This document shows, in pieces, positions 1 through 44,918 of a DNA stretch of 44,918 nucleotides. The DNA lies in the NCBI GenBank assembly GCA_017304555.1, contig JAFKKS010000165.1, forward strand, positions 7,605-52,522. Direction: 5' to 3'. The notes under the pieces are model-generated. The model was not told the DNA's origin. It searched no databases and saw only the letters and a program-made list of their open reading frames with translations. Each line of letters starts with the position of its first letter. Positions within the stretch are counted from its first letter, which is position 1. This stretch comes from Hyphomicrobiales bacterium (GTDB lineage: Bacteria > Pseudomonadota > Alphaproteobacteria > Rhizobiales > Xanthobacteraceae). The translations under genes and the position numbers were made by a program.

Positions 1-7
1 CATTCCA

Positions 8-1767
8 ATGGTCGACACGACGATCGGCGCAGCCGGCGCCGTCCCTCCGGCGGAAGTCAAAGACGTAGAACTCTATCATCCCAAGAGTTGGGTGACGAAA
101 TATGTCTTCTCCCAGGACGCCAAAATTATTGCGATCCAGTATTCGATCACCGCGCTGTCCATTGGATTTGTAGCGCTGGTGTTGTCGTGGCTGATGCGGT
201 TGCAACTGGCCTTCCCGAGCGCTTTCTCGTTCATCGGTCCCAGCGAGTATCTGCAATTCATCACCATGCACGGCATGATCATGGTGATCTATCTGCTCAC
301 TGCGCTGTTCCTCGGAGGTTTCGGAAACTATCTGATCCCGCTGATGGTCGGCGCCCGGGACATGGTGTTCCCCTACGTGAACATGCTGAGCTACTGGGTC
401 TATCTGCTTGCTGTGCTGGTTCTGGCGTCGAGCTTCTTCTCCCCGGGAGGTCCCACAGGCGCTGGCTGGACCTTGTACCCACCGCAAGCCATCCTCTCCG
501 GCACTCCGGGACAGCAGGGGGGCATCATTCTGATGCTCTCGTCCCTGATTTTGTTCATCATCGGCTTCACCATGGGTGGGCTGAACTACGTTGTGACGGT
601 GCTGCAGGCCCGCGCACGCGGGATGACATTGATGCGCCTGCCGCTGACGGTATGGGGCATCTTCACGGCCACCGTCATCGCACTGTTGGCTTTCCCGGCC
701 TTGTTCGTCGGCGCTGTGATGCTGCTGTTCGACAAGATTCTGGGAACCAGCTTTTTCATGCCGACCATCGTCGAGATGGGGCAGCACTTAAAGTACCGCG
801 GCGGAAGCCCGCTGCTGTTCCAGCACCTGTTCTGGTTCTTCGGCCATCCCGAAGTCTACATCGTTGCCCTGCCCGCGTTCGGAATCGTCTCCGATCTGAT
901 CAGCACGCATGCAAGAAAAAATATCTTCGGCTATCGCATGATGGTTTGGGCGATCATCGCCATCGGCGCTCTAAGCTTCGTTGTTTGGGCGCACCACATG
1001 TATGTCAGCGGCATGAATCCGTATTTCGGATTCTTCTTCGCAACAACCACACTCATTATCGCCATCCCGACCGCCATCAAGGTCTACAACTGGGTGCTGA
1101 CCTTGTGGCGCGGCGATATCCATTTGACCGTCCCGATGCTGTTCGCGCTCGCGTTCATCGTCACGTTCGTGAACGGGGGCTGACCGGCCTGTTTCTCGGC
1201 AACGTCGTCGTCGACGTCCCGCTCTCCGACACCATGTTCGTCGTCGCTCATTTCCACATGGTGATGGGTATGGCGCCGATTTTCGTGATCTTCGGCGCGA
1301 TCTACCATTGGTATCCGAAGGTGACCGGGCGAATGCTGAATGATGTGCTCGGTCAATTTCACTTCTGGGTTACATTCCTCGGCGCCTACTCGATCTACTT
1401 TCCAATGCACTATTTGGGCCTGCTGGGCGTGCCGCGGCGATACTTCGAGCTCGGCGAAACGGCTTTCATTCCGCCATCGGCGGCGACGCTGAATATCTTC
1501 ATCACCGTCGCAGCGCTGGTCGTCGGCTTCGCCCAGATGGTGTTCCTGTTCAACCTGATCTGGAGCCTGTTCAGGGGCAAATTGGCCGGCAGCAATCCGT
1601 GGAATGCCACCACGCTCGAGTGGCAGACACCCGAAACTCCGCCGAGCCACGGCAATTGGGGCAAGGAATTGCCGGTGGTCTATCGCTGGGCCTACGATTA
1701 CAGCGTGCCGGGCGCTGCGCGCGATTTCATACCGCAGAACCAGCCCCCGGCCGCGCGAGCCGCGTAG
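8..1767 (+). pseudogene. coxN: Cytochrome c oxidase subunit I (CoxN/CtaD type), interrupted by a one-base frameshift
   Basis: This encodes the catalytic subunit of a haem-copper oxidase, which reduces O2 at the haem a3-CuB centre in the inner membrane. Reading from the ATG at 8 shows a low-spin haem histidine (H88), the HPEVY motif (280-284; H280 is a CuB ligand and Y284 the crosslinked tyrosine) and the HH pair (329-330). The frame stops at 1181-1183 after residue 391. The protein resumes in the next frame with GLTGLFLGNVVVDVPLSDT and the final haem ligands HFH near 1249, ending at 1767. One extra G in the G5 run at 1175-1179 would restore an approximately 586-residue protein. As written, the product lacks the last haem ligands and three or more helices. 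Two subunit III genes and a subunit IV gene follow closely, as in coxMNOP; the subunit II gene would lie left of the window. Either a sequencing error or a recent mutation is possible; the intact downstream genes favour one of these over old decay. Confidence 0.9.
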
Positions 1768-1778
1768 GAGAACGCACC

Positions 1779-2483
1779 GTGAGCATCACGGTCATCATCC
1801 TGGCTGTGATCGGCGTCATCGTCGCATGGTGGCTGTCGCAGCAAAGGTTGATGTCCAAGCCGTGGCTGGAGGTCGGGGCGCTTGGCGAAGCTCCCGGTAC
1901 TGGCGCAGTGTCCTTGCCCGCAGCGACGATCGGACTGGGCGTGTTCCTTGCCGTCGTCAGTTCGTTGTTCGGGCTGTTGATCAGCGCCTATCTCATGCGA
2001 ATGCGCCTGACGGATTGGGCGCAACTGCCGGCGCCGAAGCTGTTGTGGTTCAACACAGGCGTGCTGATCTTGAGCAGCGTCGCATTGCAATACGCGCAGG
2101 TTGCGGCACGCAAGGGCCAGATGGAAAGCGTCGGCGACGGCCTGATTGCAGGCGGTCTCTTCACTTTGACGTTTCTGGTTGGACAATTGCTGGCGTGGCA
2201 ACAGCTGAACGCCGCAGGCTATTTCCTCGCGGCCAACCCGGCCAACGCGTTCTTTTATCTTCTCACCGGCGCACACGGCCTGCACCTGTTGGGTGGCGTC
2301 GTGGCGCTGGGACGGTCCATCGCGAAGCTATGGCGAGGCGTTGACGTGCAGCAGATGCGCTTAAGCGTGCGGCTGTGCGCCACCTATTGGCATTTCCTGC
2401 TCGCGCTCTGGCTCATCTTATTCAGTGCGCTGACACCATGGGTGGGCGACTTCGCGGCCATCTGCCGCACGTTGCTGACCTGA
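1779..2483 (+). CDS. coxO: Haem-copper oxidase subunit III (CoxO-like)
   Basis: This is a 234-residue membrane subunit of the haem-copper oxidase. The chosen start is GTG 1779, preceded by AGGAGA at 1766-1771 and 11 bases after the subunit I stop. An N-terminal helix (about residues 2-18) is followed by further hydrophobic segments. Family hallmarks are the GAHGLHLLGG motif and the C-terminal ATYWHFLLALWLILF helix, which are typical of COX3-like proteins. It is the first of two consecutive subunit III-like genes, the layout known from the Bradyrhizobium coxMNOP operon. The role is structural, stabilising subunit I. The symbol is given by operon position; the family assignment is firm and the exact orthology less so. 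Confidence 0.82.
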   Translation: MSITVIILAVIGVIVAWWLSQQRLMSKPWLEVGALGEAPGTGAVSLPAATIGLGVFLAVVSSLFGLLISAYLMRMRLTDWAQLPAPKLLWFNTGVLILSSVALQYAQVAARKGQMESVGDGLIAGGLFTLTFLVGQLLAWQQLNAAGYFLAANPANAFFYLLTGAHGLHLLGGVVALGRSIAKLWRGVDVQQMRLSVRLCATYWHFLLALWLILFSALTPWVGDFAAICRTLLT

Positions 2484-2497
2484 GGAGGTCTCGACAA

Positions 2498-3220
2498 ATG
2501 GCAGACGCAACGCTGGCAAATTCGAGTGTAGCCGCCACGCGGCCGTCAGGCTGGCGAGGCATCGCCGCGGACTGGTCGTCGGATCAGCAGGCGTTCAAGA
2601 ATGTCTCCTGGGGAAAGGCCATGATGTGGATCTTCCTCCTGAGCGACACCTTCATCTTCAGCTGCTTCTTGCTGTCGTACATGACGGTGCGGATGTCGAC
2701 GACCGTGCCTTGGCCGAATCCGAGTGAAGTTTTCGCCTTGACGATCGGCGGCACGTCAATCCCGCTCATCCTGATCGCCATCATGACCTTCATCTTGATC
2801 AGCAGCAGCGGGACGATGGCGATGGCCGTCAATTTCGGCTACCGCCACGATCGAGTCAGATCGGCCGCGTTGATGCTCGCGACGGCGGCGTTCGGCACCG
2901 CATTCGTTGGCATGCAGGCGTTCGAGTGGACCAAGCTGATCATGGAAGGGGTACGGCCTTGGCGCAATCCGTGGGGTGCGGACCAATTTGGATCGAGCTT
3001 CTTCATGATCACCGGTTTCCACGGCACCCACGTGACGATCGGCGTGATCTTCTTGGCCATCGTTGCGCGAAAAGTGCTGCGGGGAGATTTCGATTGCGAA
3101 GCGCGAGGCTTTTTCACGAGCCGGAAAGGACACTACGAGGTCGTCGAGATCATGGGCCTGTACTGGCATTTCGTCGATCTGGTGTGGGTCTTCATCTTTG
3201 CCCTCTTCTATCTCTGGTGA
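2498..3220 (+). CDS. coxP: Haem-copper oxidase subunit III (CoxP-like)
   Basis: This is a 240-residue second COX3-family subunit. The start at ATG 2498 follows a clear GAGGAGG ribosome-binding site at 2482-2488 and lies 14 bases after the preceding stop. Typical motifs are MMWIFLLSDTFIFSCF near residue 42, FMITGFHGTHVTIGVIFL near 168 and the C-terminal GLYWHFVDLVWVFIF helix. It has a soluble N-terminus of about 40 residues. It differs clearly in sequence from the preceding subunit III gene, so the two are not a recent duplication. It probably packs against subunit I in the inner membrane. Confidence 0.88.
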   Translation: MADATLANSSVAATRPSGWRGIAADWSSDQQAFKNVSWGKAMMWIFLLSDTFIFSCFLLSYMTVRMSTTVPWPNPSEVFALTIGGTSIPLILIAIMTFILISSSGTMAMAVNFGYRHDRVRSAALMLATAAFGTAFVGMQAFEWTKLIMEGVRPWRNPWGADQFGSSFFMITGFHGTHVTIGVIFLAIVARKVLRGDFDCEARGFFTSRKGHYEVVEIMGLYWHFVDLVWVFIFALFYLW

Positions 3221-3227
3221 GGAGAAT

Positions 3228-3563
3228 ATGGCACAGGCAGCGGCACACGTTGAAGGGCAACAACACCCGATCAAGCTTTATCTCGTGGTCTGGGGATGGC
3301 TGTTCATTCTCAGCACGTGCTCTTATCTCGTCGACTACTTCGGCTTCCATGGATACATCAGATGGTCGCTGATCCTGCTGTTCATGATTTTGAAGGCAGG
3401 CCTGATTGTCGCGGTCTTCATGCACATGGCTTGGGAGCGGCTGGCGTTGATGTACGCCATTCTGGTTCCGCCGGTGTTGGTGTTGGTGTTTGTAGGAATC
3501 ATGGTGTTCGAATCGAATCACACGCTTTTCACGCGGATCATATTTTTTGGGGCCGGGACATAG
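3228..3563 (+). CDS. Cytochrome c oxidase subunit IV (prokaryotic COX4/CyoD-type)
   Basis: This is a 111-residue protein with three predicted helices (about 18-36, 43-62 and 70-95), matching the small prokaryotic subunit IV of haem-copper oxidases. The MHMAWERLALMYAILVPP stretch between helices 2 and 3 is characteristic of the family. The start at ATG 3228 has GAGGAGA at 3218-3224, and the gene begins 8 bases after the second subunit III gene. It is the last gene of the oxidase operon; the next gene lies on the opposite strand. The subunit is thought to assist assembly or stability rather than catalysis. Confidence 0.82.
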   Translation: MAQAAAHVEGQQHPIKLYLVVWGWLFILSTCSYLVDYFGFHGYIRWSLILLFMILKAGLIVAVFMHMAWERLALMYAILVPPVLVLVFVGIMVFESNHTLFTRIIFFGAGT

Positions 3564-3696
3564 AGCGCGTACTCCGCCACAAACTTCTCCGGTTGCTTCC
3601 GGCTCGTTGCCGTGCGGGACTCACACCCACTGGAAAGCGTCCGTGTCGATACAACGCTGACGCCGCTTTCTGACCGGTGCAGCAAGCCCACCAAGA

Positions 3697-4599
3697 TTAA
3701 GCTTTCGGCTCGTCCTCGTGCGTCCAGGGGAAGAGAACGGCTGGAAAATCTGCAGCGTAGCGACGCGCTTTCGGCCGGATGGGACGGTCTTGCCGCGGGG
3801 TCGGGTCCGGTTCCACGGCCTTGCGGTAGAGATGCCAGGTCGAATGGGCGAGCACCGGGATCACCACCGCGAGCCCAACAAAGAGCGGCAACGAGCCGAT
3901 CACCAGCGCGACGGCGACGAGGAGGCCCCATGCCGCCATCATCAGCGGATTGCGAAGAACGGCCCTAACCGACGTTTGCATGGCGACGATCGCGCCGACA
4001 TCCCGATCCAGCAGCAGCGGGAAGGAAACGACGCTGATCGTCAGCACGAAAACGGCGAACAGGAAGCCGATGCCGTTTCCAACGATGATGAGGGTCCATC
4101 CCGCGGGGGTCGTCAAGATGTCGCTAACGAACTGCCCAACCGATTCCGGCGAACCGTAGCCGAACAGCGCCTGATAGAGCGCCTGCGCGACCGCGAGCCA
4201 GATCAGGAACACGACCATCAGGACCATTCCGAGCGCGGCGATAGAATCGAGGGAAGGGCATCGCAGCAGCCCGAAAGCGTGCCTCCACGTGACATCAACG
4301 CCATGTTCGCGCTGCCGGCTCATTTCGTAGAGGCCGATGGCCGCGAATGGGCCGATCAACGCGAAGCCCGCCGCGAGTGGAAAGAGGAGCGGCATCACGC
4401 CGTAGCCGAATGTCATGCGGGCCAGAAACAGGCCGATAACGGGATAGATGATGGCGAGGAAAATGACATGGGTCGGCATCGACCAGAAGTCATCGATGCC
4501 TTTCGCCACCGCGTCCTTCAAATCCGCAAATCCGATCTTGCGGACAATAGGGTGAGCCGGACTCTCGCCCGCGCCGGTCATCACATGGAGATTTGACAT
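3697..4599 (-). CDS. DUF2189 family integral membrane protein
   Basis: This is a 300-residue membrane protein of the DUF2189 family, whose biochemical function is unknown. About six hydrophobic segments are visible between residues 44 and 250, with a short soluble N-terminus (IVRKIGFADLKDAVAKGIDDF, residues about 18-38, a region typical of the family) and a proline- and arginine-rich cytosolic tail. A GGAGG ribosome-binding site lies just upstream of the ATG at 4599. The gene is convergent with the oxidase operon, with 133 bases between the stops. Genes of this family often sit near respiratory oxidase genes in alphaproteobacteria (recalled, not tested). Confidence 0.82.
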   Translation of the reverse strand: MSNLHVMTGAGESPAHPIVRKIGFADLKDAVAKGIDDFWSMPTHVIFLAIIYPVIGLFLARMTFGYGVMPLLFPLAAGFALIGPFAAIGLYEMSRQREHGVDVTWRHAFGLLRCPSLDSIAALGMVLMVVFLIWLAVAQALYQALFGYGSPESVGQFVSDILTTPAGWTLIIVGNGIGFLFAVFVLTISVVSFPLLLDRDVGAIVAMQTSVRAVLRNPLMMAAWGLLVAVALVIGSLPLFVGLAVVIPVLAHSTWHLYRKAVEPDPTPRQDRPIRPKARRYAADFPAVLFPWTHEDEPKA

Positions 4600-5076
4600 A
4601 ACGAGCCTCCGTCAGCCGTTCTTCGAACGGTCGCGAGGCTCAAGGTGACGCAATGCTTCCACTTCCGGTGCTGGTCACGTAGGCGCCGCGACCTTGCTGA
4701 GGGCAAGTATAGCGCGGCGGACGGGGATTGTCCCACAACATCGGACACACAAATGTCGGTAGGCTTCTCTCCACGCCGTCCTCGTGCATGAAGCCGAAAG
4801 CGGCGGGAATTGGAGCGGGCCTTGGTGCGCCGTTCGCTTTTCCCTGACCTGATCCGGCTGCGGCCAGCCTTCCTCATCTATCGGATCATACGCACCAGCG
4901 CGGGTGTCTCGTTCCTTGCCCATCTGCTCGCTCCCGCGTTCAAATAGAAGCAACAACGGAGCGGCATGGACGTTCCCCGGAGGTGGGTCTGCGTCGACCA
5001 ATCTCCAAAACTGAGACCGGCGTTGAGGAACTTGGAGTTCATACCTCCGTTGGTTTTTCAACAGGAGGCGCGGCGG
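4600..5076. other. Intergenic region without a supported gene
   Basis: No recognisable protein is coded here. The only candidate is a minus-strand reading frame from ATG 4923 to 4675 (82 codons, beginning MGKERDTRAGAYDPIDEEGW) preceded by GGGAG. Its first 25 residues look protein-like, but I do not recognise them and the second half is low quality. The promoter of the DUF2189 gene should lie in the left part of this stretch. Confidence 0.4.
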
Positions 5077-5280
5077 ATGGGCCACCTACCGAGAGGATTG
5101 TTCGTTCAAAGGACACAGTCGGTGCCAAAGGCTCAAGAACTTCGGGACCACGCCGCACAGTGCTTACGATTGGCAGAAGAGCACCCTGAAGAACGAGATC
5201 TTTGGGTCGGGCTGGCCGAAAGGTGGAACGCCCTAGCCGACACGCTCGCCGAAGACGAGCCGCCCGAGCCGACCCGTTAA
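5077..5280 (+). CDS. Small conserved rhizobial-type hypothetical protein
   Basis: This is a 67-residue protein. Its core, LRDHAAQCLRLAEEHPEERD followed by LWVGLAERWNALADTL, resembles small helical proteins common in Bradyrhizobium and Methylobacterium relatives, which carry an LR-HA-CLRLA motif and an AxxW motif. No function is known to me. The start chosen is ATG 5077 because AGGAGG lies at 5063-5068 with 8-base spacing; a longer reading frame begins at 4966 but its first 37 residues look non-coding. The gene stands alone. Confidence 0.55.
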   Translation: MGHLPRGLFVQRTQSVPKAQELRDHAAQCLRLAEEHPEERDLWVGLAERWNALADTLAEDEPPEPTR

Positions 5281-5390
5281 GGGGCCATATTTGCAGTCGA
5301 GTGCTCTTCGTCCCGTGTGTCGAGATATTCTCGATTATCTGCAAGCCCGTCGAACGCTTTGAGATCTTGAGATCGCGGACGCGTTCATTG

Positions 5391-5428
5391 CGGGCGCGAC
5401 CAGGCTCGGTCACGTGAACTCGCGCCCG
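5391..5428. repeat. 9-bp perfect inverted repeat (CGGGCGCGA / TCGCGCCCG)
   Basis: The arms at 5391-5399 and 5420-5428 are exact reverse complements separated by 20 bases. The repeat lies in a 409-base stretch (5281-5689) in which I see no gene. It has no T-run, so it is not a typical intrinsic terminator. It could be a protein-binding site or a chance GC-rich hairpin. Confidence 0.35.
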
Positions 5429-5689
5429 TGCAGCGTTCCGCAACGCTGCCGGCGAGGTTGGCCTATCAATGTACCGTGCCCCCTGTGTACAGGCTTGAGC
5501 TCGACCGGTCTCCCAGCCACCGACGGCCTGCGAGCAGGGTTGCTGTCGGTGATCCCTCAAGTCTGTATCTTTAGACTAAAGCGGCGAGTCCAAAATGGAC
5601 CGGCCAGGCGCGCGAGGGTCGGCAAGAGATGGTGACTGGCAGCGGACCGGGGTGCATTATGAAACCTCCGCCGCGCGGGGGACGCGCCC

Positions 5690-5905
5690 ATGAAATCCGT
5701 TCTGCCAATTTATCTTTTTGAGTCCTTCACATCCGAAATGGTGGCCACAATGCAAGCTGCCTTCGATGAGGCGTGCGGGCTTGCTGGAAGCAAGGACGAT
5801 GACGAGGCCAGGAGGTAATTGGACTTCACATCATCGAGGGCGCGCAGCGCAGCGTCGCGGGGTCACGCAGCTGCAAGACGCGGCAGAGAGCAGGCGGGTA
5901 AGACG
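5690..5905 (+). pseudogene. Decayed small conserved hypothetical gene (MKxVLPIYLFE family)
   Basis: An ATG at 5690 opens a 42-codon frame (MKSVLPIYLFESFTSEMVAT then MQAAFDEACGLAG) ending at 5818. The N-terminus matches a small rhizobial protein family that normally continues with a helical II-E-AQRG segment. That continuation is present, but in other frames: GLHIIEGAQR follows in the next frame from about 5814, and RRGVTQLQDAAES in the third frame near 5850. At least two frameshifts are therefore needed to explain the sequence. I read it as a dead remnant. A very short functional 42-residue protein cannot be excluded. Confidence 0.5.
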
Positions 5906-5918
5906 AATGGACCCTGCA

Positions 5919-6212
5919 TCATATTCGGGTCGCGCGAACGAAGCAGAAAATAAATAGCCAAGCTACCGAGGCAATTTCAAAGACGCGGCGAATGTCGAAG
6001 TGGGTAGAGATCAATATCCGCCCAAAAGCCGGTTCAGCGATGCTCCAGTAAAGCGCAACGAAAAAGAATACACCGCATCCATCTAGCGCTAGACTCCGTC
6101 GCGAACTCGCAAGCTCAAGCTGGAAGCGTGTTCGCTCCTCCAGGTCAATTAGGAGGCGATAGGCGGTGTAGGCAACCAATGCACCGAGCGCTATGCTTAG
6201 AATGTGCGCCAT
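5919..6212 (-). CDS. Small membrane protein, hypothetical
   Basis: This is a 97-residue protein with three hydrophobic stretches: residues 2-20, a central GCGVFFFVALYWSIAEP segment near 45-61, and VAWLFIFCFV near 82-92. Between the first two is a charged helix (DLEERTRFQLELASSRRSL). GGAAG lies about 7 bases upstream of the ATG at 6212. I do not recognise a family. It faces away from the type I secretion locus and has no operon partner. Confidence 0.5.
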   Translation of the reverse strand: MAHILSIALGALVAYTAYRLLIDLEERTRFQLELASSRRSLALDGCGVFFFVALYWSIAEPAFGRILISTHFDIRRVFEIASVAWLFIFCFVRATRI

Positions 6213-6841
6213 GACGACGCTTCCTATCGAAGTATCTGGTCCCTAATTGAGCGATTTGCCGACTTAGCGTTACGTTTGAAAGCTTAGCCTAACGCTGGTT
6301 TGCCCATGGTGGGTTATAATGGTGCAGCTCTAAATAGACTTAGATTCACCGATTCCTATCGCCGGGCCGGCCTGCCCCAGTTAGAGGTGTTTGCTGGTGG
6401 AGGGATCTGACTAGACGTTTTTCGTGCGCGTGCCAGGGTGACGTCGTCGGCGCGTCGTTTTGACACGCGCTTCCGTCCGCGTCGCGGGCCGCGTCCCGCC
6501 GGAGCCTCCTCAAGCGTTCTCAATGACTTGAGTCGCAGGAACGGGTCGTTCCTTGCAAGTGATGCGCGAGCGCGCGCAGCAATACGCCTCGATCTCATAA
6601 TCATCAAAGTCGAGCCACAACGCGAGCACACCAGCGCCCAAGTCGTTAAGAAAATTCCGCCGGCCCGCGCAAGGCAAGACGCACTGCGTGGACGAAAGCG
6701 CGGGCGCTTAACTTAGTGTCGCCGACCTCGGTTGGGTTGTGACGCGAGCGTGCGTCGTTGCGCCATGCAGCGGCGGCCATCGACTCTCGGTGGCGTATTC
6801 GAACTCAGCATCCATTCACGGGATAATAGAAGGAAGGGGAC
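6213..6841. other. Intergenic region upstream of the secretion locus, no supported gene
   Basis: Overlapping short frames exist on both strands at 6356-6716, including a minus-strand arginine-rich one with a CSRCG start, but none is convincing. A TATAAT hexamer lies at 6315-6320 without a good -35 element at 17-bp spacing. The ribosome-binding site of the next gene (AAGGAAGGGG, 6830-6839) closes the stretch. Confidence 0.4.
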
Positions 6842-8395
6842 ATGGGTACTATTACGATTAGCCCCGGCGCCAACATCCAGAAAACAATCAACGCGGCGCC
6901 GGCCGGCACCACGATCGTGTTCAAGCCGGGCGTCTATGACGTTTCGAAAGTCATCAATCTCAAGTCCGGCGTATCGCTTCAGGGACAGGCCGGGGCCAAG
7001 CTCCAGTCCAATGGAAAGGCTGGCATCTTCCAAGGGCTTGGCGTTCACGACGTCAATATTTCCGGGTTTACTTTCGATGGCCGCAACGGCGGGCCGTCAA
7101 ATTCCGGAGCGATCTATCTGGATTCCTCAACGGGAAGCGGAAGCGGGACACCGAGCAACAACATCCACATCACGAATAACACGTTCCAGAACTGGACGAA
7201 TAATTCGGGATCCAATCTCTGGCTCTGGCACACGCAGAATACATACGTCCAGGGAAACACCTTCAAGAACGGCTGGGAGGCTGTTGGCTGGTCGACGGAG
7301 AAAGGCGCGCCGCCGATGAACAATCTGGTGGTGTCGAACAATGTCATCACCGGCATGAAGTACATCGGCATCGAGACCGCGTTCGACTCGACCGTCTCCA
7401 ACGTCCACATCGACTACAACAAGATCAGCAATATCGGAGACATGTCGATCTCGTTTGTGGAAGGCGAGACCGGCGGCAAGGTCATGTCGGGCACCGTCAA
7501 GGGCAATCAGATCGACGGCGCCCACTCCGGAGGAACGCTGGTCGAGCTCGGTAACTACAAAGGCCCGTTCAACGTCACCGTCTCGGACAATGTCTTGTCC
7601 AACCACGAGTGGGGAATGATGTTCTCGCACACGGCCGGAATGGCGGTGCTCAACAACAAGTTCGTCAACGTCGAGAACCCCTTTTCCGACGACGGAGGGT
7701 ACGACGGGACGGAATGGATCGGCACCAACACGGTCGACGGCGTGAAGCAGACCGGCTGGCCTGGCCACACGTACGGACCTCAACCGGCACTCTATTCCTC
7801 GCCGAACACAGGCGCTTACGCGGCTGCGAATGAGCCGCAATATCAGATGGCGCCGGCCGTCGGGGCGAGCGCCGTCGCGTCGTCTGACACGACGAGCCCG
7901 CAGGGCGTGACGACAACCGGCACGGTCGATATCCCCACGAAGGGTGCGGCCGATCTGCCAGTTGCGTCAGGCGACGCGCCGAGCCTCCAGCCAGTGACCG
8001 GTACGGTCGCTCTTCCGGCGAATGGCGCTGCCGATCTGCCCGCGAGCGGCGCTGCCGATGTTCCGGTGGCGCCCATCCAGCCGAGCACGCTGCTTGGCAA
8101 CTTGGGAACGGGCGCAGATTTCTTGCAGCGCGGATCTCAGGATCCGGTTGGCGGTGCTTTCTCCGGCACTCTGGATCGCGACGGAGCCGGGATTCTCAGT
8201 GAGCCGGTCGGCGGATCGCTCGCGGCGGACCTCACGAATGTCGGCCGCCTTGGCGAAATGATGACCGTCGGGGATTCACGCGCCGGCATCAGCATCCAGC
8301 CCCAGCCGGCCAATGTCGGCACGGCGTTCAGCAGTTTGGATCAAAGCGTGAAGCAGCCTGACGCGTTGAGCCCCGACATGTGGCGACACGCGTAA
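6842..8395 (+). CDS. Right-handed parallel beta-helix protein, candidate type I secretion substrate
   Basis: This is a 517-residue protein. Residues 1-320 form a pectate-lyase-like right-handed beta-helix. The fold opens with the usual GTITISPGANIQKTINAAP and VFKPGVYDVS strand pair. Repeating N-N-(T/V/K)-F/I turns follow: NIHITNNTF, YVQGNTF, LVVSNNVI, VHIDYNKI and VTVSDNVL. No Sec signal peptide is present and no GGxGxD RTX nonapeptides are seen. Residues about 345-430 are Ala/Pro/Gly-rich with an imperfect repeat (GTVDIP..GAADLP, GTVALP..GAADLP). The C-terminus could hold an uncleaved type I secretion signal. A strong AAGGAAGGGG site precedes ATG 6842. It lies directly upstream of an HlyB/HlyD-type exporter, so export through it is inferred. 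The activity, perhaps polysaccharide binding or cleavage, is unknown. Confidence 0.8.
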   Translation: MGTITISPGANIQKTINAAPAGTTIVFKPGVYDVSKVINLKSGVSLQGQAGAKLQSNGKAGIFQGLGVHDVNISGFTFDGRNGGPSNSGAIYLDSSTGSGSGTPSNNIHITNNTFQNWTNNSGSNLWLWHTQNTYVQGNTFKNGWEAVGWSTEKGAPPMNNLVVSNNVITGMKYIGIETAFDSTVSNVHIDYNKISNIGDMSISFVEGETGGKVMSGTVKGNQIDGAHSGGTLVELGNYKGPFNVTVSDNVLSNHEWGMMFSHTAGMAVLNNKFVNVENPFSDDGGYDGTEWIGTNTVDGVKQTGWPGHTYGPQPALYSSPNTGAYAAANEPQYQMAPAVGASAVASSDTTSPQGVTTTGTVDIPTKGAADLPVASGDAPSLQPVTGTVALPANGAADLPASGAADVPVAPIQPSTLLGNLGTGADFLQRGSQDPVGGAFSGTLDRDGAGILSEPVGGSLAADLTNVGRLGEMMTVGDSRAGISIQPQPANVGTAFSSLDQSVKQPDALSPDMWRHA

Positions 8396-8408
8396 CGTCG
8401 ACATGAAA

Positions 8409-8467
8409 ACGCGGCACGCTCGTGCCGCGTGCGACGGAGCGGCGGGCTCGAAAGGTTCGCCGCTCCG
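8409..8467 (+). terminator. Two consecutive strong hairpins between secreted protein and exporter
   Basis: The first hairpin has 10-base arms 8409-8418 and 8421-8430 (ACGCGGCACG / CGTGCCGCGT). The second has 10-base arms 8435-8444 and 8458-8467 (CGGAGCGGCG / CGCCGCTCCG). A weak T-containing tract (GATTTCTT) follows about ten bases later. They probably act as a partial terminator or as 3' mRNA protection, so that more substrate than exporter is made. Confidence 0.6.
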
Positions 8468-8560
8468 CTTGCTGATTTCTTAGCGCCTCTCAAGCGTATC
8501 AAAAGTGGTGGTGGAAGTACGCGGGATTCTGCGTTTCGGCAGCCTGCTTAAGGACCATTT

Positions 8561-11272
8561 ATGGCAGGTGAAAACGATACACTGGCTCGGACAGATTCTG
8601 CGAAGAGCGGCTATTGCGCGCTGATCGCGCGGGCGATCGCGGATGCGCCGCACGACACCGTCGATGCTCGCAATGTCATCTATGAGCGTGCGCGCGGCGT
8701 GCTGTCGACTTGGGCTGCGAAGGGCAACCCGCCTCCGGCCGGTGCGGACATCGAACGTCAGCGTCTGGCATTTGAAGAAGCGGTCTGCTGTGTCGAGGCC
8801 GAAGCAAGTCTGCGCGAGCTCGCGAAGCGCGCCGGCGCGAAGCCTGCAGACTCGCCGCGTCGTCGCACGTGGACGAAGATCTTCACTGTTCGTCCGCGAT
8901 TACTCCGGAGGGCAGAAGCAAGCGAAGTGGCCGCCTCCTCGCCAGACGCCGCGGTGACGGCACAAGGCGATCGAACATCGGATCCGATCAAGCCGCCTGC
9001 ACGCGGGGTGCAACCGCTTCTCGACCATATCCGCGAAGCTTACGAGAAGCGTGATCGCGCCCCCTCCATGAACGCGGGGCGGCGACACCTTCAATCCCGC
9101 CTGCAAGCGATGATTCAAGCCGCGCGCTATCACGGCATCGAGCTCGACGCGCATGAGTTTCGCCACGGCAGCGGCGAGACGACGCCGTCCGCGGCCGCGC
9201 TATCGCTGTGGGCCGAGAGCGTCGGCCTATGGTCGCGGGCGGTGCGCCTCCACTGGCGGCATTTGCTTCGCTTTAATGACACCGGGCCTGCCGTGCTGCT
9301 GTTCAAGGACGGCAGCGCTGGACTTTTGATCGGCGCGGACGCCGCGCAGAACGTCATCCTTCTGAGGGATCCGAGCGCGCCCGCAAACGCGCCGCCTGTT
9401 GCGATCGATGAGCTGAGGCTTTCGCAAGTCTGGGCAGGCGAAGCCGTGCTGCTGCGCGCGAGCCGCGGTCATGGCGCGGCGGATGCGCTCTTCAATCTGC
9501 GTTGGCTTGTCGATCTGGTGCTGCATGAGCGCAGATCGCTGCGCGACATCGGGCTCGCCTCGCTGACGATCAGCGTGCTCACCATCTTCCCGCCGCTTCT
9601 GGTGATGGCGATGGTGAACAAGGTGCTGCAATTCCACAGCAGGTCGACGCTCGTGTTGCTGTGCGTCATGCTCGGCGTCGCCGTCGCCTATGAAACGCTG
9701 CTGGGTTATGCGCGCCGGCTGATTATCGCGGTCGTCGGCGCACGGCTCGATGCCAAGCTTAACCTGCATGTCTTCAATCGCCTGCTGCGCCTGCCGCTCG
9801 ATTATTTCGAACGCAACCCGGCCGGGGAGACGACGTATCGGATATCGCAGGTCTATCGCGTGCGCGAGTTTTTGACCGGCCGTTTGCTGACGACTTTTCT
9901 CGATCTGGTCACGCTTCTCGTCCTCCTCCCGTTCCTGTTCTACCTGAATGCGACGCTTGCCTGGATCGTGCTCGCCTGTGCGGTGATGATTGCGTTGATC
10001 ATCGTCGCATATCTCAAACCGATGCGGGCCATGTATGGCCGCGTGGCGCTCGCTGAGAGCCACAAGTCGGCGGCGCTCGCCGAAACCATTCTCGGCATCA
10101 AGACGGTGAAAGCACTGGCATTGGAGCCGCAGCGCAAAGCGCTCTGGGACGAGAAAGTCGCCGAGACCGGCACGCAACGGCTTGCTTTTGGAAAGCTGGC
10201 CAACTGGCCGCAGACGCTGGTCAATCCCATCGAGCGCCTCATGGTCCTCGGCACCATGATGATCGGCGCCTATATGGCCATGCATGATCCGTCGGGGTAT
10301 CTCGTCGGCGGTCTGTTCGCCTTCCTGATGCTGAGCCAGCGCGTGGCGCAGCCGCTGGTCGGTCTGGCGCGCCTGGTCGAGGACTACGAGGAGGTGGGTG
10401 CGGCCATCGGCGAGGCCGGGTCCGTGCTCAATCGCCCGCCGGAGTCCGCCGCCCGCTCCGCCGGACTGCGTCCTCAATTCACCGGCGCGATCGATTTCCA
10501 GAACGTGACCTTTACCTATGTCAACACCAAGGCGCCGGCGCTTGAAAAAGTGAGCTTCGCGGTGCCGGCCGGCACCATGTTGGGCATCGTCGGGCGCAGC
10601 GGCTCGGGCAAGTCGACGATCACGCGCCTCCTGCAGGGGATCAATCGCGATTACACCGGATTTCTCAAGGTCGACGGCTCGGAGTTGCGTGACGTCGATC
10701 TGCGGCATCTGCGGCAGAACCTCGGCGTCGTTCTTCAGGACAATTTCCTGTTCCGCGGCTCGGTTCGCGACAACATCATTGCGGGACGTCCGGGGCTGAC
10801 ACTGGCGGACGCAGTGCGCGCCGCGCGATTGGCCGGCGCCGAAGAGTTCATCGAGCGCATGCCGCAGAGCTACGAAACCTATATCGAGGAGGGCTCGCCC
10901 AATCTCTCCGGCGGGCAGCGCCAACGCCTCGCGATTGCGCGCGCTCTTATTTGCGATCCACGCATCCTGATCCTCGACGAGGCCACCAGTGCACTCGATC
11001 CGGAAAGCGAGGCGGTCGTCACGACCAATCTGCTGCGCATCGCCAGCGGGCGGACCATGATTATCGTCTCGCATCGCTTGTCATCGCTGGTGACGTGCGA
11101 CCAGATCCTAGTGCTGGACCAGGGCCAAGTCGTGGGCCTCGGGCCGCACAGCGAATTGCGCGAGCGCTGCGGGATCTATCGCCAGCTATGGGCGCAGCAG
11201 AACCGTCATATCGACGCCGCCCGTCCGGCCGTCGCGCCGCGGGTGATCTCCGCCGGAGTGGCGGCATCGTGA
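8561..11272 (+). CDS. Type I secretion ABC exporter with degenerate C39-like domain (HlyB/LapB type)
   Basis: This is a 903-residue inner-membrane ABC transporter. Residues about 1-95 form an extra helical module (ALIARAIADA, VIYERARGVLSTWAA, RLAFEEAVCCVEAEA) similar to a small domain found widely in rhizobial hypothetical proteins. Residues about 165-300 resemble a C39 peptidase domain, but the catalytic QxxxxCG motif is absent, so it should bind substrate rather than cleave it. The membrane domain spans about 330-600. The ATPase domain has Walker A GRSGSGKST (about 678), signature LSGGQRQR (about 780) and Walker B ILILDEA (about 803). AAGGA precedes ATG 8561. The stop overlaps the HlyD start by 4 bp. 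It likely powers export of the upstream beta-helix protein. Confidence 0.88.
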   Translation: MAGENDTLARTDSAKSGYCALIARAIADAPHDTVDARNVIYERARGVLSTWAAKGNPPPAGADIERQRLAFEEAVCCVEAEASLRELAKRAGAKPADSPRRRTWTKIFTVRPRLLRRAEASEVAASSPDAAVTAQGDRTSDPIKPPARGVQPLLDHIREAYEKRDRAPSMNAGRRHLQSRLQAMIQAARYHGIELDAHEFRHGSGETTPSAAALSLWAESVGLWSRAVRLHWRHLLRFNDTGPAVLLFKDGSAGLLIGADAAQNVILLRDPSAPANAPPVAIDELRLSQVWAGEAVLLRASRGHGAADALFNLRWLVDLVLHERRSLRDIGLASLTISVLTIFPPLLVMAMVNKVLQFHSRSTLVLLCVMLGVAVAYETLLGYARRLIIAVVGARLDAKLNLHVFNRLLRLPLDYFERNPAGETTYRISQVYRVREFLTGRLLTTFLDLVTLLVLLPFLFYLNATLAWIVLACAVMIALIIVAYLKPMRAMYGRVALAESHKSAALAETILGIKTVKALALEPQRKALWDEKVAETGTQRLAFGKLANWPQTLVNPIERLMVLGTMMIGAYMAMHDPSGYLVGGLFAFLMLSQRVAQPLVGLARLVEDYEEVGAAIGEAGSVLNRPPESAARSAGLRPQFTGAIDFQNVTFTYVNTKAPALEKVSFAVPAGTMLGIVGRSGSGKSTITRLLQGINRDYTGFLKVDGSELRDVDLRHLRQNLGVVLQDNFLFRGSVRDNIIAGRPGLTLADAVRAARLAGAEEFIERMPQSYETYIEEGSPNLSGGQRQRLAIARALICDPRILILDEATSALDPESEAVVTTNLLRIASGRTMIIVSHRLSSLVTCDQILVLDQGQVVGLGPHSELRERCGIYRQLWAQQNRHIDAARPAVAPRVISAGVAAS

Positions 11273-12672
11273 GCAAGGACACGTCCAGGGCCCTGGCATT
11301 GATCGCCCGCCGATCCACGGCGGACGATGCGGCACTGCCGGCGATCCTCGAATTCCAATGGCCGTCCGCCGCCATCGTCAATGCGCGCATCCCACGTTCG
11401 GCGCGCGGCATCGTCTGGGTCATTGCCAGCATGGTCTTGGTCCTTATCGCTGCGATGGGGTTGATCTCCATCGATCAGGTCGTGACGGCGCGCGGCGTGG
11501 TGGTTTCAAAATCGCCGACGGTGCTGGTGCAGCCGTTGGAAACCGCGATCGTTCGCTCCATCGACGTGCGCGAAGGGCAGCATGTGCGCGCGGGCGATCT
11601 CTTGGCGCGGCTCGATCCGACCTTCGCGGCCGCCGATGCTGCGACGCTCGAGGCTCAGGTCTCGAGCCTCGATGCGGAAGTCGCGCGGTTGCAGGCGGAG
11701 GCTGAAAGCCGACCGTTCACCTACACGGGACTTGATCCCAATTGGACGCTTCAAGCGGCGATCTATGGCCATCGCAAAGCGCAGTTCGACGCGCGCGTTG
11801 ACAATTACAATCACCGCATCGACGAGCTTTCCGCGACGATATCGCGATCCCGCTCCGATGCGGCGGCTTACCGCGAACGCCTCAGTTTCGCGCAAGATAT
11901 CGAGCAGATGCGCAAGAAGCTCGAGTCGCTGCAGGCGGGCACGCGGCTCAACACATTGCTGGCGATGGATTCGCGCGTGGAGATGGAGCGCTCCATGGCC
12001 AACGCCGAGCAGGCGGCGGAAGCGGCCAAGCGCGATCAGGCCGCGGTGGCGGCAGAACGCGACGCCTTTGTGCGGGGCTGGCGCGCGGAGACATCGCAAC
12101 GGCTCTCCGAGACGATCGGAAAAGCCAACGATGCCCGCGAGCAATTAAGCAAGGCCAAGCTGCGCAAAGGGCTGGCGGAACTGCGGAGCGAGACGGACGC
12201 CATCGTGCAGTCCGTGGCGAAAGTATCAGTGGGCTCGGTCATGCAATCGGGGCAGCAGTTCATCACGCTGGTTCCGAGCGATGCGGCGCTCGAGATCGAG
12301 GCCAATATTTCCGGCCGCGACAATGGATTTGTTCACGTCCACGATCCCGTCGCGATCAAGTTCGATACGTTCCCGTACACCCAGTACGGGATGGCTGAAG
12401 GCATGGTGCGGATCGTCAGCCCGGACAGCTTCACTGCCGAGTCGGAGGCGCGCAATGCGGGGAGCACGGTGTCGGGGTCAGGAGCGAGCGAGCCGTTCTA
12501 CCGGAGCCGCATCACCCTCGATCGCGTGGCGCTCCACGACGTCCCGGCGGGTTTTCGTCTCATTCCCGGCATGCCGGTGACGGCCGACGTCAAGGTCGGG
12601 AAACGAACCGTGCTGGGCTATCTTCTCGGCTTGGTCTTGCCGGTCGCTCAGGAGGCGATGCGCGAGCCGTGA
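11269..12672 (+). CDS. HlyD family periplasmic adaptor of the type I secretion system
   Basis: This is a 467-residue membrane-fusion protein. The GTG start at 11269 overlaps the exporter stop (GTGA), implying translational coupling. One transmembrane helix lies at about 48-66. It is followed by a biotinyl-lipoyl half-motif (VVSKSPTVLVQPLETAIVRS, DVREGQHVRAGDLLARLDPT), a long alpha-hairpin with two coiled-coil arms (about 135-300), the second lipoyl half, and a beta-barrel domain (LIPGMPVTADVKVGKRTVLG, the conserved HlyD C-terminal motif). It would link the ABC exporter to an outer-membrane TolC-type channel. No TolC gene lies in the window. Confidence 0.88.
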   Translation: MSKDTSRALALIARRSTADDAALPAILEFQWPSAAIVNARIPRSARGIVWVIASMVLVLIAAMGLISIDQVVTARGVVVSKSPTVLVQPLETAIVRSIDVREGQHVRAGDLLARLDPTFAAADAATLEAQVSSLDAEVARLQAEAESRPFTYTGLDPNWTLQAAIYGHRKAQFDARVDNYNHRIDELSATISRSRSDAAAYRERLSFAQDIEQMRKKLESLQAGTRLNTLLAMDSRVEMERSMANAEQAAEAAKRDQAAVAAERDAFVRGWRAETSQRLSETIGKANDAREQLSKAKLRKGLAELRSETDAIVQSVAKVSVGSVMQSGQQFITLVPSDAALEIEANISGRDNGFVHVHDPVAIKFDTFPYTQYGMAEGMVRIVSPDSFTAESEARNAGSTVSGSGASEPFYRSRITLDRVALHDVPAGFRLIPGMPVTADVKVGKRTVLGYLLGLVLPVAQEAMREP

Positions 12673-14234
12673 TCATTGATCGATTGATTGGGCTTGCTTC
12701 GCCAACGGCGGCTCTCGATCGAGCCGTCCAACTCATCGAGCAGGAGAGATTCGCGGCTGCATTTTCGCTGCTCGCGCGTGCGGCGAAAGCTGGCATCCCG
12801 GATGCGGAGTATCGCATCGCGCGATGCTATCTCGAAGGCACGGGCGTGCCGCCCAGTCGGGCGGAGGGCGCGCGGTGGCTGGAGCGCGCCGCTTCGCATA
12901 ACTGTGTCGAAGCCCAGTCGCTGCTGGCGGCGCTGCACGTGCGCGGGCTTGCCGCGGCATGCGGCACTTCGTTGGGTGACGAAGCTTATTCCAACCACCT
13001 CTTCGAAAGTGATGCGTCGGCGGAGCCGGATTTCCGATCGGCACTGAAATGGGCCCGCCAAGCGGCGGAGCGCGGCTCGCCCGAAGCGCAGGCGCTGTTG
13101 GGTTACATCCTCACTCATGGCCCTGAGTCTTTGCGCGACCAGGATGATGCGGATCGGTGGTACGAACGCTCCGCCATGGCGGGGTGCGCGCAAGGACATC
13201 TCGGCTATGCATTGTCGCTGGCGCGTCGCGCAACGAATGACAAAGATCACCGTCAGGCCGCCAATCAAATGCGCCGAGCGGCGGCGGCCAAGCTGCCGAC
13301 GGCGATCTATCTCCTCGGCGTCCTGACCGAACACGGCACCGGTGTGCCGCGCGACCCAAGCCTTGCCGCTGAATATTATCGGGATGCAGCGGAGAACGGG
13401 CATGGCCCTGCGCAAATCAAATGGGGTGTCGCGCTCATCGAAGGGCGCCATGGCGAGCAGGATCTCGTCGCGGGCGAGTCGTGGCTGCGCCGCGCGGCCC
13501 TCGCTGGCAATCCGCGGGCCGCAGCGCTGCTCGGCGATTTCTATGGTCACGGCGGGCCGTTCCCGCCGAATTACGCCGAGGCCGCGAGCTGGTATCGCCG
13601 CGCCGCCGAGGCGGGCGACAAATCCGCTGCCCGGGCGTTGGGTTCGCTGTATTTGACCGGCGCGGGCGTCGCGCGAGACGACGTGGAGGCCGTCCGATGG
13701 TTTCGGAGCGCGGCCGAGCAGGTGCCGGATGCGCAATTCTTGTACGCGCGCATGCTCGCGGAAGGGCGCGGAACGCCGTCCGACTTGGCAGGAGCGCGAG
13801 CGTGGTTCGCGCGCGCCGCCGACGCCGGCCTCCCCGACGCGCAAGTCGCGCTTGCGGAAATGATGCTGAATGGCCGCGGCGGCGCGGCGTCTCCCGCCGC
13901 GGCGATCGAACTGTTCGACCAGGCCGCGGCGAAGGGGCATAGCGGAGCGATGTTCGCGCTGGGCGCGATCCACGCCGGCGGCGGTGCTGTTCCGATCGAT
14001 CACGCCCGCGCGCAACGCTGGTTCCAAGCTGCCGCCGAGCTTGGTCACGGTCATGCGCAATTGATGCTCGGCCGTTATCTGGCCAACGCCGCCGCGGCAG
14101 AGTATGACGCCGACCAAGCCCGCCGCTGGTTCGAGAAGGCGCGCTCGCAAGGTATCTCCGAGGCTGAATTAGAACTCGCTGAACTCGTCGCGTCGCTGGG
14201 GCCGCAACAGCAAGGGCCGTATGCATCGTGTTGA
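12669..14234 (+). CDS. Sel1-like repeat protein, coupled to the secretion operon
   Basis: This is a 521-residue alpha-solenoid of Sel1-like TPR repeats. The GTG start at 12669 overlaps the HlyD stop by 4 bp. About twelve repeats are visible, each with the A-x-x-x-L-G-x-x-Y-x-x-G-x-G-V and A-x-x-W-x-x-x-A-A-E/x-x-G pattern, for example AARALGSLYLTGAGVARDD and WYRRAAEAGDKSA. There is no signal peptide or membrane helix, so a cytosolic scaffold role is likely. Strict coupling to the exporter genes suggests a part in secretion, for instance handling the beta-helix substrate or the inner-membrane complex. The exact function is unknown. Confidence 0.85.
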   Translation: MIIDRLIGLASPTAALDRAVQLIEQERFAAAFSLLARAAKAGIPDAEYRIARCYLEGTGVPPSRAEGARWLERAASHNCVEAQSLLAALHVRGLAAACGTSLGDEAYSNHLFESDASAEPDFRSALKWARQAAERGSPEAQALLGYILTHGPESLRDQDDADRWYERSAMAGCAQGHLGYALSLARRATNDKDHRQAANQMRRAAAAKLPTAIYLLGVLTEHGTGVPRDPSLAAEYYRDAAENGHGPAQIKWGVALIEGRHGEQDLVAGESWLRRAALAGNPRAAALLGDFYGHGGPFPPNYAEAASWYRRAAEAGDKSAARALGSLYLTGAGVARDDVEAVRWFRSAAEQVPDAQFLYARMLAEGRGTPSDLAGARAWFARAADAGLPDAQVALAEMMLNGRGGAASPAAAIELFDQAAAKGHSGAMFALGAIHAGGGAVPIDHARAQRWFQAAAELGHGHAQLMLGRYLANAAAAEYDADQARRWFEKARSQGISEAELELAELVASLGPQQQGPYASC

Positions 14235-14243
14235 TCGGGGAAG

Positions 14244-14261
14244 TGCACGTATCTTCGTGCA
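14244..14261 (+). terminator. Short hairpin after the secretion operon
   Basis: A 6-bp stem, TGCACG (14244-14249) and CGTGCA (14256-14261), with a 6-base loop lies 10 bases after the Sel1 gene stop. There is no T-run, so intrinsic termination is uncertain. Confidence 0.25.
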
Positions 14262-15765
14262 ATCAAAACCATGCGACGCGAGGTGGTAGCACGCACGTTC
14301 TCTGACGAATAAATTTAGAAGAAATGATCTTTTCCCAGGCTCGGTACAGGTGCGTGACGGTGGGGCGAGGCGAAAGTAGCCTAGCTTGGTAAAATGCCCC
14401 GCGTCCCAATTTGGGCCAAGCTCAACTTATGTGTTGCGCGACAAATGTGATAAATTAGATGCCGTCGGGTATCGACGACAGTACTCCTCATGCTCGGGCG
14501 TATGCCACCATTAGGTCGAGCTGGGGTTTTCGGGCCGTTGCCACGGCAGGCGCTGTCGTTCCTAAAGTTTAGCAGAAGACCTCGGTAGCGCCCTTCCGGA
14601 TCTCGCGACTCCGGAGGCACAGCCTTTTTCTCTTATTTGCTATTGGTCCGCGGGGGCTGGTCCGGACTGGCTTTCGCTTCTTTTGTCGGCGCGCGTGGCG
14701 GACTATGCCGATCGCTAATAGGGGTGAGGAGCACGGTCATTGTGCCGCCCGTAGTTTTCCGCGCATGTAAAACGTGCCGCTTGGCCATGACGCGACATCA
14801 ACTCGGTGGTATGCGTCCTGCACGCGGCCGGCTACATGCGCGGCGTCCCGGCCAGCCGCTTCTTTCGCGGGCCCGGCCGCGCATGGGCCGGCGGAAGAAA
14901 CTATAGGTGTGTCGGTGCGCGGCCGCCGTCGCGAATTCTGCCGTTCCCAGCGGAGGAAAGACGAACGGGTGGAAGTTGCGTAGACATTGCCATCAGGGCA
15001 AAGGATAAGCGGGAAGGTTCTGGAGACTATCGGCGATGTGCTGCCTTGCGCCGAATTTGCGCAATGTCGGGTCGATCTCAATTGTCCAGTAGTTCTTGTC
15101 TTCGAACCACGCGCGTAGCCTGCGGTGTACCAATCGCACCCGACAAACAGCGCGTCCTGATATTTCCGATCGTTCAGAAAATACGAAAGATGATCTGCTC
15201 CAGAACGCGACGATCTTCATTCCGCAGGAACGAGGAGAGACCGAGCATGGCCCTGATCTCCCTCAGAAAGCGGCCTGCGAGCCGCGACGCCAGCGTACGC
15301 TACGGCATATTTTCGGGCGCCACGCTGGTGGAACGATGCTGAAATGCCGGACACCGTGTTTAAGCGCATCGCTCATGGCGTTCCTCAACGGCCAGCGGCT
15401 TGTGAAGGACGGCGCTTGGTGCGCCCCCGAGCATTCACCCGGAGCGCGACCCACGCGTTAGGAGCTATGGGGCGTCATCCTGGAGGGTGTCGACATGCGC
15501 CATCGCGTGGGCTCGCCGCTTGACGCGGAATTTCGAAACCTTTGGGTCAGCAATGAGGCCGGTCACGATCTGCCAACCGCGGCGATGGCGTTCGGCGTTT
15601 CGCGATTGATAGACTGTCATTCTCGAAGCGGCCCAATTGCAGGGCGGCGATAATGGCGATAGCTATCGCAGCTGAGTGACAGACCTTATCCTCGACCAAC
15701 TGCGCCGTGCGCGTGCGCTTCCCGCGCGCTACCATATGGCCGCGCTGTTGCGTACCGATCTTCCT
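14262..15765. other. Gene desert
   Basis: Many short frames occur on both strands but none shows a recognisable domain or consistent third-position GC bias. A minus-strand frame from 15220 to 14993 has a protein-like stretch (FEDKNYWTIEIDPTLRKFG), but I do not recognise it. A perfect 14-bp palindrome (GCGATAGCTATCGC) lies at 15656-15669. The region appears to be decayed coding DNA. Confidence 0.4.
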
Positions 15766-15926
15766 CGTGAGAGCTGCAGCGACAACGAGAAGAGCCGAAG
15801 ATTGCGGCTATCGCCAAATACTGCGCGCAATTGCGTCGCACCCGTATTTCCAAGATCGGTGTGAGCCGCCGCAGCGCCGCGAACGAAGAAAGCGCTTTGG
15901 ACTCGAGTGCGCGTCTGAAGTGGCCC
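15766..15926 (+). pseudogene. Remnant of a LuxR-type helix-turn-helix gene
   Basis: In one frame, 15781-15840 reads SRRLRLSPNTARNCVA. Directly after, in another frame, 15843-15880 reads RISKIGVSRRSAAN. Together they follow the LuxR/GerE DNA-binding consensus (ARRLGLSPNTVRNHVA then YRKIGVNRRSAA), including the recognition helix. A frameshift joins the halves, the final tryptophan-containing helix is lost, and no receiver or sensor domain is recognisable upstream. This is a dead fragment of a two-component or quorum-type regulator gene. Confidence 0.65.
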
Positions 15927-16091
15927 CTCTTTCGCCTTGCCCACTTTCTGCCTCACATTGTCCATCATGCGGTCTACAAATATGCTGGCTGGTGCCTGTT
16001 GAGATGCAGACGCAGGGGAGATCGCCAAACCTGAGCATGGACTCGGGTTGAATCGATAGACGACTCGGGGAGCGGGACAATCCCAGAATCG

Positions 16092-18119
16092 GTGGTGCCA
16101 CCAGGCCGGCCTCGCGAGAGGCGGGCGTGGCGGAAAAATTTTATCGGGGCAGCGCGGCGGGGCCTGTGGACCGGCTGCGCGATTGTTGCGGTCAGCACCT
16201 GGTCGCTTGGTCACCCGGCTCTCGCCTTCGATTTCTTCGGTCTCCTCGGTTCTGACGATCCGCCGCCCGTCAGTGCCACCACGTTACCTTATCGCATCGC
16301 GATCGAAGCGAAGACGGCGGACGGCAAAAGTGATAGCGACGCCGAACAGGCTCTGCGTGATGCCTCGGCGACATATCGCCTTCGGCAAGATGCCCCGGCC
16401 GACGGCGAAGGTCTTGCCCGCCGCCTGCAAGCCGACATCAATCCGATGCTCGACGCCCTTTGGGGGCTCGGCCGCTACAACGCTCACATCGACATAACCA
16501 TCGACGGCGCGCCCGTCTCCCTCGACGAGGCCGCGCTCGCCGCCGCGGTGCGCCGCGCCGAAACCTTCCGCAATCGCGCGGCGGTTCCGGTCAAGATCGC
16601 GGTGCGGCTGGGCCCGCTTTTCAAGCTGCGAACCGTTTACGTCGATTATCCGCGCGAACTCGCGCCGGACGGGCTGCCGCGCCGCGCCTTCGATCTCAAG
16701 CCCGGAGCGCCGGCGAAATCGGCGGACGTTCGCGCCGCGCAGATAAAACTCGTCGACTGGTTCCGCAGTAACGGGCACCCGCTCGCGAAGATCGCGGACG
16801 TGAAGGCGACCGTCGATCATGCGGCCATGGCGATGGATCTCCGCATACGGGTCGATGCGGGCCCGAAGGCCGGCATCGGTGCGGTAACGATCTCGGGCGG
16901 AGATATCGATCCGCGCGTGGTCGCGACGCACGTCTATCTGCGGGAGGGAGAGCCTTATTCTCCCGAACGGCTTGCACTGACGAAAACTTCGATCGCCAAG
17001 ATCCCCGCGATCGGCGGCATCCGCATCCGCGAGGGCGACAAGCTCGATTCCCACGGCAACGTGCCAATCTTCATCGACGTGACGGAGCGGCCCCGGCATG
17101 CCGCTGGCTTCTCGGCGAAATATTCCACCATCGATGGTCCCGGCGTCTCGGGTTACTACGAAGATCGGAACGCCTTTGGGAACGGCGAGCGTTTTCGGCT
17201 TGAAGCGTCCATGTCGCTTTTGCAGCGCATCGACGGAACGTCCCTCAAGGATATCGACGACCTGCGCCTTTCCGATTTCGGCGCGCGCGTCACGGCGAGC
17301 TTCATCAAGCCGGGCCTCTACGGCACGCCCAACGATCTGGTGGTCGAGGCCACGGCATTCCGTGAACGTGTCGGCAACAATATCCTCGGCGGCTACACCG
17401 ACGAGACGATCCGCGGCACGATCGGCGTCATTCACCGCTTCTCGGAAGTGGCCTGGGTGCAGGCCGGTGTGCAAGTCGAGCAATCGAAATGGGAGGACGT
17501 GCTCGGGCGAGTGGATGCGACACTCGTTGGCGTCACGGCAACGGGCCGCTACGATACGACTGACAATCTGCTTGATCCGACGCGCGGTGTGCGCCTCTCC
17601 GGGACCGTCAACGCCTATCCAAAGTTCCTAGGCTCGACGATCGATCTCCTCGAAGCGCGCGCCTCGGGCTCCGTCTATTACGCGCTCGACGAGCAAGTCA
17701 ACTACGTGCTGGCGGGGCGCCTGGCTGCGGGCTCGCTCACGGGCGCGTCGCTCGCGGAAATTCCGGTATCGCATCGTTTCTTTGCCGGCGGCGGCGGCTC
17801 CGTGCGCGGCTACGGCTTCAATACCATTTCGCCGATGATGTTCGGCCGCATCACCGGCGGCAGCAGTCTGCTCGAAGGTTCGGCCGAAGTGCGGGTGAAG
17901 ATCACGCCGACGATCGGCATCGTGCCGTTCGTGGACTTCGGTACCGTCTCGCGCTCCTCTCTGCCGAGCTTCGACGACTATGTCGGTTATGGCGCGGGCA
18001 TTGGTCTGCGTTATCTCACGCCGATAGGCCCGATCCGGTTTGATGTTGCGACGCCGCTGAATCCGCGCCCTGGTGACAGTCGCTGGGCGATCTACATCAG
18101 CGTCGGGCAGGCCTTCTGA
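16092..18119 (+). CDS. tamA: TamA, BamA-family outer-membrane protein
   Basis: This is a 675-residue outer-membrane Omp85 protein and partner of TamB in the translocation and assembly module. A signal sequence lies at about residues 20-45, ending ..GHPALA before FDFFGLLG. POTRA-type domains cover about 65-330. A 16-strand barrel follows from about 340 to the C-terminus and ends in a phenylalanine (ISVGQAF), as expected for outer-membrane barrels. The loop 6 motif GGGGSVRGYGF is present near residue 567. The true start is uncertain: GTG 16092 or GTG 16095 are the only candidates near the signal peptide and no clear ribosome-binding site is seen. It overlaps tamB by 1 bp. Confidence 0.9.
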   Translation: MVPPGRPRERRAWRKNFIGAARRGLWTGCAIVAVSTWSLGHPALAFDFFGLLGSDDPPPVSATTLPYRIAIEAKTADGKSDSDAEQALRDASATYRLRQDAPADGEGLARRLQADINPMLDALWGLGRYNAHIDITIDGAPVSLDEAALAAAVRRAETFRNRAAVPVKIAVRLGPLFKLRTVYVDYPRELAPDGLPRRAFDLKPGAPAKSADVRAAQIKLVDWFRSNGHPLAKIADVKATVDHAAMAMDLRIRVDAGPKAGIGAVTISGGDIDPRVVATHVYLREGEPYSPERLALTKTSIAKIPAIGGIRIREGDKLDSHGNVPIFIDVTERPRHAAGFSAKYSTIDGPGVSGYYEDRNAFGNGERFRLEASMSLLQRIDGTSLKDIDDLRLSDFGARVTASFIKPGLYGTPNDLVVEATAFRERVGNNILGGYTDETIRGTIGVIHRFSEVAWVQAGVQVEQSKWEDVLGRVDATLVGVTATGRYDTTDNLLDPTRGVRLSGTVNAYPKFLGSTIDLLEARASGSVYYALDEQVNYVLAGRLAAGSLTGASLAEIPVSHRFFAGGGGSVRGYGFNTISPMMFGRITGGSSLLEGSAEVRVKITPTIGIVPFVDFGTVSRSSLPSFDDYVGYGAGIGLRYLTPIGPIRFDVATPLNPRPGDSRWAIYISVGQAF

Positions 18120-21100
18120 TGCGCAAGCCGCGATCCATCTTCGCCCGTTGCGCGCTCATGGCTGTGCTGCTGGTCGGCGTCGTGGTGGTCGGGCTTGCCG
18201 TTTACGCGATTGCGAGCCGGACGGACGAGAACCAGCAGGGCATGCTCGCCAGTCTGATCTCGCGCGCGCTCTCGACGCCGGCGACGCAGATCCATATCGG
18301 AGGCGTCGATGGCGCGCTCTCTTCCGACGCGACGATCCGTGATGTCAGCATCGCCGACAAGGATGGCGTCTGGCTGACGCTCGACCGCGCGCGCCTCGTG
18401 TGGCGGCGCAGCGCGCTGCTGGCGGGGCGATTGGAGATCGATCGTCTCGAGGTCGGCACGCTGGAGGTGAAGCGAAAGCCGTTGCCATCTGACGAGCCGG
18501 TCGCGGAGTCTGAGCAGCCGATCCTGCCTGAGCTTCCTGTAAAGGTGCAGGTGAAGGCGTTCGAGCTGCATTCCCTGACGCTCGGCCAATCGATTCTTGG
18601 GGAAGCTCTGAGTGTCGCTGCAACCGGCAACACCGAACTGGGCTCGCCCTCGGAAGGGCTCATCTTCAATCTCGATGCGGTCCGCAAGGATTTCCCCGGC
18701 CGGTTCAAAGCGGCGCTAGCTTTCGTTCCGCAGGGAAACGCGCTCACGCTCGACATCTCACTCGAGGAGCCGCCGCACGGCCTCTTGTCCAAGATCGGGC
18801 GTTTGCCGGGCGAGCCGCCGATCAACTTCACGCTCGGCGGCAAGGGAACTCTCGACAGTTTTCGCGGCGCCTTGAAGCTTGAGGCCGGCCCGACGATCGA
18901 TGCGACTGGTGCGATCGCCCTCGACCGCAATGGTGACGGCCGGCTGCTGACGACCAGGCTTTCGAGTCATCTCGGGCCGCTGCTGCCGCCCCTTATCGCG
19001 CCGATCTTCGCCGGCGCAACCAAGCTCGACAGCACGACGCGCATCGGTGACGACGGCAGTGTCGCCTTGAACGAGCTGACGCTCACGGGCCATCTGGCGC
19101 AGCTCGACGTGAAGGGGTTGTTCGGCGCCGACAAGATGATGGACTTCACGGCCTCCATCCGTGCGCTGCCAAGTAACGGGGAGGTGAGTGAGACCGACCA
19201 GGGCTCGATCCGCAGCCTCGTCTTCGACGGACGCGTGAACGGTCCGGCCAAGGCGCCGACCGTTTCGGCCAAGCTCGCGATCGCGGAGGCGCATTTGCCA
19301 AGCGGTGACGTCGAGAAGCTCGACGCCTCGATGACCGCCGTTCCCGCCGCCGAACTCACCGATCGCGCGACGAACATCGCGCTCGACGCGAAGCTGCAGG
19401 CGTCCGGCATGGCGCTGCGCGATGCGGGGCTCGCTGCGGCGGTCGGCGACGAGGTGTCGCTGGTGCTCCATGGAAGCACGGACCTGAACGGCCAGGCGAA
19501 GGTCGAGCGGCTGCAGATCGGCACGTCGACGGTTCAGGCAACCTATGCTGGCGACGCCGGCCCCGACCGGCTGCATGGCCGCGCGACCGTTACCGCGCCT
19601 GATCTCGCCCGCTTCAGTACGCTTACAGGGCAGAAGCTTTCCGGCTCCGTGGCGTTCGATCTCGATCTCGACGGAGATCCGCGACAGGGCCGCATCGACG
19701 CCAAGCTGTCGGGCACGGGCGAGAAGTTTGCGACTGGCCTGTCGGCGCTCGACGGACTCTTGGGCGCGCGCATCGCGCTCGCTGCCGATGTCGGCGCCGA
19801 TGGCAACGGCGCTTACACGGTCCGTGCGCTTTCGCTCGACGGCGCCCATGTCGCCGTGCGCGCCAAGGGAACGGCCGCCCAGGATACAAGCGATCTCTCG
19901 GCGCGTGTGGACTTGCCCGATCTCGGAGCGGCCGATGAGCGCCTCACAGGCGTAGGCGCGCTCGATGTCCGCTTGACCGACGGGCTAGCGCATCCCGGCG
20001 TTTCGCTCGCGGCGTCCGTCAATCAGGCGACGGCGATGAAGCGCTCCATTCCGCGGCTGGAGCTGACGGCAACGGTCAACGACATCAATGGACCGTGCGC
20101 CATCGAAGCCAAGTTGGACGGTTCCGTCGATGGCAAGCCGGCCCGCGGGATTGTTCAGGTCAGTCGGCGGCTCCGTGATCAAGCGCGTGGATCGCAACAA
20201 TCCAGCGGCGCCAATCGCGAGCATCAAGATTCGAAGGGTCGATCGGCTCCCGCTTTTGCAGGGTGGGAGGCAAAGACACTCGACATCGCGATCGGCTCGG
20301 TCGTCTTGAAGGGCGCAGGAACGATCGATGAGAAGAATCTCGCGCAGGGACAGATCCGCTTCGCTGCCGGTTCCCTTGCCGACCTCTCGGCGCTCGCTCT
20401 TACCGAACTTGCAGGCTCGGCCTCGCTCGACCTCGCGCTTTCCGCTGACGGCGGCCGGCAATCCGTTCGCCTCGCCGGCAACGGCACGGGAATCCGCGCC
20501 GCCGGGTCTGCGGTTCGTCATTTCGAGGTGCGTGTCGACGGTGCCGATCTCTACAATCAACCGGTGCTCAACGCCGACGCCAAGGCTAACGGCATCGAAG
20601 CCGACGGCCAGACGATTACGAGCGTCAATCTGACCGCGAGAGGCGACCCCCATGCGAGCGATGTCAGCCTGTCGGCCAAGGCGGCGGGATTCGATCTCGA
20701 CGCCGCAGGGGTTCTGACGCCCACGGATCAGACGCGGTTCGACCTTAGCCGCTTCACGGCGCGGCGCGGCAAGAAAGCGATCGCTCTGCAAGGCCCGGCG
20801 CGTTTCACACTCGATGACGGGACCGTGCTGATAGAGCATCTGGCGCTCAAGATCGGCAACGGCCGCTTCACGCTCGACGGAAAAGCCGGAAAGGTGCTCG
20901 ACCTCAAAGCCGTCGCGAGCGCCGTTCCGTTAGGCGAGGCCGACATCGCGATGCCGGGCCTGGGGCTCGCCGGAACACTCGACGCTTCAGCGAACATCGG
21001 CGGCTCGGCCAGCGCGCCGACGGGCCAGTATAAAGTTTCAGTCAAGCGCTTCACCGCGCCGCAGAGCCGAAGCGCCGGCGTGCCGCCGATCGACGTCACT

Positions 21101-22516
21101 GCCGACGGGCGGCTCGACGGACGTCGCGCAAGCCTTGCCGCCACGATTGCGGCAGGGAAGGCTGGTACGATCACCGCGTCGGGCACGGTGCCGCTCGACG
21201 CGACAGGTGCGATTGCACTGACGGCGAAAGCCCGCCTCGACGCCGCGATCGCGAACGTCACGCTGGCGCCTTCCGGCCGCACCGTTTCCGGCAAAGTCCT
21301 CGTCGACGCCCGGGTGAGCGGCACGCGCGCGAAGCCGCAGGCGAGCGGCGGCGCCACCCTGAGCGGCGGCTCGTTCCGCGATAGCATGCTCGGCACGCGC
21401 CTCGATTCCATCGAAGCGAAAATCACAGCCGAGGGAGAGCGTATCTCCGTCGAGCGCCTCACGGCGGTGACGCCCAACGGCGGTACGCTGTCAGGCTCCG
21501 GTCAGGTCCGGATCGCGCCCGATGCCGGCTTCCCCGGCAAGGTCTCGATTCGCGGACAGCGCGCGACGCTCGCGGCCAGTTCGCTCGTCAACGCGCAGGC
21601 GAATCTCGCCATCGACGTCACCGGCGCGCTGGCGCGCGACCCGCGGATCGTCGGCCGCGTCGATCTCACCCGCGTGAGCGTCGACATTCCGGACCGGCTC
21701 CCTTCGACGCTGAAGCCGATCGAAGGCATCGACCACGTCAATGCTTCGGGTCAGGCGGCGGCACGCCTCGCGGCCGCGCGCAAGGCCGAAGCGGCAAAGA
21801 GTAAAAAGCGCGCCGCACTTTTCGATGCCGCGCTCGACGTCACGGTTTCGGCGCCGAACCACGTCTTCGTCCATGGTCGAGGTGTCGATGCGGAACTTGG
21901 CGGCTCCGTCCATGTGGGCGGCACCACCAACGCTCCGGTGCCGAAGGGCAGCTTCTCGCTCTACCGCGGGAAGGTGGCGGTGCTCGGAAAGACGCTGACC
22001 TTCACCAAGGGCGACCTCTCGTTCAACGGTGACCTCGCGCCCGAGCTCGACTTCGCCGCCGAGGTTCAGGCGTCCGACATCACCGCGCAGGTCGGCATCA
22101 CCGGGCCGGCCGTCGCGCCGGTTTTTGCGTTCACGTCGCGGCCGGAACTGCCGCAAGACGAAATCCTGTCGCGCATCCTGTTTCAGAAAGCGGCGGGCAG
22201 CTTGACGACCGCTCAGGCTCTGCAACTCGCGCAGGCAGCGGCGCAGTTCGCCAGCGGTGGCGAGGGTGTGCTGGATCGCATGCGCCGCTCGCTCGGTGTC
22301 GACAGTTTGGATGTGAGCACGGGGTCCGGCGGCCCGATGGTCGGCGCATCACGCGCGATCGGCGACCGGTTGAGTGTTGGCGTTCGCACGGGCGCAACCC
22401 CCAGCCAATCCGGAGTCTCAGCCAATGTCGATGTGACACGCCACATCCGAGTGGAATCGGATGTCGATGCGAAAGGTTCGACATCGGTTGGTATCGGCAC
22501 GCGCTTCGAATGGTGA
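18119..22516 (+). CDS. tamB: TamB, translocation and assembly module inner-membrane subunit
   Basis: This is a 1465-residue AsmA-like/TamB protein. One N-terminal membrane helix (about residues 9-31) is followed by a very long periplasmic beta-taco domain of repeated short strands and the conserved DUF490 C-terminal region (about 1130-1465), ending GIGTRFEW. It spans the periplasm and works with TamA in outer-membrane protein insertion or phospholipid transport. The ATG at 18119 shares one base with the tamA stop (TGATG). One oddity: residues about 680-710 (near 20155-20265) are Gln/Ser/Arg-rich and have poor third-position GC, unlike the rest. This may mark a pair of compensating frameshifts or an inserted linker. 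Confidence 0.92.
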   Translation: MRKPRSIFARCALMAVLLVGVVVVGLAVYAIASRTDENQQGMLASLISRALSTPATQIHIGGVDGALSSDATIRDVSIADKDGVWLTLDRARLVWRRSALLAGRLEIDRLEVGTLEVKRKPLPSDEPVAESEQPILPELPVKVQVKAFELHSLTLGQSILGEALSVAATGNTELGSPSEGLIFNLDAVRKDFPGRFKAALAFVPQGNALTLDISLEEPPHGLLSKIGRLPGEPPINFTLGGKGTLDSFRGALKLEAGPTIDATGAIALDRNGDGRLLTTRLSSHLGPLLPPLIAPIFAGATKLDSTTRIGDDGSVALNELTLTGHLAQLDVKGLFGADKMMDFTASIRALPSNGEVSETDQGSIRSLVFDGRVNGPAKAPTVSAKLAIAEAHLPSGDVEKLDASMTAVPAAELTDRATNIALDAKLQASGMALRDAGLAAAVGDEVSLVLHGSTDLNGQAKVERLQIGTSTVQATYAGDAGPDRLHGRATVTAPDLARFSTLTGQKLSGSVAFDLDLDGDPRQGRIDAKLSGTGEKFATGLSALDGLLGARIALAADVGADGNGAYTVRALSLDGAHVAVRAKGTAAQDTSDLSARVDLPDLGAADERLTGVGALDVRLTDGLAHPGVSLAASVNQATAMKRSIPRLELTATVNDINGPCAIEAKLDGSVDGKPARGIVQVSRRLRDQARGSQQSSGANREHQDSKGRSAPAFAGWEAKTLDIAIGSVVLKGAGTIDEKNLAQGQIRFAAGSLADLSALALTELAGSASLDLALSADGGRQSVRLAGNGTGIRAAGSAVRHFEVRVDGADLYNQPVLNADAKANGIEADGQTITSVNLTARGDPHASDVSLSAKAAGFDLDAAGVLTPTDQTRFDLSRFTARRGKKAIALQGPARFTLDDGTVLIEHLALKIGNGRFTLDGKAGKVLDLKAVASAVPLGEADIAMPGLGLAGTLDASANIGGSASAPTGQYKVSVKRFTAPQSRSAGVPPIDVTADGRLDGRRASLAATIAAGKAGTITASGTVPLDATGAIALTAKARLDAAIANVTLAPSGRTVSGKVLVDARVSGTRAKPQASGGATLSGGSFRDSMLGTRLDSIEAKITAEGERISVERLTAVTPNGGTLSGSGQVRIAPDAGFPGKVSIRGQRATLAASSLVNAQANLAIDVTGALARDPRIVGRVDLTRVSVDIPDRLPSTLKPIEGIDHVNASGQAAARLAAARKAEAAKSKKRAALFDAALDVTVSAPNHVFVHGRGVDAELGGSVHVGGTTNAPVPKGSFSLYRGKVAVLGKTLTFTKGDLSFNGDLAPELDFAAEVQASDITAQVGITGPAVAPVFAFTSRPELPQDEILSRILFQKAAGSLTTAQALQLAQAAAQFASGGEGVLDRMRRSLGVDSLDVSTGSGGPMVGASRAIGDRLSVGVRTGATPSQSGVSANVDVTRHIRVESDVDAKGSTSVGIGTRFEW

Positions 22517-22548
22517 GAGCAGACCCATCGGTCGCGTATCGCATCTTC

Positions 22549-22586
22549 AACCGCGTCGTTAAAAAGGGGCGGTTTAAGTCTTTTTA
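22549..22586 (+). terminator. Putative terminator after tamB
   Basis: Two overlapping inverted repeats are seen: AACCGC/GCGGTT (22549-22554 and 22569-22574) and TAAAAAG/CTTTTTA (22560-22566 and 22580-22586). The T5 tract at 22581-22585 gives a plausible intrinsic terminator 30 bases or more after the tamB stop. Confidence 0.4.
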
Positions 22587-22700
22587 GGAAACCCAAATGG
22601 CCGAGAACGACGGAGAATTGGCCCCTGAGTTGTCAGGCAATAATCATTAAGTTGTTTAACTTTTGATGCGCTGATTTCATCGGCAAAATGGTAGCGCAGT

Positions 22701-23579
22701 CTAGGGCTTTTTTGCATTGACGCAGCGTCCCGCTGCTGTGAGAAAACTTTCGATCAGCGGCCGCTTCCGCCGTTCTGCGAGGCAGACGACGTAGGCGAGG
22801 TTGAACATCTCGACATTGCTGACATTGAGCACACGCAAGTTTTTGTGCACAGCAATCTCGGGTTCGGAAATGGCGCCGAGCCCGATGCCCTTGAGGATGG
22901 CCGCATTGACCGCCTCGCGATTATTCGTCTCCATCACCGCCCGAATATTCACGCCCGCTTTTTTGAGCGCGCGATCAAAGATCCGCCGCGTCGTCGATCC
23001 GGCGCTGCGCAAAATGAAATTCTGTCCCTCCAATTCTTCGATCTTGATCGATCGCCGCTTCGCCAGCGGGTGCTCGATATTCGCGACAATGAGAATGCGG
23101 TGCTTGTTGTAGAAGTGGCTATAGAAGCGCGCGTCTTCCGGATCATCGCCGACAACCGCGACGTCGAAATCGAACTTCAGAAGCCCGTCGAGCAGGTCGG
23201 GGCCGGAGCCAAGCGTTACCGTCAGCTTTAGATTGAGATGCTGCTTGAGAAGCGACGCGGCGATCTCCATGGCGTCCGACGGCCGGATGGAGGCGACCTT
23301 CAGCATGCCGACATCGAGGGCTTGCGCGGCGCGAAGCAGGACCGTCGCTTCCTCCTCGTGACCGAACATGCCTTGGGTGATCGTCGCGAGCAGCTTGCCG
23401 ATCTCGGTCAGTTCGACGGTGCGGCCGCGCCGATGAAACAGTTCGACCCGGAAATGATCTTCGAGCGAACGCACGTGTGTCGAGATCGTCGGCTGCCCGA
23501 TATTGAGGAGCTTTCCCGCGGCGGTGAACCCGCCCGAACGGGCAACGGCGTGGAACGCTGCAAGCCATCTCTGATGCAT
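22701..23579 (-). CDS. LysR-family regulator divergent to phnA (PhnR-like)
   Basis: This is a 292-residue LysR-type regulator. The winged helix-turn-helix lies at residues 1-60 (FHAVARSGGFTAAGKLLNIG, QPTISTHVRSLEDHF, ELFHRRGR) and the substrate-binding domain covers about 90-290. It is transcribed away from the phosphonoacetate hydrolase gene across a 171-bp gap, the classic arrangement for a LysR activator and its target. In Pseudomonas fluorescens the phnA operon is controlled by a LysR protein, PhnR. By analogy this one probably senses phosphonoacetate or a related phosphonate. That ligand is inferred from position, not from the sequence. Confidence 0.85.
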   Translation of the reverse strand: MHQRWLAAFHAVARSGGFTAAGKLLNIGQPTISTHVRSLEDHFRVELFHRRGRTVELTEIGKLLATITQGMFGHEEEATVLLRAAQALDVGMLKVASIRPSDAMEIAASLLKQHLNLKLTVTLGSGPDLLDGLLKFDFDVAVVGDDPEDARFYSHFYNKHRILIVANIEHPLAKRRSIKIEELEGQNFILRSAGSTTRRIFDRALKKAGVNIRAVMETNNREAVNAAILKGIGLGAISEPEIAVHKNLRVLNVSNVEMFNLAYVVCLAERRKRPLIESFLTAAGRCVNAKKP

Positions 23580-23750
23580 TGATCTAACCGATGGATCGTG
23601 CCGAAAACTGAATTTTACAGATAATGGCGCGCGACCTTAGCTTGGCGCAAGCGTGAAAACGGCGCTGCGTCGACGCTGCCGGCTTGGTTGAAAGCCTGCG
23701 TTCATCGGTTGCAGCGGCAGAACACCCCCGAGTGGGCGAGGGAGGAAGAA
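23580..23750. promoter_or_regulatory. Divergent regulatory region between LysR gene and phnA
   Basis: This 171-bp gap holds both promoters. I could not define the operator precisely. GGAGG at 23741-23745, five bases before ATG 23751, fixes the phnA start. Confidence 0.5.
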
Positions 23751-25004
23751 ATGGCGAAGGAAGTCCGCCTCAACGGCGTGCGTTATCGTTGGCCGAAGCG
23801 GCCCGTCGTCGTGGTCTGCGTCGATGGCGGAGACCCCGCTTACTTCGACCGCGCGCTCAAGGACGGCATCATCCCGAATGTCGCGCGCTTCATGAAGCAG
23901 GGCTTCAACGGCCTCGCCGAATGCGTCATCCCGAGCTTCACCTGTCCGAACAACGTCTCGATCATCACCGGTAGTCCGCCGTCGATCCACGGCATTTCCG
24001 GCAATTTCTTTCTCGAGCCGGAGACACGCAAGGCCGTGGTGATGACCGGACCGGAGTTGATGCGCTCCAGTACGATCCTCGCCGCGTTCAGTGCGGCCGG
24101 CGCCAAGGTGATCTCGATCACCGCAAAGGACAAGCTGCGCCAGCAACTCGGCAAAGACATGGATATCGCTGCCGGCGGCATCAACTTCTCGTCCGAGAAG
24201 GCCGATAAGTGCACGATGAAAGAGAACGGCATCGAGAACGTTCTCGAATTGGTCGGGCTGCCGCTGCCGGACATGTATTCTGGCGAACTGTCACTGTTCG
24301 TGCTCGAAGCCGGGCTGAAGCTCCTGGAGCAGCGCAAGCCCGATGTCATGTATCTGTCACTCACCGACTTCATCCAGCACAAATATGCGCCGGGCGAAGC
24401 TGAGTCGGATGATTATTACCGTCGAATGGACGAGCTCTTCGGCAAGCTCGACGCAGCCGGCGCCGTTGTCGCGCTGACCGCTGACCACGGCATGAACGAC
24501 AAGTCGAACTCCGATCAGTCCCCGAAGGTGGTGTGGCTGCAGGACATCCTCGACAAGGAGTTCGGAAAGGATGCCGCGACCGTTATCTGCCCGATCACCG
24601 ACTATTTTGTCGCGCATCACGGCTCGTTCGGCGGCTTCGTGCGCGTCTACAGTAACGGCAAGGTCACGCCGCAGGACATCATGCGCGTCGCTCGCGCGCT
24701 CCCCGGTATCGAGATGGTGTGCGACAAGGAGGCGGCTGCGCGCATTTTCGATCTCCCGATCGACCGCGAAGGCGACGTCGTCGTCATCAGTGACGCTGAT
24801 CATTGCATCGGCATGACGCCCGACAAGCACGACATGACGGGGCTGGCGGGGCACCGCCTGCGCACCCATGGCGGCCTCGCTGAGGCGACAGTGCCGTTCG
24901 TCATCAATCGCCCGCTTTATGAAAGCTACGCGGCGCGCGCGAAACGCGGAGGCTTGCGCAACTTCCACATCTTCGACTTTGCTATCAACGGAGCCGACGC
25001 CTAA
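23751..25004 (+). CDS. phnA: Phosphonoacetate hydrolase PhnA
   Basis: This is a 417-residue enzyme of the alkaline phosphatase superfamily that splits the C-P bond of phosphonoacetate to give acetate and phosphate, using two zinc ions. Ligand and catalytic positions are visible: D25 in CVDGGDPAYFD, nucleophilic T64 in PSFTCPNN, D206 and H210 in LTDFIQH, D245-H246 in TADHG, and H373 in RTHGG. The full family length is present. The start at 23751 was chosen over an upstream in-frame start because of the GGAGG site and because residues from MAKEV onward match the family. It is the first gene of the phosphonate operon, followed by an alcohol and an aldehyde dehydrogenase. Confidence 0.94.
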   Translation: MAKEVRLNGVRYRWPKRPVVVVCVDGGDPAYFDRALKDGIIPNVARFMKQGFNGLAECVIPSFTCPNNVSIITGSPPSIHGISGNFFLEPETRKAVVMTGPELMRSSTILAAFSAAGAKVISITAKDKLRQQLGKDMDIAAGGINFSSEKADKCTMKENGIENVLELVGLPLPDMYSGELSLFVLEAGLKLLEQRKPDVMYLSLTDFIQHKYAPGEAESDDYYRRMDELFGKLDAAGAVVALTADHGMNDKSNSDQSPKVVWLQDILDKEFGKDAATVICPITDYFVAHHGSFGGFVRVYSNGKVTPQDIMRVARALPGIEMVCDKEAAARIFDLPIDREGDVVVISDADHCIGMTPDKHDMTGLAGHRLRTHGGLAEATVPFVINRPLYESYAARAKRGGLRNFHIFDFAINGADA

Positions 25005-25070
25005 GGCGCCGGAGCGACGGCTTTTCGCTGTCGAGACGATGCAGACAACATAGAAATGGAGTGAGCGCGC

Positions 25071-26165
25071 ATGGCCCGAACGGCGAAGGCGGCGATTTAC
25101 GAGGCGCCGAATACACCTTTCATCATCAAGGATTATCCGGTGCGGTCTGCGAAGCCGGGCGAGGTCCTGGTGCGCGTCACCATGTCGACAATCTGCCGTT
25201 CGGACATCCACTCCTATGAAGGGCGACGGCCGAACCCGTGCCCGGGAATCCTCGGCCATGAGATCATCGGCATCATCGAGGAGATCGGCGCCGGCATCGA
25301 CAAGGACATGCGCGGCGATCCGCTCAAGGTCGGCGATCGCATCACCTGGAGCGAGTACTTCTTTCATGGTGATTGCTATTATCGTGAAGTCCACGACATG
25401 CCGCAGAAATGCAATGGCGTGCGCAAATACGGGCACGACCTGGTCGAGGAAGACCCGCATTTCCTCGGCGGATTCGCCGAGTACTGCTACATCCTCCCCG
25501 GCACGTGGATCCTCAAGCTTCCCGACGAACTGAGCGACGAGGAGGCGACCCCGCTCAATTGCGGCGTTGCCACCATGGCGTCGGTGACGGAAGCGGCCGA
25601 GATTGCGCTCGGCGACGCCGTTGTCGTGCAGGGGTTGGGTCTGCTCGGCCTCTACGGATGCGCGATGGCGAAGGCGCGCGGCGCGCGCATGGTTATCGGG
25701 CTCGACGCCGTTCCCGATCGCCTCGAGGTCGCCAAGAAGTTCGGCGCCGACCACACATTCAACATCAAGGGCATGAGCGACAAGGAGATCGTGGCCAAGA
25801 TCCGCGGCCTGTGCAAGCCCGACGGCGCCGACGCGGTGATCGAGGTGTGCGGCGTTCCTGATGTGATCCCGCAAGGGTTGCAGATGCTGCGCGTCGGCGG
25901 CCGCTACGTGCTTGGCGGTCTCGTAAGCCCCGGCGCCGATGTGACGATCGACGCCAACATGCTGGTCAAGCGCTGGGTCACGATGCGCGGCATCCACAAC
26001 TACCATCCGCGCCACCTCATCCAGGCGCTCGATTTCGTGATGGCGAACCGCGATCGCTTCCCCTTCAAGAGCATCGTCGACTCGAAGTTCGCGCTGAAAG
26101 ACCTCGATACGGCCTTCAAGAAGGCGTCCGAGCGCACGGTCCTGCGCGCCGCGATCGTACCTTGA
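25071..26165 (+). CDS. Phosphonate-associated zinc-type alcohol dehydrogenase
   Basis: This is a 364-residue medium-chain dehydrogenase. Catalytic zinc residues C42, D45 and H63-E64 (ILGHEI) are present and the NAD-binding loop is GLGLLG (189-194). The structural-zinc lobe is unusual. Where the family normally has four cysteines (CGxCxxC then C), this protein reads HGDCYYREVHDMPQKC, with H100 and R106 replacing two of them. It resembles the TIGR03366 group, alcohol dehydrogenases found near phosphonate catabolic genes. The substrate is unproven; a hydroxyethylphosphonate-like alcohol oxidised to phosphonoacetaldehyde would fit the neighbours. It lies 66 bases downstream of phnA. Confidence 0.85.
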   Translation: MARTAKAAIYEAPNTPFIIKDYPVRSAKPGEVLVRVTMSTICRSDIHSYEGRRPNPCPGILGHEIIGIIEEIGAGIDKDMRGDPLKVGDRITWSEYFFHGDCYYREVHDMPQKCNGVRKYGHDLVEEDPHFLGGFAEYCYILPGTWILKLPDELSDEEATPLNCGVATMASVTEAAEIALGDAVVVQGLGLLGLYGCAMAKARGARMVIGLDAVPDRLEVAKKFGADHTFNIKGMSDKEIVAKIRGLCKPDGADAVIEVCGVPDVIPQGLQMLRVGGRYVLGGLVSPGADVTIDANMLVKRWVTMRGIHNYHPRHLIQALDFVMANRDRFPFKSIVDSKFALKDLDTAFKKASERTVLRAAIVP

Positions 26166-26179
26166 GGCGGGCCGTAGAA

Positions 26180-27631
26180 ATGAGCACGCCTCAACTGAAC
26201 TTCGCGCCGCGCGGCCTTTATATCGGCGGCGAGTGGGTGTCGCCGGCCGAAGGCAAGGCCTTCGCCACGATCAACCCATCCAACATGGACAAGCTTGGCG
26301 ACGTTCCGGCCGCGTCGGAAGCGGACGTCGACCGCGCTGTCGCGGCCGCCAAGGAAGGCTTTCGTGAATGGTCGCGTGTACCGATCAAGGAACGCGCTCG
26401 TTGCCTGGTCAAGCTCGCCGAACGCATCGAATCCTCGGCCGACGAATTGGCGATGATGGACGCCGTCGATTCCGGCAATGCGATCGTCGGCATGCGCGGC
26501 GACATGACGTGGACCGCCGACACGCTGCGCTATTTCGCGGCGATGATTACGGAGATCAAGGGTGAGACGTCCTCGCAAGGGCCGCGCCACATGAATCTGA
26601 CGCGCCGCCAGCCTTACGGCGTCGTCGCCAAGATCAACCCGTTCAATCATCCGTTCCGCTTCTGCGCCGAGAAGGCAGCGGCGCCGCTTGCCGCCGGCAA
26701 CTGTGTCGTGATCAAGGGGTCGGAGCAGGCGCCGCTTTCGAGTCTGCGGCTCGGCGAACTGTGCGAAGGCATCTTTCCGCGCGGCGTCGTCAACATCATT
26801 ACCGGCGACGGCGCGACTGGTTCCGCATTGGTGCGCCATCCTGACGTGCATCGCGTCGGCTTCGTCGGTTCGGTGCCGACGGGGCGTGCCATCGCGCGCG
26901 AGGCGGCCGCGACGCTCAAGCGCGTCAGCTTCGAACTCGGCGGCAAGAATCCGATCATCATCTTCCCTGACGCCGATCCCAAGAAGGCAGCCGCTGCGGC
27001 GATCAAGGGAATGAACATGAATCGTCAGGGGCAGTCGTGCTCCTCGACCTCCCGCGTTTTCGTCCATCGCTCGCTGCACGGCGCGGTGACGGAAGAACTC
27101 GTGAAGCAAGCGGAGGCGTTGCCGATCGGCGTTCCCTGGGTGAAGGAAAACGACGTTGGGCCGATTGTCTCGGAGCGCCAGTTCGATCGCATCATGGGTT
27201 TCATCGATTCAGCCAAATCCGAGGGCGCGAAGCTGCTCACGGGTGGCGGGCGGCCGGACGACCCTGTGCTGCGCCGCGGGCTCTTCATCGCGCCGACCGT
27301 GTTCGATCAGGTGACGCCGGCGATGCGGATCGGGCGCGAGGAGATTTTCGGACCGGTCATGTCCGTTCTGACCTGGGACGACTACGAGGACATGATCGCG
27401 AAGGCGAACGGCCTGGAATACGGTCTGACGGCGTCGATCGTCACGAACGATCTCGCCAAGGCGATGGAAACCGCCGATCGCATCGAAGCCGGTTACGTCT
27501 GGATCAATTCAAACGGCCGCTATCTCGGCGCGCCCTACGGCGGATGGAAGCAGAGCGGGATCGGCGAAGAGGAATGCTTCTCCGAACTGCTGAGCTACAC
27601 GCAAGTCAAGAACATCAACATGCGTTGGTGA
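26180..27631 (+). CDS. phnY: Aldehyde dehydrogenase, likely phosphonoacetaldehyde dehydrogenase (PhnY-like)
   Basis: This is a 483-residue NAD(P)-dependent aldehyde dehydrogenase. The catalytic cysteine is C287 (RQGQSCSST), the general base E252 (FELGGKNP), the oxyanion asparagine N156 (PFNHPF) and the cofactor lysine K179. In the PhnW-PhnA-PhnY pathway, PhnY oxidises phosphonoacetaldehyde to phosphonoacetate, the substrate of PhnA encoded two genes upstream. ATG 26180 is preferred; a TTG at 26162 overlaps the previous stop but would add only six residues. The specific substrate is inferred from the operon. Confidence 0.82.
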   Translation: MSTPQLNFAPRGLYIGGEWVSPAEGKAFATINPSNMDKLGDVPAASEADVDRAVAAAKEGFREWSRVPIKERARCLVKLAERIESSADELAMMDAVDSGNAIVGMRGDMTWTADTLRYFAAMITEIKGETSSQGPRHMNLTRRQPYGVVAKINPFNHPFRFCAEKAAAPLAAGNCVVIKGSEQAPLSSLRLGELCEGIFPRGVVNIITGDGATGSALVRHPDVHRVGFVGSVPTGRAIAREAAATLKRVSFELGGKNPIIIFPDADPKKAAAAAIKGMNMNRQGQSCSSTSRVFVHRSLHGAVTEELVKQAEALPIGVPWVKENDVGPIVSERQFDRIMGFIDSAKSEGAKLLTGGGRPDDPVLRRGLFIAPTVFDQVTPAMRIGREEIFGPVMSVLTWDDYEDMIAKANGLEYGLTASIVTNDLAKAMETADRIEAGYVWINSNGRYLGAPYGGWKQSGIGEEECFSELLSYTQVKNINMRW

Positions 27632-27744
27632 GGGCAGGGCATCTATCGATAGGATCGATGGTTGGTCGGAATAATCCGATTTGGGCGATGGGAGGAGAAG
27701 AGATATCGTTGCAGAAGGAGCGGCACACGATGTCGCCGACGACG

Positions 27745-27769
27745 CGAAGCCGACGCGAGTGCGGCTTCG
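27745..27769 (+). repeat. Hairpin in the phnY-phnD gap
   Basis: A perfect 8-bp stem, CGAAGCCG (27745-27752) and CGGCTTCG (27762-27769), with a 9-base loop lies in the 234-base untranslated gap before phnD. There is no T-run. It could set mRNA stability or partly end transcription between the enzyme and transport genes. Confidence 0.4.
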
Positions 27770-27865
27770 ATAGAAGGAACGATAAGGAGACGTCAAGGCA
27801 CGCATCTGAAATGTGACCATCACAGGCTGCAGATAAACAGCCAGGTCAAAACGGGGAGGTTGGAA

Positions 27866-28744
27866 ATGCACGCACTGAAGAAGCTTGTCGTCGCGGCTGC
27901 ATTGACGCTGTGTGCGTCATCCGCTTGGGCGCAACCTAACGATCCAGCTAAATCGGGGGTCTTGCGCATCGGCTTTATTCCCGCCGAGGATTCGCGCGCC
28001 ATGGTGCGCCAGTCGCAGGCTATTCTCGACATCGTCGCTAAAGGCACGGGCATGAAGATCGAAGCCTTCGTCGGCTCCGATTACAACGGCACGATCGAGG
28101 CGCTACGCAACGGCCATGTCGACGTGGCGCTGCTTGGACCGTTCTCCTACGTGCTGGCAACGACGCAGGCGCCCGTCGAGGCATTCGCCGTGACGGTGAT
28201 CGCAAAAACGATGCAGCCGAGCTACCGCGCGATCATCATCGCGCGCGAAGACAGTCCGGTGAAATCGTTCGAGACCATCAAGGGCCATACCTTCGCCTTC
28301 GTCGATCCGGGTTCCACCTCCGGCTACATGGTGCCCGCTGCGGCGTTCAAGAAAGCCGGCATCACGCCCGAGAAGGATTTCAAGCAGGTGATGTATTCGG
28401 GCGGGCATGACGCCACAATCGTTGCCGTCGGCGAAGGCAAGGTGAATGCCGGCGCCGTCGCCGATCGCATCTATGAGCGCGGCTGCGCGAAGGGCCTCGC
28501 TGACTGCAGCAAGATCAAGGTCATCTGGAAGTCGGATCAGATCTGGAACGATCCGGTTCTCTACCGCAAGACGCTTCCCGAAGACATCAAGAAGAAGATT
28601 CGCGAAGCATTCTACAGCGTCAAGAACCTTCCGTTCGGTGAAATGGGAACGGTCGCTCGTTTCGATCCGATCACCGACAAGGACTACGATGCCTTGCGCG
28701 AAATCGCCAAGACGCTGAACCTCGATCTGACGAAGATGAAGTGA
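27866..28744 (+). CDS. phnD: Phosphonate ABC transporter substrate-binding protein PhnD
   Basis: This is a 292-residue periplasmic binding protein of the PhnD/phosphate-phosphite-phosphonate family. The signal peptide ends at about residue 22 (SSAWA before QPNDP). Family motifs include LRIGFIPAEDSRAMVRQSQA, the DYNGTIEALRNGHVDVALLG region and FVDPGSTSGYMVPAAAFKKAG, which lines the ligand pocket. GGGGAGG precedes ATG 27866. It delivers phosphonate to the PhnE-PhnC-PhnE complex coded downstream. Its exact ligand among phosphonates cannot be read from the sequence. Confidence 0.92.
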   Translation: MHALKKLVVAAALTLCASSAWAQPNDPAKSGVLRIGFIPAEDSRAMVRQSQAILDIVAKGTGMKIEAFVGSDYNGTIEALRNGHVDVALLGPFSYVLATTQAPVEAFAVTVIAKTMQPSYRAIIIAREDSPVKSFETIKGHTFAFVDPGSTSGYMVPAAAFKKAGITPEKDFKQVMYSGGHDATIVAVGEGKVNAGAVADRIYERGCAKGLADCSKIKVIWKSDQIWNDPVLYRKTLPEDIKKKIREAFYSVKNLPFGEMGTVARFDPITDKDYDALREIAKTLNLDLTKMK

Positions 28745-28758
28745 CGGCCAACCAAAGC

Positions 28759-28787
28759 CGAGGCTGCCGGTTTGACCGGCAGCCTCG
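28759..28787 (+). terminator. Strong 12-bp hairpin between phnD and phnE
   Basis: The arms CGAGGCTGCCGG (28759-28770) and CCGGCAGCCTCG (28776-28787) are perfect complements with a 5-base loop (TTTGA), 14 bases after the phnD stop. No U-tract follows. Such hairpins after binding-protein genes usually protect the upstream message or attenuate downstream genes, giving excess binding protein over permease. Confidence 0.65.
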
Positions 28788-28851
28788 CGTCTTGGATTGC
28801 GTCGTCGCCTGACCCCTTACGTCGTCCGCTGGGAGACATTCCCGGTGGACG

Positions 28852-29694
28852 ATGCGGCCCCGTCAAACGAGAGTCGCCGTGTCCCTTGACGTGCAGAGGC
28901 AAACCCAGTCGCTCCTTGATGAGCTTGCGGCGCGGCAGCGCTGGCATTTTCACCATATCCTCATCGTCGCATTGATTATCGCGTTCCTGGTCTGGTGCGC
29001 CAACGGCGTCGATCTGCGGCCGCGCGAGACGTTCAGCGCGGTGCCGGTGATCGCCGACTATTTCGGACGCATGTGGCCGCCCAAATGGAGCTTCTTCTCC
29101 GAGATTTGGAAGCCGGCGATCGAGACGCTGTATGTCGCGCTATGGGGCAACGTGCTGGCGACGATCGTCGGTGTGCCCCTCGGCCTGCTCGCGGCGAGCC
29201 ACGTCTCGTCGTCGCGCATCGTGCGCAGCAGCGCGATGGGGATCCTCAATGTCTTCCGCAGCATTTCGGAACTGATCTGGGCGATCCTGTTTGTGGCTGC
29301 GGTTGGCCTCGGTCCGTTTCCGGGCGCGCTCGCGCTCGGCATGAACTACGGCGGCATTCTCGGTCGGCTCTATGCCGAAGCTATCGAGAACGTCGACAAG
29401 GGGCCGATCGAGGCCATGGAGGCCACCGGCGCGAGCAAACTTCAAGTCATCATGTTCGCGATCATCCCGCAGGTCTTGCCGCAATTCGTCTCGTACAATC
29501 TCTACTGGTTCGAAGTCGGCGTGCGCTCGGCAACCGTCCTCGGCATGGTTGGCGCTGGCGGCATCGGCTTCGAGCTCATCACCGCCATTCGCCTGTTCGA
29601 ATGGCGCGAGGTTGGGCTCATTCTGCTTTTCATTCTCGCCATGGTCACCGTCATCGACCTCGCCTCGACTTATATCCGCAGCCGCATGTACTAG
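28852..29694 (+). CDS. phnE: Phosphonate ABC transporter permease PhnE (first copy)
   Basis: This is a 280-residue inner-membrane permease of the PhnE family with about six helices. The EAA-loop is recognisable (ENVDKGPIEAMEATGASKLQ) and the family motif SATVLGMVGAGGIGFEL is present near the C-terminus. The start is uncertain: ATG 28852 or GTG 28879 are both possible and neither has a strong ribosome-binding site. It pairs with the second PhnE gene at 30508, forming a heterodimeric channel with PhnC as ATPase. Confidence 0.88.
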   Translation: MRPRQTRVAVSLDVQRQTQSLLDELAARQRWHFHHILIVALIIAFLVWCANGVDLRPRETFSAVPVIADYFGRMWPPKWSFFSEIWKPAIETLYVALWGNVLATIVGVPLGLLAASHVSSSRIVRSSAMGILNVFRSISELIWAILFVAAVGLGPFPGALALGMNYGGILGRLYAEAIENVDKGPIEAMEATGASKLQVIMFAIIPQVLPQFVSYNLYWFEVGVRSATVLGMVGAGGIGFELITAIRLFEWREVGLILLFILAMVTVIDLASTYIRSRMY

Positions 29695-29713
29695 CCGCAG
29701 GTCTGGAACACTC

Positions 29714-30508
29714 ATGCTCATGCCAAACGCGCAAAACACCACGACGATGCTTTCGGTGCGAGGACTCACCAAAAGCTACGGCGGCACCATCCATGCGCTG
29801 CGCGGGATCGATATGGAGGTCAAGAAAGGCGAGTTCCTCGTCATTCTCGGGCCGAGCGGTGCCGGCAAGTCGACGTTGCTGCGCTGTCTCAATCGCCTCG
29901 TCGAACCGACCGAAGGGCAGATCTTCCACAATGACGTGCAGATCACCGGCAATCGCCGCAATCTGCGCGCCGTCCGCCGCGACTTCGGAATGGTGTTCCA
30001 GCAATTTAACCTGGTGCGCCGCCTCTCGGTGCTCACGAACGTGCTCACCGGTCGTCTTGCCTATCGCAGCAGTTGGCGCAGCCTGTTCTACAATTTTCCT
30101 CAGGAGGACAAACGCATCGCCATCGAGTGTCTTGCGCGCGTCAACATGGATCACAAGGCTTTCCAGCGGGCCGACACGCTCAGCGGCGGCGAGCAGCAAC
30201 GCGTCGCTATTGCCCGGGCGCTGGCGCAGCAACCGACGGTCATCCTGGCGGACGAGCCGGTGGCGAGTCTCGATCCGAAAATTGCGCGGCAGGTGCTCAC
30301 TTATCTGCGCGAAGTCGCGCATGAGCTCGGCATCACCGTGCTGTGCAATCTTCATCAGGTCGAATACACGCGCGAATATGCCGAACGGATTGTCGGCATG
30401 AGCAAGGGCCGCATCGTGTTCGATGGGACCGGTGCGGAACTCACGGACGACGTCATCCACCGCATCTACTACCGTGACCCCGACGAGGAAACGGCGGAGG
30501 AGAAGTGA
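29714..30508 (+). CDS. phnC: Phosphonate ABC transporter ATP-binding protein PhnC
   Basis: This is a 264-residue ABC ATPase. Walker A is GPSGAGKST (46-54), the Q-loop [20 protein letters not shown] is the usual PhnC form, the signature is [15 protein letters not shown], and Walker B is [13 protein letters not shown]. It starts at ATG 29714, with an alternative in-frame ATG at 29720. It is 20 bases after the first phnE and overlaps the second phnE by one base. The [10 protein letters not shown] wording is typical of phosphonate importers rather than amino-acid ones. Confidence 0.93.
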
Positions 30509-31329
30509 TGACCGCGGTCTCGTTCGAAACGGCGGTCTCCGCGGGGCTTGCGCGCGAAGCGCAAGTGCGGCACCGGCGTTACATCAAGCAGGCGGTGTGG
30601 GGCGCCATTGCGATTGCCGTCCTTTGGTATGCCGCGCACCAGATCAAATTCAGCCCGTATGCAGTGGCCGCGGGCGTCCCCTTCATGTGGGATTTTCTCA
30701 CGCGGCTGTTCCCGCCCGATCTCTCTTATATGTCCGTGCTTGGGTCCGCGACGATCGAAACCATACAGATTGCGATCTGGGGTACGCTCCTCGCCATCAT
30801 TCTCTCGATACCTTTTTCGCTCTTGGGGGCGCGGAACACGACGCCGCACATCATCGTGTTTCACGCCACCCGTGTCTTTCTGAACGCCCTGCGTGCCATC
30901 AACGAGCTCGTCTTCGCCCTTATTTTTGTCAGCGCCGTCGGTCTAGGCCCGTTCGCCGGCGTCCTCGCGATCGCACTTCATGCGACCGGCATGCTTGCGA
31001 AATTCGTCGCGGAGGAGATCGAAAGCGTCGACAAGGGGCAGATCGAGGCGCAGCTTTCCACCGGCGCATCGCGCATGCAGGTGATCCTGTTCGGAGTCAT
31101 TCCTCAGGTCATCCCATCCTTCGTCGGATATTCGATCTATCGTCTGGACGTATCCATCCGTTCTGCAACGGTCCTTGGGTTGGTGGGTGCAGGCGGTCTC
31201 GGATTCTCTCTTATCCAGACGATGAAGCTCTTCAAATATCATCAGACCGCGACCTGCATCCTCGTGATCTTTCTGCTTGTCCTTGTGTCGGACTGGATTT
31301 GCGGGAAGCTGCGACGCAAGGTCATTTGA
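30508..31329 (+). CDS. phnE: Phosphonate ABC transporter permease PhnE (second copy)
   Basis: This is a 273-residue permease of the same family as the first PhnE but clearly diverged. It has about six helices, the EAA-loop (ESVDKGQIEAQLSTGASRMQ) and the C-terminal SATVLGLVGAGGLGFSL motif. ATG 30508 shares one base with the phnC stop (TGATG). Two PhnE genes flanking PhnC is a common layout in rhizobia and implies a heterodimer. Confidence 0.9.
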   Translation: MTAVSFETAVSAGLAREAQVRHRRYIKQAVWGAIAIAVLWYAAHQIKFSPYAVAAGVPFMWDFLTRLFPPDLSYMSVLGSATIETIQIAIWGTLLAIILSIPFSLLGARNTTPHIIVFHATRVFLNALRAINELVFALIFVSAVGLGPFAGVLAIALHATGMLAKFVAEEIESVDKGQIEAQLSTGASRMQVILFGVIPQVIPSFVGYSIYRLDVSIRSATVLGLVGAGGLGFSLIQTMKLFKYHQTATCILVIFLLVLVSDWICGKLRRKVI

Positions 31330-31394
31330 GGTGACGGCCGGCGCGTGCGAAAGTTGCGCGGGGGCTGGCGTCGGCTGAGACTAGTGAGGTTCCT

Positions 31395-32069
31395 ATGCGC
31401 GCGCGTTTCGTTGCCGTCCTCGGTGCCGTACTTCTTCTGGCCGCCTGCGGTGACGATGCGAAGAAGGCGGCGGAGCATCTCGCCGCCGGCCAGGCACTGC
31501 TCGACAAGGGCCAATACGACAAGGCCTTGCCTGAGTTGCAGCAGGCCGTGGAGTTGGACAAGCAATCGATTCCGGCTCAAGTCGCTCTTGGAAACGCCTA
31601 TCGCGGCTTGAAAAGATACGATGACGCGCTGGATACCTTTCGCGCGGCAAAGAAGATCGACCGCTATGTCGTCAGTCCGCATATTGCCAGCGCTCTTACC
31701 CGTGTGGAGACGGGCCAGATCGACATGGCTGTCGACGAGCTCAATCATGTGATCGAGCTCGAGCCGCAAAACCTGCGCGCCAAGATACTGCTGGGGCGCG
31801 TCTCGATGATGCCGCATCGGCTTCCCGACGGCACTGTCGGCGTTTCGGAAGCTGGACTGGAACGCGCCATCATGAATCTTGAAGGGGCGGTCCAAAGCGA
31901 GCCGAAGAACGTCGAGGCGCAGCGCGAGCTGGCGACGGCTTACGAAAAAGCCGGCAAGACGGATCTTGCGAAAAAGACGTGGACGACGGTCCAGGCCCTG
32001 GCGAAGGGCGCGCCTACGAACGCCAAGGCGGCGCAGCAGGCCGAAGAGGCTCTTACGCGGTTGAAATAG
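31395..32069 (+). CDS. TPR-repeat lipoprotein
   Basis: This is a 224-residue secreted lipoprotein. The signal peptide with lipobox LAAC puts the acylated cysteine at residue 18. Five or so tetratricopeptide units follow (AGQALLDKGQYDKALPELQQ, LGNAYRGLKRYDDALDTFRA, and similar), ending in a lysine-rich tail. GTGAGG lies upstream of ATG 31395. It begins 65 bases after the second phnE gene on the same strand, so it may be the last gene of the phosphonate operon. TPR lipoproteins are not a usual part of these operons, and its role here is unknown. Confidence 0.75.
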   Translation: MRARFVAVLGAVLLLAACGDDAKKAAEHLAAGQALLDKGQYDKALPELQQAVELDKQSIPAQVALGNAYRGLKRYDDALDTFRAAKKIDRYVVSPHIASALTRVETGQIDMAVDELNHVIELEPQNLRAKILLGRVSMMPHRLPDGTVGVSEAGLERAIMNLEGAVQSEPKNVEAQRELATAYEKAGKTDLAKKTWTTVQALAKGAPTNAKAAQQAEEALTRLK

Positions 32070-32191
32070 CCGATGAGGGCCGGCTGCGATGCTTCCCCTG
32101 TTAACCTCTTACGGCGATTGGCTTGCATAGCCGCTGGCCGAATGAGCACTTGGTAATTTTCGGCGGAGTGCACCGCGCACTCTGATCCAGA

Positions 32192-32217
32192 CCAGCGCCG
32201 CGCCTCTGGAGCGCTGG
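32192..32217 (+). terminator. Possible hairpin after the TPR lipoprotein gene
   Basis: A 7-bp stem, CCAGCGC (32192-32198) and GCGCTGG (32211-32217), with a 12-base loop lies in the 228-base gap before the next regulator. There is no T-run directly after it. Confidence 0.25.
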
Positions 32218-32297
32218 CGCCTGCCTTTGCTTCAAGCGAGCGATTTTTGGCATACTGACCTCTACAGCGGCCGCCGACACGGTGTGAGAAGCCTCTC

Positions 32298-33200
32298 GTG
32301 AACATGCTTTATCTCGTGGCGTTTCGAGCCGTCATGCTGACCGGAACGGTCAGCGCGGCAGCCGAGCTTATGGGGCGCAGCCAACCTGCGGTCAGTCGTC
32401 TGCTCGACAAGCTCGAGGACGAGTTGGGAGTGACGCTGTTCGAGCGGCGGCGGGGGCGGGTTAATCCGACGCCGGTGGCGCATCTGTTGCTCGACGAGGT
32501 CGAGCGCGCTTTCGCCTCGCTGGACTCGCTGAAAGGTTTCGCGCGGCGGATTGCGGAAGGCGAGAGCAGCCGTATCGCGACGGCCGTTATGCCGGCGCTC
32601 GGCATCAGCTTCATCCCTCAGCTCTTGGCTGCCTTTCGGCGTGAGTGGCCCCACACGAAGGTGCTGCTCAATGTGCGGCTATCGGTGAAGATCGAAGAAT
32701 GGGCGGCGGCGCAGCAGATCGATTTCGGCATGGCGGAGGCCCCGCTCAGACGCTCCGGCTTCAGCACGACGATGTTCAGCGATGCGCCGTATATCGCGGC
32801 GATCCCGCGGCACCATCCCTTGGCCGATCGGGCGCGCATCGGTCCGGCCGATTTGCAGGGAACGCCGTTCATCGCGTGGGCTTCGTTCACGGCGGCCGGG
32901 CAACTCGTGGCGCAGGCGTTCCGCTCGAGCGGCGTCAAGTACGACGCTGATTTCGAGACGACTGTCTCGGCCACGGCTTATGAGATGGTCAAGCAAGACA
33001 TCGGCATCGCGCTGATCGATCCTTACACCGCAGTGACCCAACTCGATAAGCGCGTCAGGCTTGTCCCCTTCGCTCCGGTCATTCCTTTCAACGTTGCCGT
33101 ACTGCGGCCTGAATCGCGCCCCGCCAACCGCGCTGTCGATGCTCTCCTCGACCTGATGGCGACGGAACGAGACAGAATCCTGGCGGCGCTCCCGCGCTGA
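32298..33200 (+). CDS. LysR-family transcriptional regulator
   Basis: This is a 300-residue LysR-type regulator. The HTH lies at residues 5-62 (FRAVMLTGTVSAAAELMGRS, QPAVSRLLDKLEDELG, LFERRRGR). The effector domain covers about 90-290. GTG 32298 is the first start; an ATG two codons later is equally possible. It lies upstream of and on the same strand as the GlpD-like flavoprotein and importer genes, with 101 bases between. The HTH and effector sequence resemble regulators of amino-acid or opine uptake (OccR/NocR-like), which suits an amino-acid-type ABC importer. Its ligand is unknown. Confidence 0.87.
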   Translation: MNMLYLVAFRAVMLTGTVSAAAELMGRSQPAVSRLLDKLEDELGVTLFERRRGRVNPTPVAHLLLDEVERAFASLDSLKGFARRIAEGESSRIATAVMPALGISFIPQLLAAFRREWPHTKVLLNVRLSVKIEEWAAAQQIDFGMAEAPLRRSGFSTTMFSDAPYIAAIPRHHPLADRARIGPADLQGTPFIAWASFTAAGQLVAQAFRSSGVKYDADFETTVSATAYEMVKQDIGIALIDPYTAVTQLDKRVRLVPFAPVIPFNVAVLRPESRPANRAVDALLDLMATERDRILAALPR

Positions 33201-33301
33201 TCGCGCAATATACGTTTCTTGCATAACGATCGCCGATGTTTTCATTTTGAGCATTTCTGCATCGGCGCTTAACTCAATGGATTGCGGCCATTGAGAGCGT
33301 G

Positions 33302-34900
33302 ATGAATATCAGTCTCAAGCCTTCGACCACCTCGGCAGGCCTCTACGACGTCATCGTCATTGGCGGCGGGGTCAACGGCACAAGTGCAGCGCGCGAGCTT
33401 TCCGCCGCCGGCTATGCCGTCCTGCTTGCCGAGCAGGCTGATTTTGCGAACGGCGCCTCCGGCCGGTCCTCGCGCATCCTCCATTGCGGTTTGCGTTATT
33501 TCGAGACGCGCCATCCGGTGCGGACTTTTGCGTTCTCGCCGCGTAAATTTCTCGGTGCGGCGCGGATGGCGAAGGCCGCGATGGAAGCGCGCGCCGAACT
33601 GGTCGACCTCCAGCCAGAACGCTGCAAGCCGTTCACGATGTGCTTTCCTCTCTACCGCGATGGAGATGTGCGCGGCTGGCATCTCGATCTCGGCTTCGCG
33701 CTTTTGAAGCGGATGGGTCCGGCCACCCCGCCGCTCGACTACGCGAGACGAACGGCGGAGTTCGACCGCGCGTTGCCTTTTGCGACCGATCTTCGCGACC
33801 GGAGCGATTTGCAATCGATCGCGACCTATCGCGAATACATCATGGACTGGCCGGACCGCTTCTGCGTCGAGGCCGCGCTAGCGGCGGAGCGCCATGGCGC
33901 GGACGTCCGCTTGTTCACCGAGGCGAGGCTCGGTCAACGGTCGTCGAACGGCGCTTGGACTGTCACACTTGTCGACAAGCGCAGCCATCAAGTCGAAACG
34001 GTGCAGGCGCCGATCGTCCTCAACATGGCGGGGACGTGGATCGATCAAATAATCGGAAGGGGGAAGGGCGACGCAAGTCCTCCTTTGGTGCTTGGCACGA
34101 AAGGCGCACACATCGTCGTGCGGTTGCCGGATCGATATCGCGGTTTCGGATTGGCGACGCTGCATCGCGGCGGCATGCCGTTCTACTGCCTGCCGCTCGA
34201 CGATGACTTATTTTACTTCGGCCCGACCGAAACGCGCTACGATGGCGACGCGACAGGCCTTGTCACGACCGACGACGACATCGCGTTTCTGTTGGCCGAA
34301 GCGAATTTCCTTCTGCCGGGCCTCGGGCTTGGTCGCAAGAATGTGGAGTTCGCGTGGAGTGGAGTTCGTCCGCTGACCTATGATCGGGACCTCCCGATGG
34401 GGCGCAGGACGCGTGAAGTTCACGATCTCTCGGGCCGAGGAATGCCCGGCGTCTTTGCGATGACGGCCGGTCCGGTGATGTCTCACCGCAGCGCCGGCCG
34501 CGACATCCTGGGCGTTGTCTCGCGCGTTCTGCCGCCACCGACGCGCGGCATAAAATCCGCTCCGGCCGAGGCTTGCTCTATCGTCGATTCTTCGTCGTTC
34601 GACGCAGTCTGCCGCCACGCTGTTGCCGTCGAGCACGCCCGCGACCTCAAGGGCATCCTCTACACCCGCACCGGTCGCGGTTGGGGGCGCTATCTCGATC
34701 GCGAAACGGTCGAGCACGCCGCCGCCAGCGTTGCCGATCTGCTGGACTGGTCCTCGGCGCAGGTCGCCGAGGAAGTGTCTGATTTCTTGCACTATCAGGA
34801 GACGGTGCATCGCGCCGTGCCGTCGCCTGCGATTTCTGATCGGGTCAATCAAGCGAAGAAAATGGGAGAGGGAGACAAATGGACTTTGCACACACACTGA
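33302..34900 (+). CDS. FAD-dependent oxidoreductase, glycerol-3-phosphate dehydrogenase (GlpD) family
   Basis: This is a 532-residue flavoprotein. The N-terminal FAD motif VIVIGGGVNGTSAARELSAA is at about residues 18-37, followed by the family GRSSRILHCGLRYFE stretch. A C-terminal domain (about 430-525) matches the GlpD C-terminal fold (GILYTRTGRGWGRYLDRETV). The protein differs from true GlpD at many positions and its operon has no glycerol genes. Instead it overlaps by 22 bases the start of an amino-acid-type ABC importer. It probably oxidises an amine or polyol taken up by that importer. GTG 33299 is an alternative start. Confidence 0.78.
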   Translation: MNISLKPSTTSAGLYDVIVIGGGVNGTSAARELSAAGYAVLLAEQADFANGASGRSSRILHCGLRYFETRHPVRTFAFSPRKFLGAARMAKAAMEARAELVDLQPERCKPFTMCFPLYRDGDVRGWHLDLGFALLKRMGPATPPLDYARRTAEFDRALPFATDLRDRSDLQSIATYREYIMDWPDRFCVEAALAAERHGADVRLFTEARLGQRSSNGAWTVTLVDKRSHQVETVQAPIVLNMAGTWIDQIIGRGKGDASPPLVLGTKGAHIVVRLPDRYRGFGLATLHRGGMPFYCLPLDDDLFYFGPTETRYDGDATGLVTTDDDIAFLLAEANFLLPGLGLGRKNVEFAWSGVRPLTYDRDLPMGRRTREVHDLSGRGMPGVFAMTAGPVMSHRSAGRDILGVVSRVLPPPTRGIKSAPAEACSIVDSSSFDAVCRHAVAVEHARDLKGILYTRTGRGWGRYLDRETVEHAAASVADLLDWSSAQVAEEVSDFLHYQETVHRAVPSPAISDRVNQAKKMGEGDKWTLHTH

Positions 34901-35739
34901 AGCATGCCGCCTTGACGGCGACGCTCGCCTTCGCGGTTGCCGCGCCGTCCTTCACCGCAGCCCAAGCTGCCGATAACAAGCTCAAGGAAATCCTTGACCG
35001 TGGCACCGTGCGGGTTGGCGTGCAGGGCGCATTCAAGCCGTGGTCGTTTCCGGCGCCTGACGGAACGATGCAGGGCATCGAAGTCGACCTCGGCAAGAGC
35101 GTCGCCGATGCGCTCGGCGTCAAATTCGAGCCGGTGATCATCACCTCCGCCAACCGCATGCAATTCCTGCAGCAAGGCAAGATCGATCTGATCATCGGCG
35201 GAATGTACGACACGGCGGAGCGGCGCAAGATCGTCGGGATGATCGAGCCGGCTTACTGGACCTCCGGCCCCACGCTCATGGCCAAGAAGGGCGTCATCAA
35301 GAGTTGGAAGGACATCGCCAACAAGCCGGTGTGTGGCAAGCAGGGAAATTATTACAACAAGCAGGTCGAGACGGAGCTGCACGCCAACCTTGTCTCGTTC
35401 ACCGGCAATACGGAAGCGAAGGAGGCTTTGCGCGCCGGCAAGTGTATCGCCTGGCTCTATGACGATGTGAGCATCATGGCGGATCTCACGCTTCCCGAAT
35501 GGAAGGACTACGAGATGCCGGTGCCCGTTCTTTACAACAATCCCTGGGCGGCGGCTGTGCCGATCGAGGATGTGGACAAGGGATGGGGCGCGTTCATGGC
35601 GGGCATGGCCTATCGCTGGCAGGCCGATGGCAAGCTGCTCGAGCTTGCGAAGAAATGGAACGTCAAGCCGTCCGACTGGTTCACGCAGATGCATGACAAG
35701 TTGCACTGGGACACGACGTATCTCAACCCGAAGAAATGA
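34879..35739 (+). CDS. Polar amino-acid-type ABC transporter substrate-binding protein
   Basis: This is a 286-residue periplasmic binding protein (SBP_bac_3 fold). The signal peptide ends near residue 30 (FTAAQA before ADNK). The domain opens with the usual ILDRGTVRVGVQGAFKPWSF and contains DLIIGGMYDTAERRKIVGMI. GGAGAGGGAG precedes ATG 34879, which lies inside the end of the flavoprotein gene. It differs from PhnD in fold family. The ligand may be an amino acid, opine or zwitterionic amine. Confidence 0.88.
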   Translation: MDFAHTLKHAALTATLAFAVAAPSFTAAQAADNKLKEILDRGTVRVGVQGAFKPWSFPAPDGTMQGIEVDLGKSVADALGVKFEPVIITSANRMQFLQQGKIDLIIGGMYDTAERRKIVGMIEPAYWTSGPTLMAKKGVIKSWKDIANKPVCGKQGNYYNKQVETELHANLVSFTGNTEAKEALRAGKCIAWLYDDVSIMADLTLPEWKDYEMPVPVLYNNPWAAAVPIEDVDKGWGAFMAGMAYRWQADGKLLELAKKWNVKPSDWFTQMHDKLHWDTTYLNPKK

Positions 35740-35787
35740 GCAGCGGTACGCTGTTCGTGAGTCCGTTGAACCTTTCGGCGGCTGGCG

Positions 35788-36534
35788 ATGTTTGAACTGA
35801 TCGCCCCGTTCTTTCGGCATCTCTACGAGAGAACGGGGCTCAATTTCATTGTGTTCTATGACCCGCACGAGTTCGGGCGGTTCGTCGCGGGCATCAGCAT
35901 ATCGCTCCAGCTCATCTTCTGGTCGCTGCTGCTGTCGCTCGTGATCGGTGTGGTCGGAGCTTGGACGCAAAGATCGCAATCCGCGATCTGGAGAGGCTGC
36001 GTGCACGCCTACATCCAGGCGTTCCGCAACACGCCGCCCATGATCCAGCTTCTGTTCTTCTATTTCGCGCTCGGCGCCTTCACGCCCAGCGTCGATATGG
36101 GCGGCTATACGCAGCCGATCATCTCGTCATTCGTCTGGGCGGTGATTTCGTTCGGCATATTCGGCGGAGCGTTCAACGTCGAAATCTTCCGCGCCGGGCT
36201 CGACGCGGTTCCGGAATCGACCCTTGAGGCGGCCGAAAGTCTCTGCTTCTCGAGGTGGCAGACCTATACCAACGTCACCTTGCCGTTGGCCTTCCGTATC
36301 AGTCTGCCGGCGCTGACGAACAACCTCGTCAGCTTGGCCAAGACCACATCCCTTGCCTACGTCATCGCGGTGCCGGAGATGACTTATGTGTTGAACCAAG
36401 TGTGGTCCGACAACATCAACGTCCCCGAGATGATGCTGTTGCTCTTCTTGTACTACGTTCTCGTCGTCACGCTGTTGGCAACCGCGCTTCACGCGCTCGA
36501 GCGCAGGCTCGTCCTGCCGGGATACGGCCAATGA
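35788..36534 (+). CDS. Amino-acid ABC transporter permease (HisM/GltJ type)
   Basis: This is a 248-residue inner-membrane permease with about five helices. The N-terminal HisM-type region ISISLQLIFWSLLLSLVIGV and the AFRNTPPMIQLLFFYFALG motif are present, and the EAA loop is seen as ESTLEAAESLCFSRWQTYTN. ATG 35788 lies 48 bases after the binding-protein stop. Its stop overlaps the next permease by 4 bp (ATGA). Confidence 0.9.
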   Translation: MFELIAPFFRHLYERTGLNFIVFYDPHEFGRFVAGISISLQLIFWSLLLSLVIGVVGAWTQRSQSAIWRGCVHAYIQAFRNTPPMIQLLFFYFALGAFTPSVDMGGYTQPIISSFVWAVISFGIFGGAFNVEIFRAGLDAVPESTLEAAESLCFSRWQTYTNVTLPLAFRISLPALTNNLVSLAKTTSLAYVIAVPEMTYVLNQVWSDNINVPEMMLLLFLYYVLVVTLLATALHALERRLVLPGYGQ

Positions 36535-37373
36535 CGAAGCGCGCCTTTCGATTGGAAACAGAGCAGTTTTCGCAAGAGCGCTTCTTCTGTCGTTTCGTGG
36601 ATTGGCGCGTTGGCGCGGGCCTGCTTGTCGCCTTCGCTCTTTCGATGGCGATGGCCTCAGCGCAGGGCGCCGCGCAACAGGCTGCGCCTTCTCCGCTTGC
36701 GACGCTCGTCATTTGGATGCCGTTCATCTTGAAAGGGTTCGCCCTCAATCTCGTGATCAGCTTCTTGGCGATGGCGATCGCAACCGTCCTCGGCATCGGT
36801 CTCGGCCTCATGCAGATCAGCCTGATCTGGCTCGTCAGGGCCCCGTCGCGCTTCGTCACCCATCTGCTGCGAAATTCGCCCTGGCTCGTCATCTTGTTCG
36901 TCATCATGCTGCTCTTGCCGGTGGACATCCGGTTGCCCGGAAACCAGCGCGTGATGTTTCCCGACTGGATCAAGGTGACGATCGCCTTCGCCCTGCCCGT
37001 GATGGGAAATATCAGCGAGATCCTGCGCGGCGCGGTCAATTCCATTCCGACGGGACAGTGGGAGTCTGCGGAAGGGCTTGCTTTCACGCGGTCGCAAGCC
37101 TTGCGTTGGATCATCCTGCCGCAATGCATTCGCCGCGCCATTCCGCCGTGGATGAACTGGTACGCGCTTTTGACGCTCTCGACGCCGATGGCGTCGATCT
37201 TCAGCATCCACGAAGCCGTCTCGAACGCGCAAGCAGGGATGGAGGCCGCCGGTGCACGGCCGGGCCTCCTTATCCCTTTCTATCTTTTCCTGCTCTGCCT
37301 GTTCTTCATCTACATCTATCCGATCGCCGTCTGGACGCGGAAGCTGGAGCGCAAATATGCCGTCGGCTCCTAA
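36531..37373 (+). CDS. Amino-acid ABC transporter permease (second subunit)
   Basis: This is a 280-residue permease partner. It has an N-terminal helix at about 26-45, the LLRNSPWLVILFVIMLLLP motif near 115, and the EAA loop NSIPTGQWESAEGLAFTRSQ. ATG 36531 overlaps the previous gene by 4 bp, and its 3' end overlaps the ATPase gene by 17 bases. The overlaps show one translationally coupled unit. Confidence 0.88.
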   Translation: MTKRAFRLETEQFSQERFFCRFVDWRVGAGLLVAFALSMAMASAQGAAQQAAPSPLATLVIWMPFILKGFALNLVISFLAMAIATVLGIGLGLMQISLIWLVRAPSRFVTHLLRNSPWLVILFVIMLLLPVDIRLPGNQRVMFPDWIKVTIAFALPVMGNISEILRGAVNSIPTGQWESAEGLAFTRSQALRWIILPQCIRRAIPPWMNWYALLTLSTPMASIFSIHEAVSNAQAGMEAAGARPGLLIPFYLFLLCLFFIYIYPIAVWTRKLERKYAVGS

Positions 37374-38139
37374 GTCCCGCACCGGCGATTACCGTCCATG
37401 GCCGGACGACAAGCCCATCGTCTCCTTGAATGACGTGCACAAGTCCTACGGCATGGTCGAGGTGCTCAAGGGGATCAGCCTCGACGTCAAGAAAGGCGAG
37501 GTCATCTGCATCATCGGTCCGTCGGGCTCGGGAAAGTCGACGCTTATTCGTTGCATCAACGGCCTCACCCCTATCCAGAAAGGCTCGATCACGGTCGAGG
37601 GGCAGGAAGTCAACGATCCGAAGCTCGACAAGCTGAGCTTGCGCCGCAAAGTCGGCATCGTCTTCCAGCAATTCAACTTGTTCCCGCACAAGACAGCGCT
37701 CCAGAACGTGATGATGGCGCCCGTGCTCATTCTTCGCGAACCGAAGGCGGAGGTGGAGCAACGCGCGCGCGCGCTCATCAGCAAGGTGCGTCTCACGGGT
37801 AAGGAAGACGTTTATCCCGGTCATCTCTCCGGCGGTCAGCAGCAGCGTGTGGCGATCGCGAGAAGTCTCGCCATGCGTCCGGACGTGATGCTCTTCGATG
37901 AAGTGACGGCGGCGCTCGATCCCGAGACGGTGAAAGAGGTTCTGCTGACGATCAAGGAACTCGCGGCGGACGGCATGACCTGCATCCTGGTGACGCACGA
38001 GATGGGATTCGCGCGCGAGGTCGCCGATCACATCTACTTCACCGACCTCGGCGTCATCGTCGAGCACGGCGCGCCCGCCCAGTTCTTCACCAACGCGAAA
38101 GACCCGCGCACACGGCAGTTTCTAAGCCAAGTTCTCTAG
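37357..38139 (+). CDS. Amino-acid ABC transporter ATP-binding protein (GlnQ type)
   Basis: This is a 260-residue ATPase. Walker A is GPSGSGKST (54-62), the Q-loop is VFQQFNLFPHKTALQNV, the signature is [15 protein letters not shown], and Walker B is VMLFDEVTAALDPE. The H-loop is VTHEMGFAREVADHIYF. The start at ATG 37357 lies inside the preceding permease gene. This wording is typical of polar amino-acid importers. It completes a full importer with the binding protein and the two permeases. Confidence 0.92.
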   Translation: MPSAPKSRTGDYRPWPDDKPIVSLNDVHKSYGMVEVLKGISLDVKKGEVICIIGPSGSGKSTLIRCINGLTPIQKGSITVEGQEVNDPKLDKLSLRRKVGIVFQQFNLFPHKTALQNVMMAPVLILREPKAEVEQRARALISKVRLTGKEDVYPGHLSGGQQQRVAIARSLAMRPDVMLFDEVTAALDPETVKEVLLTIKELAADGMTCILVTHEMGFAREVADHIYFTDLGVIVEHGAPAQFFTNAKDPRTRQFLSQVL

Positions 38140-38243
38140 TTCTCCGCCGACAGTCTCAACGAAATTAGCGACGCCGAACAACAACCGATCACACGAAGAA
38201 CTCCGATCGCGCGAGCGCGGCGATCAGTCCAAGGAGCATCCTG

Positions 38244-40289
38244 ATGTACAAGCCAGATCCCGCGGTCGTCGCTAAAGACTCGTTGCTGCAACCATTGACG
38301 ATCAAGCATGTCCGGTTCCGCAACCGGTTCATGAGCACGAGCCATGCCTGCGGTCTCGAAGTGAATGGCATGCCCGAAGACGCCTATCAGAGCTATCACG
38401 AGGAGAAAGCGAAGGGGGGCATAGCGCTTTCCATGTTCGGCGGGTCCTCGAACGTCGACCGCGATTCTCCCAACATCTTTCGGCAACTGAATGTCGGCGT
38501 GGATGAGATTATCCCGCACCTGCAGCGCTTCAGCGCGCGTATGCATGCGCAAGGCGCGGCTCTCATGTGCCAGATCACACATCTCGGCCGGCGCGGCGAC
38601 CCTTACGCCGGTGATCGCCTCCCGACGATCGCGCCGTCGCCCGTTCGCGAGACGCTGCATCGAAGCATCCCGAAAGAGATGGATGACCACGACATCGACC
38701 GCGTCGTCAAAGCCTACGGGGCCGCCGCAGTGCGGTGCAAGGAAGGCGGCCTGGATGGAATCGAGACGCTCGCCGGCGGCCATCTGATCGGACAATTTTT
38801 GTCGCCAGCCACCAATCGCAGGACCGACCGCTTCGGCGGCTCGCTGGAAAACCGCTGCCGATTTGCACTCATGGTGCACGACGCTATCCGCCGCGCGGTT
38901 GGCGACAAATTTCTTGTCGGCATGCGCTTCGTGGTCGACGAGGGGCCGGACGGAACGCTGCGCTTCGACGAGTGTGTGAAGGCGGCGCTCATCCTCAAGG
39001 AGGCCGGCGCCGTCGACTTCTTCAACGCCATCTACGGGACGATGGACACGACACGCGCCCTGGCGGTGGAGAACATGCCGGGCATGGGGTCGCCGCTCGC
39101 GCCATGGGTCGAGCCGGTCGGCGCCTTCCGCCGGGAGATCGGCCTGCCGGTCTTTCACGCCGCCCGCTTGGCCGATGTTGCGTCCGCGCGCTTCGCGGTG
39201 GCGCAAGGCAAGGTCGACATGGCGGGGATGACGCGCGCGCAGATCGCCGATCCCTATCTTGTCGCCAAGATGGCGAGCGGCAGGGAAAGTGAGATTCGTC
39301 CCTGCGTCGGCGCAACGCATTGCCAATCACCGTACCGGCCGTCTTGTCTGCACAACCCGGCAACCGGCCGCGAGCAGGTGCTCAAGCACATCATCCCGAA
39401 GACGAGCGGACCGAGGCGAAAAGTTGTCGTCGTCGGCGGCGGCCCGGCGGGGCTGGAGGCGGCGCGGATCAGCGCCGAGCGCGGGCACGATGTGTCGCTC
39501 CACGAGGCGACACCCGAATTCGGCGGTCAGGTCTTGATCGGCGCGACCGGATCATGGCGTCGCGACCTGATGGGCATTGTCGAATGGCGCATCGCGGAAT
39601 TGCAGCGCTTGGGCGTCGCGCTTCATACGAACGCGTACATGGACGAGAACGACATCCTGGGGCTCGATCCCGATGTCGTCATTCTTGCGACAGGCGGGAT
39701 CCCGCTGATCGATCTCGCGCAGGGCAGCGACCTGTGCGTCAGCACCTGGGATGTGCTTACCGGCCAAGTCGCTCTGACTGGTGACATTCTCATTTACGAC
39801 GGAACCGGCCGGCATCCTGGGCCGCTGGCGGCGGAGCGGGCAAAGGCGGCCGGCGCGAATGTCGAATACGTTTCGATCGACGCGCAGCTAGCCGAGGAAC
39901 TGACCTACGCGGAACGCTTCCGATGGAAGAAGACGTTCTTGCAACTCGGCATCCACGTCGTGCCCGAAACCCGCCTGCTTCGCGTCGAGCGGCAGAACAA
40001 CCGTCTGCTCGCGACTCTCGTCAACGAAGTGTCGAGCGAGCAGAGCCAGATGTCGGTCGATCATGTGGTGATCGAACAGGGCAGCATCCCGGGCGACGAG
40101 AGTTATGCCGCGATCCGCGGCCGATCGGCGAATGACGGCGTCACCGACCTCGAGGCGATGGTGAAGGCCGCACCTCAGCCGCGAATGCGGAAGGACGGCT
40201 TCGAACTGCATCGGATCGGAGACGCGGTCGCAAGCCGGAACATTCACGCGGCGATGCTGGATGCCTTGCGGATTTGCAGCGCGCTATGA
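38244..40289 (+). CDS. TMADH/Old-Yellow-Enzyme-type flavoprotein, demethylase-like
   Basis: This is a 681-residue enzyme of the trimethylamine dehydrogenase/2,4-dienoyl-CoA reductase group. An FMN-binding TIM barrel covers 1-370 (LTIKHVRFRNRFMSTSHACG, QITHLGRRG, NRRTDRFGGSLENRCRF). A linker iron-sulphur site is CVGATHC, PYRPSC. A C-terminal FAD/NAD domain starts at VVVVGGGPAGLEAARIS (about 393-409). The second cysteine of the classical CxxCxxC cluster is alanine. From memory, betaine and dimethylglycine demethylase relatives (DgcA, StcD) share this CVGAxxC form. Oxidative N-demethylation is therefore a reasonable but unproven role. It lies 104 bases after the importer ATPase gene and converges with a minus-strand flavoprotein. 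Confidence 0.82.
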   Translation: MYKPDPAVVAKDSLLQPLTIKHVRFRNRFMSTSHACGLEVNGMPEDAYQSYHEEKAKGGIALSMFGGSSNVDRDSPNIFRQLNVGVDEIIPHLQRFSARMHAQGAALMCQITHLGRRGDPYAGDRLPTIAPSPVRETLHRSIPKEMDDHDIDRVVKAYGAAAVRCKEGGLDGIETLAGGHLIGQFLSPATNRRTDRFGGSLENRCRFALMVHDAIRRAVGDKFLVGMRFVVDEGPDGTLRFDECVKAALILKEAGAVDFFNAIYGTMDTTRALAVENMPGMGSPLAPWVEPVGAFRREIGLPVFHAARLADVASARFAVAQGKVDMAGMTRAQIADPYLVAKMASGRESEIRPCVGATHCQSPYRPSCLHNPATGREQVLKHIIPKTSGPRRKVVVVGGGPAGLEAARISAERGHDVSLHEATPEFGGQVLIGATGSWRRDLMGIVEWRIAELQRLGVALHTNAYMDENDILGLDPDVVILATGGIPLIDLAQGSDLCVSTWDVLTGQVALTGDILIYDGTGRHPGPLAAERAKAAGANVEYVSIDAQLAEELTYAERFRWKKTFLQLGIHVVPETRLLRVERQNNRLLATLVNEVSSEQSQMSVDHVVIEQGSIPGDESYAAIRGRSANDGVTDLEAMVKAAPQPRMRKDGFELHRIGDAVASRNIHAAMLDALRICSAL

Positions 40290-40312
40290 GCGAGTCACAA
40301 GAGACGACGACG

Positions 40313-41608
40313 CTATCGCCCGAGGCGATCGAGCAGTTGGTACCAACCCGCAACGACGCGGACCGCGGGTTCGCGCAAGAAGTAGAACGGAATGGACTGC
40401 GGCTCCTTGCGCCGCATCAGCGCCAGATCCGGCTCGTCGCCCATGACGAGGTCGAGCGCGTATCGGCCAAGAAGGCTTGCCATGGCAATGCCCGTGCCAT
40501 TGTAGCCGACCGAATAGGCCGTCCGCGCATCCAGCCGGCCGATCTGCGGCAGGCTGTCGAGCGTCATGGCGACCAGGCCGGACCACCGATGCGTGACGGC
40601 TTTCGTCGCGAGCTGAGGAAAGATGCGCTTCATAGCGCGCTCGAGTGCGTCAAACGCGCTGGCGGAATCGGTTTTGCCAAACGCGCCTCGCCCGCCGAAC
40701 AGCAGCCGATCGTCGATGCGGCGGAACCAGCGCATCATCCGCCGGGTCTCGCTGTAACTGCGCCCTCGCGGGATGAGCGTATCGAAAGTCTCTTTCGGCA
40801 GCGGCTCCGTCGCGACCATCGCGCTGCGGAACGGGATCACTGCCGTTCGCACCATGGACGTGGCGGAAGTCGCGTCGGAATAGCCGTTGGTCGCGATGAC
40901 AAGCCGTTTGGCCTTTACCGTTCCGTGCGGACCGATGAGTTCGATCGTATCGCCCTCTTTTTTCATAGAGAGCACCGGCGAGCGCTCGAAGATACGGCCG
41001 CCGCGACTGCGCACGGCCTTCGCCAGCCCGCGTGCATAGTTCAGCGGATGGATCACGCCAGCATGGGCATTCAGCACGCCGCCGACGAAATCCGTAGAGC
41101 CGGTTTCCGCGGCCGTCTCCTCGCGGCCGAGGATCGTCAGGCTATCGTCGCCGAACGTGTCTTGTGCCGTCCTCGCCTCGTCGACCAGTCGCTGGAGCGC
41201 GAGTGCATTGTGGGCGCATCGGAGGTTGCCGGTCTTGGCAAAACCCGCTGTCGCGATGCCGCAGCTCTCCACGTAATGCTCGACGCAATCCATCGCATCG
41301 TGGCCGAGACGGTTCATCCGACGCGCGGTTTCGATCCCACGGTGCTTTGCCATGTCGCTTAGCGAAGCGCGGAATTTCGTCGAGACGACGCCTCCGTTTC
41401 GGCCCGATGCGCCGAAGCCGATCTCTTTGGCTTCAACGATGACCGGGCGTAGCCCCCGTTCGATCGCGCGTAAGGCTGCGGACAGGCCCGTGTATCCAGC
41501 GCCGATGATCGCGACATCGGCGCTGACGGAACCGTCGAGCTCCTCCACGTCGGGAGCCGGATCAGCAGTCTCCCGCCATAACGAGCGCGGAAGCGGCAAG
41601 TCGCGCAT
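40313..41608 (-). CDS. DAO-family FAD-dependent amine oxidoreductase (PuuB-like)
   Basis: This is a 431-residue flavoprotein of the D-amino-acid oxidase superfamily. The N-terminal FAD motif is VAIIGAGYTGLSAALRAIER near residue 30, followed by GASGRNGGVV, typical of PuuB and related amine oxidases. The C-terminal region GYNGTGIAMASLLGRYALDL closes the FAD site. These enzymes oxidise secondary or primary amines to aldehydes or imines. It is 22 bases downstream of the HAD gene on the same strand and its stop lies 23 bases from that of the demethylase-like gene. The substrate is unknown; an N-methyl or primary amine intermediate would fit the block. Confidence 0.83.
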   Translation of the reverse strand: MRDLPLPRSLWRETADPAPDVEELDGSVSADVAIIGAGYTGLSAALRAIERGLRPVIVEAKEIGFGASGRNGGVVSTKFRASLSDMAKHRGIETARRMNRLGHDAMDCVEHYVESCGIATAGFAKTGNLRCAHNALALQRLVDEARTAQDTFGDDSLTILGREETAAETGSTDFVGGVLNAHAGVIHPLNYARGLAKAVRSRGGRIFERSPVLSMKKEGDTIELIGPHGTVKAKRLVIATNGYSDATSATSMVRTAVIPFRSAMVATEPLPKETFDTLIPRGRSYSETRRMMRWFRRIDDRLLFGGRGAFGKTDSASAFDALERAMKRIFPQLATKAVTHRWSGLVAMTLDSLPQIGRLDARTAYSVGYNGTGIAMASLLGRYALDLVMGDEPDLALMRRKEPQSIPFYFLREPAVRVVAGWYQLLDRLGR

Positions 41609-41630
41609 GCGAACGGGCTCCCGTCAGGAA

Positions 41631-42329
41631 TCAACCCTTGTCCACCGCGTCGGCAAGCTCGCGCAGCGTCGAGAAATGGAAGTCCGGTTTGGTGACGACC
41701 TTCGGTACGGGTGTCCCGCCGAAACCTTTCATGCCTTTGCGGCGCTCGATCCAGCAAACCTTGTAGCCGAGTTCACGCGCCACGCCGATGTCGTGATACT
41801 GGCTTTGCGCGACGTGCAAGATCTCGTCCTGCTTGTATCCGAACGCCGACTGTCGGCCGAGATTGTACGAAAAGAAACGTGGGTCGGGCTTCGGGTACTG
41901 AGCCTCATCGACCGTGACACTGTCGTGGAACGGCAGCCCCAGCGTGTTCGCGCATGCCGTATAGGCGACGCGATCGAAATTGGTCATCGCGACCAGCCGA
42001 AACTTGCGCCGCAGTCGTTTCAACGCCTCCACGGAGTCTTCGAACGTCGGGAATTTGAAGAAGTGCCGCATGAAGGCGTCTCCCGCGGCGTCGTCGTGCG
42101 GCAGCCCGAGTTCCTTGGCGGTGTGAAGATAGACGTCGCGCATCACCACGCTCGAGCGGCCAGGGAATTTCACGCGGCCGACGAGGTAAGGCTTGAAGAT
42201 GTCGTCGTCGCTGAGCTTTGCGGCTTTCTGGCCTCCGATGTCGCGGACACCGTCGAGGATCCCCTTCTCGAAATCGATGCATGTGCCAACGATATCGAAC
42301 GTCAGAACCTTGAATTGCGCGAAGGACAT
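41631..42329 (-). CDS. HAD-superfamily hydrolase, haloacid-dehalogenase type II-like
   Basis: This is a 232-residue HAD hydrolase. Motif I is FDIVGTCID, with nucleophile D12. The second position after it is valine rather than the aspartate used by phosphatases. Motif II lies near TNFDR, motif III at KPDPRFF, and motif IV at VAQSQYHDIGVARELG, the form seen in dehalogenase-like members. ATG 42329 is preferred; a GTG at 42338 adds three residues. It is the first gene of a two-gene unit with the DAO-family oxidase, divergent from the LysR gene at 42449. It is unlike phosphonatase PhnX in motif I and cap region, so I do not call it that. Confidence 0.8.
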   Translation of the reverse strand: MSFAQFKVLTFDIVGTCIDFEKGILDGVRDIGGQKAAKLSDDDIFKPYLVGRVKFPGRSSVVMRDVYLHTAKELGLPHDDAAGDAFMRHFFKFPTFEDSVEALKRLRRKFRLVAMTNFDRVAYTACANTLGLPFHDSVTVDEAQYPKPDPRFFSYNLGRQSAFGYKQDEILHVAQSQYHDIGVARELGYKVCWIERRKGMKGFGGTPVPKVVTKPDFHFSTLRELADAVDKG

Positions 42330-42404
42330 CGGCTGCACCTTTTCTCATTCACCGTTTCACTCCTGACAGGAGCATACGGCTGCACTGAAACGCGGCGATG
42401 GAAT

Positions 42405-42446
42405 TTGCGCAATGGCCAAAATAATCACGCCGGAGGTTACATTTTG
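42405..42446. promoter_or_regulatory. Candidate LysR operator between HAD and LysR genes
   Basis: The 119-base divergent gap contains the palindrome TTGCGCAA (42405-42412) and a 6-bp inverted repeat CAAAAT/ATTTTG (42417-42422 and 42441-42446). Both are good candidates for the LysR binding region. GGAGG (42432-42436) serves the LysR start. Confidence 0.4.
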
Positions 42447-42448
42447 TA

Positions 42449-43384
42449 ATGTCGACGATCAGGCGGCTGCTACCTTCGCTCAATACGCTCGTCGCTTTCG
42501 AGGCCGCGGTCCGCTGCGGAACATTCGCACGCGCCGCCAAGGAGCTCGGCGTGACCAGCCCGGCGGTGAGCCGCACGATCGGGCGGCTTGAACTTCATCT
42601 CGGCGTGCCGCTGTTTCGCCGAACCCCATCCGGCGTCATCCTAACGCGCGACGGCGACGATTTGTTCTCCGGAGTGTCGCAGAGCTTTGGCGAGATCGAG
42701 CGCACACTCGCGCGCCTGAAAGGCGGCAAGCCGCATGTGCGCCGGCCCATCGTCCTCTCCGTTTCATCGGCGTTCGCCACGCATTGGTTTATGCCCCGCC
42801 TCACGCGATTCAAAGCGCGATTTCCTGACGAGGAAATTCAGTTTCAACTCATCAGCGGGCCGTTAGGCGGATCGGTCGACAATGCCGATATCGCGATGCG
42901 CTTCGACCACAAATTGGCGAGCCATCATCGCGTTTATGCGCTCATGCCGGAATTGCTCCTGCCGGTTCGATCTCCGCAAGATCATAAAAACGAATCCCAG
43001 CGTAGGCCGTCGACGCGTTCGACAAGGACTATGATTACCTTGGGCGGCGGCCAGTCGGAGTGGGCAAATTTTTCGTTCTTCTTTCCGCCGGCTGCAAAGA
43101 CGGAGGAACTGACGTTTTCGGATTATTCGCTTGTCGTACAGGCCGCGTTGGTTGGGCAGGGAATTGCGTTGGGTTGGTTGAACGTCGTGTCGCACCTTCT
43201 CGCATGCGGCAGTCTTGTGCCGGCCAGCACGAAAGTGCTCTCAACCCATCGCCGTTGCGAGCTTGTGACCCGCCGGGGTGGCCTCCGCGTTGCCGACGAG
43301 ATCTGCAATTGGATTCAAGCCGAGCTTCGCGACGACATCTCCGCGATAAAGACACGGTATCCGGCCATTGATATTCCGATTTGA
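42449..43384 (+). CDS. LysR-family transcriptional regulator (GcvA-like)
   Basis: This is a 311-residue LysR protein of the GcvA-like branch. The HTH lies at residues 9-70 (LNTLVAFEAAVRCGTFARAA, SPAVSRTIGRLELHLG, LFRRTPSGVILTRDG). The effector domain has the DIAMRFDH and VVQAALVGQGIALGW motifs. It is divergent from the HAD-DAO pair and probably regulates it. A poorly conserved, Arg/Ser-rich stretch at about 185-200 falls in a loop that is variable in the family, and its length is normal. Confidence 0.88.
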   Translation: MSTIRRLLPSLNTLVAFEAAVRCGTFARAAKELGVTSPAVSRTIGRLELHLGVPLFRRTPSGVILTRDGDDLFSGVSQSFGEIERTLARLKGGKPHVRRPIVLSVSSAFATHWFMPRLTRFKARFPDEEIQFQLISGPLGGSVDNADIAMRFDHKLASHHRVYALMPELLLPVRSPQDHKNESQRRPSTRSTRTMITLGGGQSEWANFSFFFPPAAKTEELTFSDYSLVVQAALVGQGIALGWLNVVSHLLACGSLVPASTKVLSTHRRCELVTRRGGLRVADEICNWIQAELRDDISAIKTRYPAIDIPI

Positions 43385-43459
43385 TGACAAAATCGCCAGA
43401 AATTGGATAGGCAATGCGGGCTGAGCTATTGGAAGAACGAGTTGATCTCGTCATCTATG

Positions 43460-43793
43460 CCGAAGCCGGTGATGAACTTTGCAGCCGAAGCCGCATCGCG
43501 GAACAGGGGCAAAGTGCTTTGGTGCATCACGCGGCCGGACTTGTACGCTCAGGCGTTGACGCAAGCCGGACTGGCGCCGGACCGTGTGATCTATATCGCG
43601 GCCGGCGATGACAAGACCGTGCTGGCCTGAATGGAGGAAGGGCTGCGGCATGGCGACCTCGCCTTGGCGCGGTCGCCCGTATGTCGATGACTGCTTCGAG
43701 CTGACTGCAACTCGCCGCCGAGGGGAAAGTACCGTCGGCATCGCACTGCGGCGCTGGCGCCGGTGGATTCGGCAGACTAAAAGAGGCAAGTAG
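43460..43793 (+). pseudogene. imuA: Remnant of imuA (RecA-like SOS mutagenesis gene)
   Basis: From about 43508 one frame reads GKVLWCITRPDLYAQALTQA and continues GLAPDRVIYIAAGDDKTVLA, a strong match to ImuA. Translation then hits TGA at 43628-43630, where a cysteine codon (ACMEEG) is expected. MEEGLRHG follows, and further pieces appear in other frames: ARMSMTASS, LQLAAEG and VGIALRRWRR before 43793. The N-terminal third is missing. Several frameshifts and a nonsense change make it clearly dead. ImuA normally acts with ImuB and DnaE2 in mutagenic repair, and neither gene is present here. Confidence 0.8.
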
Positions 43794-44042
43794 AAACCAT
43801 GGAGTTTTCATCACATGATACTCACTGGCGAGTCACATTCCACCCTGTACTAAAGCTCCGATCTATCTCCACAATTAAGCACGATTTCTTGTCCAGCGGA
43901 CCTTCGCGCAGATTCGAGAATCCGCATGACGTCGGTCTGATAATCATTGCGCAGCGTTATCTCTCTTCTATCGTCGCTCACATAAGGTCGAGGCCGACGA
44001 TGGCGATCAAACGCGCGAAGATTTTGAGCGATGTCGAGATAG

Positions 44043-44200
44043 ACCGCGGCGACGTGGCTGATGCAAGCGGGTGTCAACAAATGGGAAGCCGCGGGCTTCC
44101 TCGGCATGAGCGTTGAGATGCTCGACCGCGTCTACGGACACCATCATCCCGATCATTTGCGGCAGGCCGCGCATGCGCTTGGCTACGGCCGGCGTCAATC
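44043..44200 (+). pseudogene. C-terminal fragment of a tyrosine-type integrase
   Basis: After a stop at 44040-44042, the frame reads [20 protein letters not shown] then [20 protein letters not shown]. This is the C-terminal catalytic end of rhizobial phage-type integrases, with the nucleophilic tyrosine in RVYGHHHP. The arginine and histidine boxes upstream are missing; only a possible start-like peptide (MAIKRAKILSDVEI at 44000) precedes it in another frame. The fragment sits 67 bases from a tRNA 3' piece, as expected for an integrated element. Confidence 0.8.
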
Positions 44201-44266
44201 TTTGGCCATTTCATTGGCTAGTCGGCAAATGCCGCGCGCGCCTCAACAACAAGTCATTGAAAATGC

Positions 44267-44315
44267 TGGTGGGCCCGGGAGGACTCGAACCTCCAACCAG
44301 ACCGTTATGAGCGGT
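44267..44315 (-). other. 3' fragment of a tRNA gene (CAT anticodon), attachment-site core
   Basis: On the minus strand this reads as the 3' two thirds of a tRNA. The parts are CCA end (44267-44269), acceptor strand CGGGCCC (44271-44277), T-arm GGAGG-TTCGAGT-CCTCC (44278-44294), variable loop, and anticodon stem with loop CTCATAA (44305-44311), so anticodon CAT (Met or lysidine-Ile). Similarity ends at 44315, inside the anticodon stem, and no D-arm or 5' acceptor strand follows. Such truncated tRNA copies are left by integration of islands into tRNA 3' ends. Confidence 0.75.
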
Positions 44316-44326
44316 TGGAATTATCG

Positions 44327-44352
44327 GAAACGCCATGAAAATATGGCGTTTC
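44327..44352. repeat. Perfect 10-bp inverted repeat beside the tRNA fragment
   Basis: GAAACGCCAT (44327-44336) and ATGGCGTTTC (44343-44352) with a 6-base A/T-rich loop. It lies 12 bases from the end of the tRNA piece. It could be an integrase or excisionase binding site, or a terminator. Confidence 0.55.
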
Positions 44353-44389
44353 GCGTCTCGACGATTCGGGATTCCCTCGTTTCGTTCAC

Positions 44390-44411
44390 GGTCAATCGGT
44401 GGTCAATCGGT
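44390..44411. repeat. 11-bp tandem direct repeat (GGTCAATCGGT x2)
   Basis: Two exact adjacent copies occur at 44390-44400 and 44401-44411, followed by a partial third (GGTCC). They are close to the att-like tRNA fragment and may be arm-type recombinase sites or simple slippage. Confidence 0.55.
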
Positions 44412-44431
44412 GGTCCACTCGCTACCGCCAT

Positions 44432-44918
44432 CTAGGCGGTTGGACGGCTTTCGTCCTCGTCCGCAATCGACGGCTTGTCGACGTCGGCGTGACCTTCGAG
44501 GTTCAGCTGAAACTGGGCGTTCTCCGTTGGCAGAGGAAGATCAGCCACGCTGATACACTTAATGTTTTCCTTCTTAGCAAGAGTCGCCACGTCGAAGTCG
44601 TCGGAATAAATTTCCGTCGCACCGGCTACCTTGGCGATCGCGACTATTTGCCGGTCGAACTTCACCTTCGCCCATACGGCATTGGAGGCGCCGCGTTTAT
44701 TTTTCCCTCTAAGGGCCTCGCGCGAGATCGCGGCGAGTTCGATCGCAGCGCGCGCGTCAAACGCCTCGATCCGAAAGATCGCGTATTTGTTGATGTACTC
44801 GACTATTTGCCCGGACGTCTCGGCGCCTGCGCGTATTAGGATCTCGCTGAGGGCAGGCGTGGGGATGACGATTTTCTCGCGGGCCTTCTGAAGCCGCGAA
44901 ATGAGAAGCTCGATCCGC
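44432..44918 (-). CDS. PIN-domain protein, partial at the right edge
   Basis: The frame is open from the window edge to the TAG at 44432-44434, giving 161 residues without the N-terminus. The visible order is [20 protein letters not shown] then SEIL (conserved acid), [23 protein letters not shown] (conserved aspartate) and [15 protein letters not shown] (acidic pair). These are the metal-binding acids of PIN ribonucleases such as VapC toxins. The frame is continuous with no internal ATG near its start, so the true start lies outside. No antitoxin gene can be seen; it would lie beyond the edge. It lies on the island side of the att-like site. Confidence 0.8.

Follow-up and report, generated by a model that had tools for sequence, protein, structure and literature searches.

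Integrases of the lambda-like type bind short repeats on either side of the core, and pairs of putative arm sites are described in the accessible part of PMC10865867. In the islands covered by Islander, a displaced 3′ tRNA fragment and a regenerated tRNA mark the two ends, and the Islander table in the available text holds 3919 islands with 125 tandems of two or more (PMC4383910). In Sinorhizobium meliloti, att repeats of 46–49 bp represent the 3′ end of a tRNA, and repeated integration at one tRNA gene is reported in the accessible sections of PMC11476347, although the hot spots given there are other tRNA genes (Lys CUU, Asn GUU) and not the target of the integrase treated here. Symbiosis islands of Bradyrhizobium sit at a tRNA-Ile, with the anticodon left unstated in the excerpts available of PMC9174649 and PMC11837538. 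The closest characterised relative of the system described below is Rhizobium phage 16-3 (DQ500118), which according to a table in the accessible part of PMC12429752 integrates in tRNA-Pro(CGG), and whose record annotates an attP of 260 bp with a core of 23 bp. In those texts on tandem islands and on phage 16-3, as far as they were accessible, no description was found of a CAT-anticodon tRNA as the target of a 16-3-like integrase.

The site analysed here lies near the right end of a 44,918-nucleotide stretch of DNA (the window), which is the final 44.9 kb of contig C457, position 44918 being the contig end, in a draft genome of a Hyphomicrobiales bacterium (4.56 Mb, 542 contigs, 89.6% complete). 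As a phage attachment junction it is of an ordinary kind, belonging to the type formed by integrases like that of Rhizobium phage 16-3. We consider it probable that positions 44267–44314 are a hybrid att site produced by two successive insertions into the 3′ half of one tRNA, by an older element A on the left and a younger element B on the right, the latter most likely being a prophage whose integrase end lies on contig C119 of the same genome. The C119 integrase is 39% identical to that of phage 16-3 over residues 1–384 (93% of the query), i.e. it shows the whole-length similarity that defines the 16-3-like group, of which the integrase remnant in the window covers only the C-terminus. In phage 16-3 as on C119, the int gene runs into the attachment site and the core lies in the 3′ half of the tRNA, and similar repeats stand at −81/−69/−54 and +86 of the phage site; this likeness of the arms is visible only in a motif scan, with free local alignment giving a score of 12 that ~4% of shuffles reach. 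Unlike phage 16-3, the locus described here has a CAT-anticodon tRNA as target, other arm sequences, a dead integrase stump in the window and, on our reading, a hybrid site.

The core (44267–44314, minus strand) is a displaced 3′ tRNA fragment with a CAT anticodon, and all of its 48 bp (48/48, 100% identity) equal positions 29–76 of the tRNA at C119:14258–14333, the sole intact copy in the assembly and on a different contig from the window. The original prediction had been right about a 3′ tRNA piece with a CAT anticodon but gave its length as 49 bp, whereas the 49th base mismatches; the second core copy for which it proposed a search exists as an exact match, namely the 3′ part of the intact C119 tRNA. 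A 24-base core probe allowing up to three mismatches found one match in the window versus none in 100 shuffles (0/100). No complete tRNA was called in the window by ARAGORN or by Rfam at the gathering threshold, Rfam at an E-value threshold yielded matches far under gathering scores and nothing else, and the 5′ part of the tRNA is absent from the window. The assembly holds one displaced and one intact copy of the core, with no further displaced copy in either the window or the assembly. ARAGORN labels the intact C119 tRNA as Met; we label it tRNA-Ile2-like (CAU), by resemblance only. Three additional CAT tRNAs are present in the genome (30 loci examined out of 40 tRNA hits), and two of these, going by resemblance, are presumably the initiator and elongator Met species. 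A fourth CAT-anticodon tRNA (locus L024, C187:7506–7577) has an odd acceptor end and could be a contaminant or phage-borne.

Left of the core, the tyrosine-recombinase C-terminus that had been recognised in the original prediction is borne out by alignment. The remnant (44037–44225, plus strand), which we assign to element A, retains only the C-terminal 48–63 residues and has an in-frame stop codon near its start, within the first conserved box. Its part at 44037–44180 is 65% identical over 48 aa to residues 336–383 of the 411-residue C119 integrase (tblastn, E 2e-15; 74% nucleotide identity between remnant and C119 gene), and the full remnant shares 57% identity over 63 aa with the integrase of a relative, G025; none of the preceding 335 integrase residues was found upstream. 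Judged from these alignments, it is the dead C-terminus of an integrase of the same family as that on C119. Inside it lies a putative left arm-type repeat pair (44198–44219, plus strand), ATCTTTGGCC and TTCATTGGCT, at −69 and −57 from the tRNA 3′ end, i.e. at motif positions common to C119, two sites of G023 and the IMG/VR contig L079.

Further to the left, 43385–44036 separates the remnant from the last intact gene, a LysR regulator ending at 43384. This interval includes a frame-broken fragment adjoining the integrase stump (43478–43846, plus strand). A fuller copy is found elsewhere in the genome, on contig C489 (L096), as an ORF of 264 aa to which the fragment is 42% identical over 130 aa; no NCBIfam model matched the fragment, which we take to be ImuA-like. 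Comparisons were made with a set of 61 genomes, i.e. the bacterium's own and 60 relatives. Left of the junction, the gene cluster counts as accessory, given that only 6/61 genomes, including the bacterium's own, have its HAD gene at the cut-off applied, and DNA synteny with G001:C104 stops at ~42.9 kb, inside the LysR gene; 43385–44266 is therefore seen as a zone of scraps. With this cluster accessory, no empty site was found among the relatives, a genus-level search located no second genome of the genus that could have provided a close empty site for comparison, and in G001 the cluster and the tRNA lie on separate contigs. When the flanks of the tRNA at 30 loci (29 relatives and own) were compared with the window, only unspecific LysR matches appeared beyond the tRNA and remnant region. 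The 90-bp 3′ flanks of the tRNA differ by eye in all loci, of which L048 holds only 2 bp, and the gene upstream of the tRNA, presumably encoding a SIMPL-domain-like protein, is kept in 8/29 relatives.

Right of the core, a putative right arm-type repeat pair assigned to element B (44395–44415, plus strand) consists of ATCGGTGGTC twice (44395–44404 and 44406–44415), at +81 and +92 from the core end. It is followed by a PIN-like ORF on the minus strand (44432–44917) whose 5′ end is cut by the contig end and which is the putative last gene of element B. This ORF matches the phage family phrog_21691 (E 6.9e-30) and, below the curated cut-off, Pfam PIN (E 0.01); it is 65% identical over 156 aa to an ORF on IMG/VR contig L084, and two Pseudomonas phages carry a 31% relative, one of them annotated as a nuclease. 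Between core and repeats lies the 10-bp inverted repeat of the original prediction, a perfect stem with a 6-base loop (44327–44352; halves 44327–44336 and 44343–44352). About 0.014 such stems are expected per 310 bases under a first-order Markov null, and the whole window has seven such hits at three places, so that the hairpin is uncommon but by itself not striking. The 125-base stretch containing it has a fold z of −3.3. Possibly it is a terminator that ends transcription behind the PIN-like ORF, a call that a consensus scan did not make. As for the idea that it belongs to the att junction, the hairpin is real but not part of a conserved site, with nothing comparable in nine other right flanks beyond what composition leads one to expect.

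The intact tRNA on C119 is faced by the 411-aa tyrosine integrase (PF00589, E 2.4e-07; phrog_1, E 2.3e-26), which ends about 9 bases away from it. Past the integrase follow genes for a ParB-like protein, an RNase H, an S24-type repressor, a DnaB helicase and an HNH protein up to the contig end, a gene content that looks like a prophage early region. Seen from the core, the genes for DnaB and HNH and the PIN-like ORF of the window all run in one direction, which is what one would expect if that ORF closes a late operon. To the left of the C119 core, beside the integrase, ATCGGTGGTC occurs twice, and this pair is identical in sequence to the right-hand pair of the window, which makes four identical copies of the 10-base repeat, two on each contig. 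Although core fragment and intact tRNA are on different contigs, the orientation of both ends is consistent with one element between them, and we infer that C119 is the integrase-bearing end of the element to the right of the window's core. The prediction that such an element would end at an intact tRNA is in this way supported by the C119 tRNA and its intact integrase in the predicted orientation, if on a separate contig. Attempts at bridging the two contigs gave no link: compared with the other contigs, the C119 end showed nothing beyond a 28-base match, no overlap with any of three terminase contigs was seen for the end of C119 or of the window, and the genome bin did not contain the N-terminal part that the PIN-like ORF lacks.

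The correspondence between the arms was quantified by local alignment of 18 left flanks with 10 right flanks. The left flank of C119 and the right flank of the window score 20, which none of 20,000 shuffles of this pair reaches (0/20,000), the largest score in a pooled null of 2,000 shuffles being 23, whereas the window's own left and right flanks score only 10, the mean of their shuffles being 8.7 (sd 1.5). Six control pairs, each taken to represent the ends or arms belonging to a single element, score 12, 13, 18, 20, 21 and 21 and the remaining 173 flank combinations 9.8 on average with a maximum of 17, two of the controls (12–13) falling within the range of non-pairs. The left flank of C119 also scores 17 with the right arm of G010 and 18 with another place in the window. 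With a repeat motif that was picked after inspection of the data, left pairs at −68/−69 and −56 to −58 were found in 5/17 sites and right pairs at +80 to +82 and +91 to +93 in 5/10 sites having a right flank, compared with chance pairs in 5/287 control segments on each strand; the sites of G011, G025, L080, L088, L091 and L092 did not show the motif pair. Read most simply, these patterns would mean that the two arms flanking the window core come from different elements, one having supplied the left arm and another the right. The core is read as a hybrid site because the left pair belongs to the integrase remnant and the right pair matches the repeats on C119. What is new here is that the two elements would be distinguishable by their arm repeats, which would also tie the younger of them to C119.

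The same core is found in other genomes as well. The tRNA is matched in 56/61 genomes (E ≤ 1e-8), and 3′ fragments starting at position 28, 29 or 30 number seven in 5/61 genomes (one in the bacterium's own genome, two in G010, one in G011, two in G023 and one in G025). The truncated core recurs, in other words, in 4/60 relatives, of which G023 and G010 have stacked copies, and since the break is the same in all seven fragments the truncation point is taken to be a feature of the site and not a random deletion. In G025 the fragment lies 13.1 kb from the intact tRNA, next to which there is a 66%-identical integrase; G023 has one intact copy and, ~70 kb off, two fragments with a 1.4-kb stub between the two cores; and a 1.75-kb stub separates the two fragments of G010. 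In G010 and G011, both nearly complete drafts, 3′ fragments were found and no intact copy of the tRNA, which probably reflects an assembly gap at the repeated core.

Among six IMG/VR loci with a relative of the integrase, the core is present in L079, L080 and L082 and absent from L078, L081 and L083. On L079 (10001–12486), a single core with unlike arms is faced by two related integrases from both sides, a second hybrid junction. L080 and L082, whose integrases are 68% (281 aa) and 52% identical to that of C119, have the appearance of complete attP sites, with an arm on either side. In both L080 (1–976) and L082 (10001–11282), the integrase gene stands across the core from where it lies on C119. 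G025, G023, L079, L080 and L082 all share the core and have a related integrase or related arms, but the arm sequences differ.

On this basis, the following history may be proposed. Element A, with a tyrosine integrase like that of Rhizobium phage 16-3, would have inserted first at the tRNA and then decayed and been mostly deleted, leaving beside the core only the end of its integrase gene and the arm repeats of the integrase side. Later, prophage B with a related integrase would have entered the regenerated tRNA, its integrase exchanging strands within the shared tRNA half, probably in the anticodon stem-loop, where the crossover is placed because identity ends at position 29. An intact tRNA would thereby have been rebuilt at B's integrase end, now on C119, and the 48-bp 3′ copy displaced to B's far end in the window, with B running rightwards to the intact tRNA; the outcome would be A's arm on the left of the core and B's arm on the right. 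We infer the order of events, the place of the crossover and the joining of window and C119 as two ends of one prophage from this arrangement. An older or tandem insertion on the left, as had been suspected from the integrase scrap, agrees with the unlike arms, the match of the right arm to C119 and the stacked cores of G023 and G010. The junction is, however, the remnant of a stack and not a complete tandem array, because the older element keeps only an integrase remnant of 48–63 residues and there is no further core copy. Displaced fragment and regenerated tRNA mark the two ends just as in Islander islands, but unlike in Islander arrays the older island is a stump and the younger has its two ends on different contigs, which keeps the array from being closed (accessible text of PMC4383910).

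An unlikely alternative is that the hybrid site is real and that a phage other than the C119 prophage, though related and sharing the arm specificity, lies to the right, with the C119 prophage ending elsewhere, in unrecovered parts of the genome. An assembly in 542 contigs that is 89.6% complete leaves room for this, no contig links the window and C119, and arms of relatives can be close, as the score of 17 for G010 compared with 20 illustrates; on the other hand, the assembly holds exactly one displaced and one intact core copy, and the 10-base arm repeat is identical all four times. More improbable is an assembly chimera, i.e. arms of different strains or places joined across the 48-bp repeat to give a hybrid site that occurs in no cell. 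A wrong join at a 48-base repeat in a fragmented draft genome would generate exactly such unlike arms, but stacked cores also lie inside long contigs of G023 (1.23 Mb) and G010 (93 kb), and L079 likewise has the core between unlike arms. Moreover, current assemblers as a rule finish at word lengths above 48.

The mismatch of the window's arms is also what speaks against a single decayed element that would have carried integrase scrap and PIN-like gene together, with the tRNA piece as its attP: attP-like sites with arms on both sides do exist in the family (L080, L082), but both attP controls score 18–21, as opposed to 10 in the window with its null of 8.7 ± 1.5, and we regard this possibility as very improbable. 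Hardly credible, finally, is a second tRNA gene that was deleted and lost its 5′ part by chance, the core having no att function. Nothing specific favours it except that the 5′ part is indeed absent from the window, and it is opposed by the common break point at 28–30 in seven fragments from five genomes as well as by the arm-like repeats that flank the core.

Two successive insertions, with B as the C119 prophage, therefore remain our preferred reading. Phages would, on this view, have docked repeatedly at the CAT-anticodon tRNA of this bacterial group, and arm repeats would allow the two phages behind one junction to be told apart, which is useful for prophage mapping in fragmented assemblies. 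The general idea of tRNA integration is unchanged by this; it is ordinary biology, neatly preserved. Tentatively, and with rather more doubt than confidence, we propose for the 16-3-like group that arm repeats act as element-specific labels at fixed positions (−69/−57 and +81/+92) around a shared tRNA core, in which case one could read from hybrid cores the succession of different phages at one tRNA gene, and use them to pair element ends that lie on separate metagenome contigs.

In a scan of named genomes, a tRNA lies 12–463 bp behind the integrase, and facing it, in 10/10 loci with an integrase relative. Four of these tRNAs have a CAT anticodon (in Microvirga, Methylobacterium, a Pseudolabrys MAG and a Proteobacteria MAG), five are Pro(CGG), all in Bradyrhizobium, and one is Val(CAC), in Acuticoccus. 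As a separate observation, a related integrase (44%) at locus L076 (G003:C26, 1045–2346) stands beside a copy of the 5′ half (positions 1–43) of the same CAT tRNA. By eye, similar repeats flank it on either side, which makes this an element that uses the gene's other half.
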